From Thermogutta terrifontis (GTDB lineage Bacteria > Planctomycetota > Planctomycetia > Pirellulales > Thermoguttaceae), in the NCBI RefSeq assembly GCF_002277955.1, contig NZ_CP018477.1, forward strand, positions 1,302,001 through 1,366,000: 64,000 bases of DNA, read 5' to 3'. Positions 1 to 64,000 of the stretch are shown here, piece after piece. Under the pieces are notes generated by a model. It was not told the DNA's origin and did not search any database. It saw nothing but the letters and a program-made list of their open reading frames with translations. Each line of letters opens with the position of its first letter. The first letter of the stretch is position 1. Position numbers and translations under genes: made by a program.

Positions 1-2
1 TC

Positions 3-761
3 GACTCGACCACTCCCAAGCTCCAGGTGAAGCTTTTGCGCGTACTGCAACAGCACGAATTTGAACGGGTCGGCGATACCCGGACCATTCAGGTCGATGT
101 TCGTGTTATCGCCGCAAGCAACCGCGATCTTCTGGAAGAGGTTGAGGCAGGGAGGTTTCGCGAGGACCTTTACTATCGGCTCAACGTGGTGACGGTCTAT
201 CTTCCACCCCTGCGTGAAAGGCGGGAAGATATCCCGGAACTGGTGGGACATTTTCTGCGATTGTACAACGAAAAAAACCGGCGACATGTGCCCTTTGTTC
301 ATCCGGACGCGATGCGGGCACTCCAGGCGTATGATTGGCCGGGCAATGTCCGCGAACTTCAGAATTACATCGAACGCGCTGTGATTCTCGCACCGGGGGA
401 TGAGATCACCTGCGACCTTTTACCGGACGCCGTTGTCGGAAGGCAAGCCCCTCGGCTGGGATACCGTCGCCGGAATCTGGACCGTATGATCAGGGATTTG
501 GTGTCCACCGCCCTGTCGCAGTTTTTCCCGGGCAAGGGAAACCTCTATGAAGAGATCGTAGGGCGGGTCGAGCGCGAGCTGATCTTCCAGGTCATGGATC
601 GGTGTCATCATGTTCAGATCAAAGCGGCAGCACAACTCGGGCTGAATCGCAATACCCTGCGCAAGAAGCTAAAAGAGTGGGGGATGGAACTGGATTCCGG
701 GGATCATGAGGAGGTGCCGGACACGCAAGAGAAATCGTCGGCGCCCGTCGGCGATGTTTGA
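3..761 (+). CDS. Sigma-54-dependent response regulator, C-terminal part (cut by window start)
   Basis: The reading frame is open to the first base, so this is the 3' part of a longer gene; the GTG at 27 is internal. The visible part begins inside the sigma-54 AAA+ ATPase domain (LLRVLQQHEFERVG, then the arginine-finger stretch FREDLYYRLNVV). It continues through the C-terminal lid (WPGNVRELQNYIERAVIL) and ends with a Fis-type helix-turn-helix (AAAQLGLNRNTLRKKLKEWG). NtrC-family proteins use ATP hydrolysis to remodel sigma-54 RNA polymerase at distant enhancer sites. The Walker A motif and any receiver domain lie outside the window, so the input signal cannot be named. The unusually long linker between AAA+ and HTH (about residues 150-185 of the visible part) is not conserved sequence I recognise. 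Confidence 0.9.
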   Translation, partial: DSTTPKLQVKLLRVLQQHEFERVGDTRTIQVDVRVIAASNRDLLEEVEAGRFREDLYYRLNVVTVYLPPLRERREDIPELVGHFLRLYNEKNRRHVPFVHPDAMRALQAYDWPGNVRELQNYIERAVILAPGDEITCDLLPDAVVGRQAPRLGYRRRNLDRMIRDLVSTALSQFFPGKGNLYEEIVGRVERELIFQVMDRCHHVQIKAAAQLGLNRNTLRKKLKEWGMELDSGDHEEVPDTQEKSSAPVGDV

Positions 762-870
762 TAAACCTTAAAACTCCGGTTTCTCCCGCCAGTCTCCTGG
801 GCGCAGGCGTCAACAGATTGAATCGGACAACCCTTCCTCCACAGCATCCTGTCGGGAAATCACACAAACC

Positions 871-1821
871 ATGATGGAAGTTTTGCTCTTATGCATGGCG
901 CTGGCCTACGCGGTGGTCATTGGGGCAGAGTGGCTCCGACTCCGCGGAGTGCGGATTCAACCGGGCCTGGCCATGGGACTTCTCGTGGCGGGGTTGCTGG
1001 TGCATACCGTCTGGCTGGCTTACCGGGGAGTGATGTTTTTCGAGCAATCACAATCGGGAGGCACGCCGCTGTCCGTACGGCAGGACTGGTATTACGGTAT
1101 TGCGTGGGGATTGGCGGTGGTGTGCGTCATTTGGATGAAACTTCGTCCGAAAACGCCATTCGCCCTGTTCTTGCTTCCTCCGGCGTTGGTGCTGATCGTG
1201 GTGGGGTATTTCTGGGGTGATCCGCTGCCGTTTGCCCGCCATGCCGCTTCCCGGGTGTGGGGGTTCATTCACGGGGCGTCGCTGCTTCTGGCCATCCTTG
1301 CTGTTTCGGTGGCCTTTGTGGCCGGGTTGATGTACCTCGGCCAGGTGCGGCGGCTGAAGTCCCGGCCGTTGCGGACGAGTCGATGGACACTCCCCAGTTT
1401 GGAATGGTCTCAAAAAGCCAACACACATGCTTTGGGATTGGCGCTGGCGATGCTCGCCGTGGGGATTTTCTCGGGAGCTTTTCTCAACGCGATCGAAGGT
1501 AGCAGACCGCAGGAGCGCCTCCCCTGGAGTGATCCCGTCGTGGTGGCGACCTCGGTGTTGTTTTTATGGCTGGGGACCTCACTGGTGGTGGGGCTGGTCT
1601 ATCCACCGCTGCGCGAGGGACGTCGGGTGGTGTTTTTGACCGTGGTGAGCTTCCTCTTCATGCTGGTGGTGCTCATCCTCGCCGTCATGGGGATGACGCA
1701 GCACGGACGCCCCCGCGGGACCGCGCTGCATGCGACCCCAGGTGGTGAAAGACCGGTCGAAGTACGAGGTGCAGCACAGCCGAACCAGACGAGCGACAAC
1801 GATGAACCCCCACCTGAATAA
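871..1821 (+). CDS. HemX/CcsA-like integral membrane protein
   Basis: This is a 316-residue polytopic membrane protein with about eight hydrophobic segments. The stretch WGFIHGASLLLAILAVSVAF followed by GLMYLGQVRRLK is the typical HemX/CcsA-family core, where a His sits in a helix before a Leu-rich helix and a basic loop. Its stop lies 42 bases before hemA on the same strand; a HemX-like gene directly ahead of hemA is a recurrent arrangement and suggests a role in tetrapyrrole synthesis control or cytochrome c assembly. The C-terminal 35 residues are polar and low in complexity. The CcsA tryptophan-rich WWD motif is not obvious, so HemX-like is the safer label. Two adjacent ATG codons (871, 874) are equally possible starts. 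Confidence 0.75.
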   Translation: MMEVLLLCMALAYAVVIGAEWLRLRGVRIQPGLAMGLLVAGLLVHTVWLAYRGVMFFEQSQSGGTPLSVRQDWYYGIAWGLAVVCVIWMKLRPKTPFALFLLPPALVLIVVGYFWGDPLPFARHAASRVWGFIHGASLLLAILAVSVAFVAGLMYLGQVRRLKSRPLRTSRWTLPSLEWSQKANTHALGLALAMLAVGIFSGAFLNAIEGSRPQERLPWSDPVVVATSVLFLWLGTSLVVGLVYPPLREGRRVVFLTVVSFLFMLVVLILAVMGMTQHGRPRGTALHATPGGERPVEVRGAAQPNQTSDNDEPPPE

Positions 1822-1863
1822 ACCTGGGGACCGAAATCAAAATCGGCAATTTTTGAGATAAGC

Positions 1864-3132
1864 ATGCATATTCGGGTCGTTGGATGCAGTCATCACACAA
1901 CCCCCCTGGTGGTCCGGGAGAAACTGGCTTTCGGACTCCAGGAGGTCCCGGACGTTTTGCGGGCATGGCGGCAGCAAATGGGGCCCACCGAAGCCGTTTT
2001 GCTGTCCACCTGCAATCGCGTGGAGCTTTATCTGGCCAGCGACACGTATCCACTGCCATCCGTTGGCGAAACGATCGATTTTATTCTCCGTTCTCGCGGG
2101 CAAAAGCAAGAAGAATGGGAGCGGTATTTTTACAGCTACGATCTGGAAGAGGCGGTGCGGCATCTCTTTCGGGTCGCTGCCGGACTGGACAGCATGGTGC
2201 TCGGGGAGCCGCAAATTCTAAACCAGGTCAAGCAGGCGTATCAAATGGCCGTCGATCACGAAATGGTGGGAGCCATTTTCCACCAGACTTTTCAGTACGC
2301 GCTCAAAGCGGCAAGACGGGTGGCCTCGGAAACTTTCATCCAGCAGCGGCGCGTGAGTATTCCCAGCATTGCCGTGGCCGAATTTGCTCGGGCGGTTTTT
2401 GAGCGTTTCGAGGACAAGCTCACCCTGGTGATTGGGGCAGGGGAAATGGCGGAGGAAACCCTTCGTTACCTGCGGGAGGAAGGGGCCCGGCGAATCATCG
2501 TCATCAATCGACATTTCGAACGGGCGCAAGAGCTGGCCGCTCGATGGGAAGGTGAGGCCCGGCCCTGGGATGAATTATGGAAGACGCTGCGGGAAGCAGA
2601 TGTGGTCGTCAGCACTACGGGATCGTCAGAACCGATTGTGAAACGGGAGTCCGTGCTCCCGGTGATTGCCTCCCGACCGGAGCGTCCGCTGTTTGTTCTG
2701 GATCTCGCTCTGCCGCGAGATTTTGAACCCAGTATTGGCGACCTTCCCGGTGTTTATCTTTACTGCCTGGACGACCTTCAGGAGGTGTGCCAGAAGAATC
2801 GGGAAGCTCGGGATCGCGAGCTTCCACATGCCTACACCATTGTGGATCAGGAGGTGGCCGCACTGATGAGCACGCTGTATCGGCGGGCGGCCACACCTGT
2901 CATCCAGCGGTTGCGGGCAGAATGGGATGCTGTGAAGGAGGAAGAATTACGGCGTCTTTGGCAAAAGTATCCCAACCTTGATCCGCAATTGAAAGCCGAG
3001 ATCGAAAAAAGCTTCGATCGACTTGTGGCCAAGTTGCTGCATCCGCCCCTGGCATCCATTCACGAACATTCGCACGCCAGTTCTCCCCACGAGCTTCTCG
3101 ACGCGCTGCGAAAATTGTTCCGACTGTCATAA
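1864..3132 (+). CDS. hemA: Glutamyl-tRNA reductase
   Basis: HemA reduces glutamyl-tRNA(Glu) with NADPH to glutamate-1-semialdehyde, the first committed step of the C5 tetrapyrrole pathway in the cytoplasm. The 422-residue length is normal. The N-terminal catalytic domain carries GCSHHTTPLVVREKLAF and the nucleophilic Cys50 in LLSTCNRVELYL, followed by the family signature GLDSMVLGEPQILNQVKQAY. The NADPH-binding Rossmann domain follows (VIGAGEMAEETLRYL, about residue 190). The dimerisation helices occupy the last 100 residues. The gene directly follows the HemX-like gene and probably shares its transcript. Confidence 0.97.
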   Translation: MHIRVVGCSHHTTPLVVREKLAFGLQEVPDVLRAWRQQMGPTEAVLLSTCNRVELYLASDTYPLPSVGETIDFILRSRGQKQEEWERYFYSYDLEEAVRHLFRVAAGLDSMVLGEPQILNQVKQAYQMAVDHEMVGAIFHQTFQYALKAARRVASETFIQQRRVSIPSIAVAEFARAVFERFEDKLTLVIGAGEMAEETLRYLREEGARRIIVINRHFERAQELAARWEGEARPWDELWKTLREADVVVSTTGSSEPIVKRESVLPVIASRPERPLFVLDLALPRDFEPSIGDLPGVYLYCLDDLQEVCQKNREARDRELPHAYTIVDQEVAALMSTLYRRAATPVIQRLRAEWDAVKEEELRRLWQKYPNLDPQLKAEIEKSFDRLVAKLLHPPLASIHEHSHASSPHELLDALRKLFRLS

Positions 3133-3357
3133 TCGGACCAATCTGCGGCTTGGACAGTGCTGCTTGTAATCCAAATAACACCTTTGCGGATCAATTTTGT
3201 CAGAACTCCGCACTGGAAAATGCCATATTTTTGACGGTTACCCACTCACACGGTGTGACGTCCCCCAGTTTGATCCCCCCGCGTGTGCGATCAGTGGGCT
3301 CGTGATTTGTGACGACATCTGACGCACGTAACAGTGACCCACACAGGATAGCTGGCA

Positions 3358-4473
3358 ATGATGAGTAAACGTCGTATCAGAGTTCTCGTGGTAGACGATT
3401 CGCTGGTCATGCGGCAGTTGATCAGCGATGTGCTCTCATCCGCGCCTGACATGGAGGTGGTTGGAACGGCTCCCGACGGGCGCAGTGGGCTGCGGTTGGC
3501 GGAGGAACTTCAGCCGGACGTCATCACGCTGGATATTCAGATGCCCGGCATGGATGGTCTCAGTGTTCTGGATGCCCTTGTGTCCCGACGTCCGGTCGCG
3601 GTGATCATGGTCAGTTCGTTGACGCAGGCGGGAGCCGCCATCACTTTGGATGCCCTGGAACGAGGCGCTGTCGATTACGTCACCAAACCGAGCAGTGCCG
3701 CGGCCGCTGGGAAATCTTTTGGGGTCGAACTGGTTCGCAAGGTGCGATTTGCCGCCGCGTGCGATGTGGCAAGAATCATCAGACTTCGGCGACAACGGTT
3801 ACAAGCGACGGCCATAGTGCCTTCAGCCGCAAAACTTCCTGCCGCCAAGGACGATAGCGACTGCCCGCAGCTCCGCGACGCGTGTGTGGCCATTGGGATT
3901 TCGACAGGTGGGCCACCGGCGCTGACCGCCCTGTTTCGAGATCTCAAACCGCCCATGCCTCCCATTTTTGTCGTGCAGCACATGCCGCCGCAGTTCACCA
4001 AGCCTTTTGCGTGGCGGCTCAATTCCGTGAGTGCCCTGACGGTCAAAGAGGCGGAATCCGGCGAGGTGGTCCGTCCGAACCATGCCTATGTGGCGCCGGG
4101 GGGATATCACATGGCCGTCTCCGGACGTCCGCCCGCGGTGCGGATCCGCGTTTGCGACGGTGAGCCCGTCAGTGGACATAAACCATCGGTGGACGTCATG
4201 ATGAACAGCGTGGCGGAAGTCTACCGCAAGCGGGTGCTGGGGGTCATCATGACGGGGATGGGCCGGGATGGTGCCAACGGCTGTCGTGCCATCCGCAGAG
4301 CGGGCGGATATGTCCTCGGACAGGATGAGGCTACTTCCGATGTCTACGGGATGAACAAAGTGGCCTTTGTGGAAGGCAATGTGGACCGACAGTTTTCCCT
4401 CCCCGACGGTGCCCGGCTGATCATGCAGTATGTGGAGGAGCATTTCCTCGCGCGAACCGCGGGAGTCCGTTGA
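3358..4473 (+). CDS. cheB: Chemotaxis response regulator protein-glutamate methylesterase CheB
   Basis: CheB demethylates (and deamidates) chemoreceptor glutamates during adaptation. The 371-residue protein has an N-terminal receiver domain (VVDDSLVMRQ; phospho-acceptor Asp59 in VITLDIQMPGMDG; Lys110 in VTKP). A linker leads to the methylesterase domain with its catalytic triad Ser182 (GISTGGP), His208 (VVQHMPP) and Asp304 (TGMGRDGANG). No cheA, cheW or cheR lies next to it, so it stands apart from a chemotaxis operon. A chemoreceptor (54152-56230) and fliG (56806-57801) elsewhere in the window are consistent partners. Two adjacent ATG codons (3358, 3361) follow AGGA at a spacing of about 10. 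Confidence 0.96.
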   Translation: MMSKRRIRVLVVDDSLVMRQLISDVLSSAPDMEVVGTAPDGRSGLRLAEELQPDVITLDIQMPGMDGLSVLDALVSRRPVAVIMVSSLTQAGAAITLDALERGAVDYVTKPSSAAAAGKSFGVELVRKVRFAAACDVARIIRLRRQRLQATAIVPSAAKLPAAKDDSDCPQLRDACVAIGISTGGPPALTALFRDLKPPMPPIFVVQHMPPQFTKPFAWRLNSVSALTVKEAESGEVVRPNHAYVAPGGYHMAVSGRPPAVRIRVCDGEPVSGHKPSVDVMMNSVAEVYRKRVLGVIMTGMGRDGANGCRAIRRAGGYVLGQDEATSDVYGMNKVAFVEGNVDRQFSLPDGARLIMQYVEEHFLARTAGVR

Positions 4474-4816
4474 CACGGCGCAATTGGAACGCTTCACCTT
4501 GGTCAACCCGTCGTTCGCCACCTGTCACCCTGGGGCTTCTCTGAACCATCGCCACTTTATGTAGAAACCGTGAGATGCCATGGGCGCAAGGTCTGGTAGT
4601 GGCAATTCATGAATTGCCCCAACCGGTTAACCAGCAACTGACCGCACGCGTTGCGGCACGGCGGATGAAATGGATTGTTCAACGTGGGAATGCAGACCTG
4701 ACAAGCCGGTTTCTCCGGGGTGAATTCCGCTTCCACAAAAGCCCGTGTGGACCTTCGCGTTCCTCTTCGCAGCGGAAAAGTGGGGATGTGCCAGGAAGCT
4801 TCTTGGGCGAGACACA
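4474..4816. other. Intergenic stretch with repeat units C and A
   Basis: There is no credible gene between cheB and the convergent glycosyltransferase gene. The stretch holds a copy of palindrome C (4599-4620) and, 74 bases on, a degenerate hairpin A (4694-4712), the same order and spacing as in the arrays near 33 and 37 kb. The open frames here are explained by repeat sequence. Confidence 0.7.
4599..4712. repeat. Dispersed composite repeat: palindrome C plus degenerate hairpin A
   Basis: Palindrome C at 4599-4620 has one arm starting GTGGCAATTC and the other ending GAATTGCCCC; 21 of 22 positions fit the perfect palindrome seen elsewhere. It is followed, as in other copies, by ACCGGT-like sequence. 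At 4694-4712 lies AGACCTGACAAGCCGGTTT, a decayed form of hairpin A, then CTCCGGGG. Confidence 0.65.
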
Positions 4817-6631
4817 TTACCGGGTGTTCTCGATGGCCATGCTTTGGCTGGCGCGCCAGTACTCTGTGATGGGGAAGACCTTCACCACCCAAACACGGCC
4901 GACGAGAGGACACCAGGTCGCCTGCCCGGCGTATTTCACAAACGCTGGTTCGCCGTGATAGGCCAGCCATTTGTCGATGTCGTTCCAGGCGCTGGGGCGG
5001 TGCTGAATGACGTACCATCGGGCGTCAGCCGGGGAGGAAGCCGGTTCCGGCGCGAGCCAGCCCCACGCATGCTGAAGATCGAGATTGTCCGGCGATCCTG
5101 CGGAAAAATAGACTTTTTCACCGGGGACGCACTGAATACGAAGCCATAACAGGACGTCACGATCCAGCCCGTCCCAGTAGTACGTCGGTTCCATGCCCCG
5201 CTTGGTAGCGCCTGGCAAACCGCCGATCAACAGGTTGTAGTACGAGAGCCACTGCGGCGCAAAACAGAAGATGGGTATAACGCACAGTATTAGCGCGATC
5301 CAGCTCGCGACTTGCACCAGCCCGGCGAGCTGGCGGCGCTGGGAGCGGGCTGCCGGAAAGGCCCTCTCCTTTGCATCAGTATTCATCGCCACGTCAGCCG
5401 GACTGCGTGATCGGGGCCCTTGATCGGCGGATGTCGCCGTCAGCATTTTCGGTCCCATCGCGACACCCAGCCCGGCGAGTAGTGCTAGAAACGCAAACGC
5501 GGGAAGAAAGAGTCGAATTCCATCGTGGGGCGGCGCCCCGGGGATTGCCCGCACAATAATGAGAATACCCCAGTGCGCTGCCAAAAGAGCGACCGAATGG
5601 TGCATCCGTCGCCGGCCGATGGTCGCAAGGCCCAATACAAAGAAAAGTAAAATCGGCAGGGGAACCGCCACGGCAGTCCAGAATAGGGTGTTGTACCAGG
5701 GCAGGGGGTGATACAGATCGTACATCTTTCCCAGAAAGTATGTGGGAATGTTAAGTCCCGGGAGCTGGCCCCGATGGAGATTGAAACGGAAAAACATGAG
5801 CATCCCGACGATGGGACGCACCCACAGGGGAGGATTGCACAGGAAGAAGGTGACCAAGGCCGCGAGAAATCCCCAGCACAACAGCAGCCACGTGCGACGA
5901 TTGCCTTGTAAAACGGGCCAGATCAGAAAGGGAAGCGGAGCCAACCAACCGGTGAATTTGCAGCTCATCGTTGCCCCCAGCAGGGCACCCCAGCGGATCG
6001 CTGGAAAGATGTCGTCTCTCAGTGTGGGCTTGGCGGCCCGGGTGAAAGCCTTTTCTGGAAAGGCGGCCCAGGAGAGGAGCCAGAATGCGGTGAGCGGTCC
6101 ATCAAAGGACGCATAATGGGCGTGGGCGAACAAACGCGGCTGGAGGATCAACGCGGTCGCGGCGGCCCAGCCTGCCTGCGGTCCCCAGTGACGAGTCATC
6201 TTCGCGGCAGCAGAACCTACGGCCACAGCGAAGAGCAAAATTGGACCAAACCGGTAGCGTGTGAGAGGATCCAGCACGTTTGGCGATGCGGCTTCTCCGA
6301 GGGCAATGACGATTCCGTAGAGGGCCGGGTGGCCTTCCCGCTGCGTGGTGAACGGAAATCCCCACCAAAGTTTTCTTCGAGAGAAGGGATGACCCGCGGG
6401 TGTGTTACTCTCGCTGGAGGACGAGAAGAGGTGGGCAAACCAGGCCTGGATCCTTTCTGCCCGGCGGATGGCATCGCCCTCATCCCAGGTCATGGGCGTG
6501 ACGGGAGACGTGAACAGCAGGCAGCAGAATGTGACGACACCACAGGCGCACCCAATCCACGCGGCGCTGCGGTGAACTGGGCCAGTCGTTTCAATGTTCG
6601 GGAGCATTGGCGTAGGTGACACCTCGACCAT
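4817..6631 (-). CDS. Membrane glycosyltransferase, ArnT/PMT (GT39/GT83)-like
   Basis: A large polytopic membrane protein of about 604 residues in the GT-C fold class. After the first membrane helix comes MTWDEGDAIRRAERI, matching the acidic Asp-Glu motif in the first periplasmic loop of polyprenyl-phosphate-sugar transferases. Roughly ten further hydrophobic helices follow (for example LLLCWGFLAALVTFFLCN). The C-terminal soluble part contains YYWDGLDRDVLLWLR. The family transfers sugars from lipid-linked donors to protein, lipid A or polysaccharide; donor and acceptor cannot be told here. The frame stays open to 6937, but those extra residues look non-native. ATG codons at 6631 and 6607 are both possible and neither has a good ribosome-binding site. 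It is the last gene of a minus-strand run that includes an ExeA-like ATPase. Confidence 0.8.
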   Translation of the reverse strand: MVEVSPTPMLPNIETTGPVHRSAAWIGCACGVVTFCCLLFTSPVTPMTWDEGDAIRRAERIQAWFAHLFSSSSESNTPAGHPFSRRKLWWGFPFTTQREGHPALYGIVIALGEAASPNVLDPLTRYRFGPILLFAVAVGSAAAKMTRHWGPQAGWAAATALILQPRLFAHAHYASFDGPLTAFWLLSWAAFPEKAFTRAAKPTLRDDIFPAIRWGALLGATMSCKFTGWLAPLPFLIWPVLQGNRRTWLLLCWGFLAALVTFFLCNPPLWVRPIVGMLMFFRFNLHRGQLPGLNIPTYFLGKMYDLYHPLPWYNTLFWTAVAVPLPILLFFVLGLATIGRRRMHHSVALLAAHWGILIIVRAIPGAPPHDGIRLFLPAFAFLALLAGLGVAMGPKMLTATSADQGPRSRSPADVAMNTDAKERAFPAARSQRRQLAGLVQVASWIALILCVIPIFCFAPQWLSYYNLLIGGLPGATKRGMEPTYYWDGLDRDVLLWLRIQCVPGEKVYFSAGSPDNLDLQHAWGWLAPEPASSPADARWYVIQHRPSAWNDIDKWLAYHGEPAFVKYAGQATWCPLVGRVWVVKVFPITEYWRASQSMAIENTR

Positions 6632-6949
6632 AATCGCTATTATCGTGGGGAGACCGATCGCATGCAGTGGCGGAGCAACTTTCCCGCACGGGTTACGCCC
6701 CCCGCTTCCATCGTGCAGAATCGACGACGGAGCGACCGAGCGCATCGGAGCTGGGACCGGGTCCAGACTCCTGCGAACATGTTGCGGAACGACTGGTGCC
6801 ATGCGCCCGGTTGCTGGTGGCAGTGAGACCCAGGAGGAAGCGCGAGCCTTGGTGGTGTTGCGAAGTGCGTCGTGTGGAAGGAGAAACGCCGTTTTTTTGG
6901 ATACGTCGGGAGGGGATTGCGAGAGGCGGGAAGCCAAACTTACGGGGCG

Positions 6950-7759
6950 TCACTGGGCGGGGATACCGCAAAGTTCTTCAAACACCGCTTCCACGTGATG
7001 GGCGTGCACCCGGGTTGATTTTTCGGCATAAGCAACCAGGAGAGCGAGGTCGCACAACCTGTTGATACGGCGAGGGATACCGCCGGAGAGGTCGGCGACC
7101 TGCTCAAGGGCCTCCGGAGTGAAGATCGCGCCCGTGGCACCCGCCTGACGGAGACAGTGTTCCACGTAATCGCGGGTTTCTTCAAGTGTCAGAGGACGCA
7201 GGAAAGACTTGATGGCCAGCAATTCCTCCACGTGCGGGAGTTGCTCCAGGATCGGCAGAACGAGGGGGTGTCCCAGAAGGATCACGGTCCAGGCAGGCTG
7301 CCCATCGAGAGCGATGGTCATGAGATTGCGGAGAACATCCCAGTTTTTGTGGTGCTGAAAAACGTGTACGTTGTCGATCACGAGAATTCCGTGGCGATTC
7401 GCGCTCCGGTTCTTGCTGAGCGTTTCTTCAAGATAGCGGAAAGCTGCGTATCCCGATCCACGCGGTGGAGATCCCAGCTCTTCAGCCAAGTCTATGAGAA
7501 ACGCTTCTGCGTCGTCCAAAAGGGCCGTCTTGCGGACAATGGGCTGATAGGATTCAGGAAGCGACGCCGCGAGCAGTTCCACGATGAACGATTTACCGGT
7601 TCCAGCCGGACCAACTAGGAGAGCGCTGGCCTGACGTTGTTCCACGGCGTAGCGAAGTTTCAAAAGAGCCGCCTGATGGGACCCGCTCGGGAAATAAAAC
7701 GACGGGCGGAACTCGTTCCGAAAGGGCTGTTCGCGAAGTTTCCAGAAGGCTGTGTACAT
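6950..7759 (-). CDS. ExeA-like AAA ATPase
   Basis: A 269-residue ATPase of the ExeA/GspA (AAA_22, TniB-related) family. The N-terminus MYTAFWKLREQPFRN matches the family's standard start. Walker A is LLVGPAGTGKSFIVELL (about residue 45) and Walker B is GILVIDNVHVFQ; the sensor region follows. The C-terminal helical domain has the usual GGIPRRINRLCDLAL signature. In ExeA such ATPases drive assembly of a secretin with a peptidoglycan-binding partner; in planctomycetes similar genes sit by polysaccharide export genes. The ATG at 7759 follows GGTGGAG at a spacing of about 6, better than the upstream start at 7786. It lies between the CpsD-like gene and a membrane glycosyltransferase. Confidence 0.88.
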   Translation of the reverse strand: MYTAFWKLREQPFRNEFRPSFYFPSGSHQAALLKLRYAVEQRQASALLVGPAGTGKSFIVELLAASLPESYQPIVRKTALLDDAEAFLIDLAEELGSPPRGSGYAAFRYLEETLSKNRSANRHGILVIDNVHVFQHHKNWDVLRNLMTIALDGQPAWTVILLGHPLVLPILEQLPHVEELLAIKSFLRPLTLEETRDYVEHCLRQAGATGAIFTPEALEQVADLSGGIPRRINRLCDLALLVAYAEKSTRVHAHHVEAVFEELCGIPAQ

Positions 7760-7801
7760 ATTCGCTCCACCGAACGGTGTGTTCACCGCACGGGCGTGTG
7801 C

Positions 7802-8698
7802 TCATGCCGCCTCACGTTCACAGAGAACACGGTTATCTTCCGCCGTGGGAGGAACGAATGTCTCAATCAGGCCGAGGACACGTCCCCGTTGCTGAATTTC
7901 ACGCACGATCGAAGCCACGGAATCGATCCTCTGAACGACGACGAAATCCCGACATTCCGACAAAGGCACGGAAATTCGCGAGGGCAAGCTCCGAGTGTCC
8001 TGAGACTGGTCCCCCTGGGAAACCGGTCGACTGACAAAAGTGGAGCCATAATCCACGAGAATCCATTCGTACGTGGTTTGCCATTCTGGCAGCAGGCGAA
8101 GCCCTGACCCCGCGAAAGGGGAAAATGTCTGTGCGGGACGGGACGGAAGGATGTCGAAGCCATCCTCCACCGACCGGATTATCACTTCTCGCAGTGGCAG
8201 TTTGCTGGGAACAGCGTCTTGCCAGCCACGCTCGGCCATGACTCCCAGGGTCTCGGCCAGGCTGTGGTCGGGCGAGCCGTCGATAACGAGCACTTTTTCC
8301 CCACCACGTCCCAGCTTGTAAGCAATGGCCAGCACGGTCGTGGTGCAACCCTGATGCGGCTCACCGGAAACAAAACCCACCAGTCGCGGATTGTTGCGCA
8401 CGCTTTGACGAATTCGCTGGAGACACCCTTCCAGGGTGCTGCCCGCATATTGGAGAAGATAAAGCAGGGTTGGTCGCGGCGCGAAACGGTCAACTTCCAA
8501 GGCCGGCCGAAAGTGAGGGAGGGACCCGGTCTGCGTGACGCCGAACGTCGGGGGTGAAGAGGATGTTTCGGCGGCTCTTGGGTCTTTTCCCTGGCCCTCA
8601 AGGTCCTCTTCCAGAGCTGAAGCAGCGTTGACCTGGCCCGAAGGCCCCAATCTCAGAAACGCTTCCTCCAGCCGGATTGTGGTTGACCGATCTTTCAT
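7802..8698 (-). CDS. CpsD/ParA-like P-loop protein with degenerate Walker A motif
   Basis: A 298-residue protein with a low-complexity N-terminus (1-75) and a P-loop domain resembling polysaccharide co-polymerase tyrosine kinases (CpsD/BY-kinase, MinD/ParA superfamily). The nucleotide loop reads SGEPHQGCTTTVLAIAYKLG (112 onward): the invariant Lys of GK(S/T)T is Cys118. Walker A' is VLVIDGSPDHSLAETLGV and the Walker B-like strand is YEWILVDYG. The C-terminal segment matches the end of the fold (DFVVVQRIDSVASIVREIQQ). No tyrosine cluster is seen at the C-terminus. It starts 150 bases after the low-complexity membrane protein and ends 42 bases before the ExeA-like gene. It may be a non-hydrolysing scaffold in an exopolysaccharide apparatus; that is inference. 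Confidence 0.72.
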   Translation of the reverse strand: MKDRSTTIRLEEAFLRLGPSGQVNAASALEEDLEGQGKDPRAAETSSSPPTFGVTQTGSLPHFRPALEVDRFAPRPTLLYLLQYAGSTLEGCLQRIRQSVRNNPRLVGFVSGEPHQGCTTTVLAIAYKLGRGGEKVLVIDGSPDHSLAETLGVMAERGWQDAVPSKLPLREVIIRSVEDGFDILPSRPAQTFSPFAGSGLRLLPEWQTTYEWILVDYGSTFVSRPVSQGDQSQDTRSLPSRISVPLSECRDFVVVQRIDSVASIVREIQQRGRVLGLIETFVPPTAEDNRVLCEREAA

Positions 8699-8848
8699 AT
8701 CACCGTCTCACTCACAAGCACACAAAATCGTCGCAGTGACCAAAGGAAGCTGCCGAAGGTTTACATTCATCGGGTCACGTTTCACCGGCTTACTGCCGAG
8801 CAACCGACCTGTCGTGTGGACAGCCAACCATCAGAAAAGATGCCGTTT

Positions 8849-10498
8849 TCATCGCAGTACCGACGTGGGATACAAGTTGTAACCGGTTTGGCCGGTTGTC
8901 GGGTAAAGCTGATCCGCCGAGGTGCCCGCCTGCTGCTGTTGAGGACGGCCTGTCGGAGCGGTTGGGCCCATCGGGCTCGGCGCGGAACCGTTCAAGTAAT
9001 TACCCCATGAGGGGTTGGCATACGTGGCGGGCACCACCTGATTGTCCTGCGGCTGCTGAGTGCCGGGCTGCGATGTGGGGCCGTAATACCGATATGAATC
9101 GGTGCTGGGATAGACGGGGGCCTGCTGATTTTGGCCGGGCTGCACGGTCTGCCCTGGAACCATTGCACGGGAATCACCCCACAAACCGGCGCTCGGGCCA
9201 TTGTACGCGGGATTTTGCTGCGGTGTCTGTAAGCCGACTGATCCCTGATAGGCAGGCTGGCTGCCGGGCACAGCGTTCGAGTAAGGTCCATAGTTCGACG
9301 GATTTCCGCCGATTGACTGAACCGGGCTGCCCGGAGACGAAAGTTGGCTCGTCGAATTGCCCCATGTGTTTTGCGGAGCTGCGCTGGAAACCGAAGACGC
9401 ATGGCTGTACACGGAGCTTCCGGCTGTGGTGGAGGGCATATTCCATTGACTCGCCTGCGGATAGCCGGCGGCCGAAATGGAGTTCTGAACACGCGGAGAC
9501 GTGGCGGGTTGCGCGAAGTCTGGGGCGTTCGGGCGGGATGCGATCACAGCACTGGGACCGACCGCTGCGCTGGGTGGTTGAAGCTCCACGGGAGTCGGCC
9601 AGGAGGCAGGAAGTGTGGCCGAGACTGGTTGGCCCCAAGAATTGTTGCTCGCGGTGAAGTCAGCGGCCGGTTGAGTTGGTGACGCGTTGGCACTTTGGGC
9701 GACCGGTTGGGAATTGAAATAGGGATTACGAACGATCTGGGCTGAACCGGCAGAAGACGCCGCGGCGGCTGCACTCGGAGCGATACTGCCATAGCCTTGC
9801 GACACGGGGCTCATCGGCGTGGCTGCGGGTGAGTTGGCGGCAAAACCAGCCGCGTTTGCCCAGGGAGTCGTGGAATTTCCCGAAGCATTCACGGGCGCAA
9901 CGTCATACTGAGGAGTCATCTGCGTCTGAACGGGCGGCAGCGCTGGAGATGCCTGGGTGGCTTGCGGGTTTTCCCACGCCAGGATTGGCTGGCCCGCGGT
10001 CAGGGACGGTTGCGTGCTTGAAGTGTTCAGCGGGTTCTCCTGCGGACTTCCCCAACCATTGCCGGGTGGCAACTCAAATCCCAGCGGAGATCGCGTCACC
10101 AGATGAGAATCACCTGCCGCGCCAAACGGTTGGGCCTGAGTGGATTGAACGCTTTCGCTGGGCAGGCTGACAGAAGGCGGACTCCACGCAGGCGCTTCCG
10201 GGGCATCGGGACGCGGCACCGCCGTTTCCCATGCCTTGTTCGGGGCGTTGCTGGCGATCTCGGATTTCTTTCCGCGGCCAGCGATGAACCAGATCACGCC
10301 GAGCAGCAGAACCACGGCTACCCCCAATGCCAGACCGCGACGGATCGGGTCGGAAAAGAAGCTGACCGGGGTTGCACGAAACGGATAAGTGCTGTGCTCG
10401 GGAACCGACTCTTGTTCCCCACCAACATAGGGCAGCCGCGCCAGCACCCTCACAGTGCCTTGCGAAGGGGCGTCGTCCGTGTGGAGAGGCTTGTTCAT
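8849..10498 (-). CDS. Single-pass membrane protein with long Pro/Gln/Ser/Ala-rich low-complexity region
   Basis: A 549-residue protein of unknown function. Residues 1-54 are polar and cytoplasmic-like, 55-73 form one membrane helix (RGLALGVAVVLLLGVIWF), then a basic stop (AGRGKKSE). All of 80-549 is low-complexity sequence rich in Pro, Gln, Asn, Ser, Ala, Gly and Tyr (for example NPAYNGPSAGLWGDS), without a recognisable domain. The chosen ATG at 10498 has GGAGG at spacing 6; the longer frame to 10912 runs through the intergenic region and has no such signal. It is the first gene of the minus-strand run leading to the CpsD-like and ExeA-like genes. A disordered, wall-spanning linker is a reasonable guess only. 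Confidence 0.75.
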   Translation of the reverse strand: MNKPLHTDDAPSQGTVRVLARLPYVGGEQESVPEHSTYPFRATPVSFFSDPIRRGLALGVAVVLLLGVIWFIAGRGKKSEIASNAPNKAWETAVPRPDAPEAPAWSPPSVSLPSESVQSTQAQPFGAAGDSHLVTRSPLGFELPPGNGWGSPQENPLNTSSTQPSLTAGQPILAWENPQATQASPALPPVQTQMTPQYDVAPVNASGNSTTPWANAAGFAANSPAATPMSPVSQGYGSIAPSAAAAASSAGSAQIVRNPYFNSQPVAQSANASPTQPAADFTASNNSWGQPVSATLPASWPTPVELQPPSAAVGPSAVIASRPNAPDFAQPATSPRVQNSISAAGYPQASQWNMPSTTAGSSVYSHASSVSSAAPQNTWGNSTSQLSSPGSPVQSIGGNPSNYGPYSNAVPGSQPAYQGSVGLQTPQQNPAYNGPSAGLWGDSRAMVPGQTVQPGQNQQAPVYPSTDSYRYYGPTSQPGTQQPQDNQVVPATYANPSWGNYLNGSAPSPMGPTAPTGRPQQQQAGTSADQLYPTTGQTGYNLYPTSVLR

Positions 10499-10748
10499 GT
10501 GAATCCTCCAGGTTGTTGCCTGCCATCCGTCATTCCACCGGGACCGGTCGATGGACCGGCGCCAGTCAAGCAGACGGGAGATTGACTCTTGCTGCCGGTT
10601 ACCATCGGTCGAAATTGGGCAAACCTTGAGGCTTTTTCTGAAAAAGCGGCTTTTTCGGGATGTGAGGGCGCTCAGCGGACAGTGGGCGCGGCCGGCTGCT
10701 TTGTCGGAATGGCTTTGGCACACGTTCGGAAAACATTCGCTCACTAAT

Positions 10749-10768
10749 TTGCAGCAAAATTGCTGCAA
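10749..10768. promoter_or_regulatory. Perfect palindrome, candidate DeoR operator
   Basis: TTGCAGCAA, two A residues, then TTGCTGCAA form a perfect inverted repeat with 9-base arms. It lies about 35 bases upstream of the proposed -35 hexamer and 125 bases before the DeoR start codon, in the only sizeable non-coding region ahead of the BMC operon. Assignment as the operator is inference. Confidence 0.45.
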
Positions 10769-10802
10769 TGGATCCAAAAATGTGAAGTGATGCTGCCATA
10801 TC

Positions 10803-10831
10803 TTGACGAGATTCTGGCGGCATAGTACGCT
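10803..10831 (+). promoter_or_regulatory. Possible sigma-70-type promoter of the BMC operon
   Basis: TTGACG at 10803-10808 is followed after 17 bases by TACGCT at 10826-10831, about 62 bases before the DeoR ATG. The -35 matches well and the -10 only at three positions, so this is tentative. Confidence 0.35.
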
Positions 10832-10893
10832 ATATTTCAGCGAAACACGGTAGATTGGCATCACATCTTGCGCACAACTTCTCAGGACGAGAC

Positions 10894-11757
10894 ATGCCGG
10901 CAGGCCATCCAACCACCACGGTGCAGGAACGTCGGACGCAGCTTCTCGAGCTCATTCGGTCGCGTCGTTTTGCGACGCTCGACGAGCTTGCCGGCGCTCT
11001 GGGAGTATCCGAGTCCACAATCCGCCGGGATCTGGAATATCTGGAAAAGCAGGGTGATGCGAAACGGATTCATGGCGGGGCTTTGTACACGGGAAGTTCC
11101 CCCAAATTGCCCCATTTTGAAACCCGGCAGCCCATGCGGTGGGAACAGAAGCGGGCAATTGCACGAAAGGCCGTCGAGTTAATTTCGGCCGGGGATTCCG
11201 TCCTTCTTGATGGGGGAACCACAACCTACGAGGTTGCGCGGCTGTTACTGGGGATGCCGCTCCACGTGGTAACCAACTCTCTCCCCGTGGCAAATTTACT
11301 TGCTTCTGACCCCACCAGTGACCTAGTGTTTGTTGGTGGCAATGTGTGTCCCCGAACCGGGGTCACGCAGGGTCCGCAGGCCGATGCCATGATCGCCTCG
11401 CTCCGCGTCCGCAAGGCTATTTTGAGTGTGGCGTCGGCCGATGAGGAAGGGTTTTTCAACAACAACCTTTTGCTTGTGGAGACCGAGCGGGCGATGATGC
11501 GGGCGGCAGATGAGGTGATCATCGTCGCTGACAGCTCGAAGTTCGGATATCGCAGCCTTGCTCTTCTCTGCAAGCTGGAGGATGTCGATTACGTGGTGAC
11601 GGATACGGAACTTCCCGAAGCATGGCGGGAAAGGCTGACATCTGCCGGGGTTCGGTTGATTCTTGCGTCGGTTGCTGAATCGGCAGAAGAGCCAGTGTTG
11701 CGCCCGGTTCTGGATGCTCCGACACAACTTTCTCCCGTTCCGACCAATAAGGTTTGA
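10894..11757 (+). CDS. DeoR-family transcriptional regulator of the BMC operon
   Basis: A 287-residue repressor-type regulator. An N-terminal winged helix-turn-helix (about 9-63: [20 protein letters not shown], then [16 protein letters not shown] and the family signature RIHGGAL) is followed by the DeoR C-terminal sensor domain. That domain shows [33 protein letters not shown] and VADSSKFG, residues that bind phosphorylated sugars in this family. The ATG at 10894 follows AGGACGAG; an upstream TTG at 10855 is less likely. It is the first gene of the BMC operon and its stop is 6 bases from the pduL start. It probably senses a sugar phosphate from fucose or rhamnose breakdown; this rests on family and context. 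Confidence 0.92.
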
Positions 11758-11762
11758 GAGCC

Positions 11763-12428
11763 ATGGCACAGGCGCCTCCCATTGATCGCGCTCAGGTCGA
11801 AAAGATCGTCCGTGAGATTGTGGTGAAACTACTTGGCGGGCCGAAGGAAAGACCCGAAGTCGTGGTCACCATTTCTGCCCGGCACTGCCATCTCTCTCGG
11901 GAGCACATCGACATTCTTTTTGGCCCGGGTTACGAACTGAAGCCTTACAAATGGCTTTACCAGGAGGGTTTTTACGCGGCAGAGGAGACTGTGATGATTG
12001 TTGGTCCTCGGCGGCGGATGCTGCCGACGGTGCGGGTGCTCGGGCCTCCGCGTTCCAAGACCCAGGTGGAGCTCGCCTTTACGGACGCCATCTCGCTGGG
12101 GATTGATGCTCCGGTGCGATTGAGTGGCGATTTGAAAGGGACGCCGGGATGTGTGCTCGTGGGACCGGCGGGAAGTGTGGATCTCAAGGAGGGGGTCATT
12201 CGTGCGGCCCGACACGTGCACATGAATATCCGGGACGCTGAGTATTATGGCGTCAAGAACGGGGATGCCATGTGCCTGAGGATCGAATCTGGGCCGTGCA
12301 CGACAGTGTTTGAAAACGTGATCGTGCGGGCTGATGAAACAAGTAAGCTTGAAGTCCACCTGGACACGGATGAGGGCAACGCGGCGGACATCGAGCACGC
12401 AACCCGGGTGGAGCTGTACAAACCCTGA
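11763..12428 (+). CDS. pduL: PduL-type phosphotransacylase (BMC cargo)
   Basis: PduL exchanges CoA and phosphate on an acyl group, recycling CoA inside the microcompartment and giving acyl-phosphate for the kinase. The 221-residue protein begins with an amphipathic helix ([18 protein letters not shown], 7-24) of the type used as a BMC encapsulation peptide. Two PduL beta-barrel domains follow with the zinc-ligand motifs SARHCHLS (His41, His43) and AARHVHMN (His151, His153). Conserved features such as [20 protein letters not shown] are present. A TTG at 11754 overlapping the DeoR stop is an alternative start; the ATG at 11763 places the helix at the N-terminus. Confidence 0.94.
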
Positions 12429-12534
12429 TACGGGCGGCAAGGCCAGGGAGGGTTGCCGGTCCATCGTGGCGATGTGTGTAGGGAATTCGGAAACGAAGGT
12501 GTGGTTTTTCAGTTTCGAGGTGGAGTGAACAGCA

Positions 12535-12840
12535 ATGGCCAAACAAATGGAAGCTCTGGGAATGATTGAGACCAAGGGTTTTGTCACCCTGGTGGAAGCA
12601 ACGGACGCCATGCTCAAGGCGGCGAACGTGCAGTTCTTGGGCTGGGACAAGGTCGGAAGCGGTCTGGTGAGCGTATTCGTCACCGGGGATGTCGCCGCGG
12701 TGAAGGCGGCCACCGATGCCGGTGCGGCTGCGGCAGCTCGGATCGGCGAGGTGGTCAGCGTCCAGGTCATCCCGCGACCGCACGATGACCTGTCGACGGT
12801 CCTTCCGGGAGGCGCCGGCAAGGGTGGTAAAACCGACTGA
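12535..12840 (+). CDS. BMC-H hexameric shell protein (first copy)
   Basis: A single-BMC-domain (Pfam BMC) shell protein of 101 residues that should form the flat hexameric tiles of the shell. It shows the canonical [20 protein letters not shown] start, the pore loop [15 protein letters not shown] with the usual Gly-Ser-Gly, and the end [14 protein letters not shown]. The C-terminal tail of about 14 residues ([10 protein letters not shown]) is Gly/Lys-rich and absent from the second copy. It lies between pduL and the second BMC-H gene in the same operon. The 106 bases before it contain no gene. Confidence 0.97.
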
Positions 12841-12915
12841 TCGCGGCAAGTTGTGATGGCACGGAAACAACGGAAAGACACTCATTCGGCTAGCAACATA
12901 GGGGGATTAAGCGCC

Positions 12916-13185
12916 ATGCAAGACGCAATTGGTCTGATTGAAACTCGTGGTTTGGTAGCGCTCGTTCAGGCTACAGACGCCATGGCGAAAGCGGCCAATG
13001 TGCAGATCGTCAAGCGTGTGCAGATTGGTGGTGGGTTGGTGACCACCATTGTGCGCGGCGATGTGGGCAGCGTGCGGGCTGCGGTGGAGGCCGGTGCCAA
13101 CGCAGCGGCGCAGGTCGGGGAGTTGGTGGCCAGCCACATCATTCCTCGCCCGGCGGAAGGTGTGATCGCGGCCTATCTGACGTGA
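12916..13185 (+). CDS. BMC-H hexameric shell protein (second copy)
   Basis: An 89-residue BMC-H protein paralogous to its upstream neighbour ([20 protein letters not shown]; ends [17 protein letters not shown]). The pore loop is [15 protein letters not shown], so the central pore has Gly-Gly-Gly where the first copy has Gly-Ser-Gly, which could change the permeability of mixed shells. The start at 12916 follows GGGGGA and begins directly at the conserved strand; the longer frame from 12853 adds 21 residues unlike any BMC-H N-terminus. Confidence 0.96.
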
Positions 13186-13382
13186 GCGAGGCAATCTGGC
13201 GGCCGGTCCCCGAGGCAGCGTGAGTGCCCGGCACTCCCGCCCGTTTGCCGTACGCGCCTCACACCCGGCATGGCCCCGCCAGCGCGAGACGTCCTGCAAA
13301 CCGGGGAACGGAGAAGAGTGAGTTTGGCGGCGAGGGACACATTGGCACTGTGGCAGAACGGGAATTGTGAGGAGGTTGCAGG

Positions 13383-14567
13383 ATGCATATCTTGGTGGCA
13401 AACATCGGAAGCACGAGCTTCAAGTACCGATTGTTCGACATGCAGACCGAGACCCAAATCGCTCGGGGCGGTGTCGAACGCATCGGAGCGCCGGAAAGTC
13501 GGTGTTTTGTGGAAATCAAGGGCCAGCGGTACGAATTGACGGCCCATGTTCCCGATCATGCCGCAGCGGTTCGCCAGTGCCTTGCCCAGCTCACCGATCC
13601 GCAGACCGGGTGTCTGAAAGACGCCCGTGAGGTAGCTGCCATCGGTTTCAAGGCTGTTCACGGAGGGCGGATCAGCGGGGTTCAACTGGTCACCGAAGAG
13701 GTGCTGGCCGCCATGGAGGAGATGGTGCCGGTCGCGCCGGCGCACAATCCTCCGTACATTCGGGCGATGCGGATTCTTCGGGAAAACCTTCCAGAGATTC
13801 CGCTGGTCGCGGCTTTTGAAACCGATTTTCACAGCACCATTCCGGATCACAACCGGTTCTACGCGGTACCCTACGAATGGGCGGAATGGGGCGTCAGGTG
13901 CTGGGGTTTTCACGGGGCCAGCCATCGCTACATCGCCACGCGGACGGCGGAAATTTTTGGACGGAACGATTTGCGGGTCATTTCCTGCCACCTCGGAGGT
14001 TCCAGTTCGGTCTGCGCCATCTCCGGTGGAAAAAGCGTCTTCACGAGTATGGGGATGAGTCCCCAGTCGGGGCTCCCCAACAATAACCGGGTCGGTGATT
14101 TCGACCCATTCGCGCTCCCCGTCATCATGAAACACACCGGGAAGTCCCTGGAGGAGATTCTCAACGTGCTGGCCACGCAGAGTGGTCTGCTGGGACTGAG
14201 CGGCGTGAGCACCGATCTGCGCGACATCATGGCGGCGGCTGCGGAAGGCAATCAACGTGCCCGACTGGCGGTGGACGTGTTCGTGGCGGCCATCCGCAAA
14301 TATGTCGGTGCCTCTCTGGTGGAACTGGGCGGGGCCGACGTCCTGGTGTTCACGGGGGGCATCGGTGAAAACCAGCCGGAAATCCGCTCCGCAGTGTGCC
14401 GCAATCTGAGCGAATTGGGGATCGTGATCGACGAAGAAAAGAATTGCACGGCGCGCGGAGAATGCGAAATCAGTTCGCCGGCGGGTCGGGTCCGAATTTG
14501 GACCATCCCCACCAATGAAGAGTTGATCGTCGCCCGACAAGCAAAGGCCCTTTTAGAGTCACTGTAA
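13383..14567 (+). CDS. ackA: Acetate/propionate kinase homologue of the BMC operon
   Basis: A 394-residue member of the acetate kinase family (ASKHA fold), expected to convert the acyl-phosphate from PduL to the acid with ATP formation. Family motifs: [13 protein letters not shown] (phosphate 1, Asn7), AVHGG, AHNPP (His121), [29 protein letters not shown] (Arg), FTGGIGEN and [10 protein letters not shown] (catalytic Glu). Two usually invariant positions differ: GHRVVHGG is GFKAVHGG (Lys90 for the catalytic Arg) and FDTAFH is FETDFH (Glu146 for the catalytic Asp). The gene lies between shell genes, and its stop is 4 bases from the BMC-P start. A long antisense frame (13173-14540) is a codon-bias shadow. 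Confidence 0.9.
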
Positions 14568-14571
14568 TGCT

Positions 14572-14904
14572 ATGTTCTTAGCAAAGGTTACAGGGTCACT
14601 GGTTTCCACGCAGAAGGTGGACTCGATGGTGGGTCGCAAACTCCTTCTCGTGGAGCCGTATCGTGTGGATCCGCAAACGCGGAGCACGCTCGTGGCGACC
14701 GGCCGAACGTTCGTGGCGGTGGACACGGTGGGGGCGGGCGAGGGAGAAATGGTCCTCATTGTTCAGGGCTCCAGTGCCCGGCTCACGCCGGAGACCAAAA
14801 ACCTTCCCGTGGACACCGTCATCATCGGGATCGTCGATCACGTCCATGTTGGGCAGCGCTGTATTTACAGCAAGCAACCGGAATCACCGGAATCCCAGGC
14901 GTAG
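14572..14904 (+). CDS. BMC-P (EutN/CcmL) pentameric vertex protein, first copy
   Basis: A 110-residue EutN/CcmL/CsoS4 domain protein forming the pentameric caps at shell vertices. Characteristic stretches are MFLAKVTGSLVSTQKVDSM, GRKLLLVEPY, FVAVDTVGAGEGEMVLIVQG and DTVIIGIVDHVHV. A short polar tail (SKQPESPESQA) follows the fold. It is tightly coupled to the kinase gene (4-base spacer). Confidence 0.96.
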   Translation: MFLAKVTGSLVSTQKVDSMVGRKLLLVEPYRVDPQTRSTLVATGRTFVAVDTVGAGEGEMVLIVQGSSARLTPETKNLPVDTVIIGIVDHVHVGQRCIYSKQPESPESQA

Positions 14905-15098
14905 GAAGACGGCCGGTTGATTCTGGGGAACGGACTCGCTGCGGATGGAGGCGACGGAGCGACGGGTTGATAGGTAAAAGGTATCAATTGTCGTTTTCGT
15001 TAGAGGTGTCAGCGGATTCGTGAAATAACTTGGGAGGCGTGAGGGGGATCACCCGCGCATGACCACCCCATGCCGGACTGTGGATAAGGAGTGAGATT

Positions 15099-16544
15099 AT
15101 GCAGGTCAACGAAGCCCTGGTTCGTACGGTTGTCGAAGAGGTTCTCCAGCGTTTGAAGGGGAATGGAGTTCCCTCGGCACCGCCGCCGGTTGTCAAGCGG
15201 TATCAGGGCCGCTTCGGGCTGTTTACGGATGTGGACGATGCGGTCGCAGCGGCCGTCGAGGCGTTCGATATTCTCTCCCGCCGCACCCTTGAGGAGCGCA
15301 AACGACTCATCGACCATATTCGGCGCATTGCCATCGAGCAGTGCGTGGAGCTCGGCACGATGGAGATGGAAGAAACGAAGATCGGCCGGCTGGAACACAA
15401 AATTGAAAAACTCCGTGTTCTGGGAGAGAAGACGCCCGGCGTCGAGTTTCTTCGCAGTGAAGTGTTCAGCGGGGACCACGGTTTGACGGTCATCGAGCAT
15501 GCACCCTTTGGGGTGATTGGCGCAGTGACTCCCGTGACGCACTCGCTGCCCACGCTGACGGGCAACGCCATCGCCATGATTGCGGCAGGCAACACGGTTG
15601 TCTTCAACCCGCATCCCAGTGGCAAGCGGGTCGCCGCCGAGGGGGTTCGCCGCTACAACCAGGCCATCTTCCGCGATTTGGGCATCGACAACGTGATGTG
15701 TGTCATTACCGAGCCCACAATCGAAACGGCCAACGCCATCTTCAAGCACCGGGATATCGCCCTCCTGTGTGTGACCGGTGGTCCGGGGGTGGCCCGGGCA
15801 GCGATGCAGCAGGCCAAACGGGCTATCGTGGCTGGTCCGGGGAATCCGCCGGTGGTGGTTGATGAGACCGCGGACCTGGATCGCGCAGCGCGGTGCATCA
15901 TCAAGGGTGCTTCCTACGACAACAACCTCCTCTGCATCGCGGAGAAGGAAGTCTTCGCGGTGGAGAAGATTTTCGATCAGTTGATGACGGCCATGGAAAG
16001 GGCGGGAGCGGTTCGGCTCAACGCTGCCGAAATCGAGGCTCTCACGGCCAAAGCGATCACGTACGCGGGCGAAGGCGAACACCGGCATCCGGTCGGCGTG
16101 AAAGAATTCATCGGCCAGGATGCAGCCAAACTGGCGCGTGCCATTGGTAAGAAGATTCCCGATGACGTCGAACTTCTGTTCGGCGAAACGGACTTCTCCA
16201 ATCCGTTTGTGCACGCCGAGCAGATGATGCCCTTTGTCCCGTTTGTGCGGTGCCGGGACGTCGACGAAGCCATTGAGCGGGCGCGGATTGCCGAGCACGG
16301 CTTCCGGCACACAGCGATCATCCATTCGCATGACGTGGTGAATATGACCAAAATGGGTCGAGCGCTGGACACCACAATTTTCGTGAAAAACGGACCGTGC
16401 ATGGCCGGATTGGGCCTCGGTGGCGAAGGCTACATTTCGTACTCCATTGCTGGGCCGACGGGTGAAGGCATCACAACGCCCCTCACTTTCACCCGTGAAC
16501 GCCGCTGCGCGATGATCGACAGTCTGCGAATCTTGGGCAAGTAA
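15099..16544 (+). CDS. CoA-acylating aldehyde dehydrogenase (PduP-like BMC cargo)
   Basis: A 481-residue PduP/EutE-family enzyme that oxidises an aldehyde (here most likely lactaldehyde) to acyl-CoA with NAD+ inside the microcompartment. Residues 1-20 (VNEALVRTVVEEVLQRLK) form the amphipathic encapsulation helix, followed by a Pro-rich linker (VPSAPPPVVKRY). The catalytic domain carries the nucleophile Cys279 in SYDNNLLCIAEKEVF and the cofactor region AVTPVTHSLPTLTGNAIAMI and VTGGPGVARAAM. The C-terminal half is complete and of normal length. No alcohol or lactate dehydrogenase to regenerate NAD+ occurs in the operon. About 190 bases without a gene precede it. The 529-residue antisense frame here is a shadow. 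Confidence 0.95.
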   Translation: MQVNEALVRTVVEEVLQRLKGNGVPSAPPPVVKRYQGRFGLFTDVDDAVAAAVEAFDILSRRTLEERKRLIDHIRRIAIEQCVELGTMEMEETKIGRLEHKIEKLRVLGEKTPGVEFLRSEVFSGDHGLTVIEHAPFGVIGAVTPVTHSLPTLTGNAIAMIAAGNTVVFNPHPSGKRVAAEGVRRYNQAIFRDLGIDNVMCVITEPTIETANAIFKHRDIALLCVTGGPGVARAAMQQAKRAIVAGPGNPPVVVDETADLDRAARCIIKGASYDNNLLCIAEKEVFAVEKIFDQLMTAMERAGAVRLNAAEIEALTAKAITYAGEGEHRHPVGVKEFIGQDAAKLARAIGKKIPDDVELLFGETDFSNPFVHAEQMMPFVPFVRCRDVDEAIERARIAEHGFRHTAIIHSHDVVNMTKMGRALDTTIFVKNGPCMAGLGLGGEGYISYSIAGPTGEGITTPLTFTRERRCAMIDSLRILGK

Positions 16545-16668
16545 AAAGTCGCTACGGGTGAAACTTTGAGGTTGCATTCTGGGGATTGGGCCTTGCACCG
16601 ATCAGAATTCAACACAAGCATTCGGAGCTGGGCCGTAACGGATTCGCCGGAAGGACGATACGGAATTC

Positions 16669-16926
16669 ATGCTGGCAGGACGAGTGGTGGGTCATGCAAC
16701 GTCGACGGTGAAGCATCCATCCATGAAAGGCTGGAAGCTGCTGCTGGTTCAGCCATTGGCAGCCGACGGTGTTTCGCCGGACGGCGACCCGGTTTTGGTG
16801 GTTGATCACCTGGGAGCAGGTCGAGGGGATCTGGTCATTGTCAGTTCCGATGGCAAACACACACAGACGATCATAGGAGATCCACATACTCCTGTGCGGT
16901 GGTCGGTGATTGGGATTGTGGACTGA
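16669..16926 (+). CDS. BMC-P (EutN/CcmL) pentameric vertex protein, second copy
   Basis: An 85-residue EutN/CcmL protein at the compact end of the family's range: MLAGRVVGHATSTVKHPSM, GWKLLLVQPL, LVVDHLGAGRGDLVIVSSDG, and the closing strand SVIGIVD. Its TGA overlaps the ATG of the next gene (ATGA-type overlap at 16924-16928), which implies translational coupling to the RpiB-like cargo candidate. Confidence 0.95.
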   Translation: MLAGRVVGHATSTVKHPSMKGWKLLLVQPLAADGVSPDGDPVLVVDHLGAGRGDLVIVSSDGKHTQTIIGDPHTPVRWSVIGIVD

Positions 16927-17774
16927 TGGCCAGCGGCGATTGGAATGCTCAACTGATCGAACAGGTCGTGCGTGAGGTCCTGGCCGCGCTTCAGCGGCGA
17001 ATTGGGACGGAGCAGGGAGCGCGTGAGCAGACCCCTGCCGCACCATCCGGAGAAGTAGACTCGCAGCGCGACGCAGAACCGCGGTCTCAATCGGAAGCGA
17101 GCCAATTAGTCCGAAAAGAAAATCAACCGATGGAATCTGCCCGACCGCTGGCCAGGTTCGTTTCCACGCGGGATGGCGAGCTCGTTCTGTCGGACAGGGT
17201 GATCACCCTGGCCCAGGTGAGTGATCGGCTGGAGGGGATCCGGCGGGTGGTGGTTCCGATGGGAGCGGTGGTAACACCTGCCGTAAGAGATTTACTTCAG
17301 GACAAGGGGATTGCGGTGTTCCACGGGGGCGGCCAGAAGCCTGCCGAAAATGGCAATGTGTCACCTGCCGGGGCTCCCACAGTAGCAGTGTTATTAGTGA
17401 CACAAAGGATCAATCCCCAGCAACTGGATAATCTATTACGCCCGGAGGGGATCACCGCGGAGTATGAAACATTGGATTGCCTCATCCGGGCGAGTGAAAG
17501 GGCAGCGGAGCTGTGCCGCAAACAGAGGCTGGTTGTCGTGATCACCCGACATGTGGCTGCCGAAGTGTGTCTGGCCAATCGGCAGCGGGGAGTGCGGGCG
17601 ATTGCGGGACGGAATCCGCAGGAAGTGGCGGGCGATACGGCAGCGGTCGGTGCCAATGTTTTGGTGGCCGACCTGAACACAGGCTTGTTCAGCCTCAAGC
17701 GGATGATCCGTCAGTTTGTGGCATCGTCCCACGTTTGTCCGGAAATTTTCCGCGAAAAATTGGAACTCCAGTGA
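16926..17774 (+). CDS. BMC-operon protein with N-terminal encapsulation-like helix and RpiB-like C-terminal domain
   Basis: A 282-residue protein not assigned to a standard enzyme. Residues 7-26 (NAQLIEQVVREVLAALQRRI) form an amphipathic helix like those targeting cargo to BMC shells. Residues 27-75 are a disordered linker. Residues 77-135 contain VVVPMGAVVTPAVRDLLQDK, a motif also seen in EutT/EutQ-like BMC proteins. Residues 150-267 look like a divergent RpiB/LacAB fold: LANRQRGVRAIAGRNPQEVA, then VGANVLVADLNTGLFSLKRM aligns with the ANKxxGIRAA, ANVLxLGA and C-terminal helix of RpiB. The RpiB catalytic Cys loop is absent. It is coupled to the upstream BMC-P gene by a 1-base overlap. A sugar-phosphate isomerase or binding role is inference. 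Confidence 0.75.
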   Translation: MASGDWNAQLIEQVVREVLAALQRRIGTEQGAREQTPAAPSGEVDSQRDAEPRSQSEASQLVRKENQPMESARPLARFVSTRDGELVLSDRVITLAQVSDRLEGIRRVVVPMGAVVTPAVRDLLQDKGIAVFHGGGQKPAENGNVSPAGAPTVAVLLVTQRINPQQLDNLLRPEGITAEYETLDCLIRASERAAELCRKQRLVVVITRHVAAEVCLANRQRGVRAIAGRNPQEVAGDTAAVGANVLVADLNTGLFSLKRMIRQFVASSHVCPEIFREKLELQ

Positions 17775-17830
17775 GGTGAGTTTTTTCGTCGGTGGGACAA
17801 CCGCCGATCCGGTTAGAAAGGACACACGTC

Positions 17831-18145
17831 GTGAGAGTTGGAAAAGTGATTGGCACCGTCACTCTCAATCGCGCGCACCCGACCATGATCGGGGCGAGGT
17901 TCAAGCTCGTGGTGCCGCTGTCCCTGGAAATGCTACTGGGCGAACGTCCAGCCGACGCGGAAGAGCTGGTTCTGTATGACGAACTGGGTGCTCACGACGG
18001 ATGTCTGGTGGCCTTCAGCGAGGGCCGCGAGGCAGCGCAGCCATTCGCAGAACCGAAGCCGGTAGACGCCTACCTGGCGGCAATCCTGGATCAGGTGGAG
18101 GTTTGTCCACTCCGGGAAGTGCTTCCGGTCTCGGCGGGTGAATGA
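17831..18145 (+). CDS. BMC-P (EutN/CcmL) pentameric vertex protein, third copy
   Basis: A 104-residue EutN/CcmL-domain protein: VRVGKVIGTVTLNRAHPTMI, GARFKLVVPL, LVLYDELGAHDGCLVAFSEG and a C-terminal DAYLAAILDQVEV. It is the most divergent of the three BMC-P proteins here. The GTG at 17831 is preceded by AAAGGA at spacing 8 and places the family's first strand at the N-terminus; the longer ATG frame from 17792 adds 13 unrelated residues. Confidence 0.92.
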   Translation: MRVGKVIGTVTLNRAHPTMIGARFKLVVPLSLEMLLGERPADAEELVLYDELGAHDGCLVAFSEGREAAQPFAEPKPVDAYLAAILDQVEVCPLREVLPVSAGE

Positions 18146-18237
18146 AAGTCATCGGATGAGATCAGAATCCAGAAACGTAGTCAGCGCCTGATAAAAGCAG
18201 CCCGAAAATAAATTTGGCAGGTCGGAGGGTTGGAACG

Positions 18238-19164
18238 ATGGCATCCCAGATGGATTCTCAGCAAAAGCCCAGGACAACCGCGCGTGGCGGCGGAACACCG
18301 CTGAACATTCAGCGACTGAAGCAGGAAATCTGCGAAATCGGCGACCGTCTATACAAGCGTGGTTTTGCTGCGGCAAACGATGGGAATATTTCGTACCGGA
18401 TCAGCGAGAATCAGGTCCTGTGTACGCCCACGATGATTTGCAAGGGCTTCATGAAGCCTGAAGACCTCTGCATCGTGGACATGGAGGGCCGCCAGATTGC
18501 GGGCGTCCGAAAGGCCACGAGCGAAATTAAGCTCCATCTCGCTATCATGAAGGCTCGACCGGACATTCGAGCCGTGGTGCACTGCCATCCGCCGCACGCC
18601 ACAGCCTTTGGCATCGCCCGGGAAGCGGTTCCGCTGTGCGTGCTTCCGGAAGTGGAAATCTTTCTGGGCGAAGTGCCGATCGCCAAATACGAGACGCCCG
18701 GCACGCAGGAATTCGCCAACACAATTCTCCCGTTTGTGGAGAAGTGCAACGTGATCATTCTGGCCAACCATGGCACCGTGAGCTTCGGCGACACGGTGGA
18801 AAAGGCCTACTGGTACACGGAGATCCTCGACGCGTACTGCCGGATGCTCATGCTGGCGAAGAGCCTGGGGCGAATCAACTATTTCACAGAACCCGAGGTC
18901 AAAGCCCTGCTGGATTTGAAACAGCGGTTGGGCTACAAAGATCCGCGTCTGGAGCTGGAAAACTGCGAACTCTGCGCCAATGACGTTTTTCGGGACAGCT
19001 GGCGGGAAAGCGGCGTCCGCCAGGAAGTGTTCCAGCCGCCTCGCTTTCGGTCAGGCCAAAGTGGCAGTTGCGGCGTCAATCCGCAGTTAAGTGAGGAAGA
19101 ACGCGAGCAACTCGTCCAGCTCATTACCGATCGGGTGATGGAAATCCTCAAGTCGCAGTCCTAG
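18238..19164 (+). CDS. Class II aldolase (fuculose/rhamnulose-1-phosphate type), BMC cargo
   Basis: A 308-residue zinc-dependent class II aldolase/AraD-FucA family enzyme that should cleave a deoxyketose-1-phosphate to DHAP and lactaldehyde, feeding the aldehyde dehydrogenase of the operon. The core (about 25-245) contains GNISYR, the catalytic Glu97 (TSEIKLH), zinc ligands His115 and His117 (VHCHPPHA) and His178 (LANHGT). A C-terminal extension beyond the normal fold ends in an amphipathic helix (SEEEREQLVQLITDRVMEIL, 285 onward) that fits an encapsulation peptide placed at the C-terminus. The ATG at 18238 follows GGAGG at spacing 9. It is the last gene of the operon; the terminator lies 65 bases after the stop. 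Confidence 0.94.
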   Translation: MASQMDSQQKPRTTARGGGTPLNIQRLKQEICEIGDRLYKRGFAAANDGNISYRISENQVLCTPTMICKGFMKPEDLCIVDMEGRQIAGVRKATSEIKLHLAIMKARPDIRAVVHCHPPHATAFGIAREAVPLCVLPEVEIFLGEVPIAKYETPGTQEFANTILPFVEKCNVIILANHGTVSFGDTVEKAYWYTEILDAYCRMLMLAKSLGRINYFTEPEVKALLDLKQRLGYKDPRLELENCELCANDVFRDSWRESGVRQEVFQPPRFRSGQSGSCGVNPQLSEEEREQLVQLITDRVMEILKSQS

Positions 19165-19229
19165 GCTGAACGGCTTGGGTTTACCGTGGGGATCGGTTCT
19201 CCCATTGTTCCGAACATCCTGCGAAGACT

Positions 19230-19259
19230 GGGCCATCCTGAAATGGCCCTTTTTCTTTT
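19230..19259 (+). terminator. Intrinsic terminator of the BMC operon
   Basis: GGGCCAT (19230-19236), a 6-base loop, and ATGGCCC (19243-19249) form a perfect 7-bp GC-rich stem followed at once by TTTTTCTTTT. It sits 65 bases after the aldolase stop, the expected place for the end of the 11-gene transcript. Confidence 0.85.
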
Positions 19260-19485
19260 CTACCGGTGAGCATTGCACCGACCGGTGTTGATTAGTTTGA
19301 CCGTTTCCGGTTCGGCCGGTGGCCTGATTGGCGGAGTCGCACGAATTGGCAGGGATGATGGCGTCCGTGCGCTTGGACCGGGAAGTCGGGCTTCGGATCA
19401 TAACGGATGAGTGACGGATCTCGGCTGTGTCTGTTATGAGACGTGAAGTCATAAAGAGAGAATTCGCGAACAGACGATGACGTTC

Positions 19486-19513
19486 TTGACTAGCAGGGCC
19501 GGGCAGGTATGCT
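19486..19513 (+). promoter_or_regulatory. Sigma-70-type promoter before the ThuA gene
   Basis: TTGACT (19486-19491), a 16-base spacer, and TATGCT (19508-19513) give a good -35/-10 pair 40 bases before the ATG at 19554. A GGAGAGG ribosome-binding site follows it. Confidence 0.55.
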
Positions 19514-19553
19514 AAGGGGGCAGTGATCGTTCCCTTGGAACAGGAGAGGCACG

Positions 19554-20450
19554 ATGACCTGCCCCTCAGAAGTCGGCAAATGTTTTTCGAGACCCAGCTT
19601 ACAAAACAGGTTTGCGGGAAGAGGCTTGGCAGGACTTGCGGGGGTGGGGCGGGTGGTTCTCGCTCTGGTTGCCGGGATGGCGATTCTCCTGCCAGCGCGT
19701 TTTGAGTTCCGGGCCTGCGCGGCCGAAACGGGCAATCCACCAAGTTATGAGCCGGCTCCTGTTCGCTGTCTCATCGTGACGGGCGAAGATTATCCCGGCC
19801 ATAAATGGCAGGAGACAACACCTGTCCTGAAAAAGCTCCTGGAGGCACGCGGTGATATTGCCGTGGATGTGGCAGAGGAACTGAGCGTTCTGCGCACCGA
19901 GAAACCTTTTCAATATCAGGTGCTCGTTCTCCATTTCAAAAACTACGATCCTGACGTTCCGGGTCGGAAGGGGTTGAAGACGCTGGAGCGCTTTGTGCAG
20001 CAGGGTGGGGGATTGGTGCTCGTCCACTTTGCCTGCGGGGCATTCCAGGAATTCAAGGAAGATTTCGTTAAACTTGTCGGACGGGTTTGGGATCCCCAGC
20101 TTCGCGGACACGATCCCTACGGCACTTTCAGGGTGCGCATCGTGGATCGAGAACATCCCATCACTCGCGGGCTTCAGGATTTCGATACCGTCGATGAGCT
20201 CTACACGTGTTTGGCGGGAGACATCCCGATTCATGTTCTGGCCGTTGCCCGCTCTAAAGTGGATGGAAAAGATTATCCCATGGCTTTTGTGCTCCAGGTG
20301 GGCAAAGGGCGGGTTTTTCACTGTGTGCTGGGGCACGACGTGAAGGCATTCCAGAGTGAGGGCTTGCAAACGCTGTATCGGCAGGCGTGTCTGTGGTGTG
20401 GGGGACGGCTTGGCGAAACTTCGCGGGTGAATCCCCGGGAAGGGCGGTGA
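19554..20450 (+). CDS. ThuA-domain protein with N-terminal signal sequence
   Basis: A 298-residue ThuA-like (class I glutamine amidotransferase-like fold) protein. A hydrophobic leader (VVLALVAGMAILLPARF, about 33-49, cleavage probably near ACAAE) indicates export. The domain (68-290) has VRCLIVTGEDYPGHKWQETT, GGGLVLVHFACGAFQEF, HPITRGLQDF and GRVFHCVLGHDVKAF. ThuA-type domains are linked to trehalose and glycoside catabolism, with recent evidence for roles in keto-sugar processing; the substrate is unknown here. It starts a run with a TIM-barrel isomerase (72 bases on) and a Gfo/Idh oxidoreductase, a common planctomycete sugar-catabolism grouping. A second ThuA plus isomerase pair occurs at 52-54 kb. 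Confidence 0.88.
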   Translation: MTCPSEVGKCFSRPSLQNRFAGRGLAGLAGVGRVVLALVAGMAILLPARFEFRACAAETGNPPSYEPAPVRCLIVTGEDYPGHKWQETTPVLKKLLEARGDIAVDVAEELSVLRTEKPFQYQVLVLHFKNYDPDVPGRKGLKTLERFVQQGGGLVLVHFACGAFQEFKEDFVKLVGRVWDPQLRGHDPYGTFRVRIVDREHPITRGLQDFDTVDELYTCLAGDIPIHVLAVARSKVDGKDYPMAFVLQVGKGRVFHCVLGHDVKAFQSEGLQTLYRQACLWCGGRLGETSRVNPREGR

Positions 20451-20522
20451 ATCATCGTCGGCCAAGCCGTCACATTGCGGTCTTCGATGGATTGGTGGAG
20501 ATTGTAACGGGCGAGGTGGTGT

Positions 20523-21392
20523 ATGCAGATCAGCTTTCATACCGATGCGTTTAATTCAGCGTACTGGGATTTTGAGAAGTGTTTGGCCTGGGCAGAGGCC
20601 CATGATGTCCATTACATCGAATGTGGTGTGATCGATGGTGCCAGTTGGATCCACGGATTAGGGTATCAACCCCATGTGGCCCTGTACCAGGATCCGCTGC
20701 TTTTGCGGCGAAAAATGGAGAATTACGGCGTTCGGTTTTCCCAGATTGACGCTGCCTTTCCGCTTTCCGGCCGCGAGGGGCTTTTTTACGGTGTGGCCTA
20801 CGTGCTGAAAAGTATCCCCTGGGCGAAACATGCTGGGTGTCCGCGGATTGCCACGACCGATGGTCTTCACCGGCCCCCGGATATGTCCGACGAAGAGGCC
20901 ATGGCCCTCATGAAGCGCTGTTACGAACAAATCGTCGAGGTCGCCGAGGCCTACGAAATCACCGTGAATATTGAAGTCCACGGCTATTTCACGACCAATC
21001 CCGATCGCCTGGCGGAAATGCTTGCCTTTTGTGACAGTCCGTTCTTGCGTCTCAATTTGGATACAGGAAATTCGTTTATTGCAGGCCGGGACCCGGTGGA
21101 GTTCTGTCGTCGTTTCCTCGATAAGATCAATCACGTTCATGTCAAGGATGTCAGCCCGTCGTTGGCAGCAGCCGTGCGGGGGCAGGAAACGGGAATCGCG
21201 GTGAGCCATTGTGCGATTGGGGACGGCGTCAACGCCGAGAACATTCGCCAGGTGCTGACCATCCTGCGCGACAGCGGTTACAATGGGCCGCTGAGCATGG
21301 AGTGCGAAGGACAGGGAGGTCCCATGATCGAACGATCCCTCCGCTGGTTGCGGAGTACGCTTCAGCAGCTCGGAATTTCCGAGGAAAAATAG
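20523..21392 (+). CDS. Sugar phosphate isomerase/epimerase (xylose isomerase-like TIM barrel)
   Basis: A 289-residue AP-endonuclease-2/xylose-isomerase-like TIM barrel (IolE/YcjR group). The metal-binding residues typical of the fold are present: Glu in TVNIEVHG, Asp in RLNLDTGNS, His in INHVHVKDVS and Glu in LSMECEGQGG. No leader peptide is seen, so it should act in the cytoplasm. It follows the ThuA gene by 72 bases and precedes a Gfo/Idh oxidoreductase. Proteins of this group epimerise or isomerise inositols and keto-sugars made by Gfo/Idh dehydrogenases; the exact substrate cannot be told. Confidence 0.88.
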   Translation: MQISFHTDAFNSAYWDFEKCLAWAEAHDVHYIECGVIDGASWIHGLGYQPHVALYQDPLLLRRKMENYGVRFSQIDAAFPLSGREGLFYGVAYVLKSIPWAKHAGCPRIATTDGLHRPPDMSDEEAMALMKRCYEQIVEVAEAYEITVNIEVHGYFTTNPDRLAEMLAFCDSPFLRLNLDTGNSFIAGRDPVEFCRRFLDKINHVHVKDVSPSLAAAVRGQETGIAVSHCAIGDGVNAENIRQVLTILRDSGYNGPLSMECEGQGGPMIERSLRWLRSTLQQLGISEEK

Positions 21393-21633
21393 CCGGCGAT
21401 AGGGAGGCTGTCCCGCGATGTGTTCTTGCGAGGGATAACACCGACGCGCGCGAGCAAGCGGAACCTCCAACATTCGATGGGCTGACGATGTACATCCTGC
21501 GGTGATGATGTCGGCGGGGCGAGCTCGGTTATGTGTTTGAGTGTTCTCTCCGTTTGAGTGTTCTCTCCGGCGGAGCGTGAATAGAGTTGCGGATCGGACC
21601 GCGCAGGTGATTCAACGAAGGAGGATCTTCATC

Positions 21634-22974
21634 ATGACTCGCAATTCCAGGAGCGGGAATTCGGCATGGTCACGTCGGGAGTTTTTGGCCAGGACGGGAG
21701 CAACAGCAGCGGCTGTTCTTGGCGGGCTTGAGATGAGTCGCGCTGCCCACGCGGCAGGAAGCGACATTATTAAGGTGGGGATGATCGGCTGTGGGGGCCG
21801 ATGTTCCGGGGCGGCAGCGCAGGCACTCAATACCGGGCCGGATGTGCGACTCGTGGCCATGTGTGACATCTTCGAAAGCAAAGTGAAAGCGGCCCGGGAA
21901 AATCTCAAAAAAATCCATCCTGATAAGGTGATCGTGGATGACGACCACTGTTTTGTGGGGCTGGACGGCTACAAAAAAGTCATCGAGGCTTCTGACGTCG
22001 TTCTCATCGCCTGCGCCTCCAAGTTCCATCCCATGTATTCGGAAGAGGCCATCAAGGCGGGAAAACACGTGTTCGTGGAAAAACCCCACGGTATCGATCC
22101 AGTCGGTGTCCGCCGGATGCAGGCGGCCTGCGATCTGGCCAAAGAGAAGGGGCTGAGTATCGTCTCCGGATTGCAGAGCCGATTCGATTTCGGCTGGCAG
22201 GAGTGCATGAAGCGAATCCACGATGGCATGATCGGTGACATCGTCGCCATTCAGGCCATGTTCCTGCGCGGTCCTTACCAGGTGATGAGCCGGAAACCTG
22301 AACACACGGAGTTGCAATTCCAGTTCTGGAACTGGTACCACTTCTGCTGGCTCTCGGGTGATGATGTGCCGCAATCGCTGGTTCACAACATGGATCGGGT
22401 GACCTGGGCACTTAAGGAAGAGATGCCGGAGTGGTGCTTCGGACTTGGCGGCCGGTCCGCCTCCTTTGGGGAAGGCCTGGGTGACATGTATGACCACGCC
22501 ACGGTGGTCTATGAATACAAGAGCGGGGCACGGGTGTACGCCATGTGCCGCACGCAGAATGGCTGTTACGGCAACAGCAGCGATATCATCATGGGCACCA
22601 AGGGCACATGCTATCTGGGACAGAAAAGGATTGTCGGGGAGACAAACTGGCAATACCAAGGGCCCCCCAATGATCCTTATCAGACCGAACAGCAGGCCCT
22701 CTTCGATTCCATTCGCAAGGGCCAGCCGATCAACAGCGGCTACCATATGGCCCGTAGCACCATGGTCACCGTGCTGGGCCAATTGGCCGTGTATACAGGG
22801 CAGGCCATGCAATTTGAGGAAGTGGCCAAAATGGACTTCCAGTATCGGCCGGCTCCGGAAGAGACGCGGATGGATATGGAGCCTCCCACGCTGCCGGACA
22901 GCACGGGCAACTACCCGTTGCCGAAGCCGGGTATCAGCAGCCTGGAGTGGATCGCCGGGCCCCGCCGCCCGTGA
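21634..22974 (+). CDS. Gfo/Idh/MocA-family oxidoreductase with Tat-type leader
   Basis: A 446-residue oxidoreductase. The N-terminus carries a twin-arginine leader (SRREFLARTGATAAAVLGGL), so it is likely exported folded with its cofactor. The Rossmann domain starts IKVGMIGCGGRCSGAAA and includes VEKPHG, the Gfo/Idh catalytic Lys motif (EKP). The C-terminal alpha/beta domain contains NWYHFCWLSGDDVPQSLVHN, with the Asp and His usual for planctomycete members. The ATG at 21634 has GGAGG at spacing 8; the longer frame from 21541 lacks one and would bury the Tat motif. It is the third gene after ThuA and the isomerase. Confidence 0.9.
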   Translation: MTRNSRSGNSAWSRREFLARTGATAAAVLGGLEMSRAAHAAGSDIIKVGMIGCGGRCSGAAAQALNTGPDVRLVAMCDIFESKVKAARENLKKIHPDKVIVDDDHCFVGLDGYKKVIEASDVVLIACASKFHPMYSEEAIKAGKHVFVEKPHGIDPVGVRRMQAACDLAKEKGLSIVSGLQSRFDFGWQECMKRIHDGMIGDIVAIQAMFLRGPYQVMSRKPEHTELQFQFWNWYHFCWLSGDDVPQSLVHNMDRVTWALKEEMPEWCFGLGGRSASFGEGLGDMYDHATVVYEYKSGARVYAMCRTQNGCYGNSSDIIMGTKGTCYLGQKRIVGETNWQYQGPPNDPYQTEQQALFDSIRKGQPINSGYHMARSTMVTVLGQLAVYTGQAMQFEEVAKMDFQYRPAPEETRMDMEPPTLPDSTGNYPLPKPGISSLEWIAGPRRP

Positions 22975-23491
22975 AAACCGGACTGTGATCCTGCGGAAGT
23001 CACCCACCGTTCCCCACGATTGGAGAAAGCCGGCGGTGTTTGGGTTTGTCGATCACAAAAGAGGGTGCAATACAAGCCAAGATGGACGATAGAAACCCCC
23101 GCAAGGGTGACCGGTTGGCGGCTCCCTATGTACTTCGGTCGGGTCGGCCCTCGTAAGGTGGGACCCGCGGCCATTTCCTGTCGTTAAACAGACAAAGGCT
23201 CACGCGGCCCCTCCGATGCCGGCCCACCGCCGATCGGAGCTGTTTGCGTTGGAACTTCCTTTGGCGACTGAGCATCGGAAGGGACCTGCTTGTCAAGTCC
23301 GTTTTTTCCAACGACACCCGCTTGTCGGGGCCGATGAACACCGATTGATGATCCACGCTTCCTTATCGGGCATGACAAGCGTCCCCCGCCATTCCGGAGG
23401 GACCTGTTGCGCCGAAGGTCTTGTTTTTGTGCCCTCAACACGGCAGAATGGGACCACGTGCTGGGTTGAAGATTCAGGGGGCGGTGTTCAT
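22975..23491. other. Intergenic stretch with reverse-oriented repeat units
   Basis: 517 bases with no gene. 23282-23400 holds degenerate hairpins A and B in the orientation opposite to the 33 kb array. The apparent upstream extension of the yifB frame into this stretch is repeat sequence. Confidence 0.6.
23282..23400 (-). repeat. Degenerate copies of hairpins A and B, inverted orientation
   Basis: GGACCTGCTTGTCAAGTCC at 23282-23300 is hairpin A read from the other strand with one arm mismatch. GGGCATGACAAGCGTCCCC at 23368-23386 is a decayed reverse hairpin B. GGAGGGACCTG at 23391-23400 is the start of a truncated further A. Confidence 0.6.
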
Positions 23492-25030
23492 ATGCTTGCG
23501 AAGCTGCAGACATTTACCCTTGTCGGAATTGATGCACTGCCGGTGGTGGTGGAGGTTGATGTTTCGCCCACCGGCCTGGCCAAGACCGTGATGGTGGGAT
23601 TGCCCGAGGCAGCTGTCCGGGAAAGCACTCATCGCGTCGAACGGGCGATTGTGAATTCAGGATTTCAACGGGCCAACACGCGCACGGTCATCAATTTGGC
23701 TCCGGCGGATGTCCCCAAAGAGGCGGCTTCGTTTGACCTGCCGATCGCTCTGGGAATTCTGGCGGCCAGCGGTCAGATGGCCATGGAAAAGCTTACCGAG
23801 TACGCAGTGGTGGGAGAGCTGGCGCTGGATGGCACACTCCGCAGTGTCCGAGGGGCTCTCAGCATGGCCATGCGGCTGGCGAAAGATGGGCAGTGCCGCG
23901 GCCTTATCGTGCCTGCCCACAATGCTCCCGAGGCGGCGATCGTGGAGGAGATCGAAGTAATCCCGGTGTCCTCGTTAACACAGGCGGCGGCGTTTTTGTG
24001 CGGAGAAGTGGAAATCCCACCCCATCCTTCAAGATTGGAAGAGCTCTTCCAGAAGACAGCCACCTACGAGGAAGATCTGGCGGACGTCAAGGGACAGGAG
24101 ATGGCCAAACGGGCTTTGGTGGTGGCCGCGGCAGGAGGGCACAATTTGCTCATGATCGGGCCGCCCGGTTCCGGCAAGACCATGCTGGCCAAGCGTTTGC
24201 CGACCATCCTGCCGGAGTTAACCCCGGCGGAATCCATCGAAACCACACGGATTTACAGCGCAATTGGCAAGGTGAATCCGCAGCAACCTCTTCTGGCGAC
24301 GCGGCCGTTTCGCGCTCCACACCACACAATCAGCGATGCGGGCCTGGTGGGTGGCGGTTCCGTTCCGGGGCCTGGGGAAATTAGTCTGGCCCACAATGGC
24401 GTCCTGTTTTTGGATGAGTTACCGGAGTTCAATCGGCGAACCCTCGAAGTCCTGCGGCAGCCTTTGGAAGACCGCTCGGTGACGATCGCTCGAGCCAATG
24501 TCACCTCCACGTTTCCCGCCAATTTCATGCTGGTGGCGGCCCTCAATCCCTGTCCGTGCGGCTATCGGAATGATCCCCGTCGTCCCTGTCACTGTACTGT
24601 GCCGCAGATTGAACGGTACATGTCGAAGATCAGCGGCCCACTTCTCGACCGTATTGACATTCATTTGGAGGTGCCAGCCGTCCCGTTTCAGGAGTTGATG
24701 GTCCAACGCCAGGGGATGACCAGCGCCGAGGCTCGGCAGCTTGTGACCCAGGCCCGAGCGATCCAGACGAAGCGTTTTTCTGGCACTCGAACGCGGTGTA
24801 ACGCGGAGATGACCCATCAGCAAATTCGCCGATTTTGTCGCCTCAATCAGGCGTCGCGGTCGCTTCTCCAGGCGGCGATGACGGAACTCGGGCTTTCCGC
24901 CCGGGCACACGACAAGATCCTCCGCGTCGCCCGGACCATCGCCGACCTGGATGGTGCCGACGAAATCAGTGAAATGCATATCAGCGAGGCGATTCAGTAC
25001 CGGATGCTGGATCGACAGTTCTTCAAGTAG
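23492..25030 (+). CDS. yifB: YifB/ComM-family Mg chelatase-like AAA+ ATPase
   Basis: A 512-residue protein of the YifB/ComM family. ComM is a DNA branch-migration helicase acting in natural transformation; other members are less well characterised. The N-terminal Lon-protease-like ChlI domain ([58 protein letters not shown]) is followed by the AAA+ module with Walker [18 protein letters not shown], Walker [12 protein letters not shown] and the family zinc-like segment NPCPCGY...RRPCHCT. The C-terminal Mg_chelatase_C part ends with [14 protein letters not shown]. The ATG at 23492 gives the normal family length; the frame from 23216 adds 92 residues of repeat-derived sequence. Confidence 0.93.
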
Positions 25031-25250
25031 CCGGAGGATTTCGAGCGCGGCGTCCCGGAATCTTGAGCGGGAACTGTTCCTCAGGTGCTTTTCTTGAGGA
25101 TCCACCTGCGTGTTTGACTTCAGCGGGCACGAAAAGCGTGTTCGTTGAAGTTTACGGAGAGACCTGCCCGCCAGGTCCGCATTCTAACCTTCGATCATCC
25201 ATTTTCCTGACCGCGTTTCGTCTGCTTGGTTCGGTTCCCGGTTAAATGTA

Positions 25251-25272
25251 GGGGTAATTCGTGAGTTGCCTT
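25251..25272. repeat. Decayed palindrome C
   Basis: GGGGTAATTC then GTGAGTTGCC, preceded by GTA, is a copy of palindrome C with several substitutions (its GC-rich edges and AATTC core remain). Confidence 0.5.
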
Positions 25273-25350
25273 CGGCCCAGGCAGCCTTCGCCTCTCTCTG
25301 ATGTTAAAAGAGTGGCAATAAGGCGGGCTTGTGGCGGAGTAGTCCGCTTT

Positions 25351-25377
25351 TTGAAAAAAGACAACGGCTGGTATAAT
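25351..25377 (+). promoter_or_regulatory. Sigma-70-type promoter before the MFS gene
   Basis: A perfect TATAAT at 25372-25377 is preceded by TTGAAA at 25351-25356 (spacer 15, slightly short). It lies 125 bases before the chosen MFS start and 50 before the alternative start at 25427. Confidence 0.5.
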
Positions 25378-25501
25378 TGAAAAATCGCCAGGGGCGAACC
25401 GTTTCATTTCTTTTTGCCTCTATTGAATGGGGCTTTTTCTCAGGAAAGTGGGATCAGCACCGCGGCGGATCGGCTGCCATCGAGATGTGAAAACCACCCC
25501 C

Positions 25502-26911
25502 ATGAACCAACCCGACACGGAGGAACCCTCCAACCAACGGACCAGCGTTTGGAGTTCTCGCCCGTACCGCATCTACGCCCCCAGTTGGTTCGCTATGGTT
25601 TTGGCGAACCAAATTGAAATGGTGACGCTGGGGATCTACCTCTACACAAGGACGCAGGATCCGATGTCGCTGGGTTGGCTGGGGCTTGCCCGCGCGCTGC
25701 CGGTCGTCCTGCTTGCGCCTGGCGGTGGCCATCTTGCGGATCGCTTCAACCGGCAGCGGCTATTTGCGTTGACGCTATTGGTGCAGGCACTATGCGGTGC
25801 GGTGCTGGCCTTAGCGGCCCTCCGTAACACTGCTTTAACATGGGTGTACGCGGTCATCGTGCTGGAAGCGGCCACCGGGGCAATGGGGACGCCGGCGCGG
25901 GCCGCGCTTCTTCCCCTTCTCGTCCCGGCCTCTCAGTTCAGCAAAGCGGTGGCCTGGAACAGCAGTATTTTCCAGTTGGGAACCATGATCGGGCCCGCCC
26001 TGGGAGGGGTCATTCTCGGCAAAACCAACAATTTTGCGCTGGTTCTGCTCCTGGTGGCGGCTGCCCGCGCCATCGCTCTGATAGGAATTCTGCTTTTACG
26101 TCCGCGACCTCAAATGCGGGAAAGTAGTGGGCGTTCCGCTCAGGAGGAAATCTGGGAGGGGCTCAAGTTCGTGTGGCGGCATAAGCCAATTTTTGGTGCC
26201 ATCAGCCTGGATCTGTTCGCTGTCCTTTTGGGTGGTGTGACCTATATTTTGCCAATCTTTGCAGAGGATATCCTAAAAGTCGGGGCCACGGGTTTGGGAT
26301 TCCTCCGCTCGGCGGAGGCGTTGGGGGCGATTACGATGGCCATGATTCTCGCCCATGCGCCCCCCATGCGTCATGCCGGCCGAAATATGCTACTGGCGGT
26401 GACCGGGTTCGGACTGGCGACGATCATTTTTGCGCTCTCGCGCAACTTCTGGCTGTCGTTCGCTATGATGTTTCTGATCGGGGCACTGGACAACATCAGC
26501 GTGGTGGTGCGGCACACACTCGTGCAGATGCTTACCCCCGACCACATGCGCGGACGCGTTTCCGCGGTCAACAGTGTGTTCATCGTGCTTTCCAATGATC
26601 TTGGAGGTCTGGAATCGGGTGTGACGGCGAAACTCTTCGGGGCGGTCGGATCGGCGATTCTTGGGGGTACCGGCGCCATTCTGGCGGTGCTCGTGGCACT
26701 CAAGTTGTGGCCGGAGCTGGCCCGAATTGGTCGCCTGGACGAAGTGCAGGCGTTAGATGAATTTCCGGGTCCTTCGGCAGTAGAGAGCCGCGTCAATGTG
26801 GCAACGGGCACGTCTTCCGCCCCCCTGGTTTCCGCGAATTCCCAGTGGTGCGCAATTGATGCGCACATGAAGGACAATCCGGAAGGTCCCATGGCGGCAC
26901 CGCGGCCATAA
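25502..26911 (+). CDS. Major facilitator superfamily transporter (MFS_3/EntS-like)
   Basis: A 469-residue MFS protein with about 12 hydrophobic segments, of the EntS/MFS_3 exporter type. The start of the fold is IYAPSWFAMVLANQIEMVTL. The loop 2-3 signature appears as LAPGGGHLADRFNRQRLF, and the second half has the related MLTPDHMRGRVSAVNSVFIV. EntS-like proteins export siderophores or drugs, but the substrate is not indicated. The C-terminal 50 residues are polar. Neither start has a clear ribosome-binding site; the ATG at 25502 keeps a normal-length N-terminus, while 25427 would add 25 residues. It stands alone behind its own promoter. Confidence 0.87.
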   Translation: MNQPDTEEPSNQRTSVWSSRPYRIYAPSWFAMVLANQIEMVTLGIYLYTRTQDPMSLGWLGLARALPVVLLAPGGGHLADRFNRQRLFALTLLVQALCGAVLALAALRNTALTWVYAVIVLEAATGAMGTPARAALLPLLVPASQFSKAVAWNSSIFQLGTMIGPALGGVILGKTNNFALVLLLVAAARAIALIGILLLRPRPQMRESSGRSAQEEIWEGLKFVWRHKPIFGAISLDLFAVLLGGVTYILPIFAEDILKVGATGLGFLRSAEALGAITMAMILAHAPPMRHAGRNMLLAVTGFGLATIIFALSRNFWLSFAMMFLIGALDNISVVVRHTLVQMLTPDHMRGRVSAVNSVFIVLSNDLGGLESGVTAKLFGAVGSAILGGTGAILAVLVALKLWPELARIGRLDEVQALDEFPGPSAVESRVNVATGTSSAPLVSANSQWCAIDAHMKDNPEGPMAAPRP

Positions 26912-27376
26912 ATCCTCGTCACAGTCGTGTGCCAGGTGGGCGGGGAGGTGTTTTCGCTGGGGCGATGGAGCCATTCCTACCGTCAATTCTTGCCAATGGG
27001 CTAGTCGTACAGCGCTTTTCGTTGGGGCTGTGAGATTGGATCGACGGACATTCCGCCGAACCCTGGGGCGGAGAATGCTTGTCTAGATAAAAGACAGCCT
27101 AAATGGATAGAAAAAGCCGTTTTGCGGATGGGCTGTAAGGGTAAAAAACTGGCTCAACGGTCGTTTTGTCACGGTGGCGTTTACGCATGTGGGATTGTGG
27201 TATGGTATAATCACAGAGTTGGTCATGTTTCACGTCGTCCCCGCTCTGTCGCGTTGAGGACACATCCTTTAGATGGTCATACCTCCCTCGTTGAACGCCT
27301 TTCGGCGTTGGGACGTAGGACCGAAATGGCAATCGGGAAGCCCGATTCCGCGGGGCGATTGCAAGGGAGATGAGTA
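26912..27376. other. Intergenic stretch ahead of the RpiB-family gene
   Basis: 465 bases without a supported gene. The only recognised signal is the extended -10 promoter near 27203. Confidence 0.5.
27203..27211 (+). promoter_or_regulatory. Extended -10 promoter before the RpiB-family gene
   Basis: TGGTATAAT (27203-27211) combines a perfect -10 hexamer with the TGn extension; no good -35 lies at the usual distance, as is normal for extended -10 promoters. It leaves a 5' leader of about 160 bases. Confidence 0.5.
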
Positions 27377-27829
27377 ATGCGTATCGCGATCGGCAGTGAC
27401 CATCGCGGCTCTACATTACGGCACCGATTGATTATCTTTCTGCAGCATCTTGGGCAGGAAGTGGTGGATGTCGGTGTCGACTCGAACAACGGCGTGGACT
27501 ACCCCGAGGTTGGGGCGGAAGTGGCCCGCCGGGTAGCGTGCCACGAAGTGGATCGGGGCATCCTCATCTCTGCTACTGGTGTTGGGATGGCGATCGTGGC
27601 GAACAAGTTTCCCGGTGTCCGGGCAGCGCCATGCTTTGACGAATTGACCGCAGAGATAGGGCGAAGACATAACGACCTCAACGTCCTCTGCCTTCCCGCC
27701 GACTTCTTGACGGAATCGCTGGCCGACCGCCTTGTGGAAATTTGGCTCCGCACGGAATTCGAAGGAGGTCGGCATGCCCGGCGACTGAATAAGGTGGCGC
27801 GACTGGAGATGGCACGGCGCCATTGCTAA
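27377..27829 (+). CDS. rpiB: RpiB/LacA/LacB-family sugar-phosphate isomerase
   Basis: A 150-residue RpiB-family protein; RpiB interconverts ribose-5-phosphate and ribulose-5-phosphate, and related LacAB/allose enzymes act on hexose phosphates. It shows IAIGSDHRGSTLR, DYPEVGAEVA, ANKFPGVRAAPCFDELTA and RRHNDLNVLCLPADF. The loop that holds the catalytic base, CGTGIGM with Cys66 in E. coli RpiB, reads SATGVGM here, so Ser65 replaces Cys and Ala replaces Gly. Some RpiB enzymes (M. tuberculosis) lack this Cys and use a Glu instead, so activity is not excluded. It is about 8 kb from the BMC operon, in an unrelated context. Confidence 0.85.
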   Translation: MRIAIGSDHRGSTLRHRLIIFLQHLGQEVVDVGVDSNNGVDYPEVGAEVARRVACHEVDRGILISATGVGMAIVANKFPGVRAAPCFDELTAEIGRRHNDLNVLCLPADFLTESLADRLVEIWLRTEFEGGRHARRLNKVARLEMARRHC

Positions 27830-27949
27830 CCACAGGATGGAGATTCATCGACGGGAGCCGTCGCCAGTACCACCTCTCCTCGGTACGAAAAACGTGGGTT
27901 CAGTGCGGGGCGCGGAAACGCCGGTGCGGATGGTGGGAATTACGCGGTC

Positions 27950-29101
27950 TCACGGTTGCGTCACTTCGGCGGAGGTACTTTCCCCAGCTCTCTCGTTACC
28001 TGCCGATAGACGGTTGAGCCAGGACTTCATCCAGTCAGGTGCGTGGTGATAGGTGTGGGGAATGCCCGGCAGGGGAATGTTGGCAAAGTCGTATTGTTTC
28101 CCACCGAAGAAGTTGAGGGCGTAGTAGGCGATCAACAATCCCCCGATTCCACCCAGCACAATGCCCACAATTTCGCCCAGCAGCGATTTCTGTGGCCTGC
28201 CTTTGCGAACCCGCTCGCGGTAGTCAAGCTGTTTTTCGTCGGTTTCCAGCTTTGGAAAAGCCACGGCCTCTGCGGATGGTTCGCTCTCCAGAGAGCCTGT
28301 GATCGCCTCAAAATCCGCGGCCTGGTCCTCTGAACGGAGGGATTTCAGGTACAGTCGGGTGATCCACCGAGCGGCTGCCAGTCCCAAGGGTTCCCCAGTT
28401 TGCTGGACGACCAATTCATTGAGCGGGACCCACTGGTCGGTGTCCGGCAACCTGACCAAAAGGACCTCGTCTTCTGTTTTCGCCTCGGCCTGTGCTTCCG
28501 CGGCGCTGCCTTCTTCGGTCGAAGGTGCCGCCGCTTCGGGCAATTCGCAGGTTGCCACAGTTTCCTCAGTAGTTTGATCCTCGGGTGGCAGAAGATCTTG
28601 TGGCCCTTCAGGACTGGAAGCGGTCTCCGGTGCGACGGTTGAGATGGTTTCCACTTCGGCGGTGCTATCATTCAACTCGTCGTCAGGCCGGCGGCTCTGT
28701 TCTTGCGGCTCGGACTCTGGCTCGTCGGTGGTGGAAACGAGCCGATAATCCTTGGAGGTCGGCAGATCGAGCAGCTCGTCCTCGGGCAATTCGAAAACTT
28801 CTTCCTCCACGGCCTCAGTGGTTTCTGCGGCTTCAGAAGATGGTTCTTCGATTTCCTGCGGGTTGGGAAACTCACCGGTTTTCGCCGTCTCGAAGGAAGA
28901 GACCATATCCGCCGGAGCAGGCGATCTCTCTGCTGCTTCTTGCTGTTTCAGGATCGAGGTGTCAGAACCTGTTTCGGTTCCGGCCTCGGTGAAGTCAAAA
29001 ACCTCGCTCTCGCGATGGGTTTCATTTTGAGATGACTGCCTGTCCGGGAGAGATGGCGATTCACCTTCTCGCCGAGGAGTTGTCTGATCGGAACTGGCCA
29101 T
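27950..29101 (-). CDS. Acidic low-complexity protein with C-terminal membrane segment
   Basis: A 383-residue protein of unknown function. Residues 1-200 are rich in Glu, Asp, Ser, Thr and Pro and likely disordered. A small ordered segment (about 215-265: VLLVRLPDTDQWVPLNELVV, then ARWITRLYLKSL) resembles the short sensing modules found in planctomycete membrane proteins. One Gly-rich membrane helix follows (GEIVGIVLGGIGGLLIAYYA, about 309-334), then 49 residues outside (LPGIPHTYHHAPDWMKSWL). The gene is divergent from the GspE-type gene across about 500 bases. No operon partner is seen. Confidence 0.7.
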   Translation of the reverse strand: MASSDQTTPRREGESPSLPDRQSSQNETHRESEVFDFTEAGTETGSDTSILKQQEAAERSPAPADMVSSFETAKTGEFPNPQEIEEPSSEAAETTEAVEEEVFELPEDELLDLPTSKDYRLVSTTDEPESEPQEQSRRPDDELNDSTAEVETISTVAPETASSPEGPQDLLPPEDQTTEETVATCELPEAAAPSTEEGSAAEAQAEAKTEDEVLLVRLPDTDQWVPLNELVVQQTGEPLGLAAARWITRLYLKSLRSEDQAADFEAITGSLESEPSAEAVAFPKLETDEKQLDYRERVRKGRPQKSLLGEIVGIVLGGIGGLLIAYYALNFFGGKQYDFANIPLPGIPHTYHHAPDWMKSWLNRLSAGNERAGESTSAEVTQP

Positions 29102-29600
29102 CCTCGCACCGCCTCCACGGGAAAAACGTTACCATGTTCCGCGTGACTGTCGTTCAGCACCGGCTCACAATTTGAGTATAACTTCCCCGACTCCTTTCTG
29201 GTAATCCGAAGGTGCGAAAGAAGGCAGCTATTTTTCCCGAGGGGAAGTCATTCGCCGCCGAAGCCACCATTGAGCGAAATCCAGCTTCGCTCACTTCGGT
29301 CTTGGGAAGCCAAGGGCATTTGCAGCGACGAGGCGAGCCTCGGGGTGAAACAGACCGAGAATGGTTGTACGAGGTTCCACACCGCGGACGCAAACTTTCC
29401 GTGCTTTGCATCCGGTCGGTTGTCGGAAGAGTCAGAGGATATGGGGTTTTTCGTCGCCAATTTGTCGGCTCTACGAAATGGTTGCCGAAAGCCCTGCCAC
29501 CCGTATGACCGGGAAACCGTTCGTTGTATTCTAGGTGTACCGGTATTTCCCGGCATTCTTGCGCGAAGTATGTGGATTGATGTGGTGGAGGAGATCGGCC
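29102..29600. other. Divergent spacer, nothing recognised
   Basis: About 500 bases between the acidic membrane protein and the GspE-type gene. The short open frames in both directions lack family resemblance or start signals, and I see no repeat or convincing promoter. Confidence 0.45.
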
Positions 29601-30821
29601 ATGGCGGAAACGGCGTTTCCCCGCTTCGAAGATATCCTGGCACTGTGTAAGGAATCGGATTCGGAATTCGCGGTCCGAGTCGTGGACGAGCTCTTGAAAT
29701 GGGCTGGGGAGCTTGACGCGAGCGATCTCCACCTCAATCCCCTGGAGGACGGACTGGAGGTCCGTGTCCGTGTCGACGGGGTTCTCCACCGGGCGGGGAC
29801 ACTGCCGGCCTTCGCGCAGCGGAAGGTCATCACGCGAATGAAAGTTTTGGCTGATCTGCTGACCTACCGGAGCGACATCCCGCAGGAAGGCCGAATACGC
29901 CGACCGGTGGGAGGGCCGGAAGTCCGTATCAGCACCTTTCCCTCTCTTTACGGCGAACGCGTTGTAGCCCGATTTTTCCCGGAGGAGACCCGATTCAAAC
30001 TGCTCGACGACCTCGGATTTCCCCAGCGCATCACGGAGTTGTTGAAAAAGTTGTTGCGGGAAACCTCGGGAGCGATCTTCATGACCGGTCCCGCCGGTAG
30101 CGGCAAGACCACCACAATGTATGCCTGTTTACGGGAACTGGTGCAGGAGGAAATCCCGCGGAGCATCATCACGATCGAGGATCCCATTGAAGTGGCCATT
30201 CCTGGTGTCATCCAGAGCCAGGTGGAACCGCGTGTGGGGCTGGATCTCAGTGCGGCCCTGCGTTATCTGATGCGTCAGGACCCGGAGGTTGTGGCGGTCG
30301 GGGAGATACGTGATCGCGCCACGGCTGAGGCGGCGGTGGAGGCCTCTCTCACGGGGCATCTCATTTTGAGCACTTTTCATGCAGGCGGGGCTGCGGAGTC
30401 TGTGGGCCGACTTCTCGACATGGGTATTGAGCCCTACCTCATCCGCAGCGGCGTTCTGGCGGTCCTTTCTCAGCGGCTGCTCCGCCAGGTGTGTACGTGC
30501 AGCGAGTGGACGGACGACCCCCAGGCCGCATTGGGGTTGCCGGTCGACCGCGTGCGGGTTGCCCGGGGCTGTCCAGAATGCCGCAATACCGGTTACACGA
30601 ACCGATTTTCCATCGCCGAGATCTTGCTCCTTCAAGACGAGAGAATAGCTCGGGCGGTACTTGAGTGCGTTGATGTTGTGACGCTGGAGAAATTGGCCCT
30701 GGAACAGGGGATGGTTTCGCTCTGGGACTCGGCTGTGCAGGCCGTTAAAGAAGGGCGGACGACGCCTGTGGAAGTGCGGCGTGTCCTTGGTTGGAGTGAC
30801 TACTGGAGAATTCTGGAGTGA
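29601..30821 (+). CDS. GspE/PilB-type secretion or pilus ATPase
   Basis: A 406-residue type II/IV secretion ATPase, the cytoplasmic motor of a type II secretion system or type IV pilus. An N2-like domain (DASDLHLNPLEDGLEVRVRV) leads to Walker A GPAGSGKTTTMY (163-170), the Asp box IITIEDPIE, Walker B QDPEVVAVGEIRD (227 onward) and the His box TGHLILSTFHAG. A zinc site is built from Cys298, Cys300, Cys324 and Cys327 (CTC and CPEC), with a shortened first pair compared with the usual CxxC. The long N1 domain of classical GspE is missing. The ATG at 29601 has GGAGGAG upstream. No other secretion genes adjoin it; a secretin begins at 60834. Confidence 0.9.
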   Translation: MAETAFPRFEDILALCKESDSEFAVRVVDELLKWAGELDASDLHLNPLEDGLEVRVRVDGVLHRAGTLPAFAQRKVITRMKVLADLLTYRSDIPQEGRIRRPVGGPEVRISTFPSLYGERVVARFFPEETRFKLLDDLGFPQRITELLKKLLRETSGAIFMTGPAGSGKTTTMYACLRELVQEEIPRSIITIEDPIEVAIPGVIQSQVEPRVGLDLSAALRYLMRQDPEVVAVGEIRDRATAEAAVEASLTGHLILSTFHAGGAAESVGRLLDMGIEPYLIRSGVLAVLSQRLLRQVCTCSEWTDDPQAALGLPVDRVRVARGCPECRNTGYTNRFSIAEILLLQDERIARAVLECVDVVTLEKLALEQGMVSLWDSAVQAVKEGRTTPVEVRRVLGWSDYWRILE

Positions 30822-30909
30822 CGCTCCCAGAGGATGTGAGCGAAAGCTGAACGGTGCGCTTGTGTGATAAGTCGTTTCCGAGTGTTCTGCCGGGCCATCC
30901 GCGAGTTGC

Positions 30910-32541
30910 CTATCCTGCCAGGAGTTGTCGGAGCCCCATCCAGGCGCCGGCGAGTCCGGCAATGAGAAGCGCTGCGGCGGAAATCCACAGGCAGATGTCC
31001 CACAGAATTCCCGGCCGCAGGGCCGGCGAGCATTCCCAATAGCGGTAATGGAGAGCTGTACCCGCCAGCATGGGCAGCATGATGGCCTGCATGAAACCGC
31101 TGGCCACGATCAGCCCCACGGGTTCCCGATAACAAAGACACGTGATGAGGGCAAACAGGGGGAATCCGATGGCGAAAGCCGTCACCCATCGTTGAGGTGG
31201 ACCATGCTCGCCAGATTTTCCTGTGACAACAATGGCCACCGCGTCCGCCGCCACGCGGGAGTGCCCGGCCATCGCCGAGAAAAAGGTGGAATACAGAACT
31301 GCAAACGCGCCCGTCAGGAAGAAAAGTTTCGTCCAGTTTCCGAAGACAGGCACGTACATCTCGCTGAGATGGGCAATCATCTGAGCCCCGCTGGGAATCA
31401 AGTTTGCTCGATGGAGAATGGCGGCGCCGAGAATGTAGAAAGCAGCGGTAGCGAAAGTGTAAATGACCATGGACAGGAAGGCATCCGCTCGCATGACACG
31501 CATCCATCCCAGAGCTCGAGATACCCACGCGGAAGAACCATCGTAGCGTCCGGTATAGCGGGCATAGCCTTTCTCCAGGCACCAGTAGGGGTAGGTGATG
31601 AGTTCGTTGGTGCCCATTCCAATGATTCCAAAAGTTGCCAGAGCGGTGCCCAGGGCTGCCCAACGGTTAGCGCCCGGCGGTAACTGGAAGCTCAGCCCGC
31701 TGGCAAGGTCGCGCCATGTGATCGCCCAGCTCGGCTGGAATTGCAGAGCCACCACGCAAAAGATGGTCACGAGGGTGAAAACCGCCACCAGGATGGTGCA
31801 GACCCACTGGATCAGGCGATAACGCCCGTATGTCAACAGCGGAATCGACCCTAGACAGATGACCACCGCCCAGAGAAGATCGTCCGTGAGCCAGAAGGCC
31901 CCCACGCCATAATTGGGCCGCGGTCGTCCCAGCCGTTGCCGTACTTTCGTCTCGATTTCAGAACGTGCGGGAAGTTGACCGGTTTGGCGAAGTTCGGTCA
32001 GGATCTCCTCCCGCACCCGGGCGGCTTCAGTATCCCATTGCTCCTGGGCGGCGAGCAATCGCGTGAAGCTGCCGTTAATGGGGAACGCCAGCGCGAGCGC
32101 CTGGCCCACCCCGTGAGCGATTCCGCCGAGCTGAGCAAGGCTCACCACAAACATGACGACCCAGTACCACAGCATCCAGTGCACGCGAAGGCGAGGACCG
32201 GGAAGTCGGTTGATCGCCAGCAGGGTGGTCTGACCGGACTGGATGGCATAGCGCCCCAGCTCGACCTGCACAAAAACTTTGCTCACGCAGCCCAGAATGA
32301 TCAGCCAGAGCAGAGTGAACCCCGCCTCCGCACCCGTGCGGGGGGTCAAAATCAGTTCTCCAGAACCCACGACAGCCGCCGCGATGATCATTCCCGGCCC
32401 CATGCGGAGAAGCATCTCCAGGAAATGCCGGGGCGGCGGTCGCATACCTTCGTCAGTTTGCTCGGGGGAAGACGCGACCGGCCCCGCAATCACCGGAGCT
32501 GCGCGAGAGTCGTCTGCATCGCGATCGGCCATTTTTCCCAT
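30910..32541 (-). CDS. Nramp-related membrane transporter lacking canonical metal-site motifs
   Basis: A 543-residue polytopic protein of the Nramp/APC fold. Residues 1-40 are a polar N-terminus. The first helix MGPGMIIAAAVVGSGELILT aligns with Nramp TM1, but the metal-binding DPGN is GSGE (59-62). The TM6 Met-Pro-His motif is also not found; the matching region reads FAVLYSTFFSAMAGHSRVA. A soluble insertion of about 80 residues between early helices (AQEQWDTEAARVREEILTEL) is unusual. Without these ligands the substrate is unlikely to be the classical Mn2+/Fe2+. It converges with the GspE gene; its upstream side is the repeat array at 32.9-33.3 kb. Confidence 0.75.
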   Translation of the reverse strand: MGKMADRDADDSRAAPVIAGPVASSPEQTDEGMRPPPRHFLEMLLRMGPGMIIAAAVVGSGELILTPRTGAEAGFTLLWLIILGCVSKVFVQVELGRYAIQSGQTTLLAINRLPGPRLRVHWMLWYWVVMFVVSLAQLGGIAHGVGQALALAFPINGSFTRLLAAQEQWDTEAARVREEILTELRQTGQLPARSEIETKVRQRLGRPRPNYGVGAFWLTDDLLWAVVICLGSIPLLTYGRYRLIQWVCTILVAVFTLVTIFCVVALQFQPSWAITWRDLASGLSFQLPPGANRWAALGTALATFGIIGMGTNELITYPYWCLEKGYARYTGRYDGSSAWVSRALGWMRVMRADAFLSMVIYTFATAAFYILGAAILHRANLIPSGAQMIAHLSEMYVPVFGNWTKLFFLTGAFAVLYSTFFSAMAGHSRVAADAVAIVVTGKSGEHGPPQRWVTAFAIGFPLFALITCLCYREPVGLIVASGFMQAIMLPMLAGTALHYRYWECSPALRPGILWDICLWISAAALLIAGLAGAWMGLRQLLAG

Positions 32542-33591
32542 GGTTGGGAATGGAAACCGGGAACAATCTTCAGGACATCTTTGCTGTTAAAGTCTGAACG
32601 CCTGTTTGCCGGGCTTCGAGCGTCCGTCATTGTAAAAAACAGCCGCCCGCACTGCCAGGCATGGACACGCTGACCGAGTCCGTTGCGTTGTCCCCATCTC
32701 GCGTGATTGACGGGACTTCCGAAAGGTCTGGAAAATGCCCTCCCCGCGGGAGATGCGGCAAACAGGGTGCTTTTTCCCCTCCTGGAGCAATTTTTCTCGA
32801 TTTTTCGACCAAGCCAGCGAATAAGCGGGGAAAGCTTGTCACGCTCCACCTTTCCCAGATACGGACCTGACAAGCAGATCCCTCCGAAGCACGTCCCTCG
32901 GGGGTTTTGCGGAGGGGCACGCTTGTCGTGCCCGTTGCGTGTAGAGAAGCAGCGCCCGCAGTAAGACGCAGGATAGCTCCAACGGACCTGACAAGCAGGT
33001 CCCTCGGAGGTTTTGCGGAGGGGCCGGGATTCTTCCGGAGGGGCACGCTTGTCGTGCCCGGGGTCAGTTGGCATGTCGCGGCGTCAGCCTTGGTAGGGGC
33101 AATTCATGAATTGCGCCTACCGGTGAACGCTGAGAGTACCCATTCTGTGTGGAGAAGCAGACCCCTCCCGACTTCCAACATACGGACCTGACAAGCAGGT
33201 CCCTCCGAAGTACGTCCCTCGGAGGTTTTTGCGGAGGGGCACGCTTGTCGTGCCCGATCTGAGCTGTAAAGCCTTCGCGTGCGGAACGGTTCTCGCGGGA
33301 GGGCGTTCTGCAAAAGCTGCGTGTCCGGGGCGCGGCAAAACGCTAGATCACGTCGTTTTTCCCGTTCAAATACGATCTTCCCGCCCCTGGAACAGGGCTT
33401 TTTAGCTCCTTGCGTTAGGCAGTCCCATGATCCTTCTCCTGCGCGAACTCCCGATTTTATCCAGTCTCTCAATCTTTTGACCTCTCTCTCGCCAAGATAA
33501 GGCACAACGCAGATGGCTCCGATTGTCATCCGGCCCCACTGTCGTCGGGTCATGGATCAATAGGGTTCACCTGATATTTCGCAAAAAAGCC
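32542..33591. other. 1 kb gene-free region carrying a composite repeat array
   Basis: No supported gene. The centre (32863-33255) is an array of hairpins A and B and palindrome C. Many short frames in all directions translate the repeats (for example GPACQVR-like peptides) and should not be annotated as proteins. From 33260 to 33591 I recognise nothing. Confidence 0.7.
32863..33255. repeat. Composite palindromic repeat array (A-B, A-B-C, A-B)
   Basis: Hairpin A (GGACCTGACAAGCAGGTCC) occurs at 32863-32881 (one mismatch), 32986-33004 and 33184-33202. Hairpin B (GGGCACGCTTGTCGTGCCC) occurs at 32915-32933, 33043-33061 and 33237-33255. Palindrome C (GGGGCAATTC plus its reverse complement) is at 33098-33119. 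A and B have 7-bp stems and 5-base loops, ACAAG and CTTGT, which are reverse complements. Between A and B lie CTCCG and CGGAGG, which can pair as an inner stem. Confidence 0.85.
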
Positions 33592-34932
33592 TCAAGTTTG
33601 CGGCCAGAGAATGGACTGAACTTTGCGAACATCGACCTGTCGCGGGGTGGAACCGCACTGAACAGCCACTGCGGCGGCAGTACCGGCGGCCGCTCCAATG
33701 GCCATGGCAATTTGCTGAACCCGGTACGAGGCGTGGGCATCGTGGCTGCCGCTGATGCATCGTCCTGCGAGAAGGAGATTGTCAATGGTTTTCGGAACGA
33801 GACAACGATAGGGGATGTCGTACGGCTTTACCCTTTGAGCGAAGCCCTCAGCCTGACCCGGCCCCGCTGGATTGTGAATATCGATCACAAAATTCGCGCT
33901 TTTGACCACGGCATCCGGGTGTTTTCGGCCGGCGAGAAGATCATCGCGGGTGAGGTAGTATTCGCCCAGGAATCGGCGCGTTTCACGCACGCCGATCACT
34001 GCCGGCATTGCAGCAATGGAGGCGTCCTTATAACCTGGGGCAAACTGGCGAAGGACTTCAAGAACCTGGAGGGCCTGGCGTCGGCCTTCGAGTTCAGCCT
34101 TTGTCAGATCCGCCACCTTCGTGCCATCCACCTGATTAACCTGTGTGGCATTGACAACGACACAGCCAGGGCGGTGCCCGCGATACGTGCGGATGACGCC
34201 CACATTGGCCGGCAGCATACCCGCCTTCTGGGCATTGTGGACGACCTGTTCCCATGTCAAATCGCCGATTTTGATTCGGGTTGCTTCTTCTTCACTCCCA
34301 CAGAAGAGGGCGTTGTCCCAATCGACGCCAGCGACGGTGAACATGATGCTCATGGGTTGCAGAAGTCCGTCGCTAGCTCGGCCTTTTTCGAACTGAGCAC
34401 CAGCCGCGCAAGCGACATCACCATCCCCCGTAGCGTCGATGATGACTTTAGCTTCGACGGTGAAGATTCCCTCCTTGCTCAGGAATCGCACACCGTGGAC
34501 AGAGTTCCCCTCCTTCACAACATCAAAGACCCAAGAGTGGAGCAGAATCTCTCCCCCTGCTTCTTCCACAAGTGAAGCGTATTGCAAGTCCAAAAGTTCC
34601 GGGTTGCATCGCGGGCCGCCGATGCGTTTCAGGACCTCGCGGACAAAGGGGCTATCGGAAGAACCCATGAGAGGTCCCACCCGGGCATGCACGGCCATGC
34701 CACCAAGACGGCCATAGCGCTCAAGGAGAAGCGTTTTGACACCCTGCCGGGCAGCCATCACCGCCGCCGCCATCCCGGCCGGACCGCCACCACAAACAAG
34801 GACGTCTGTAGAGATCGCACCGATGGGAGCAACCTCGGCAGCCTGCAATTGATTGACCAGGGGCAAGGAAAGCCCAACGGCAGCGGTACTGGAGCCGAGG
34901 AAAAGCCGCCGGCTGAAGGTGGATCTTGGCAT
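33592..34932 (-). CDS. FAD-dependent oxidoreductase with N-terminal leader
   Basis: A 446-residue FAD_oxidored-family protein. The leader (STFSRRLFLGSSTAAVGLSL) has a twin-arginine pattern (SRRLFLG) and suggests Tat export. The FAD-binding Rossmann motif is VLVCGGGPAGMAAAVMAARQ, followed by LLLERYGRLGG. The C-terminal FAD contact is DNLLLAGRCISGSHDAHASY. The enzyme's substrate is unknown; planctomycetes encode many such proteins near sugar or sulfatase genes. The ATG at 34932 follows AAGGGGG at spacing 8; a GTG at 34941 is an alternative. It lies 76 bases after the small lipoprotein on the same strand and could share its transcript. Confidence 0.87.
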   Translation of the reverse strand: MPRSTFSRRLFLGSSTAAVGLSLPLVNQLQAAEVAPIGAISTDVLVCGGGPAGMAAAVMAARQGVKTLLLERYGRLGGMAVHARVGPLMGSSDSPFVREVLKRIGGPRCNPELLDLQYASLVEEAGGEILLHSWVFDVVKEGNSVHGVRFLSKEGIFTVEAKVIIDATGDGDVACAAGAQFEKGRASDGLLQPMSIMFTVAGVDWDNALFCGSEEEATRIKIGDLTWEQVVHNAQKAGMLPANVGVIRTYRGHRPGCVVVNATQVNQVDGTKVADLTKAELEGRRQALQVLEVLRQFAPGYKDASIAAMPAVIGVRETRRFLGEYYLTRDDLLAGRKHPDAVVKSANFVIDIHNPAGPGQAEGFAQRVKPYDIPYRCLVPKTIDNLLLAGRCISGSHDAHASYRVQQIAMAIGAAAGTAAAVAVQCGSTPRQVDVRKVQSILWPQT

Positions 34933-35008
34933 CACCAACACCCCCTTTTTTGACCTTGTTCGGTCGGGTTGAGAACCGTTCGGATGGTTCTGGCTTTATA
35001 GCCGCTGC

Positions 35009-35467
35009 TCAGGGCCCTTCATACGGTTGATTTGGCGTGGGGGGAGGAAGGACCCAGTCGTCGGGGATCACGAAGTTCTGTTCGCTGGGGCCGGTGGGCA
35101 GGTCAGCCGAGGTTTCGTAATCCGGGAATAAGAGCGTCCCCTGCGGGAAGAACTCGTCACCGGAGTCTTTCCCCGTTAAACCCGTAATGCGGACCTTATG
35201 CGGTCCGCCAATATGCCCAACGCCGCTGGTGCGGGAGTCGTATCGTCCGTTTTCGAATTGAATCGTGACAGCCGGTCCCGAATTCCCCTTGGATGCGTCA
35301 GGGATGAACGTGATCGAACCGGCTGGAACTGGCTGGCCTCGATAGGTAATGGTTCCTGAGATCCGATTCTTGCGTGGATCATTCTTTCCACACCCCTGGA
35401 AGAGAACCAAACAGCCAATGGCAGCACAGATCAACAAAGTTTGCGATTGCCGAAGCGGAGTCATCAT
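35009..35467 (-). CDS. Small lipoprotein of the planctomycete DUF1559-associated type
   Basis: A 152-residue predicted lipoprotein: the leader LLICAAIGCLVLFQGC ends in a lipobox with Cys near residue 21. The mature part has a transthyretin/carboxypeptidase-regulatory-like beta fold typical of these proteins (RISGTITYRGQPVPAGSITF, then GPHKVRITG) and a Pro-rich end. ATG codons at 35467 and 35464 follow AAAGGA. It starts 64 bases after the DUF1559 gene, the usual order of this planctomycete pair. Its role in the envelope is unknown. The frame extending to 35782 overlaps the DUF1559 gene and is not real. Confidence 0.82.
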   Translation of the reverse strand: MMTPLRQSQTLLICAAIGCLVLFQGCGKNDPRKNRISGTITYRGQPVPAGSITFIPDASKGNSGPAVTIQFENGRYDSRTSGVGHIGGPHKVRITGLTGKDSGDEFFPQGTLLFPDYETSADLPTGPSEQNFVIPDDWVLPPPTPNQPYEGP

Positions 35468-35531
35468 CCCGGTTCCTTTCCTGTCCCAAGGCTGGTGTGT
35501 CTGTCGAGAAGGGTGCGAACACATACCCCTG

Positions 35532-36413
35532 TCATTGCGACTGGAGTGACTCTCCACCATCCTTGCTGCCCAGGGCAAGGTAAATGCCGAAATCGATTGT
35601 CTCGGAAACGAAGCGTGCCGACCCATCGGCATTGACGAATTGGCATCCTCCGGGATGGAAACTACCGAAAGCGATTCCATTCCAGATCGATTCGTTTTTC
35701 GAGTTGATCGGGAAGCGAAGATATTTGGACAGAAGGTAGAGGGTGCCACGACTATCCTGAAATTTGCCCCGCGTCCAGGCACGGTACTTGGTCATCTGCG
35801 ACCAGGAAATCTCCCCAAGCAACAAAGTGTTTGAAGTCCCGTCGGTGATATCCGCCATACGGCTCGAATACTGCCACATGATTCCCTGATCACATTCGCC
35901 ACCAAAAGCCTGGGTTGTGTTACGGCATTTGTAGGTCTGGTTGGTCGTGGGGTTAGTACCATACGGTCCGAGGATCCCGTAGTAATGAACTGTGTAAACC
36001 TTCTGGCCACCGGGGTTCGGCCAGATTTCCGAAGCATATTCCGTTCGGTCCTGAATTCCCGACGGGCAGATATAGACTGGGATGCGGTTGGCGGCGTGCT
36101 TGATCTTGCCCGGCATTGTATAACTGCCCGCCGTCCAGTCCATCTGGTCGTAAATCGGCTTTTGCTCGATGAAGGCCAGGATGGACGCCGTCCACCCCAA
36201 TTCGTTGGCGATCATTCCGGGCAAGGGAAACTGACCCCATACGTCGTGGTAGTTCTGAAAGCCAAGGCCCAATTGGCGGAGATTGTTGACACACTGAGAC
36301 CGCCGGGCGGCTTCGCGAGCCGCCTGCACCGCAGGCAACAAGAGCGCAATCAGAATGCCAATAATGGCGATGACGACCAATAATTCCACAAGTGTGAATG
36401 CCTTACGCTTCAT
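35532..36413 (-). CDS. DUF1559 protein with type IV pilin-like N-terminus
   Basis: A 293-residue member of the large planctomycete DUF1559 (SBP_bac_10/prepilin-like) family. The N-terminus [20 protein letters not shown] is a prepilin peptidase site plus pilin helix (cleavage before Phe6, Glu5 of the mature form present). It is followed by the family's [20 protein letters not shown] and GLGFQNYHD. The globular part contains [11 protein letters not shown], and the end [19 protein letters not shown] is the standard DUF1559 C-terminus. It is probably processed and surface-exposed. The ATG at 36413 lies 6 bases from AGGAGG. It pairs with the lipoprotein gene downstream. Confidence 0.93.
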
Positions 36414-36987
36414 CATGGGCCTCCTCATTCGACGGTGATCCCGGTAAAAAGATGTGAAACGATGAAACCGTTAAACCATGACCAACAGCATTCCCGCAAA
36501 GAGACCCTACCACTCAGTGAGAACCTCTCGCAGAGGTGAATGATATACCTGCTTGGTCGAGGCTACCCCTTTAACTTTGGGCCGGTCTCTTGCGGCTGGG
36601 TGCCTACGGGCGGGAACATGAAGTCTCTTTCCCTCGGCAAGGGTAATTTTTCCAATTCTTCAAGTGTAAAGGACCCTTCCTAACGAGTCAACAAACTGGC
36701 GTTTTGGCCGAGCCCCACTTTTTGTAAGGATGTGTGAGGGGCCAAAGGCTTAATCTGTCGTAGGGGCGATTCAGGAATGGCCCCTACCGGTGAACGCTGA
36801 GAGTGCTTTTTCTGTCGAGAGAAGCAGGCGCCTCCCCAGCCCCACTACACAGACCTGACAAGCAGGTCCCTCCGGCATTTTTGCGGAAGGGCCGGGATTC
36901 TTCCGGAGGGGCACGCTTGTCGTGCCCGGGGTCAGTTGGCATGTCGCGGCGTCAGCCTTGGTAGGGGCAATTCATGAATTGCCCTTA
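36414..36987. other. Gene-free region with a composite repeat array
   Basis: 574 bases without a gene between DUF1559 and the IS630 derivative. The right part (36763-36985) is a C-A-B-C repeat array; 36430-36750 holds nothing recognised. Confidence 0.65.
36763..36985. repeat. Composite palindromic repeat array (C-A-B-C)
   Basis: Palindrome C variants at 36763-36784 and 36964-36985, hairpin A at 36851-36869 (first base changed) and hairpin B at 36909-36927. From 36889 to 36982 the sequence is identical over 94 bases to 33023-33116. The C to A linker (ACCGGTGAACGCTGAGAG) is shared with the linker after 33119. Confidence 0.85.
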
Positions 36988-37701
36988 CTGCTCCGTCACA
37001 GGATAATTTTGGGATAAACGGACTTGAGTTTGCCGCGGGCATCTTCCGCGGTGATTTGCCAGTCGACGCCGCGCTGCCGAGCGTTGAGGTCTCCCGACCA
37101 CGTTGCAATTTCCTCCTGAAGAAGACGTAGCTCCCCCAGGCGACGCCCCGCCACACACTGCCGGGTCGAACAGCTCAATTCGCACTCCACCACGTTCAGC
37201 CAACTGCCGTGTTTCGGCGTGTAAACAAACTCAATGCGGCGAACGTACTGACGAGCCCGCTCCGCTGGGAACACCTCGTAAAACGCCCCCTTCGTGCGCG
37301 TGTTCAGGTTGTCACAGATCAGCGTGATCCGCTCACAGTCCGCGTAACGCCCGTCCAAAAGCGCCGACGCCTCCGTCGCTCAGTCGCTCTTGGTCCAAAA
37401 AATGCTGAAGCATCTTCTCCACCGTCTGCCGCCGACACCCGAACGCTTCGGCAATCCGTTGGTCCCTCCAAGCCGGATCGTCCGCGTCCGCCTTCAGCAG
37501 AATCTGAGCGCGACGGACCTTACGGCTCGTTGCCTTCAGCTTGCGAATGACCTCCTGACATTTCTGACGTTCCTCCTCGGTCAGCCGGACAATATACGTC
37601 TTTCGCGTGGCAATCGTCCTTGGTGCGGCGTAAAGGAAACGGCCACGAAGTTCATCCGATCCTACCCAACAGAATCCGCATCTTTTCCTGTGACGGGGCA
37701 C
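36988..37701 (-). mobile_element. IS630-family internal-deletion derivative with intact ends
   Basis: A 714-base element flanked by TA on both sides (36986-36987 and 37702-37703), the IS630 target duplication. Terminal inverted repeats: TGCTCCGTCACAGGATAA (36989-37006), and reading inward from 37700 on the other strand TGCCCCGTCACAGGAAAA, matching at 16 of 18 positions. Full-length relatives are usually about 1.1-1.2 kb. The inside encodes only the N-terminal helix-turn-helix part and the C-terminal part of a transposase. It sits directly against palindrome C (36964-36985). Confidence 0.8.
36996..37680 (-). pseudogene. IS630 transposase remnant (HTH and C-terminal DDE parts joined out of frame)
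   Basis: Two minus-strand fragments of one transposase. The upstream fragment (about 37680-37370) encodes TYIVRLTEEERQKCQEVIRK, SRKVRRAQILLKADA and QRIAEAFGCRRQTVEKMLQH, the N-terminal winged helix-turn-helix of IS630. The downstream fragment (about 37385-36996) encodes CERITLICDNLNTRTKGAFY, YTPKHGSWLNVVECELSC and the C-terminal end, carrying the second Asp and Glu of the DDE triad. The middle of the protein, including the first catalytic Asp, is missing and the two parts are in different frames. It cannot make an active transposase. Family loss is estimated at 150-200 residues. Confidence 0.82.
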
Positions 37702-37871
37702 TAGGTTCAGGTCCCTTCCCAACAGCAGAGAAAAAGTGGGGATGCCCTGGGTGGACACGATTTGGCCAACGGTAGAGAGGGTACCAACGCCCAGTCAATA
37801 AGGGCTGCAAACACGCGGAAAGAAGTGGGCACAAGTTGGAACCGGCGTCTGTTTCGCAATCCCGTCGACGT

Positions 37872-38438
37872 CTATTTCAGCGTGGTGCCGGTTCGGCTGC
37901 CCAGGCGAATCCAGCCGTCATGGTTTGGCTGGGAGCCCGAAGAGACGAGCGGTTTCGGCGCGGGATTGGCAGGTTCCCGTCGATCACGGGGAATACTCGA
38001 CGCAACCTCGGACTCGGCACTGAGGGTGCTCTGAACCTCCGAAAGAGGCCGATCCTCGATCGAGATGATGTTTTCCGGCGGTATTCCCAGATCAATGAAG
38101 GGTTCCATCTCCTCGCGGGTGAGCGGCTTGCCCATGGTCTCGGGTATCCTTTCTGACGTGGCGGTTTGCACACCCACGCCGGTCACCTTTTTCGGATAGC
38201 TTTTCTGTGTATGCCCGAGACGGTTGGAGGGGGAAATGCCCGCCTTTACTGCCGGCGAAACCGACGGTTGCGTCTGGAGAATTGACCCAGCCCGATAGCG
38301 TGAGGAGGCGATCGGACGCCCGTGCTCATTGAGAACCGGGCCGGCTTCATCGTAGGGGCTGCAGCACATTCGACAACCGAGGAGGGTGACAAACCCCGCG
38401 GCAAGCAACCAGGCAGGAATGACCGAACCGTATCTCAT
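37872..38438 (-). CDS. Predicted lipoprotein of unknown function
   Basis: A 188-residue protein with a lipoprotein leader (VIPAWLLAAGFVTLLGCRMCC; lipobox LLGC, Cys near residue 22). The rest is polar and Pro/Ser-rich; one recognisable ordered part is GKPLTREEMEPFIDLGIPPE near residue 105. No domain is recognised. It lies between the IS630 derivative and the hemerythrin-like gene. A GAGAGG sequence precedes the ATG at a longish spacing. Confidence 0.65.
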   Translation of the reverse strand: MRYGSVIPAWLLAAGFVTLLGCRMCCSPYDEAGPVLNEHGRPIASSRYRAGSILQTQPSVSPAVKAGISPSNRLGHTQKSYPKKVTGVGVQTATSERIPETMGKPLTREEMEPFIDLGIPPENIISIEDRPLSEVQSTLSAESEVASSIPRDRREPANPAPKPLVSSGSQPNHDGWIRLGSRTGTTLK

Positions 38439-38586
38439 GGGCGTTTCGACCTCTCAAAGCGGCAAGGAATTTCTCACGAAACTCCCTCACCGTAACTCAA
38501 TCGGCCGAACAGCCCGCAAAATCCATAAAATTTGTCTGGCTTCCATCGACGGAGTCAGCAGCATAACGGTTTTCGAATTTCAGTAA

Positions 38587-38613
38587 GCTGGGGACATCCT
38601 GTGTGTCCCCAGC
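38587..38613. terminator. Strong hairpin between lipoprotein and hemerythrin-like genes
   Basis: GCTGGGGACA (38587-38596), a 7-base loop, and TGTCCCCAGC (38604-38613) form a perfect 10-bp stem 62 bases after the hemerythrin-like stop. No U-tract follows on the minus strand, so it may be a factor-dependent terminator or a dispersed palindrome. Confidence 0.4.
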
Positions 38614-38675
38614 AAACGATACGGTACCCCCACGGCAGGTCACGCAACACCATGGCCGCAACGCTTGGCAGAACC

Positions 38676-39125
38676 TCAGTCTTTGGTTCCAAAATCTGAT
38701 AAAAAGGCCTCCTGGATGAGGAGGTTCTCCTCGTGCTCGTGCCGGGCGATGGCTTTCTCGAATTCGAGGAAGGCCTCTTTGGCCGTTGCCCACCAAACCT
38801 GAGGATCAACTCCATCGGCGCATGTTTTATGACAATAGGACTGAAGCAGATCGAGGATGGACTGGTGCTCGCTTTCCAAAGCCTTGGCCCGTTCCACAAG
38901 GTGAGGGGCCACCAGGACGGCCTCGGAGAAGTAACCACCTTCTTCCTCGTACCGGAAGTGGTCCGCCAGCAGACGGCAGAGAAATTTTGTTTTTTCGGCG
39001 ATCGCGCAACAATCCGTCGTATGGTTGAGGATTGCCTCCTTGATCTCGCCGATGATCTGCTCGATCTGGCGATGTTGCTCGAGAAGAGCCTGGACGCTGG
39101 CAGTTGTGGGGCGCGACGCAGTCAT
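38676..39125 (-). CDS. Hemerythrin-like (HHE domain) protein
   Basis: A 149-residue four-helix-bundle protein with an HHE cation-binding pattern: EQHRQIEQ in helix 1, ADHFRYEEEGGYF in helix 2, ESEHQSI in helix 3 and ARHEHEENLLI in helix 4. These supply His and Glu ligands for a di-iron site that could bind O2 or NO or help in metal and redox homeostasis. The ATG at 39125 lies 6 bases from GGGAGGG; the frame extending to 39242 is not family-like. It stands alone on the minus strand. Confidence 0.87.
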   Translation of the reverse strand: MTASRPTTASVQALLEQHRQIEQIIGEIKEAILNHTTDCCAIAEKTKFLCRLLADHFRYEEEGGYFSEAVLVAPHLVERAKALESEHQSILDLLQSYCHKTCADGVDPQVWWATAKEAFLEFEKAIARHEHEENLLIQEAFLSDFGTKD

Positions 39126-39670
39126 AGTGTCCCTCCCAAAGAGTTCAGGTTTTCCCGGACAGGCAAAGCCCACAGCGTGCTTTGCCGCACAGGCCGATCC
39201 TTCAGGCCGTGCCGATACATGTCCCATCCATTCCCGTTCCACCGTTAATTGTGACAGTTAGAATCGCTGTCGTCAAACGTTCCACTGGTATTTCCCTTCG
39301 CCATGGGACGGGGCCACCGATTGGAAAGCCGCCCAGCGCCTCCCCGTTCTTGCCATGTAACTTGGGCGCATTTGGAATCCCGTGTAGCTTTTTCGCGGGT
39401 AACCCGCGAATTGTCATGTGTCGTGACTTTTTTTCGCCGATAAGATGTCGATGAACCCCATCGGAGGTCTCCCGGTTGCGGACCGGACATATCGGATATA
39501 CTGGAATTTTCTCCGGCACCCGTGATAGTTTGGATAAAATATCCATTTTGTTCGAGCGGTGACCGGATTCTCGCCACGCTTAGCGTTTTTTATTACAGGC
39601 GAATTACGAAAAAAGTTCGTGGCTATCTAACCGGGAGGGAACCGGCCCCAGTCTTTCGTGTCAATGACGC
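39126..39670. other. Divergent spacer, nothing firm recognised
   Basis: 545 bases between the hemerythrin-like gene and the ketosynthase homologue. A TATACT at 39497-39502 with a TTGCGG 15 bases upstream might be a promoter for the latter, but the match is weak. No gene or repeat is seen. Confidence 0.4.
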
Positions 39671-40942
39671 ATGCTTTCCACGGATATCGTCATTAGCGGA
39701 ATCGGAATCGTCAGCCCGATCGGTATCGGCCTGGACGCCTTTGCGGACTCTCTGCTGGCCGGGCGGTCGGGCGTGAAGCAGATTCAATTGTTCGATCCCT
39801 CGGGACTACCCGTCCGATCGGCCGCAGAGATTACGGATTTCGATCCGCGCCGATTCGTGCCCAATCGAAAAGCGCTCAAGGTGATGGCCAGGGATGCGCA
39901 GCTCGGGGTGGCCGCCGCGATGCTGGCCTGGAAAAACGCAGGCCTGGAAACGGCCGGTCTGGATCCCGACCGGGTCGGCGTGGTTTTGGGGGCGGATCGA
40001 ATTTGCGGCGCTCTGGAGGACAGCGAGCCCACCTATCGCGCCTGTATGGTGGATGGTCGGTTTGACTTTGATCGCTGGGCACCGCAGGGAATGCCGGCGA
40101 CCTTTCCCCTGGTCTTTCTCAAGGTTCTCCCCAACATGATCGCCTCTCATATTTCGATCGTTCTCGATGCGAGAGGCCCCAACAACACGATTCATCAGGG
40201 TGATCTGTCGGGGCTTCTGGCGGTGATCGAAGGGGCGAGCCTCCTCGAACGCAATCTCGCCGATGTCGTCCTGGTGGGCGGTGCCAGCTCCCAGATGAAT
40301 CCCTTCGATTGGGCACGCTTCGGAGTCATTGGCCGACTTTCCAAATTGGCAGACGACGGGGTAGGAAGTCCGCGACCGTTTGATCGTGATCGGGACGGAG
40401 AAGTTCGGGGGGAGGCGGCCGTTCTATTCGTCCTGGAGCGGAAGGCCCATGCGCGAGCCCGGGGGGCAAGGATCTGGGCCCACCTTCGCGGCTGGGGCCG
40501 GTGCTGTGTGTACCAGAGACCGCACTTCGATAAGTGCTTGCCCGCTCTGGAAAGGGCAATCTCCCAGGCCCTGAAAGATGCGCGACTCCAGCCCCGGGAA
40601 ATTGGTCACGTCAATGCGCAGGGGGTGGCCACACGGGTGGATGATATTCTGGAGAGCCGAGCCATTCAGGCTGCACTGGGTGATGTCCCTGTGACTGCGC
40701 CGCGGAGTTTCTTCGGGAACACCGGTGCCGCGGCGGGAGCACTAGAACTGGCTACCACGGTCGTGCTGGGGGCTCAGCAATTGCTGCCCCCAACTCTTCA
40801 CTATGAGCATCCCGACCCCGAGTGCCCTGTGAACGTTGTCTGCCAACCGCAGAAGACGACCAGCAACCTCGGCGTGGCTGTGAATTGGACCGAGGTAGGC
40901 CAGGCCGCTGCTCTGGTTGTGGAGACTAATCCCTCACGGTAG
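39671..40942 (+). CDS. Beta-ketoacyl-synthase homologue without catalytic residues (chain-length-factor-like)
   Basis: A 423-residue thiolase-fold protein of the FabF/KS family, recognisable from IVISGIGIVSPIGIGLDAFA, PFDRDRDGEVRGEAAVLFVL, the GPN strand and EIGHVNAQG. All active-site residues differ: the nucleophile Cys of the TACxSG motif is Asp178 (QGDLSG), the first His of NAHGT is Gln317 (NAQGV), the conserved Lys is Arg and the second His of GHLLGAAG is Asn350 (GNTGAAAG). The C-terminal FGFGGTN loop is replaced by VNWTEVG. It cannot be a normal condensing enzyme. It could be a chain-length-factor-like partner of a true synthase, a decarboxylase or a scaffold. No acyl carrier protein or other lipid gene adjoins it. 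Confidence 0.85.
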   Translation: MLSTDIVISGIGIVSPIGIGLDAFADSLLAGRSGVKQIQLFDPSGLPVRSAAEITDFDPRRFVPNRKALKVMARDAQLGVAAAMLAWKNAGLETAGLDPDRVGVVLGADRICGALEDSEPTYRACMVDGRFDFDRWAPQGMPATFPLVFLKVLPNMIASHISIVLDARGPNNTIHQGDLSGLLAVIEGASLLERNLADVVLVGGASSQMNPFDWARFGVIGRLSKLADDGVGSPRPFDRDRDGEVRGEAAVLFVLERKAHARARGARIWAHLRGWGRCCVYQRPHFDKCLPALERAISQALKDARLQPREIGHVNAQGVATRVDDILESRAIQAALGDVPVTAPRSFFGNTGAAAGALELATTVVLGAQQLLPPTLHYEHPDPECPVNVVCQPQKTTSNLGVAVNWTEVGQAAALVVETNPSR

Positions 40943-41002
40943 AGGTTTTGCCCCCAAAAAGGCTCGCCCAGTGCAACTCGTAACCCACACCGAGCGCCGA
41001 GC

Positions 41003-41359
41003 TCACACCGAGCGGAAAACTTCCACCGCCGGTGGCCGACCCGCCATGACTGATTGCCTGGCTGACCGTGCGGACGTGTCCCACTGATAACGGCTTAGCT
41101 CAATAGCGAGCACGATCACCGCGATAATAATGGCCAGGAGAGATAGGCCAAGCATCACGGTAAAAATGTCAATTTGGCGAAGTCGCTCACGAAGGGTTGG
41201 CCTGGGGGGCTTCGCTGGTGCCAGTTCCTCTTCAGGTGCGGTGCTGACGGGCGGTATACCCAAGCCGTCAGAATCGGGCGGGGCCGCCCCGGGAGAAAGA
41301 TCGGGCCCAGGGGCCATCATTTCATCCAGATTTTTGAAGGGATCGTCTGCCTGGGACAC
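41003..41359 (-). CDS. Small single-pass membrane protein, unknown
   Basis: A 118-residue protein: a Pro/Asp/Glu-rich N-terminal half (SQADDPFKNLDEMMAPGPD), a basic segment (RPTLRERLRQIDIF), one membrane helix (TVMLGLSLLAIIIAVIVLAI) and a short tail. This layout is common in planctomycete hypothetical proteins. A GTG at 41359 is preceded by AAGGAG at spacing 8 and is preferred; an upstream start at 41410 has no such signal. It converges with the ketosynthase homologue. Confidence 0.6.
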   Translation of the reverse strand: MSQADDPFKNLDEMMAPGPDLSPGAAPPDSDGLGIPPVSTAPEEELAPAKPPRPTLRERLRQIDIFTVMLGLSLLAIIIAVIVLAIELSRYQWDTSARSARQSVMAGRPPAVEVFRSV

Positions 41360-41761
41360 GTTCGCGGCTCCTTTGTGATGCAAAACAGACGAGAGCTTTT
41401 CCCCGCGCACGACCTTCCCAAATTAAAATTCCCGGCGGTGACGGCGTGGCGGTCGATGTTCCTTTTTAAAAGTATGATTAGGGAATCGGGTTCAGGCAAC
41501 CTTGCGCCGTGCCCGGCCAGCCCCATTTTTTCCTGTCTCACCATGAGGTCATACCGAGTCTCACGGCGCCTTGCGCGGAAGTGAGCTCGAGTCCGCAGGT
41601 ACCTACTAGCGGGATCAACATTGCAGGATAGTGCATTTCACCGACCGGACGTAGTCCGCTTGATGAGGCTCCTTTTTCAAGATAGGGGCAATGTGTGAAT
41701 CGCTCCTACCGCACGTGAGATACAGCCTTTGGCCTCTCGCAAATTCTTATCGCGAGACGTT
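41360..41761. other. Intergenic stretch with a decayed palindrome C
   Basis: About 400 bases without a gene. The only structure seen is a decayed palindrome C at 41685-41706 flanked by TA and CTACCG as in other copies. Confidence 0.5.
41685..41706. repeat. Decayed palindrome C
   Basis: GGGGCAATGT then GTGAATCGCTCC, followed by TACCG, keeps the edges of palindrome C with several central changes. Confidence 0.5.
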
Positions 41762-43111
41762 TCAGCGGTTCTCCGCCCGCATCGCAATCGAGAAGTAGCC
41801 GTAATACGTTTCATTACCCCGCAGGATGAAAAACTTGAGGGGCAGAAAACTCGCGAAATCCGGCCTGCGAATGATGTAGAGGACATTTTCCACCGAAATC
41901 GTTTCCCACAAATGCATTCCCACCAGAACATCGCCCTTACGCAGGCCCTGAGAGGCGGCGGGGCTTCCCGGCCGGACATCGGTGATTAATAGCCCACCGC
42001 GGTAATGGGTTTGGAATTGCTGACGAAATCTCTCCGGCGGAATGGGCTCCAAACGCAGTCCGATAAGCGACCAAATCTCATCCACAGGAGCGGCATTTTT
42101 TGGCTCCGCCAGGGTGAGGGCGAGCTGGTCTTCCGTTGTATGGTTCCGCAGAACGACGAGGTTCAGCGAAGTGCCAGGTGATTTGTCCAGCAGAATACGC
42201 TGGAAGTCGAGTGGGTTAGCGACCTTTTGGCCGTTTACTTCCGTGATCACGTCCCCGGGTAGCAGGCCGGCTTTGGCTGCCGGGCTGTCCGGTTCCACAG
42301 ATGCCACCGTCAGTGGACCGGTGGGTGGCAACGACTGGAATGTGATGCCGTATCGAATGCGTTCGCTGTTAATCTCGGCGAGAAGCCGGGCTGCCGCTTC
42401 CACCACGCGATCGACCGGAATGGCAAAGCCAATCCCCTGGGCGCCGGCTCGCACGGCCACATTGACGCCGATCATTTCCCCGTTGATGTTGAGGAGCGGT
42501 CCTCCGGAATTGCCCGGGTTGATGCTGGCATCAGTTTGAATGAGATCATCGTAGTACTGGGCGTCGCTCACCTGCACCGCTCGATGGAGCGCACTGACGA
42601 TGCCACGGGTCGCGGTATGCTCATAACCATACGCGTTGCCCAGCGCGATCACGGATTCGCCGGGCATGAGATCGGACGAAGTACCGATCTTGATGACCTG
42701 AAGCGGGCGGTCAGGATCAATCTTGATAATGGCCAGATCGGTTTCAGGATCGCGGGCAAGGAGTCTGGCGGTGTAGCGGGTCCCGTCGTACAGCGTGACC
42801 TCGATGTCGCGGACGCCGTCCACGACGTGATGATTCGTCACGATGTATCCCCGCTCGTCGATAATGACCCCGGTGCCCATCCCGTTGACGCGGCGAGCAG
42901 GTTCCGGTCGGCTTGACGTGCCCGCCGTGGTGATAAGGGTTTTTTCGCCCCGGATATTGACCACCGCCGGTCGGGCATTCCGAATGGCAATGACGATGGG
43001 CGTTTCTCGCGGATTATCTGCGGAAAGCGTGTATCCAGCAGCGAAAGTGGCATAGATCGCGAAAAGGGCACCAGCCCAGGCCGTCAAACGGAAAGATCGT
43101 GTTGCAAGCAT
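41762..43111 (-). CDS. HtrA/DegP-family serine protease with two PDZ domains
   Basis: A 449-residue exported trypsin-like protease for envelope protein quality control. An N-terminal hydrophobic leader (AWAGALFAIYATFAAGYTL) precedes the protease domain with the catalytic triad His95 (VTNHHVVD), Asp125 (ETDLAIIK) and Ser202 (INPGNSGGPL). Two PDZ domains follow (about 255-335, ASVEPDSPAAKAGLLPGDVI; and 345-440, TDVRPGSPAASQGLRKGDVL). The second PDZ is somewhat divergent. The length and order match DegP/DegQ. It is preceded on the same strand by a Pro-rich lipoprotein gene (stop at 43390); shared transcription is possible but the 278-base gap argues against it. Confidence 0.93.
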   Translation of the reverse strand: MLATRSFRLTAWAGALFAIYATFAAGYTLSADNPRETPIVIAIRNARPAVVNIRGEKTLITTAGTSSRPEPARRVNGMGTGVIIDERGYIVTNHHVVDGVRDIEVTLYDGTRYTARLLARDPETDLAIIKIDPDRPLQVIKIGTSSDLMPGESVIALGNAYGYEHTATRGIVSALHRAVQVSDAQYYDDLIQTDASINPGNSGGPLLNINGEMIGVNVAVRAGAQGIGFAIPVDRVVEAAARLLAEINSERIRYGITFQSLPPTGPLTVASVEPDSPAAKAGLLPGDVITEVNGQKVANPLDFQRILLDKSPGTSLNLVVLRNHTTEDQLALTLAEPKNAAPVDEIWSLIGLRLEPIPPERFRQQFQTHYRGGLLITDVRPGSPAASQGLRKGDVLVGMHLWETISVENVLYIIRRPDFASFLPLKFFILRGNETYYGYFSIAMRAENR

Positions 43112-43389
43112 GTTCTCGGCAGGCCGTTGGCTAGGAATTGCTGGGACCCATACACGACGTCAGCCCACCCGTTCTGCGCTGGGTCGGGCTAGAATGGATG
43201 AATCGGAAATGCTCATTGGCTGCTTGATGCGACTCCTTGGAACCTCACAAACTCATCGCATCTTTGCTAAATTGCCATTTCGGATGGGGGCAGTCGGTGA
43301 GAGTCGGATCGGGCTTCCCCTGGGTTCCATATTGAAAGCGATAAGGCGGCATCGGGCGGGGAGAAGCAGTTGATGAGCTTGGAATGGGA

Positions 43390-44091
43390 TCAGCGGCCAA
43401 GAACACGCCGCAGGGCCGCAGGATTCGGCGGCGGTGAATCCGGCAGGACGACCTGCTGGCTTTGCGTGCGGATGGCCACACGCTGCTCGGCGGGAAGGGT
43501 AAATAACCAGGACTCCGAGGGCTCTATGCCGCGTCCAGATTCCTCAGCCCTCGGTGGCGAAATCTCTCGGAGGGGCGGCATCTGGGATTCTGGACCAGCG
43601 GCGGATTCGGAAGGGGGTGACGAATTGCCCCAGTCATTCGCCACTGGCGGTTGGGGGGCCAGTATCGGGGCAGAACTCTGTGGAAGAGGCGGCGGAGTGG
43701 GAATCGGCTCTGGCTCGACCGACGGGCGGGAGGAATCCGTGGGGCCCGAGTTTGGCACGCGTGGGACTTCGAGAATCGGCCGAGTGGGCAGGGCGTAGAA
43801 CCTCCCTCCGGGACTTCGCAACGCGAGACGAAAACTTTGCGGAAAAACGTGTTCCGCCCAGGTGTCGCCGGCAATTTGTACTCCCGTCTGATCACTGAGG
43901 CCAATCACGGCCGGGCCGGCCGCGGTGCTTCGGCACTGGGCGGGAGAGGTGACGCGGCGGCAACTCTGATGGCAACAGGCAGTGCATCGGGCGGACGGAG
44001 ATAACCAAGCCATCCGGCACCCGGCAAGAAAAACGCTGGCCAGTGCGGTCAGGACCGTGATCGTGACTGATCGCCGCAGTATCGATCTCAC
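43390..44091 (-). CDS. Pro-rich predicted lipoprotein, unknown
   Basis: A 233-residue protein with a lipoprotein leader (SVTITVLTALASVFLAGC; Cys near residue 25). A Cys-rich stretch follows (CTACCHQSC at about 36-44), then a short possibly ordered part (GDTWAEHVFPQSFRLALRSP) and a long Pro/Ser-rich tail. No domain is recognised. The Cys cluster directly behind the lipid anchor is unusual and might bind metal or form disulfides. Its neighbour on the same strand is the HtrA-like protease. Confidence 0.65.
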   Translation of the reverse strand: MRSILRRSVTITVLTALASVFLAGCRMAWLSPSARCTACCHQSCRRVTSPAQCRSTAAGPAVIGLSDQTGVQIAGDTWAEHVFPQSFRLALRSPGGRFYALPTRPILEVPRVPNSGPTDSSRPSVEPEPIPTPPPLPQSSAPILAPQPPVANDWGNSSPPSESAAGPESQMPPLREISPPRAEESGRGIEPSESWLFTLPAEQRVAIRTQSQQVVLPDSPPPNPAALRRVLGR

Positions 44092-44458
44092 ACCATGTGA
44101 ACCTGTCCGACTTGGATTTGCGCGTTCACAGAAAATAACAGCCGCGCTGCTTGCTCAGAGTGCACCTAGGGTGGGCCCGGAGTTCGTGCCTGCCGCGAGT
44201 TTTTGCGGCAGGAAACCTCACACCGTTAGGGACCCTGTCAGCAGGTATTAGAGAGAATCGGCCGGTGAATTGGCCAGACTTTGACGATTAGTTAAACATT
44301 GCGGGCAGCGTCAGTCTAACTGCGTTACAGTGAGCAAATGGAAGTTACGGGACAAGTTGCCCTGGAGTCCTTTCCAAAATCCTACCGCTGCCAGAGGGGT
44401 GGGCTTACAGGGTCGTGGCGAACCCAGGAAATTTGGGCAGAAAGGGGTGAAATCCCGA
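44092..44458. other. Intergenic stretch with one hairpin
   Basis: 367 bases without a gene. A perfect 8-bp inverted repeat (CCTGCCGC, 8-base loop, GCGGCAGG) lies at 44189-44212; it has no U-tract. Otherwise nothing is recognised. Confidence 0.45.
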
Positions 44459-45520
44459 TCAGGCTGCCCGGCGCCATTCCCTGACCGCGCGTGGCCGCAA
44501 CGGCTCGCCCATTCGGTGAAGCTCAAGCGACTGAATGACGGCCTCCGCGAGAGCCACGGCCTCCAGGCCGCTCTCGCCGGTCACCAGCGGGGGACGGCCC
44601 GTCCGCACGGCTTCCGCGAAGTCGCGAAGTTCTTCTTCCAGGGGGTCCTGGTTGCTGACGGTGAGCTCCCGATGATCAAAATACTGGGGTTCGAAAGCCT
44701 GCCTGAGCTCTTCCAGCTCCGTGCCCGACAACCGTGTGATATCCAGCTTGCCCTCGAGGAGTTTTCTTCCCAGGTGACACACGGTTGTTTTGCGCGCGGC
44801 AAAGTCGATGTCGATAATCGCGTCACGCGTCCAAACCCGCATCCATCGGGCTGGTTGCTTGTCGATTCGGGAGGTCTTTAATAGGGCAGTTGCCCCATTG
44901 GCAAAGCGAAGTTCCGCTTGTGCCGTGTCCTCATGGGGACCGAGGAGGGCGATACCCGTGGCATGGACCTCAGAGAGCGGCGCCGCGATCATCGCCCGTA
45001 TCAGATCCAGGTCGTGGATCATCAGGTCGAGGACGCATCCGATATCTGTGGACCGGAAACTGAAGGGGCCCTGCCGGACCGTTTCCACGAGCCAGGGGTC
45101 ATGCATGTGGGGAACAGCAGCCTGGAACGCAGGATTGAACCTCTCAATGTGACCCACCTGCAGGACAAGTCCCGATTGGCGTGCCAGATGGACGAGTGGT
45201 TCGCCCTCTGTTACGCTCAGGGCCAGGGGTTTTTCGACGAAAACATGCCGACCTTTCACGAGGCATTCCTCCACGATGCCGGCATGCGTGGAAGCGGGGG
45301 TGGCGACCACCACGGCATCACAGACGGCAAGGAGCGGTCGGTAATCTTCCCAGGCCGGGCAATCGCACTCCGCGGCAAGTGCGAGCCGCCGGGCCTCTAC
45401 CGGGTCGGCGATGCCGGCGAGCGCCACGTTGGGAAGCCGTTTGATTTTTCGCGCGTGAAAAGTTCCCAGCCGACCAGCACCAATCACGCCAATACGCAAG
45501 GGTGTATGTGAATCGGGCAT
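44459..45520 (-). CDS. Gfo/Idh/MocA-family oxidoreductase of the LpxC group
   Basis: A 353-residue cytoplasmic NAD(P)-dependent oxidoreductase with the Rossmann motif IGVIGAGRLGTFHARK, the catalytic EKPLAL motif and the C-terminal domain segment CVLDLMIHDLDLI, whose Asp and His are typical of sugar-nucleotide dehydrogenases of this family. It lies 175 bases downstream of lpxC on the same strand, after an ompH-like gene. In other bacteria a Gfo/Idh enzyme (GnnA) oxidises UDP-GlcNAc at C3 for 3-amino lipid A; the location makes a lipid A or sugar-nucleotide role plausible. No GnnB-like aminotransferase is visible, so this stays inference. Confidence 0.85.
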   Translation of the reverse strand: MPDSHTPLRIGVIGAGRLGTFHARKIKRLPNVALAGIADPVEARRLALAAECDCPAWEDYRPLLAVCDAVVVATPASTHAGIVEECLVKGRHVFVEKPLALSVTEGEPLVHLARQSGLVLQVGHIERFNPAFQAAVPHMHDPWLVETVRQGPFSFRSTDIGCVLDLMIHDLDLIRAMIAAPLSEVHATGIALLGPHEDTAQAELRFANGATALLKTSRIDKQPARWMRVWTRDAIIDIDFAARKTTVCHLGRKLLEGKLDITRLSGTELEELRQAFEPQYFDHRELTVSNQDPLEEELRDFAEAVRTGRPPLVTGESGLEAVALAEAVIQSLELHRMGEPLRPRAVREWRRAA

Positions 45521-45695
45521 GGTGTGTCAAAAACCTAACACACGAAACGTGTCTCAAAGTTCTCCGTGGGATCGCCGCCGAAGCCACGCGGCGCATTTGC
45601 TGGGCAAGCTTTCGGTGTCAATCAAGCGGTCTTTCCCGGACCGTCGATTCGGCGCGGAGGCATCGGTTCCCCATTTAACTTTTGGTAGCCGGGTT

Positions 45696-46571
45696 TCATG
45701 CGCACGATCGCAGGGAATCTACGGCGGGAAACTGCCGGATGAGCTGCAAGCCCAGTTGGGCGTTCAGCCGGTGACCGCTGCGATAGGCGCAAAATCGGCC
45801 CACCAAATCACATCCACAAAGTGCCAGATCTCCCACCATGTCGAGCAACTTGTGCCGAACACACTCGTCGGGAAACCGCAGTTCGTTGTCAATGGGCCCG
45901 TGCTCATCGAACACGAGCAGATCCCGCGGCGTGGTGCGACGTCCCAAACCCTGGGAGAGAAGCCATTCCGCTTCCTCCTTGAGCATGAAGGTACGGCATG
46001 GGGCGAGTTCCCGGCGAAACGTCTCGGGGGTCAAGGTGAGACCGAAACTCTGCCGTCCGATCGGCCCCTCTGGCCCATAGTCCAGGAGATACCGCATGAA
46101 ACATTCCTTGCCCAGCCCGGGACGTGCCTCGAACCAGCAGCCATTCTCCTCCACGCGCACAACGGCGCTCAGGACGCGCACCGGGCGTGGCATGGATTGC
46201 TTGATAATTCCCGCCGCCAGAAGGGCTTCCACGAAAGGCAGGGCGGAGCCATCGCAGCCCGGCATTTCGGGGGCGGTCACGGCGACCTCACAATTATCGA
46301 TCTGCAGGCCGCCCAGCGCCGCCATGACGTGTTCCACCATTTCCACCCGAACGCCCCGGTATTCGAGACAACTCCGCCGCGGCATTTCGATACGATATTC
46401 CAGCCGGGCGGGAATTCGCGGGCGATGGCGGAGGTCTTCACGCACAAACACCACTCCTGTGTTGGGTGGTGCCGGCCGAAACTCCACGCGGCAGTCTTCA
46501 CCCGACCAGTATCCGAAGCCCTCGACGGCCACCGGGCGAGCAATCGTTTGCTGTGATCTGAAGGAGAGCAT
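45696..46571 (-). CDS. lpxC: UDP-3-O-acyl-N-acetylglucosamine deacetylase
   Basis: LpxC removes the acetyl group from UDP-3-O-acyl-GlcNAc, the committed step of lipid A synthesis. The 291-residue protein has the zinc ligands His81 (EHVMAALGGL), His240 and Asp244 (HKLLDMVGDLAL), the general acid/base His267 (SGHRLNAQL) and the family stretch EMPGCDGSALPFVEAL. Its presence indicates an outer membrane with lipid A, as in most planctomycetes. It starts 69 bases after the Skp/OmpH gene on the same strand. Confidence 0.94.
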   Translation of the reverse strand: MLSFRSQQTIARPVAVEGFGYWSGEDCRVEFRPAPPNTGVVFVREDLRHRPRIPARLEYRIEMPRRSCLEYRGVRVEMVEHVMAALGGLQIDNCEVAVTAPEMPGCDGSALPFVEALLAAGIIKQSMPRPVRVLSAVVRVEENGCWFEARPGLGKECFMRYLLDYGPEGPIGRQSFGLTLTPETFRRELAPCRTFMLKEEAEWLLSQGLGRRTTPRDLLVFDEHGPIDNELRFPDECVRHKLLDMVGDLALCGCDLVGRFCAYRSGHRLNAQLGLQLIRQFPAVDSLRSCA

Positions 46572-46639
46572 CCAGGTCGTAAATCGTTATCCAAGGGTTG
46601 ACAGTTCTGCCGACAGACCAATCACCGCTGTTGCCACTC

Positions 46640-47341
46640 TCACCGCAAGGTGCCCGGAGTGGTTGGCCGAGGATAACCGCCCTGGTTGGGAACCACCGGC
46701 AACGAATTCGTGGAGGCAGATGTCGTCGCCGACTGAGCCCGGGCGTTAAGCCGCTGGAGGACTATGGGAGTCAGGTCCAGCTCGGGCGCTTTGTAGACGA
46801 TCAGCTGGTTGATGTAGCGGAGGACATCGTCGGGCGAATTCGGATCGACCTCCTGACCGTTGAACCGCAGGACCATCACGATTCCGTTGGCCGCGGCGAG
46901 ATACTGGATCTCGTTGACGATTTCCTGATACGTAGCGTAATGGAGCTTGGCTTCCCGCAGCAGGAATTCCTTGCGTTTCTTGATGACTTCCGCCTCAAAA
47001 TCCTTTTGCCGCTTAACGAGAGTGTCATCAATTTGATTGTAAGTGGAAGATCCCGGCTGATGGTCCTTGAGTTGTTCGGCGAGCGCCTTAAGGGACTCCT
47101 GTTCCCGCTGGGCCCATTGCTCCACGGCAGCGGCTTCGGACCTCAAAGCACTCATTTCTTGCTTGAAGCGAAGGTGGTTTTTAAAGATGTACTCGATATC
47201 CACCACTGCGATATTGCGGACGGCCGAAGGCCGCACTGGAGTTGCAGGAGGTGCCACCTGTTGCGCAGCCAGTTGATAGACGAGAGTTCCACTGACACAG
47301 AGGAGTCCCGCTCCCAGCCAAAGCCAGTGCCTTTTCAACAT
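46640..47341 (-). CDS. OmpH/Skp-family periplasmic chaperone
   Basis: A 233-residue Skp-like chaperone for outer-membrane proteins. A signal sequence (WLWLGAGLLCVSGTLVYQLA) is followed by the family's first strand IAVVDIEYIFKNHLRFKQEM and a long coiled coil (about 60-145, for example QWAQREQESLKALAEQL and KKRKEFLLREAKLHYATYQE). The end is closed by EIQYLAAANGIVMVLRFNG and a Pro/Ser-rich tail. The ATG at 47341 has GGAGGA at spacing 7. It heads the run ompH-lpxC-Gfo/Idh, an outer-membrane biogenesis grouping. Confidence 0.9.
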   Translation of the reverse strand: MLKRHWLWLGAGLLCVSGTLVYQLAAQQVAPPATPVRPSAVRNIAVVDIEYIFKNHLRFKQEMSALRSEAAAVEQWAQREQESLKALAEQLKDHQPGSSTYNQIDDTLVKRQKDFEAEVIKKRKEFLLREAKLHYATYQEIVNEIQYLAAANGIVMVLRFNGQEVDPNSPDDVLRYINQLIVYKAPELDLTPIVLQRLNARAQSATTSASTNSLPVVPNQGGYPRPTTPGTLR

Positions 47342-47753
47342 GATCTTCCTCCTTGAAGTACTGTTGACGGTCGCTCCTGACCAAAAATCACTTCCTAAGA
47401 GTACCGATTTGCTTGCGACGCGTCGAGACCAGTTCCGAATTCTCAAAAGGCGAAAGTAAAAGGCCGGGAGAAACGAGACAGCTCATTCGGGTTCGGGGCC
47501 TGGCAGACGGGAAGCCGACCGCTGAATCGCTTCCCGAACCTTCCCTTTACCCCCGTTGCCCTCAGTCGTTAGAATCCACATTTCTGACGCATTTCCAGCA
47601 GAATTAAATCTTGCGTATTTGCCCAACTGCACCCCGATCAGAGGGGGGTATTTGCCACCGATATCGGGGTTCGGCGCTGAATAAATCGGCCGGCGACAGA
47701 CGCCAGCCCATAAGGACTAACTCTACTGGCTGAATGACGCGAGGGACTGCCCT
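47342..47753. other. Divergent spacer between ompH-like gene and leuS
   Basis: 412 bases without a gene. A possible leuS promoter is noted at 47546-47575. No T-box or other leader structure is recognised. Confidence 0.45.
47546..47575 (+). promoter_or_regulatory. Possible leuS promoter
   Basis: TTTACC (47546-47551) and TAGAAT (47570-47575) are separated by 18 bases. The -10 matches at five of six positions. It would give a leader of about 170 bases. Confidence 0.3.
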
Positions 47754-50621
47754 ATGCCACGTTATAACCCGTCGATCATCGAGCCCAAATGGCAACGTTA
47801 CTGGGAGGAAAACAAGACGTTTGCCTGTCCGCGGCTTCCCACCGGACCGAAGTTCTACGTGCTGGACATGTTCCCCTATCCGAGTGGCGAAGGGCTCCAC
47901 GTGGGGCATCCCGAAGGTTACACGGCCACGGATATCATGGCCCGTTACGCCCGAATGAAGGGCAAGTGCGTGCTCCATCCGATGGGCTGGGACGCCTTTG
48001 GACTTCCCGCGGAACAGCATGCAAAACGGACTGGAGAGCATCCCCGAATAGCAACCTACCGCAATATCGCGAACTTCCGTCGGCAGCTTAAGATGATCGG
48101 CTTCAGTTACGATTGGGATCGGGAGTTCGCCACAACGGATCCAGACTATTTTCGCTGGACGCAGTACATTTTCTTAATCCTGTACGACACCTGGTACGAC
48201 ACCGAACAGCAGCGCGGACGGCCGATCAGCGAACTGCCCATTCCGGAAGAAATTGCCGCTCAGGGAGAGGATGCTATCGAGCGTTACCGCGATGAACACC
48301 GTCTCGCCTACCAATTGGAAGCTCCGGTGAATTGGTGTCCGGCTCTCGGCACTGTGCTGGCCAACGAAGAGGTGGTGGGAGGTGTCAGCGAGCGTGGCGG
48401 TTACCCGGTCATCCGCATCCCGTTACGGCAGTGGATGCTGCGGATCACGGCATATGCCGATCGCCTGGAAAAAGACCTTGATCTCCTCGATTGGCCAGAG
48501 AGCATCAAAACGCTTCAGAGAAACTGGATCGGCCGAAGTGTCGGAGCGGAGGTGGATTTCTTCATCGGGACGTTCTGGCAGCAGCCTGGCATTCCATCCC
48601 GCCGAGAATATGAGGGTTGGTGCCGCGATCGGGAGCTGGCCGGTTTTCCCAAGAAACCTGATGAAGCCTGCCTGCGGATATTCACCACTCGGCCTGATAC
48701 TCTGTTCGGTGCGACCTATATGGTGATTGCCCCCGAGCATCCTTTTGTGGACCGACTCACCCTCCCCGAATACCGCGAGGCCGTCGAGGCCTATCGCGAA
48801 CAGGCCGCCCGAAAAAGCGATCTCGATCGCACGGAACTGTCCAAGGAAAAGACCGGGGTCTTTACGGGATCGTATGCAATCAACCCGGTCAATGGCGAAC
48901 TGATTCCCATCTGGATTGCGGACTATGTGCTGGCCACCTATGGAACAGGGGCGATCATGGCGGTGCCCGCCCATGACACCCGCGACTTTGAATTCGCCAA
49001 GCAATACAACTTGCCCATTATTCCCGTGGTCGATCCTGGTGACCGGCCGGGTGTCTCGCGGGAAGATGTGCTGGCCGGAAAGGTCGCGTTTGTGGAAGAT
49101 GGTGTGGCGATCAATTCCGGACCGTACAACGGCCTGCCCACGGCCGAGTTCAAGAAAAGAATCACCGAAGACCTGGCGCGTCGCGGCCTGGGACGCGAGG
49201 CGGTCAATTATCGGCTGCGGGACTGGATCTTCAGTCGTCAGCACTTCTGGGGAGAACCGTTCCCCATTCTTCACGAACTCGACGACCAGGGGCGACCGAC
49301 GGGACGCGTGCGACCGCTCTCCCCGGAAGAATTGCCGCTCGATCTGCCTGCCGACATGCCGTTCGATGCCAAGCACGAAACGCCTGAACCTCCCCTGGAG
49401 AAGGCTCCACCAGAGTGGCTGTATGTGACACGGGACGGAAAACGCTACAAACGCGAAACGAACACCATGCCGCAATGGGCGGGATCGTGCTGGTACTACC
49501 TGCGGTTCATCGATCCCAAAAATGATCGTGCCCTGGTGGATCCCGAACTGGAAAAGGCCTGGATGCCAGTCGACCTTTACGTGGGCGGAGCAGAGCATGC
49601 GGTGCTCCATCTGCTCTACGCGCGATTCTGGCACAAGGTCCTCTACGATCGGGGCCTGGTGAGCACGCCCGAGCCCTTCCAGAAGCTCGTCAATCAGGGC
49701 ATGATCCTCGGCGAGCTGGAATACACAGGTTACCAGGACGAATCCGGAGCCTGGGTTAGTGAGGACGACATCGAAGAAATCGGCGAGATGCGATTTGTGG
49801 TGAAAGCCACACGCAAACCCGTGCGGCCGATCAAACTCCGCGCGGACCAGGTGGAAAAGCGGGGAGACGTTTTCGTCCTCAAAGAGAATCCTGCCATTCG
49901 CGTCGATGCCCGGGCGTATAAGATGTCCAAGAGCCGGGGCAATGTGGTCAATCCTGATGATATTGTTCGCGAGTACGGAGCCGATTCCTTGCGGCTTTAC
50001 GAAATGTTCATGGGACCGCTCGAGTCCACGAAGCCGTGGAGTATGGAGGGCGTTCACGGTGTGCGTGGCTTCCTCGACCGTGTGTGGCGGATGATTGTGG
50101 ATGAGCGGGCGGAAGAGGCACGGCTCAACCAGGCTGTTCAGGATGTAGAGCCTACCGAAGAGCAAAACCGCGTGCTCCACCGCACGATCAAAGCGGTGAC
50201 CGAGGACGTGGAGCGAATGGAGTTCAACACCGCCATCGCCCGCATGATGGAATTTGTCAACTTCTTTCTCAAGCAAGAAGTGCGGCCGAAAAAGGTGATG
50301 GAGACCTTCGTATTGCTGCTCTCCCCGTTTGCGCCGCACATTTGCGAAGAATTGTGGCAGCTTCTCGGTCACAATCAAACGCTGGCCTACGAACCCTGGC
50401 CGGAGTATGATCCGGAACTCGTGCGGGAACGGCAGATCGAAGTGCCGATTCAGATCAACGGCAAACTTCGCGGACGGATCGTTGTCCCCCCGGACACCGA
50501 CCAGGAAACCCTTGCAAAGCTCGCCCGGGCGGAGCCGCGGATCGCCTCTTTGCTGGAGGGGAAGGAGATTGTGAAGACGATCGTTGTGCCCGGGCGACTG
50601 GTTAATTTCGTAATCAAATAG
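47754..50621 (+). CDS. leuS: Leucyl-tRNA synthetase
   Basis: A 955-residue class I aminoacyl-tRNA synthetase charging tRNA(Leu). The HIGH motif is [12 protein letters not shown] (about residue 50) and KMSKS is [16 protein letters not shown] (about 723). The CP1 editing domain includes [20 protein letters not shown] and the [18 protein letters not shown] region. The anticodon-binding and C-terminal domains are complete (ending [10 protein letters not shown]). A large insertion within 265-300 and 685-720 makes it slightly longer than E. coli LeuRS. A 651-residue antisense frame is a codon-use shadow. Confidence 0.98.
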
Positions 50622-50685
50622 GCCGCGGGAAGGTTATCAATTGGGAAATAGATGCCACGGGGGAGACGGCGTCCCGCACATCACC

Positions 50686-51675
50686 TCAGTCCCCCAAACT
50701 GATCGTCCGCATCGTGTCGCGGTGCGTGAGATACCAATTGACGCATCGCGCGATGCCTTCTTCGATGGGTACCATTGGCGCCCAGCCCAGGAGTTCTTTT
50801 GCTTTGTGGATATCCGCCCAGGTGGCGCGGACATCGGCCGGATGCGGCGGACGCCGCTCGATTTTCGCCTGTTTTCCCAGTTTTTCCGAAATCAGGCGAA
50901 TCACGTGGTTCAGCTCCACGGAGCGATCGCCGCCCAGGTTGATGATCTCGTAGCCCAACGGGCGAAGGGCGGCGATGGTGCCCGCGGCAATGTCGTCCAC
51001 ATAGGTGAAGTCCCGTTTCTGCGTGCCGTCTCCGTACACGATGATCGGCTCGTCTTCCGCGATTTGACGGATGAAACGGAAGATGCTCATGTCTGGCCGG
51101 CCCGCTGGACCGTAAACCGTGAAGTACCGCAGCACCGTGACGTCCAGTTTGTGCAGGTAGTGATAGGTAAACGCCAAAGTCTCGGCCGCCTTTTTCGAGG
51201 CCGCATAGGGCGACAGCGGACGGTTGGTGTCGGCATCTTCACGATAGGGAACGGGATTGTGGGCCCCATAGAGGCTGGAAGTGGAGGCGAGGATGAATTT
51301 GCTGATCCCATAACGGCGGCAGAACTCTAAGAGGACCAGAGTTCCCGTGCAGTTGGCTTTGTAATAGACGGCTGGATTGCGAACGCTTGCCCGTACCCCC
51401 GCCCGGGCTGCCAGATTGATGACGGCCGATAAGGCAGGCTTGCCCGCCCTGGCAAACGCGTTTTCCACCTGTGCTTCATCTGAGATGTCGACTTGCTCGA
51501 AGCGAAACTGGGGGAATCTTTTCAGGTTATTCAGACGCCACTCTTTCAACCGCGGATCATAGGCGTCGTTGATCTCATCCCAGCCGAGCACTTCGTGGCC
51601 CTGTGCGAGCAGCATCTCGCAAACGCGGGAGGCGATAAAACCAGCACAACCCGTCACCAGATAGCGTTCGCCCAT
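50686..51675 (-). CDS. NAD-dependent sugar-nucleotide epimerase (UDP-glucuronate 4-epimerase-like)
   Basis: A 329-residue extended short-chain dehydrogenase. The NAD-binding motif is YLVTGCAGFIASRVCEMLL (the third Gly of GxxGxxG is Ala). The catalytic YxxxK is in PYAASKKAAE and the Ser/Thr is in LASTSSLYG. Features such as RYFTVYGPAGRPDMSIFRFI and GDGTQKRDFTYVDDIA match UDP-glucuronate 4-epimerases and related dehydratases. It probably supplies an activated uronic acid or hexose for surface polysaccharide. The ATG at 51675 follows AGGTGG; the frame start at 51696 is less likely. It converges with leuS. Confidence 0.92.
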   Translation of the reverse strand: MGERYLVTGCAGFIASRVCEMLLAQGHEVLGWDEINDAYDPRLKEWRLNNLKRFPQFRFEQVDISDEAQVENAFARAGKPALSAVINLAARAGVRASVRNPAVYYKANCTGTLVLLEFCRRYGISKFILASTSSLYGAHNPVPYREDADTNRPLSPYAASKKAAETLAFTYHYLHKLDVTVLRYFTVYGPAGRPDMSIFRFIRQIAEDEPIIVYGDGTQKRDFTYVDDIAAGTIAALRPLGYEIINLGGDRSVELNHVIRLISEKLGKQAKIERRPPHPADVRATWADIHKAKELLGWAPMVPIEEGIARCVNWYLTHRDTMRTISLGD

Positions 51676-52009
51676 CGTCGCCACCTTTTCTTGCATGCCG
51701 TTGGAAGGCTCCTGTTACAGATGGTCTCTGAACCCCGCCGGCGCTCCCGGCACGTTCCGCGTCGGACGCAGCGCTTGGCCCACTGTGTTAAGCCAAAGCA
51801 CCCTCTGTTGGGTGACGTGAGACAGCCGTCGGAACCGCTGTGACGGCGGTCCGCGGTGGCCGAAGGCGAAAAGGCCAGCCGGGTGTCGCCGTCGAATAGA
51901 AACGATGCTATCATAAAAATCGGTTTTGTAAAAAGATCGCCTTCCCCAGGATTGAAGCGGTTTCTCAACGTTCTCACCTGTTTTGTTCCTCGCACAAGGA
52001 GCTTGCATC
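51676..52009. other. Divergent spacer, nothing recognised
   Basis: 334 bases between the epimerase gene and the second ThuA gene. An AAGGAG ribosome-binding site stands at its right end for the ThuA gene; I see no firm promoter or repeat. Confidence 0.45.
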
Positions 52010-52876
52010 ATGAAACGCCGTGAATTCCTCGCTGCGGCAGGCGCTGGCGCTTTAGTTTCGGCCTTGCCCTTCCGCTGGACCGAAGCCTCCTGGAGCAAAC
52101 CTCGGAAAATCCTCTATTTCACCCGCTCGGCAGGCTTTGAACATTCGGTGGTGGCGCGAAAAGGAAAAGACCTCGCCCATTCCGAACGGCTGCTCACGGA
52201 GTGGTGCAAGGAGGTCAACGTGGAGGTGGTATGTAGCAAAGACGGCGGGGTGTTCGATGGCGATCTCGACCAATTCGATGCCATCGCCCTCTATGCGACC
52301 GGTGATTGGACCAGGCCGGTCGATCGGCCGAACGAGCCACCGGCTACCGAGACAGGCGTGAAGCGACTCCTCGACGCCATTGCCGCGGGAAAGGGGGTCA
52401 TCGGTTTTCACGCGGCCAACGATGCATTCCACAGCCGTGGCAGCGAGGTTTCCCCGTTTGTGAAGATGATCGGTGGCGAGTTCCTGAGCCACGGCAGACA
52501 GCAGGAAGCCACGATCCGGGTCGCGTCGCCCAAGTTTCCCGGTTGCCAAAACCTCGGTGAGTCTTTCCGGATGCTGGAAGAATGGTACGCCATGAAGAAT
52601 CTTGCGGATGACCTCCACGTCATCCTGATCCAGGATACCGAGGGCATGGTGGATGCATGCTACCAACGGCCGCCGTATCCCTCCACCTGGGCTCGGATGC
52701 ACGGCAAGGGCCGGGTGTTTTACACTTCCCTGGGACATCGTGAAGATGTTTGGGAAAGCAAGATCATGAAGGACCTAACCCTTGGTGCGCTCGCCTGGGT
52801 GCTGGGAGAAGTGGCCTTCGACCCGGTTCCCAACATCAAGGAGGTGACGCCGGGAGCAAATCAACTCACGCGATAG
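52010..52876 (+). CDS. ThuA-domain protein with Tat-type leader
   Basis: A 288-residue ThuA-like protein. The leader MKRREFLAAAGAGALVSALP carries a twin-arginine motif (RREFL). The domain shows RKILYFTRSAGFEHSVVARK, FDAIALYATGDWT, GKGVIGFHAANDAFHSR and the closing GKGRVFYTSLGHREDVWESK, with the conserved His residues of ThuA-like proteins. The substrate is unknown. The ATG at 52010 lies 8 bases from AAGGAG. It precedes a TIM-barrel isomerase by 215 bases, repeating the arrangement at 19.5-21.4 kb, although the two ThuA proteins are only distantly alike. Confidence 0.88.
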   Translation: MKRREFLAAAGAGALVSALPFRWTEASWSKPRKILYFTRSAGFEHSVVARKGKDLAHSERLLTEWCKEVNVEVVCSKDGGVFDGDLDQFDAIALYATGDWTRPVDRPNEPPATETGVKRLLDAIAAGKGVIGFHAANDAFHSRGSEVSPFVKMIGGEFLSHGRQQEATIRVASPKFPGCQNLGESFRMLEEWYAMKNLADDLHVILIQDTEGMVDACYQRPPYPSTWARMHGKGRVFYTSLGHREDVWESKIMKDLTLGALAWVLGEVAFDPVPNIKEVTPGANQLTR

Positions 52877-52983
52877 ATGGATTGCTGATTCTTCGGTGTC
52901 GCTTGGTAGCCAAAGCACATTTGGCTCGGCCACAACACGCTGGCTGTTATATGTGTCGGTTGACATGCCGATGCTGCCCCAGA

Positions 52984-53018
52984 CCCGGCAGGGGCTTTTG
53001 CGAACAGTCCCTGCCGGG
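52984..53018 (+). terminator. Strong hairpin after the second ThuA gene
   Basis: CCCGGCAGGG (52984-52993) and CCCTGCCGGG (53009-53018) form a perfect 10-bp GC-rich stem with a 15-base loop, 108 bases after the ThuA stop and 74 before the next start. Only ATTTGAG follows, so intrinsic termination is uncertain; an attenuator or dispersed palindrome is possible. Confidence 0.4.
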
Positions 53019-53091
53019 ATTTGAGAACACGCTTTGATTTGGCAGCTCGCCGGGTGGTTTCGATCAGGAGTTGAAGAGGACCGTGCATCCT

Positions 53092-54072
53092 ATGGAGACT
53101 TCATCGGGCACACTTTCCAGACGAGGTTTTCTCGGAGTTGTGGGGACAGCGCTGATCGCACCTCACGTGTCGCTGGCGGGTAGAGCGACACAGCCCGCGC
53201 GATCGGCCACGGGAGACGCCTCGCCCGGCTTCCGATTCTGCCTCAATACGGCGACCATTCGTTCCCATAAGCTGCCGCTACCCGACGAGATCGATCTGGC
53301 GGCGAGGGTGGGCTACGACGGCATCGAGCCCTGGACCCGGGAGATCGAAGAGTTCCTTCAGCAAGGCGGAAAGCTGGCGGATTTGCGCAAAAGGTTGCAA
53401 GATGCCAACGTGCGCGTGGAAAGCGCCATCGGTTTTCCGACGTGGATGGTGGATGACGACGCCCAGCGGGCCAGGGGATTCGATCAGATGAAGCGAGAAA
53501 TGGAGTGGATCGCCGAATTGGGCGGCAATCGCATTGCCGCTCCTCCCGCTGGAGCCTACAATCCGCCGGTACTGGACCTGAAAAGGGTGGCCGAACGATA
53601 CGCCCAACTCCTCGAAATCGGTCAGTCGATGGGTGTTACCCCGCAGTTAGAAATCTGGGGTGGTTCCGCCAATTTAAGTCGTCTCAGCGAGGCTGCATTC
53701 GTTCTGGTGGAGTGTGGACATCCCGATGCGTGCGCCCTTTTCGATGTATTTCATATCTATCGGGGAGGATCGCGACCGGAGGGGCTCCGCGTATTTAATG
53801 GCGCAGCCCTCCACGTTTTCCATATGAACGACTACCCAGGCGATCCACCGCGGGAGAAAATCCGCGATTCCGATCGCGTATTTCCTGGGGAAGGCGTGGC
53901 CCCCCTGACCCAGATTCTCCGTGTCTTACGGGATATCGGATTCCACGGGGCTTTGTCGCTGGAGTTATTCAATCCCCAGTACGCGAAAGTGGAGGTGGAA
54001 ACAGTCGCCCGTCGGGGCCTGGAATCAGTGCGCGAAGCCGTGAAAAAAGCGCTGTCGGCCGAGATGGGCTGA
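53092..54072 (+). CDS. Sugar phosphate isomerase/epimerase with Tat-type leader
   Basis: A 326-residue xylose-isomerase-like TIM barrel. The leader contains SRRGFLGVVGTALIAPHVSL, a twin-arginine motif, so unlike the isomerase at 20.5 kb it is probably exported. Barrel features: FCLNTATIRSHKLPLPDEID, YDGIEPW, VTPQLEIWGGS, ALFDVFHIYRGG (Asp and His), HVFHMNDYPG and GALSLELFN, which supply the metal ligands. A GAGGA lies 11 bases before the ATG at 53092; a TTG at 53071 is an alternative. It forms a pair with the preceding exported ThuA protein. Confidence 0.87.
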   Translation: METSSGTLSRRGFLGVVGTALIAPHVSLAGRATQPARSATGDASPGFRFCLNTATIRSHKLPLPDEIDLAARVGYDGIEPWTREIEEFLQQGGKLADLRKRLQDANVRVESAIGFPTWMVDDDAQRARGFDQMKREMEWIAELGGNRIAAPPAGAYNPPVLDLKRVAERYAQLLEIGQSMGVTPQLEIWGGSANLSRLSEAAFVLVECGHPDACALFDVFHIYRGGSRPEGLRVFNGAALHVFHMNDYPGDPPREKIRDSDRVFPGEGVAPLTQILRVLRDIGFHGALSLELFNPQYAKVEVETVARRGLESVREAVKKALSAEMG

Positions 54073-54151
54073 AAAACGTCGGAAACTTCCACGTGGGTTT
54101 GGCCGACCGACAGCGCTTGCCGCAACGCGAGTCACAAAAACCCCTGCGGGA

Positions 54152-56230
54152 TCAAGTCTTGAATCCGCTGACCAGTTGTCGCAAGGCATCCGCCTGCGCG
54201 CCGAGTTGCTCACTGCTGGAGGCCATTTCCTCGCTTCCGGCGGCTGACTGCTCGGCTACCTGGGCAATGCCCTGCACGGCGGTTTGAACTTCTTTGGCCA
54301 CCATAATCTGCTCGTTCGTTTTCTGGGCAATCGCCGACACTTTCTCGGCGGTCACTTTAATGTTATTGAGGATTTCCTCGAGGGAGCTGCCCAGATTGTC
54401 GCTCATGCGGGCACCTTCTTCCACAAGGCGTGTCGATTCCCGAATGAGCTGGGCGATTTCCTGGGCCGCGTGGTTGGTCCGTTCGGCGAGTTTGCGAACC
54501 TCATCGGCCACCACGGCGAAGCCCATGCCGTGCTCACCGGCTCGAGCAGCTTCGATAGCCGCATTGAGCGCCAGAAGATTCGTTTGGCCGGCAAGTTCGG
54601 AAATCACCTGGATAATGTCGGCGATCCGCTTGGAGCTTTCGCGGATGGCCTGCATGGCCTCCACCGATTTGGCCACGGCTGCGCCGCCGTGCTCTGCGGA
54701 TTGGCTGCTCTGGCGGGCCAAATTGTCGGCTTCGGCGGCCAACTCGCGGATCGCCGTGACTGATCGCGTCAACTCTTCGATGGAAGCCGTCATTTCTTCC
54801 ACACTCGCAGACTGCGTCTGGGCACCCTGGGCGACCACCTGGGCGCTCTCGGCGACAATGCGGGCACCCTCTGTGAATTGATCCGCACTGACCACGACCT
54901 GGTGGATCATTTCCTGGAGACGTGCCACGAAGCGGTTGAACCACTGTGCCAGCTCTGCCACCTCGTCGTTCCCTTCTTCAGGCAAACGTTTGGTCAGATC
55001 GCCTTCGCCCTGAGCTATGTCTTTGAGGAGGCTAACGACCCGCTGCAGCCCCTGAACAGTCCGCCGGGTGCCAACGAAGGACACCCCCAAGCAAACCAGG
55101 GTCATTGTGGTGGCACCGGCCAGCGTCCACCAGAGCATGCTGTTGAGGGCCTGGTCGACCCGCCCCAGAGCGTCCTGGAAGTCGTCCTCGTAGGCCCCGG
55201 CACCGATCACCCAGTCCCAGGGTTCGAAGTAGGTGACGGCGGCAACTTTCCAGCGGGCTGTTTTGTCACCTGGGTTTTTCCAGGGATAGCGCTCAAAAGC
55301 GCATTCGCCCGGCTTGAGCTTGAGGGCCTTATCAATGATTGACTGGATGAAGTATCGGCCATCCGCGTCTTTAGCTTCCCAAATGCATTCTCCGTCACGT
55401 TTGCCGCCTTGTGAGATCACGTAGGTGCCGCGCTTTTCTCCCGTTCCCTGAAGCACATAAACGTAACCTGTTTTCCCTACCACGATGTTCATAATCCCCT
55501 GACGCAGCTCCGCGATGTCGTCACGCGGAACGCCCACGTAAAGGCAACCTATCACCTCTCGCTTGTCGTTAAAAATGGGAACATAGGTGGTGAGATACCA
55601 TTTGTTCACGACAAATGCCTTCCCTGTGTATGTTTCGCCGCGAAGTACGGTGGAAACGACGGGATTGGGTGATCCATCCGGGTTGACTGCGGGAATAAAC
55701 GTCCCCACGGCTCGGCGGTCCTGCTCCGTGCGAACCGTGGTCGTCACCCGCAACATATCTCCCTGCGAATTCATCCTCTGAAAGACGGTGCACGTCATGC
55801 CGGTAAGTTTGGTGATTTCATCCACAAACGGGGCCGGAGTGGAGAAATCGGTAACCTGCCCCAACCAGGTATTGCCGATATACATCCGGGGAAGCTGCAC
55901 CGCCTGGCTCTGTTTGGTGAACTGGTTCACGGCCTGCCAGGTGACCGTTTCCTCGGGATGAATTGAAAATCCGCCCTGGTTACGGGCAATCTCTGAAGCA
56001 GTCTTGATAGCCCGATCCAGGCTGGCCAGCAACGAATGGTGGTAAACCTCCAGCATGTTGCGGACGCCCAGCGCTACCTGACGGCAGGTATCCTGGCCGA
56101 GGAGATCCACTTCCTTGCGCACCTGGGCGCCCAGTCGACCTTTGTTGATGAAGACCAAGGAGACTGTTACCGAGGCGGTCAACACAACGCCGACCGCACA
56201 CAAGCCCATGATTTTGGTTTGCAGTTTCAC
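54152..56230 (-). CDS. Methyl-accepting chemotaxis protein with Cache sensor domain
   Basis: A 692-residue transmembrane chemoreceptor. TM1 ([20 protein letters not shown], near residue 7) and TM2 ([20 protein letters not shown], about 365) bracket a Cache-type periplasmic domain (sCache/Cache_3-Cache_2 type, with [20 protein letters not shown] and [14 protein letters not shown]). HAMP follows ([20 protein letters not shown]), then the signalling coiled coil with the hairpin tip [20 protein letters not shown]. The GTG at 56230 lies 8 bases from GGAGGA and puts TM1 at the N-terminus; the frame to 56413 adds an unrelated 61 residues. There is no C-terminal CheR/CheB tether pentapeptide. It likely signals to CheA with the CheB at 3.4 kb. 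Confidence 0.95.
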
Positions 56231-56805
56231 GGGTTCATTCCTCCAAAAAATGTGAAGACTCACCACCTGGAAAGCAGAGGACAGTACCAAAGATCCGAAA
56301 AAACGGCTCGACAGAATATGAGCCAAAGCCCACTTGAGAAGTAATTTGGAGCAAAAATACTCTAAAACATCGCGACGTGAAGTTGCTTGCCTGGCCCGCA
56401 AGCTCCTCATCAATACTTAGCTCACAGGTGGTGATTGGAGTCATAACTGCCCGTTTTTTCTGGGCAAAATGGCAAGACAAGGTGTAAGAGAGGGCTGTTT
56501 GGAGAGAATATAACGGTTTTGCTGGGGTTACAAATTAACTATTCTTCCTAGAGTAACGTTGAGCCCTGTTCGCCCTCAGAAATTCTTTTGGGACAAGCCG
56601 ATGACTTTTTGGGGTGTACACGTTCATTCCTGTGTCCCCACCAGCGTGCGACGATTGAAGGCGAGAAAAAGAACAGTGACGCTCCTTTGAGGTGAAGGGC
56701 GCAAAAGGGCCGCGTCCCCGGTAGCCAAAGGCCGAATGCGTTGAGTGCGCCACGGGGCAGGTTGGCCAGTGGGCTTGAGCCTGGCGAGGGAAATAATCAT
56801 CCGTC
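56231..56805. other. Divergent spacer between chemoreceptor and fliG
   Basis: 575 bases without a gene. Upstream of fliG, GCCGATGA (56597-56604) resembles a sigma-28 -10 element, but no TAAA lies at the right distance. Nothing else is recognised. Confidence 0.4.
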
Positions 56806-57801
56806 ATGGCCGGCGATATCCGAAAGGCAGCGATTCTTCTCATGAGCCTGCCCCGCGAGCAGGCCACACAGATTCTCACGCGCCTGGAACCCAAGCAGAT
56901 TGAGGCGGTGACCATCGAAATCGCACGCCTGGGGCTGGTGACGGCGGAAGAGCAGGAACAGGCTCTCCGAGAATTCACGCAGGCTAGCCCGGCCGAATTG
57001 ACTGGGGGAAAAGGCGGCCTGGAGGTGGCCAAGGAATTGATCGAGCAGGCCCTCGGAAAAGCCGCTAGCGCCACGCTGGAGGCTGTCAAACAGTCTATCG
57101 AGGCCCTGCCGTTTGCCTTCCTTCAAAAGGTCGATAGCCAGAACCTCCTCACGTTTTTGATTGATGAGCATCCGCAAACCATCGCCCTGATTCTGTCACA
57201 TCTGTCCCCCAATCAGGCGGCGGAGATCATCCGGGGATTGCCACCAGAACGTCAGGTGGCCGTCATCAAACGGATCGCCACGATGGGGCAGACCAGCCCG
57301 GACATCATCCATGAGGTGGAAAAGGGCCTCGAGTCCCGCATGGCGAGCGTGATGAGCCAGCGGTTTGAAAACGCCGGGGGCGTTCCCACGGTGGCGGAGA
57401 TCCTCAACGTGATCGACCGCGCCACGGAACGGCACATCCTCGATGCTCTCGCGCAGGAAGATCCGGAATTGGTGGACGAAATCCGCCGCCTCATGTTCGT
57501 GTTCGAAGACATCACCAAACTGAGCGACCGCGATATTCAAACGATTCTCAAGCACGTCGAAAACTCGCAGTGGGCCATGGCCCTCAAAGGAGCCAGCGAC
57601 GAACTCAAGCAAAAGATTCTCAAGAACATGTCCAGTCGGGCGGCGGCTCTTCTGCAGGAGGAGATGGAGTATCTCGGGCCGGTCCGGGCTTCCAATGTGG
57701 AGCAGGTTCAGCAGCAAATTGTGGATATCATTCGCCGCCTGGAAGATGCCGGAGAAATCACCGTCAGCACGAACCAGGAAGAAGAGCGGCTAATTGTCTG
57801 A
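56806..57801 (+). CDS. fliG: Flagellar motor switch protein FliG
   Basis: FliG, the rotor protein that transmits torque from the stator and switches rotation with FliM/FliN. The 331-residue length is standard. It has the N-terminal MS-ring-binding domain (IRKAAILLMSLPREQATQIL), the middle armadillo domain with the EHPQ motif (FLIDEHPQTIALILSHLSPN) and the C-terminal torque helix (EIRRLMFVFEDITKLSDRDI, with the conserved charged residues). It stands alone, without other flagellar genes in the window, which is common in planctomycetes with scattered motility genes. The start codon follows a run with no obvious ribosome-binding site. Confidence 0.96.
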   Translation: MAGDIRKAAILLMSLPREQATQILTRLEPKQIEAVTIEIARLGLVTAEEQEQALREFTQASPAELTGGKGGLEVAKELIEQALGKAASATLEAVKQSIEALPFAFLQKVDSQNLLTFLIDEHPQTIALILSHLSPNQAAEIIRGLPPERQVAVIKRIATMGQTSPDIIHEVEKGLESRMASVMSQRFENAGGVPTVAEILNVIDRATERHILDALAQEDPELVDEIRRLMFVFEDITKLSDRDIQTILKHVENSQWAMALKGASDELKQKILKNMSSRAAALLQEEMEYLGPVRASNVEQVQQQIVDIIRRLEDAGEITVSTNQEEERLIV

Positions 57802-57963
57802 TCGGCCCGCTGGCTTGGGGTGGTCCGCCCCTTCTCCGACGACCGTCCCTCGTCCTTCATGCGCCGCGTGGAAACCCTTTATGATGGTAGTAAAGGGTTT
57901 CCCGATTGCGACGACTTGGCCTGGAATCCTTGATCGTTCTGTTCGGACCTGCATCCGGCTTTT

Positions 57964-60597
57964 ATGGAAGAACGAGTCACTCCCATGATGCGGCAGTACC
58001 TGGAGGCGAAACGGGCGTGCCCCGACGCGCTCCTTCTGTTCCGCATGGGAGACTTCTACGAACTGTTCTTCGATGACGCGAAAATCGCCGCCCAGACGCT
58101 CAATCTCACCCTGACGAGTCGGGATAAGGGGGAGGACGCCATCCCCATGGCGGGGTTTCCCCATCACCAGCTTGAGTCGTATCTGGCGAAACTTCTTGCG
58201 GCGGGTTTTCGCGTGGCCGTTTGTGACCAGGTGGAGGACCCCAAGCTGGCCAAGGGCCTGGTGCGGCGGGAAATCACCCGCATCGTCACGGCGGGAACGA
58301 TCACCGATGAGGCGCTGCTTGATCCGCGCGAGCCGAATTTCCTCGCTGCCTTGGCCCTGGGCGATCCCTTGGGTCTGGCCTGGGTGGACCTGTCCACCGG
58401 TCGGTTTTATGCCGGTGTTTTTCCCCGCGGAAGTCTGCTCGACGAATTGGTGAGGATCCAGCCGTCGGAAGTCCTCTGGCCCGATGAGTCGTCCGAAACC
58501 CCACCGGAGCTGGACGGCGTGATGGTCACGCGGCGGCCGGCATGGGTGTTCTCGCCGGTTCATGTGGAACCCCTCTTGACGCGGCAATTTGGAGCCCGGG
58601 CGATTGAGGGGTTTGGCTTTTCCTGGGACGATTCTCAAGACGTACCGGCCCTGTGTGCGGCGGGGGCGATTCTCGATTATCTCGAGGAAACCCAGAAGAC
58701 ACGCCTGCCCCATATCGAGCGGTTGCTCCGCTATCAGGCCGGGAGATTCCTGGAGATCGACGAGGCCACCCGGCGAAGCCTGGAACTCGTGCGAACGATG
58801 CGCGAAGGCCAGCGCGAGGGAACCCTCCTGTGGGTCCTGGATCGGACTGTGACCGGCATGGGGGCGCGCCTGCTGGCCGAATGGCTGGCCGCCCCGTTGA
58901 CCGATATCGGCGCCATTCGACAGCGTCAGGACGCTGTCGCCGAGTTACTCGAACGGCCCGATTTGTGCCAGCGGATTCGGGAGCATCTCCGGCGGGTGTT
59001 CGATCTGGAGCGGTTGATCACACGGATCACCACAGGTCGCTGCACACCTCGCGATCTGCTGAGCGTCGCGAAGAGCTTGCGTCAGATCCCGCCGCTTCAG
59101 GAGCTCCTGGCGACCTGTGAGAGTGATCGGCTCCGCGCGATCGGAGATGCCGTCGATGCCTGCCCGGAGTTGGAAAGCCGTCTCTCCGCAGCGCTTGTGG
59201 ACCCGTGCCCTCTCGCCGCTACGGAGGGAGGCTTCATCCGGGACGGCTATCACGCCGAACTGGACGAACTCCGACAGTTGGCCCGTGGCGGCAAGGAGTG
59301 GATTGCCCGATATCAGGCTCAGGAAATTCAGCGAACGGGAATTCCTTCTCTGAAGGTAGGCTACAACAAGGTTTTCGGCTATTACATCGAGGTCACAAAC
59401 ACACACCGGGATAAGATTCCTCCCGAGTATTTCCGCAAACAGACGCTCAAAAACGCCGAGCGATTCATCACACCCGAATTGAAGGAGTACGAGGAAAAGG
59501 TCCTTTCGGCGGACGAGCGGGCCAAGGAGCTGGAATACCAGCTTTTTGTGGAACTTCGCGAGAGCGTGCTCGCCCATCGGGGAGTCCTCCAGGCCACGGC
59601 GGGAGCGCTGGCCGAACTTGACGTTTTGTCCGGCTGGGCTGAGTTGGCGAGAGAACGGAGCTACTGCCGTCCCCGACTGGTAGAAGAGCCTGTTCTGGAG
59701 ATACTGGAGGGCCGCCATCCGGTTCTTGACCTCACGCAACCAGAAGGGACCTTTGTGCCCAACGATCTTCATTGTGGAGAAGGGGCGGCGCCCGTCATTC
59801 TCATCACAGGACCCAACATGGCGGGCAAGAGTACCTACATCCGGCAGGCTGCGCTGCTTGTCATTATGGCACAAATGGGGTCATTTATTCCGGCGAAAGA
59901 GGCCACCATCGGTGTAGCAGATCGGGTATTTGCCCGGGTCGGTGCGAGCGACGATCTTTCCCGTGGCCGCAGCACGTTCATGGTGGAGATGATCGAAACC
60001 GCCCGGATTCTCAACTCCGCCACGAAACGGAGCCTGGTCATTCTCGATGAAATCGGCCGGGGCACAAGCACGTATGACGGCATTTCGCTGGCCTGGGCGG
60101 TTGTGGAGTATCTGCACAACCGGATCGGTTGCCGGACTCTTTTTGCCACCCATTATCACGAGCTGACGGAACTGGCCGAACTCCTGCCGGGAGTCAAGAA
60201 CTACAACGTGGCCGTCCGAGAATGGCAGGACCAGGTCGTCTTTTTGCACAAAATTGTTCCCGGCGCGGCAGACAAAAGTTACGGCATCCATGTGGCCCAG
60301 CTTGCGGGGGTGCCCCGTCCCGTCATCGAAAGGGCCAAGGAGATCCTGATGGGGCTGGAGTCGGCCCATTTGGAAAGCAGTAAGACACTGGCGGGACCAT
60401 CCCGGGAGCTGACGACAGGTGACGGCCGGGCAATTCAACTTACTTTCTTCGAACCGCTGGAACATCCTCTTGTGGAAGAACTTCGGGAGCTCGACCTCAA
60501 CCGCCTGACGCCGCTCGAGGCATTCGAAAAGATACGTAAGTGGCAGGAGCAATTTCGCGGTCGAACTCGGCGGGCAGGTCGCAAAGCGGCCCAATAG
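57964..60597 (+). CDS. mutS: DNA mismatch repair protein MutS
   Basis: An 877-residue MutS that recognises mismatches and small loops in DNA. The N-terminal mismatch-binding domain has the Phe-x-Glu motif (FRMGDFYELFFDDAKIA, about 27-43). The connector, lever and clamp domains follow (YNKVFGYYIEVTNTHRDKIP in the clamp region). The ATPase has Walker A GPNMAGKSTYIRQ (about 618), Walker B LVILDEIGRGTSTYDG and the conserved FATHYHELTEL. The C-terminus ends in a basic tail (RGRTRRAGRKAAQ). It follows fliG by 162 bases on the same strand and is followed by a probable terminator. Confidence 0.98.
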   Translation: MEERVTPMMRQYLEAKRACPDALLLFRMGDFYELFFDDAKIAAQTLNLTLTSRDKGEDAIPMAGFPHHQLESYLAKLLAAGFRVAVCDQVEDPKLAKGLVRREITRIVTAGTITDEALLDPREPNFLAALALGDPLGLAWVDLSTGRFYAGVFPRGSLLDELVRIQPSEVLWPDESSETPPELDGVMVTRRPAWVFSPVHVEPLLTRQFGARAIEGFGFSWDDSQDVPALCAAGAILDYLEETQKTRLPHIERLLRYQAGRFLEIDEATRRSLELVRTMREGQREGTLLWVLDRTVTGMGARLLAEWLAAPLTDIGAIRQRQDAVAELLERPDLCQRIREHLRRVFDLERLITRITTGRCTPRDLLSVAKSLRQIPPLQELLATCESDRLRAIGDAVDACPELESRLSAALVDPCPLAATEGGFIRDGYHAELDELRQLARGGKEWIARYQAQEIQRTGIPSLKVGYNKVFGYYIEVTNTHRDKIPPEYFRKQTLKNAERFITPELKEYEEKVLSADERAKELEYQLFVELRESVLAHRGVLQATAGALAELDVLSGWAELARERSYCRPRLVEEPVLEILEGRHPVLDLTQPEGTFVPNDLHCGEGAAPVILITGPNMAGKSTYIRQAALLVIMAQMGSFIPAKEATIGVADRVFARVGASDDLSRGRSTFMVEMIETARILNSATKRSLVILDEIGRGTSTYDGISLAWAVVEYLHNRIGCRTLFATHYHELTELAELLPGVKNYNVAVREWQDQVVFLHKIVPGAADKSYGIHVAQLAGVPRPVIERAKEILMGLESAHLESSKTLAGPSRELTTGDGRAIQLTFFEPLEHPLVEELRELDLNRLTPLEAFEKIRKWQEQFRGRTRRAGRKAAQ

Positions 60598-60599
60598 CC

Positions 60600-60641
60600 G
60601 AACTCAAGCTGCTGTTTTTGAGTTCTCTTCTTAATTTGTCT
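60600..60641 (+). terminator. Probable intrinsic terminator after mutS
   Basis: GAACTCAA (60600-60607) and TTGAGTTC (60618-60625) form a perfect 8-bp stem with a 10-base loop, followed by the T-rich run TCTTCTTAATTTG. It lies directly behind the mutS stop codon (60595-60597). Confidence 0.6.
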
Positions 60642-60833
60642 AATCTGTTCATTCTTTCCCGGCTTTCTCTGTTCTCGTCTTTCGTCGTCAAATCTTGTCT
60701 AACCGATAAAGTCTTTGTGAATGACTGGGAAAGTTTTGCCGATTATGAGGATGACACGGGCTTGGACGGTGGTGTCGATGGTCTCCTTGTTGACACGAGG
60801 TTGTTAGGCGTTCAAGACAGTCGAGGGCATTCC

Positions 60834-63800
60834 ATGATTGCACGGCTCAACGGCCCAGTCGCTGCGTGGCTTGGCAAAGCGGGATTGGTCATCGTCCTGG
60901 CCGCGGGTCTCTGTCTGGTTGCTTCACGGGGTTTTGCCCAAAACGCTCCCTTCAGAGAATTTCAGCTCCGACATGCACCGCCGGAGCAAATCGAGCCGGT
61001 CATCCGCCAGCTTCTTTCGCCTTCCGCGCGGGTGACCGTTGATGCTCAGAATCAGCGGATATTGATCTCCGGTACGGAGCAAGACCTGCAAGTGGTGAGC
61101 AGCGTCATCAGGGCTTTGGACCAGCCGTCACCTGAGAGCTCGACCCAGCAGGTTCCTCGAAATCCTCCCATCGTGGTCAAGAATTACCCTCTCCCGCGGG
61201 CAAGTATTGAAACCATCGCTTCCCAGCTCCGCGCCCAATATGCAGGCAGGCAGGATGTCCGCATTAGGGTGGACAACCGCACGTCCCAGCTTCTCGTGGT
61301 GGCTCCGGAAGACGCTCAAATGGCTATTGCAGGGATGGTCATGAACCAACAACCGGGTCAGGCGAGTCTCTCCGGGAGGGGAGGCCCGGTGCGAGTTCTC
61401 CCCGTCGGCGCCGAGACGCCATCAGATGGACTGCTGCCACCGCTTCCCGGCCCAATCGGATCGGCTACACCGGCAAACGCGGGGAGTGCGGCAGGCCCGG
61501 CCACCGGTCAAACCAGCCCGCACTCAGCACCAGTTTCCAGCGGCCTGCAGATCACCGAGGACGCCCCTTTGTGGAACGCACAGGTGGCGCAGGTCGAAGC
61601 GTTTCTTAAGGAAACCCTTGGACCGGCCCTGGAGCCAGTGCTAGCGCCCGGGTCGACTCAGCCGTCTGGCTATCAAATCACGCTGCGGACCGGGGAAAAG
61701 CTCAGTCTGAGTTTCCACCGACAGACCAATCGCATCCAGGTGCGGGGACCTGCCTGGGCGATGCCTGCTGCCCGCCAGCTCATCCACGCGCTGGATGGAC
61801 CTCCCAACACGGAAACAAGAACGGTGCGGCTTGTTCCGCTCAGTGCCACCAAGGCAGAAAGTGTGCACCAATTGACCCGGGCGGTTCGCGTGGCCAATAC
61901 CACGGCCAGCGAAGCCGAAGCGGAGAATATCGGCACGAATCTGATTGCTCAAGTCGAGCAGCCCGAGAACCAGGAACAATCACAGCCGCCACAACCCAGT
62001 CAGACGCAGCCCTCCCAGCCGCCGCCCGCCGAAGGACAGCCGCAACCACCGGCCCCCGGTGCGGAGCAGGCCCCGGGTGCGGAGACGCCCGCCGGAGGAG
62101 GCGGTCTTGTTGGACCGGTCCAGATTGAATACCTCGAGGGACTGGACGTGCTGGTGATCCGGGGTAATCGGCGGGACGTGGAACGGGTGATGCAGATCAT
62201 CCGGCAAATCGAAGAACTCAGTGTGGAGACCGAACCGGAAATCCGCGTGGTGCTCCTCCGCCACGTGGACTGCGAGGCCCTGTTGACGATCCTCAACCAG
62301 GTTTATCAGGCCGTGTATGCCGCTCGACGCGGCCCCATCACCATGATCGCCCTGGTCAAACCCAACGCCATTCTTCTGGTGGGGCGTCAGGAAGCCATTC
62401 GCACCGTCCTGGAGCTCATCGGGAAGCTGGATCGGCCTGTTTCACCCGAAACCGAATTCAAAGTGTTCCCGCTCAAGCACGCCTCGGCTACCACGGTGGA
62501 GCAACGGCTGACGACCTTTTATCAGAACCGAGGAGGTTTGGGAACAAGGATTCTCATCACGTCGGACTTCCGGTCCAACACGGTGATCGTCAAGGCATCT
62601 CCTCGGGATATGCTCGAAATCGAGCAAATGATCGCCAAGCTGGACGTGCCCACCACCGAGGCGGTCAATGAAATCCGCGTGTTCACGCTGAAAAACTCGC
62701 TGGCCAGTGAACTGGCCACGGTTCTGCAACAGGCCATATCAGCCACAGGCGCGGCAGGAGCGCTTCGACAGACGGCGACCGGTCAGGTGACCACAGCACA
62801 GGCGGCAGGGCAGCAGCAGCAGCAGGAAATCCGCTCCACCCGGCTGCGGTTCCTCACCGTCGATACCGAAGGCAAACAGTTGCTCGAATCGGGGATCGTG
62901 ACGGATGTGCGGATTACCGCTGACGTGCGTGCCAATGCTCTGGTAGTGTCTGCTCCTTCCGACAGCATGCCCCTCATTGCCGCTCTTATCGCGGAACTCG
63001 ATCGGCTCCCGTCGGCGGAAGCCCAGGTTAAAGTGTTCACGATCGTCAACGGAGATGCCCAGGCCCTGGCCGATATGTTGCAGACCCTGTTTGGGCAAAC
63101 GCTCACAGTGACTGCGGGAGCCGCCGGCGCAGCCGCTCAGCCGGCTTACCGAACAGGGGCACAAGAGGGCGAAAGCTCCCTGATTCCCTTGCGATTTGCC
63201 GTGGACGTGCGGACCAATAGCATCATCGCCAGCGGATCAGCGGGTGATCTGGCCGTCGTGGAAGCCATTCTCCTCAGGCTTGACGAATCGGAAATTATCA
63301 AGCGAAAGACGGAGGTATTCCGCCTGAAAAATGCCCCGGCCAACGATGTGGCCAGCGCCATCAACACCTATCTGACGAATGAGCGGCAGGTCCGCCAGTT
63401 AAACGTCAATGCCTTCAGCACGTTTGAGTTCCTGAGCAAAGAAGTCGTCATCGTTCCGGAGCCGGTGAGCAACAGCCTCATCGTCAGCGCCACGCCGGAA
63501 TACTACGACCAAATCGTGGAAATCATCACGCGGCTTGATGAGCGGCCGCCCATGGTCCTCATCCAGGTGCTCATTGCCGAAGTGCAACTGAGCAACACGG
63601 ACGAGTTCGGCATTGAGCTGGGTATTCAGGACCCGATCCTCTTCAACCGCAGCGTTGCCGGGGTGCCGGGATTCCTCTTCAACAGCACAGGTCCGCTGGG
63701 TAACAACACCTCCGCGCCATCGCCGGATGTGGTCGGTGCCCAGGCGATCTCCAACTTCGGGGTCGGCCGTGGGAATTCCACGCTCGGTTTCGGCGGTATG

Positions 63801-64000
63801 GTGCTTTCTGCATCCAGCGAAGCGGTGAGCGTATTGATCCGCGCACTCCGTCAGCAACGCCGGTTGGACGTTCTCAGCCGGCCGCAGGTCATGGCCCTGG
63901 ACAATCAGCCGGCCTTCGTCCAGGTTGGTCAGCAGGTTCCCACGATTACCGGAACTTCTGTGACGCAGAACGTGCAGGTGAACAGCGTGAGTTTCACCAA
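60834..64000 (+). CDS. Large type II/III secretion-type secretin (GspD-like), 3' end cut by window
   Basis: An open frame from the ATG at 60834 runs past the window end (at least 1,055 residues). A signal peptide (LVIVLAAGLCLVASRGFAQ, cleavage near 35) starts the protein. A series of N1-type secretin subdomains follows, each with the pattern VxxxxNxLLVxAxxxD; I count five or more (for example FTLKNSLASELATVLQQAI and KVFTIVNGDAQALADMLQTL). A long Gln/Pro-rich linker (about 380-420) and a poly-Gln run near residue 662 interrupt them. The secretin core begins with PPMVLIQVLIAEVQLSNTDE, and LDVLSRPQVMALDNQPAFVQ precedes the cut. Such outer-membrane channels serve type II secretion or type IV pili. 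The GspE-type ATPase of this window (29.6 kb) could be a partner. Confidence 0.92.
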   Translation, partial: MIARLNGPVAAWLGKAGLVIVLAAGLCLVASRGFAQNAPFREFQLRHAPPEQIEPVIRQLLSPSARVTVDAQNQRILISGTEQDLQVVSSVIRALDQPSPESSTQQVPRNPPIVVKNYPLPRASIETIASQLRAQYAGRQDVRIRVDNRTSQLLVVAPEDAQMAIAGMVMNQQPGQASLSGRGGPVRVLPVGAETPSDGLLPPLPGPIGSATPANAGSAAGPATGQTSPHSAPVSSGLQITEDAPLWNAQVAQVEAFLKETLGPALEPVLAPGSTQPSGYQITLRTGEKLSLSFHRQTNRIQVRGPAWAMPAARQLIHALDGPPNTETRTVRLVPLSATKAESVHQLTRAVRVANTTASEAEAENIGTNLIAQVEQPENQEQSQPPQPSQTQPSQPPPAEGQPQPPAPGAEQAPGAETPAGGGGLVGPVQIEYLEGLDVLVIRGNRRDVERVMQIIRQIEELSVETEPEIRVVLLRHVDCEALLTILNQVYQAVYAARRGPITMIALVKPNAILLVGRQEAIRTVLELIGKLDRPVSPETEFKVFPLKHASATTVEQRLTTFYQNRGGLGTRILITSDFRSNTVIVKASPRDMLEIEQMIAKLDVPTTEAVNEIRVFTLKNSLASELATVLQQAISATGAAGALRQTATGQVTTAQAAGQQQQQEIRSTRLRFLTVDTEGKQLLESGIVTDVRITADVRANALVVSAPSDSMPLIAALIAELDRLPSAEAQVKVFTIVNGDAQALADMLQTLFGQTLTVTAGAAGAAAQPAYRTGAQEGESSLIPLRFAVDVRTNSIIASGSAGDLAVVEAILLRLDESEIIKRKTEVFRLKNAPANDVASAINTYLTNERQVRQLNVNAFSTFEFLSKEVVIVPEPVSNSLIVSATPEYYDQIVEIITRLDERPPMVLIQVLIAEVQLSNTDEFGIELGIQDPILFNRSVAGVPGFLFNSTGPLGNNTSAPSPDVVGAQAISNFGVGRGNSTLGFGGMVLSASSEAVSVLIRALRQQRRLDVLSRPQVMALDNQPAFVQVGQQVPTITGTSVTQNVQVNSVSFT

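Follow-up and report, generated by a model that had tools for sequence, protein, structure and literature searches.

An array of hairpin repeats lies between two minus-strand genes of Thermogutta terrifontis, a thermophilic planctomycete (Pirellulales, Thermoguttaceae). The R1 chromosome is circular and comprises 4,810,751 bases (PMC5673643), and the genome (G000) is represented by one contig. The window, i.e., the whole 64,000-nucleotide stretch that was analysed, corresponds to G000:C1:1302001-1366000, and the array occupies window positions 32863 to 33255. Its modules are REPs of three kinds: A (a GGAG tag plus hairpin in the minus-strand reading), B (GGAG plus GGGCACG-CTTGT-CGTGCCC), and C (a GTAG-tagged palindrome). 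The flanking genes and the modules found in the window are as follows (window coordinates).

4596-4623, no strand assigned: REP C, 2 mismatches
4694-4716, minus strand: REP A, decayed, 4 mismatches
23278-23300, plus strand: REP A, 2 mismatches
23368-23390, minus strand: REP B, 3 mismatches
25156-25178, plus strand: REP A, decayed, 4 mismatches
30910-32541, minus strand: Nramp-like gene (Pfam E 1.7e-6, but under the Pfam cut-off), one flank of the array
32863-32885, minus strand: REP A, 1 mismatch (GCAGATCC; hairpin 32863-32881)
32911-32933, plus strand: REP B, exact (hairpin 32915-32933)
32984-33006, minus strand: REP A, exact hairpin (32984-33002), tag with 1 mismatch
33037-33059, plus strand: REP B, exact (hairpin 33041-33059)
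33093-33120, no strand assigned: REP C, 1 mismatch
33184-33206, minus strand: REP A, exact (hairpin 33184-33202)
33233-33255, plus strand: REP B, exact (hairpin 33237-33255)
33592-34941, minus strand: FAD-dependent oxidoreductase gene, other flank of the array
36760-36787, no strand assigned: REP C, 3 mismatches
36851-36873, minus strand: REP A, 1 mismatch
36905-36927, plus strand: REP B, exact (hairpin 36909-36927)
36961-36988, no strand assigned: REP C, 1 mismatch

A sequence-only reading of this DNA had described two hairpins with complementary loops and a 22-base perfect palindrome, arranged in a fixed order. The two hairpins hold up, with exact copies of A at two sites and of B at four, except that the first A (32863-32881) carries one mismatch; their loops (ACAAG and CTTGT) are indeed reverse complements, and their tags (CTCCG and CGGAG) are inverted. 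The perfect palindrome turned out to be the genome consensus of C and not the form of the four window copies seen: the copy in the array ends in GCGCC, and those at 4596, 36760, and 36961 are imperfect too. Nor is the order fixed, as the array reads A-B, A-B-C, A-B and modules are shuffled across the sampled stretches. As for the "at least six places" counted earlier, five clusters were recovered at the scan cut-off (4596, 23278, 25156, 32863, and 36760), the sixth being a weak C match with four mismatches at 41685.

The spacings in the window array (B-50-A and B-33-C) are atypical. The B-33-C block occurs twice in the window (33037-33120 and 36905-36988), about 3.9 kb apart, and its 33-nt B-to-C spacer (33060-33092 in one of the blocks) is identical in both; this recurrence perhaps reflects a recent local duplication or conversion. 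The junction preceding the B at 33233 appears to contain a shortened A-type copy (TACGTCCCTC), and so does the first junction (CACGTCCCTC). The decayed A at 25156-25178 lies in a gap between collinear matches that measures 278 nt in T. terrifontis and 67 nt in the same-genus genome G061.

Repeat classes and paired units across the genome

The window array is a small piece of a genome-wide population, in which many hundreds of short hairpin repeats fill intergenic spaces. Whole-genome scans located 467 sites for A (≤2 mismatches), 318 for B (≤2 mismatches; 156 forward and 162 reverse), and 269 for C (26-mer, ≤3 mismatches), or 248 when C was searched as its GTAG-bearing 28-mer with ≤3 mismatches; reversed-pattern controls gave no site for A, B, or C. 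Within 464 kb, GGAG-tagged hairpins numbered 96 and GTAG-tagged hairpins 29, against 5 and 1, respectively, in one order-2 shuffled copy. A census of 81 stretches (1.664 Mb, including the window) comprised 605 modules of five kinds (265 A, 134 B, 122 C, 42 D, and 42 E). Only one of these modules falls mostly within a predicted gene, compared with about 442 expected under random placement (gene calls from a greedy codon-usage caller, with 73% of bases called coding), in agreement with the intergenic placement that the window had suggested.

One REP with a GGAG tag and a CTTGT loop has A and B as its subfamilies, and C is a separate GTAG-tagged REP. Read on opposite strands, A and B are one element, consisting of the GGAG tag, a 7-bp stem, the CTTGT loop, and the second 7-bp stem strand; the complementarity of their loops and of CTCCG with CGGAG arises because they are inverted copies of this element. 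Of 110 distinct A/B copies (drawn from the 464 kb at ≤5 mismatches to four consensus hairpins), 87 retain the tag, which places A/B outside the GTAG superfamily, and four stems are dominant among A/B copies: GGGCACG, GGACCCG, GGACCTG, and GGACGTG. The consensus of C is the 28-mer GTAGGGGCAATTCATGAATTGCCCCTAC, with GTAG at its start.

The A-B unit proposed from the window proved to be a variable tail-to-tail junction, and the constant unit is a head-to-head doublet with a 35-nt spacer. In 75 of 98 adjacent A>B< pairs the spacer is exactly 35 nt long despite a mean identity of 57% among 69 distinct 35-nt spacers, and we therefore regard as the unit an 81-bp inverted doublet (tag-hairpin A, 35 nt, hairpin B-tag) with its tags outward, an orientation called head-to-head in the terminology of PMC3733652. 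The opposite junction, A<B>, is variable (8 to 13 nt in 67 of 94 cases). Arrays consist of successive doublets with short variable junctions, and the three REP classes are mixed in them. The likeness to REP/BIME elements is thus supported, as these are tagged, extragenic, inverted palindromes that alternate in orientation within regularly spaced arrays. Hybrid A-E units have a spacer of exactly 59 nt in 30 of 34 cases, the first 35 nt of which resemble the A-B spacer, and D and E stand back to back, 2 nt apart in 25 of 31 cases. Paired units appear to be what multiplies. A TGGATNATCCA-like dyad occupies the exact center of the 35-nt A-B spacer.

The stems of individual A/B hairpins covary. In an alignment of 107 of the 110 copies (three poor matches were excluded), standard pairs fill 92.8% of stem cells, compared with 80.1% after shuffling; because the copies had been chosen for resembling paired consensus hairpins, this level is inflated. 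Changes affect both stem sides in 121 cells, compared with 45.1 after shuffling, and pairing drops to 16 to 53% when the partner is slid by 1 to 3 columns. Three stem pairs have 29, 45, and 45 double changes, and these changes largely mark the four subfamilies and hence represent few events. Two measures of covariation out of five gave weak results, namely, the number of stem pairs with a double change (5 versus 3.3; 33 of 500 shuffles as high) and the number of further pair types (14 versus 11.4; 11 of 500 shuffles as high). Conserved stem pairing in a palindrome of 20 to 40 bp is a mark of REPs, and the internally compensated stems seen in the window are accordingly upheld, and the genome-wide search, with its many copies and stem covariation, excludes a family of only these few copies with no covariation.

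The clusters are concentrated around dnaN and gyrB (575-4768 of the chromosome). These genes alone served to place the origin, since GC skew did not resolve the replichores cleanly. Of the 130 clusters, 70 lie on the arc that runs from 4.2 Mb across position 0 to 0.9 Mb and that accounts for 27 of the 81 stretches; noncoding sequence there has 5.4 clusters per 10 kb compared with 2.0 elsewhere, and a cluster has 6.5 modules compared with 2.6. No equally rich arc arose in 5,000 permutations; the arc boundary had been set after inspection of the data, but the test was maximised over all arcs of equal size.

RAYT gene, turnover, and competing explanations

The REP-associated (Y1/RAYT) transposase that the sequence-only reading had proposed to look for is present once in the genome, flanked by D and E and not by A/B or C. 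PF01797 (Y1) has a single, weak match in the whole genome (896625-896948, minus strand; 25.8 bits versus a cut-off of 23), held by an open reading frame for a 195-aa product, P0001 (G000:C1:896451-897035). P0001 contains HYH and YTHQN (YxxxN) motifs and matches NCBIfam REP_Tyr_transpos (83 bits; cut-off, 80) and PDB 4er8 'TnpArep' (E 2e-7); a Pfam scan at E ≤ 1e-5 assigned it to no family. The D and E elements that flank the gene in inverted orientation are two-hairpin GGAGTG REPs (GGAGTGCGGCGATTTATCGCCGC and GGAGTGCGGGGCTTTAGCCCCGC). Among 67 relative RAYT loci from other genomes (Verrucomicrobia, Planctomycetes, Acidobacteria, and other records), a GGAG[T/C]GC hairpin is found in 40, and in 26 of these it flanks the gene on either side; the RAYT clade of P0001 therefore has a GGAG foot. 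Within L235, the stretch containing the T. terrifontis RAYT gene, the nearest A/B doublet is about 12 kb away from it, and the A/B covariance model detected no A/B REP at E ≤ 1 in 99 other Y1/RAYT-type loci (retrieved with PF01797 or P0001 as query, weak hits included). Since the RAYT is flanked by D/E and none of these loci carries A/B, A and B are orphan REPs on present evidence. A CT cleavage site is described for TnpAREP (PMC8266576); CT is infrequent at every flank position of A and B (nowhere exceeding 24% of the 218 A copies or 14% of the 116 B copies), and we do not claim such a site for them.

Many genomes of the family (81 of 119) have Y1 matches. None was found at E ≤ 0.1 in G061, despite its A/B/C modules and many D/E/A blocks, in an assembly of 1,120 contigs that could miss a repeat-flanked Y1 gene. 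Y1-like open reading frames were also noted in L149 and L154 (both G024; L154 is a weak match) and in L155 (G026), and the tagged hairpins near them differ (cgagCCACCAGC.., gtagAACAAGTC.., and gtagGCCGGGT..), which suggests that RAYT/REP sets have been replaced within the family.

The repeats are narrowly distributed and turn over quickly. At E ≤ 0.01, the A/B covariance model (R1) matched 3 of the 119 family genomes, i.e., T. terrifontis, G061, and, marginally, G056 (0.009); these counts are lower bounds because the filters were strict and only 62 candidate pieces were scored per genome. The C 28-mer (≤3 mismatches) likewise occurs in 3 of the 119 genomes, with 99 sites in G061 and one in G018 in addition to the 248 in T. 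terrifontis, and the same-genus genomes G024 and G050 were matched by neither R1 nor this 28-mer. In a comparison of 59 G061 contigs (429 kb) with the sampled T. terrifontis stretches, 17 of 18 orthologous clusters anchored on both sides differ in module string, a string being counted at ≤4 mismatches (5 for C) such that a decayed module just beyond the cut-off scores as a difference; the sole unchanged cluster is a lone C. Empty G061 sites are under-sampled here, because most of the contigs were chosen for modules or array-stretch matches. Arrays differ by whole units between the two genomes: the difference between L217 and L229 is exactly one array unit of 93 nt, and between L297 and L233 it is an extra composite block, C-A-B-A-A-E-D, in T. 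terrifontis. No clean insertion of a single doublet with a bare empty site was found in this comparison, and gain and loss could therefore be largely recombinational.

We consider it probable that the repeats are REP elements in BIME/REPIN-type mosaic arrays, in which non-autonomous doublets were spread by RAYT-type mobilisation and then by recombination or slippage within arrays. In this model, the tag and hairpin would be recognised by a RAYT/TnpAREP-type HUH (Y1) transposase specific for single strands, which would cut the doublets and copy them into intergenic space; recombination between units, or slippage of the template, would then make arrays longer or shorter. A/B may now be served in trans by the D/E-flanked RAYT (there are hybrid A-59-E units) or may be the amplified legacy of a lost RAYT. 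A more specific version is possible but unlikely, namely, that A/B form an orphan REPIN class, with an exact-length 81-bp doublet and no RAYT of its own, that spreads in trans through the RAYT of another REP class (hybrid A-59-E) or through tailed phages and whose arrays preferentially amplify near the origin.

The exact complementarity of the loops and of the tags, together with the covariation of single hairpins, would also fit a structured RNA, in which A and B are kissing-loop partners or the arms of one large cruciform or RNA fold and are selected as a unit, as the sequence-only reading had envisaged. The doublets speak against this. In 130 distinct head-to-head doublets with an exact 35-nt spacer (75 from T. 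terrifontis, 52 from G061, and 3 from the IMG/VR contig L338), the loops are complementary in 64, compared with 69.3 expected under independence, and in only 1 of the 67 pairs with a non-consensus loop; the tail-to-tail pairs behave similarly (79 of 153 distinct pairs versus 84.2 expected; 2 of 76 with a non-consensus loop), and their tags pair in 131 cases versus 130.9 expected. Where the A and B stems differ in sequence, the positions are mostly left mismatched (of the 130 doublets, just 5, 33, 55, and 0 show pairing at positions 7/75, 9/73, 18/64, and 19/63, respectively), the 17 spacer position pairs are paired no better than after shuffling (1,160 of 2,210 versus 1,165.7), and no covarying long hairpin spans the whole doublet in this set. 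The Rfam 15 covariance models had no match up to E 1 in window positions 32400-37400. Given the lack of A-B coupling in either pair orientation, neither the kissing loop nor the large cruciform is maintained, and both are rejected; each REP folds alone, and selection for a structured RNA is extremely unlikely.

A further reading is that of transcription terminators or mRNA 3'-end stabilisers selected at gene ends: the hairpins are extragenic, REPs elsewhere can facilitate termination (PMC2817692), and A, read tag-first, is often followed by GCTTTTC (T in 48 to 57% of 218 copies at positions 3 to 6 past the hairpin), but B is mostly followed by G/A without a T-run (116 copies). The 115 module-bearing regions (58 tandem, 41 divergent, and 16 convergent) track intergenic length (55%, 30%, and 15% of intergenic bases, respectively) and thus show no 3'-end preference; this absence of a preference for convergent regions rules against a terminator role, which is very unlikely also in view of the difference in 17 of 18 clusters between same-genus genomes. 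It is doubtful, too, that the arrays are chromosome-organising sites with putative gyrase or nucleoid-protein binding, like enterobacterial BIMEs, whose function involves the binding of gyrase, IHF, or Pol I, and are hence kept near the origin. The fixed 35-nt spacer with its central TGGATNATCCA-like dyad and the enrichment in the dnaN-gyrB arc (70 of 130 clusters; none of 5,000 permutations as extreme) point in that direction, but turnover is fast, positions are proportional to intergenic length, and a mutational or dosage cause fits the clustering too. The doublets, being inverted repeats of constant length for which the 99 loci yielded no cognate RAYT, also resemble MITEs; a derivation from an ordinary DD(E/D) insertion sequence, as MITE-like remnants unrelated to RAYTs, is nevertheless very improbable, as the tag plus hairpin, the alternating orientation, the mosaic arrays, and the mixing with RAYT-flanking REPs are REP/BIME traits and the few sites that were aligned showed no evident target-site duplication.

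Described REP systems and phage contigs

As a kind, these repeats belong with the described REP, BIME, and REPIN elements; at the sequence level, none of four REP consensus strings occurs in the open-access literature searched. The same literature contained no report of Thermogutta REPs and no match for REP with Planctomycetota, but Di Nocera et al. (2013; PMC3733652) nonetheless report GTAG-tagged REPs in Planctomycetes (R. baltica). The departures from described REPs are the GGAG foot, the unequal doublet ends without cross-doublet compensation, an A/B class that lacks a cognate RAYT, and the crowding of clusters near the origin.

The enterobacterial REP/BIME families Y and Z2 (PMC2817692) share with the T. 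terrifontis repeats tagged extragenic palindromes, two inverted subfamilies that alternate, regular spacing, and arrays of variable length, whereas T. terrifontis has a family with a GGAG tag, a CTTGT loop, and a 35-nt spacer, two further REP classes mixed in, a concentration near dnaN-gyrB, and no cognate A/B RAYT found. Like REPINs (Bertels and Rainey 2011; PMC3116915), the unit is an extragenic inverted doublet in which the length and not the sequence of the spacer is conserved; in contrast to them, the two doublet ends differ systematically (A versus B), and because the halves show no compensatory changes, the long hairpin reported for REPINs in that study is unsupported here. Excision of doublets in P. 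fluorescens is also reported there. C shares the GTAG tag with the REPs of Di Nocera et al. (2013), which likewise occur as HH, TT, and HT dimers and in mixed clusters, but the GGAG of A/B and D/E is not among the tags listed there (GYAG, GYRG, GTRG, GTMG, and GTGG). The hybrid BIMEs of Stenotrophomonas (PMC2817692) resemble the present arrays in their compensated stems and in mixing REPs, which in their case derive from different RAYTs, whereas three classes mix in T. terrifontis with only one Y1/RAYT match in a complete genome. P0001 itself, with its HYH and YxxxN motifs and inverted flanking REPs, conforms to the REP-associated tyrosine transposases (RAYT/TnpAREP) and REPtrons described in PMC6006769 and PMC8266576, but its flanks are GGAGTG two-hairpin elements and the published consensus is GT[AG]G. 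The Y1 class with a CnGA foot, described in PMC6006769 as occurring mainly in Planctomycetes, Acidobacteria, and Proteobacteria, has a Y----Q motif, unlike P0001.

The REP/RAYT studies considered here rest mainly on Proteobacteria. In T. terrifontis, a thermophilic planctomycete with a complete chromosome, many hundreds of copies from three or more REP classes occur together with hybrid doublets and a single detected RAYT, and a second genome of the genus is available for comparison. Two standing questions thereby become testable: whether one TnpAREP serves several REP classes in trans and whether arrays grow by transposition or by recombination.

Outside the family genomes, the exact C palindrome is present in nine IMG/VR stretches, and the exact A/B doublet pattern (34- to 37-nt spacers allowed) occurs in one IMG/VR contig, L338, three times, each with a 35-nt spacer; the genes neighboring these doublets include those for a terminase large subunit and a portal protein. 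R1 also matched L340, L339, and, weakly, other IMG/VR contigs, and a TGGATNATCCA-like spacer core is common to L338, L340, and T. terrifontis. The dnaN-gyrB pile-up and the doublets on a phage contig suggest links to replication and horizontal transfer. L338 is a tailed-phage contig; its doublets (479-676 and 2514-2594) border, at either end, a segment of two genes that lies upstream of the gene for the terminase large subunit. L340 has three 81-nt A/B-type doublets with 35-nt spacers at 434-608 and 11244-11324. A further IMG/VR contig, L329 (14.8 kb), in which a motif scan found no RAYT-like open reading frame, carries seven exact copies of the 28-base C palindrome.
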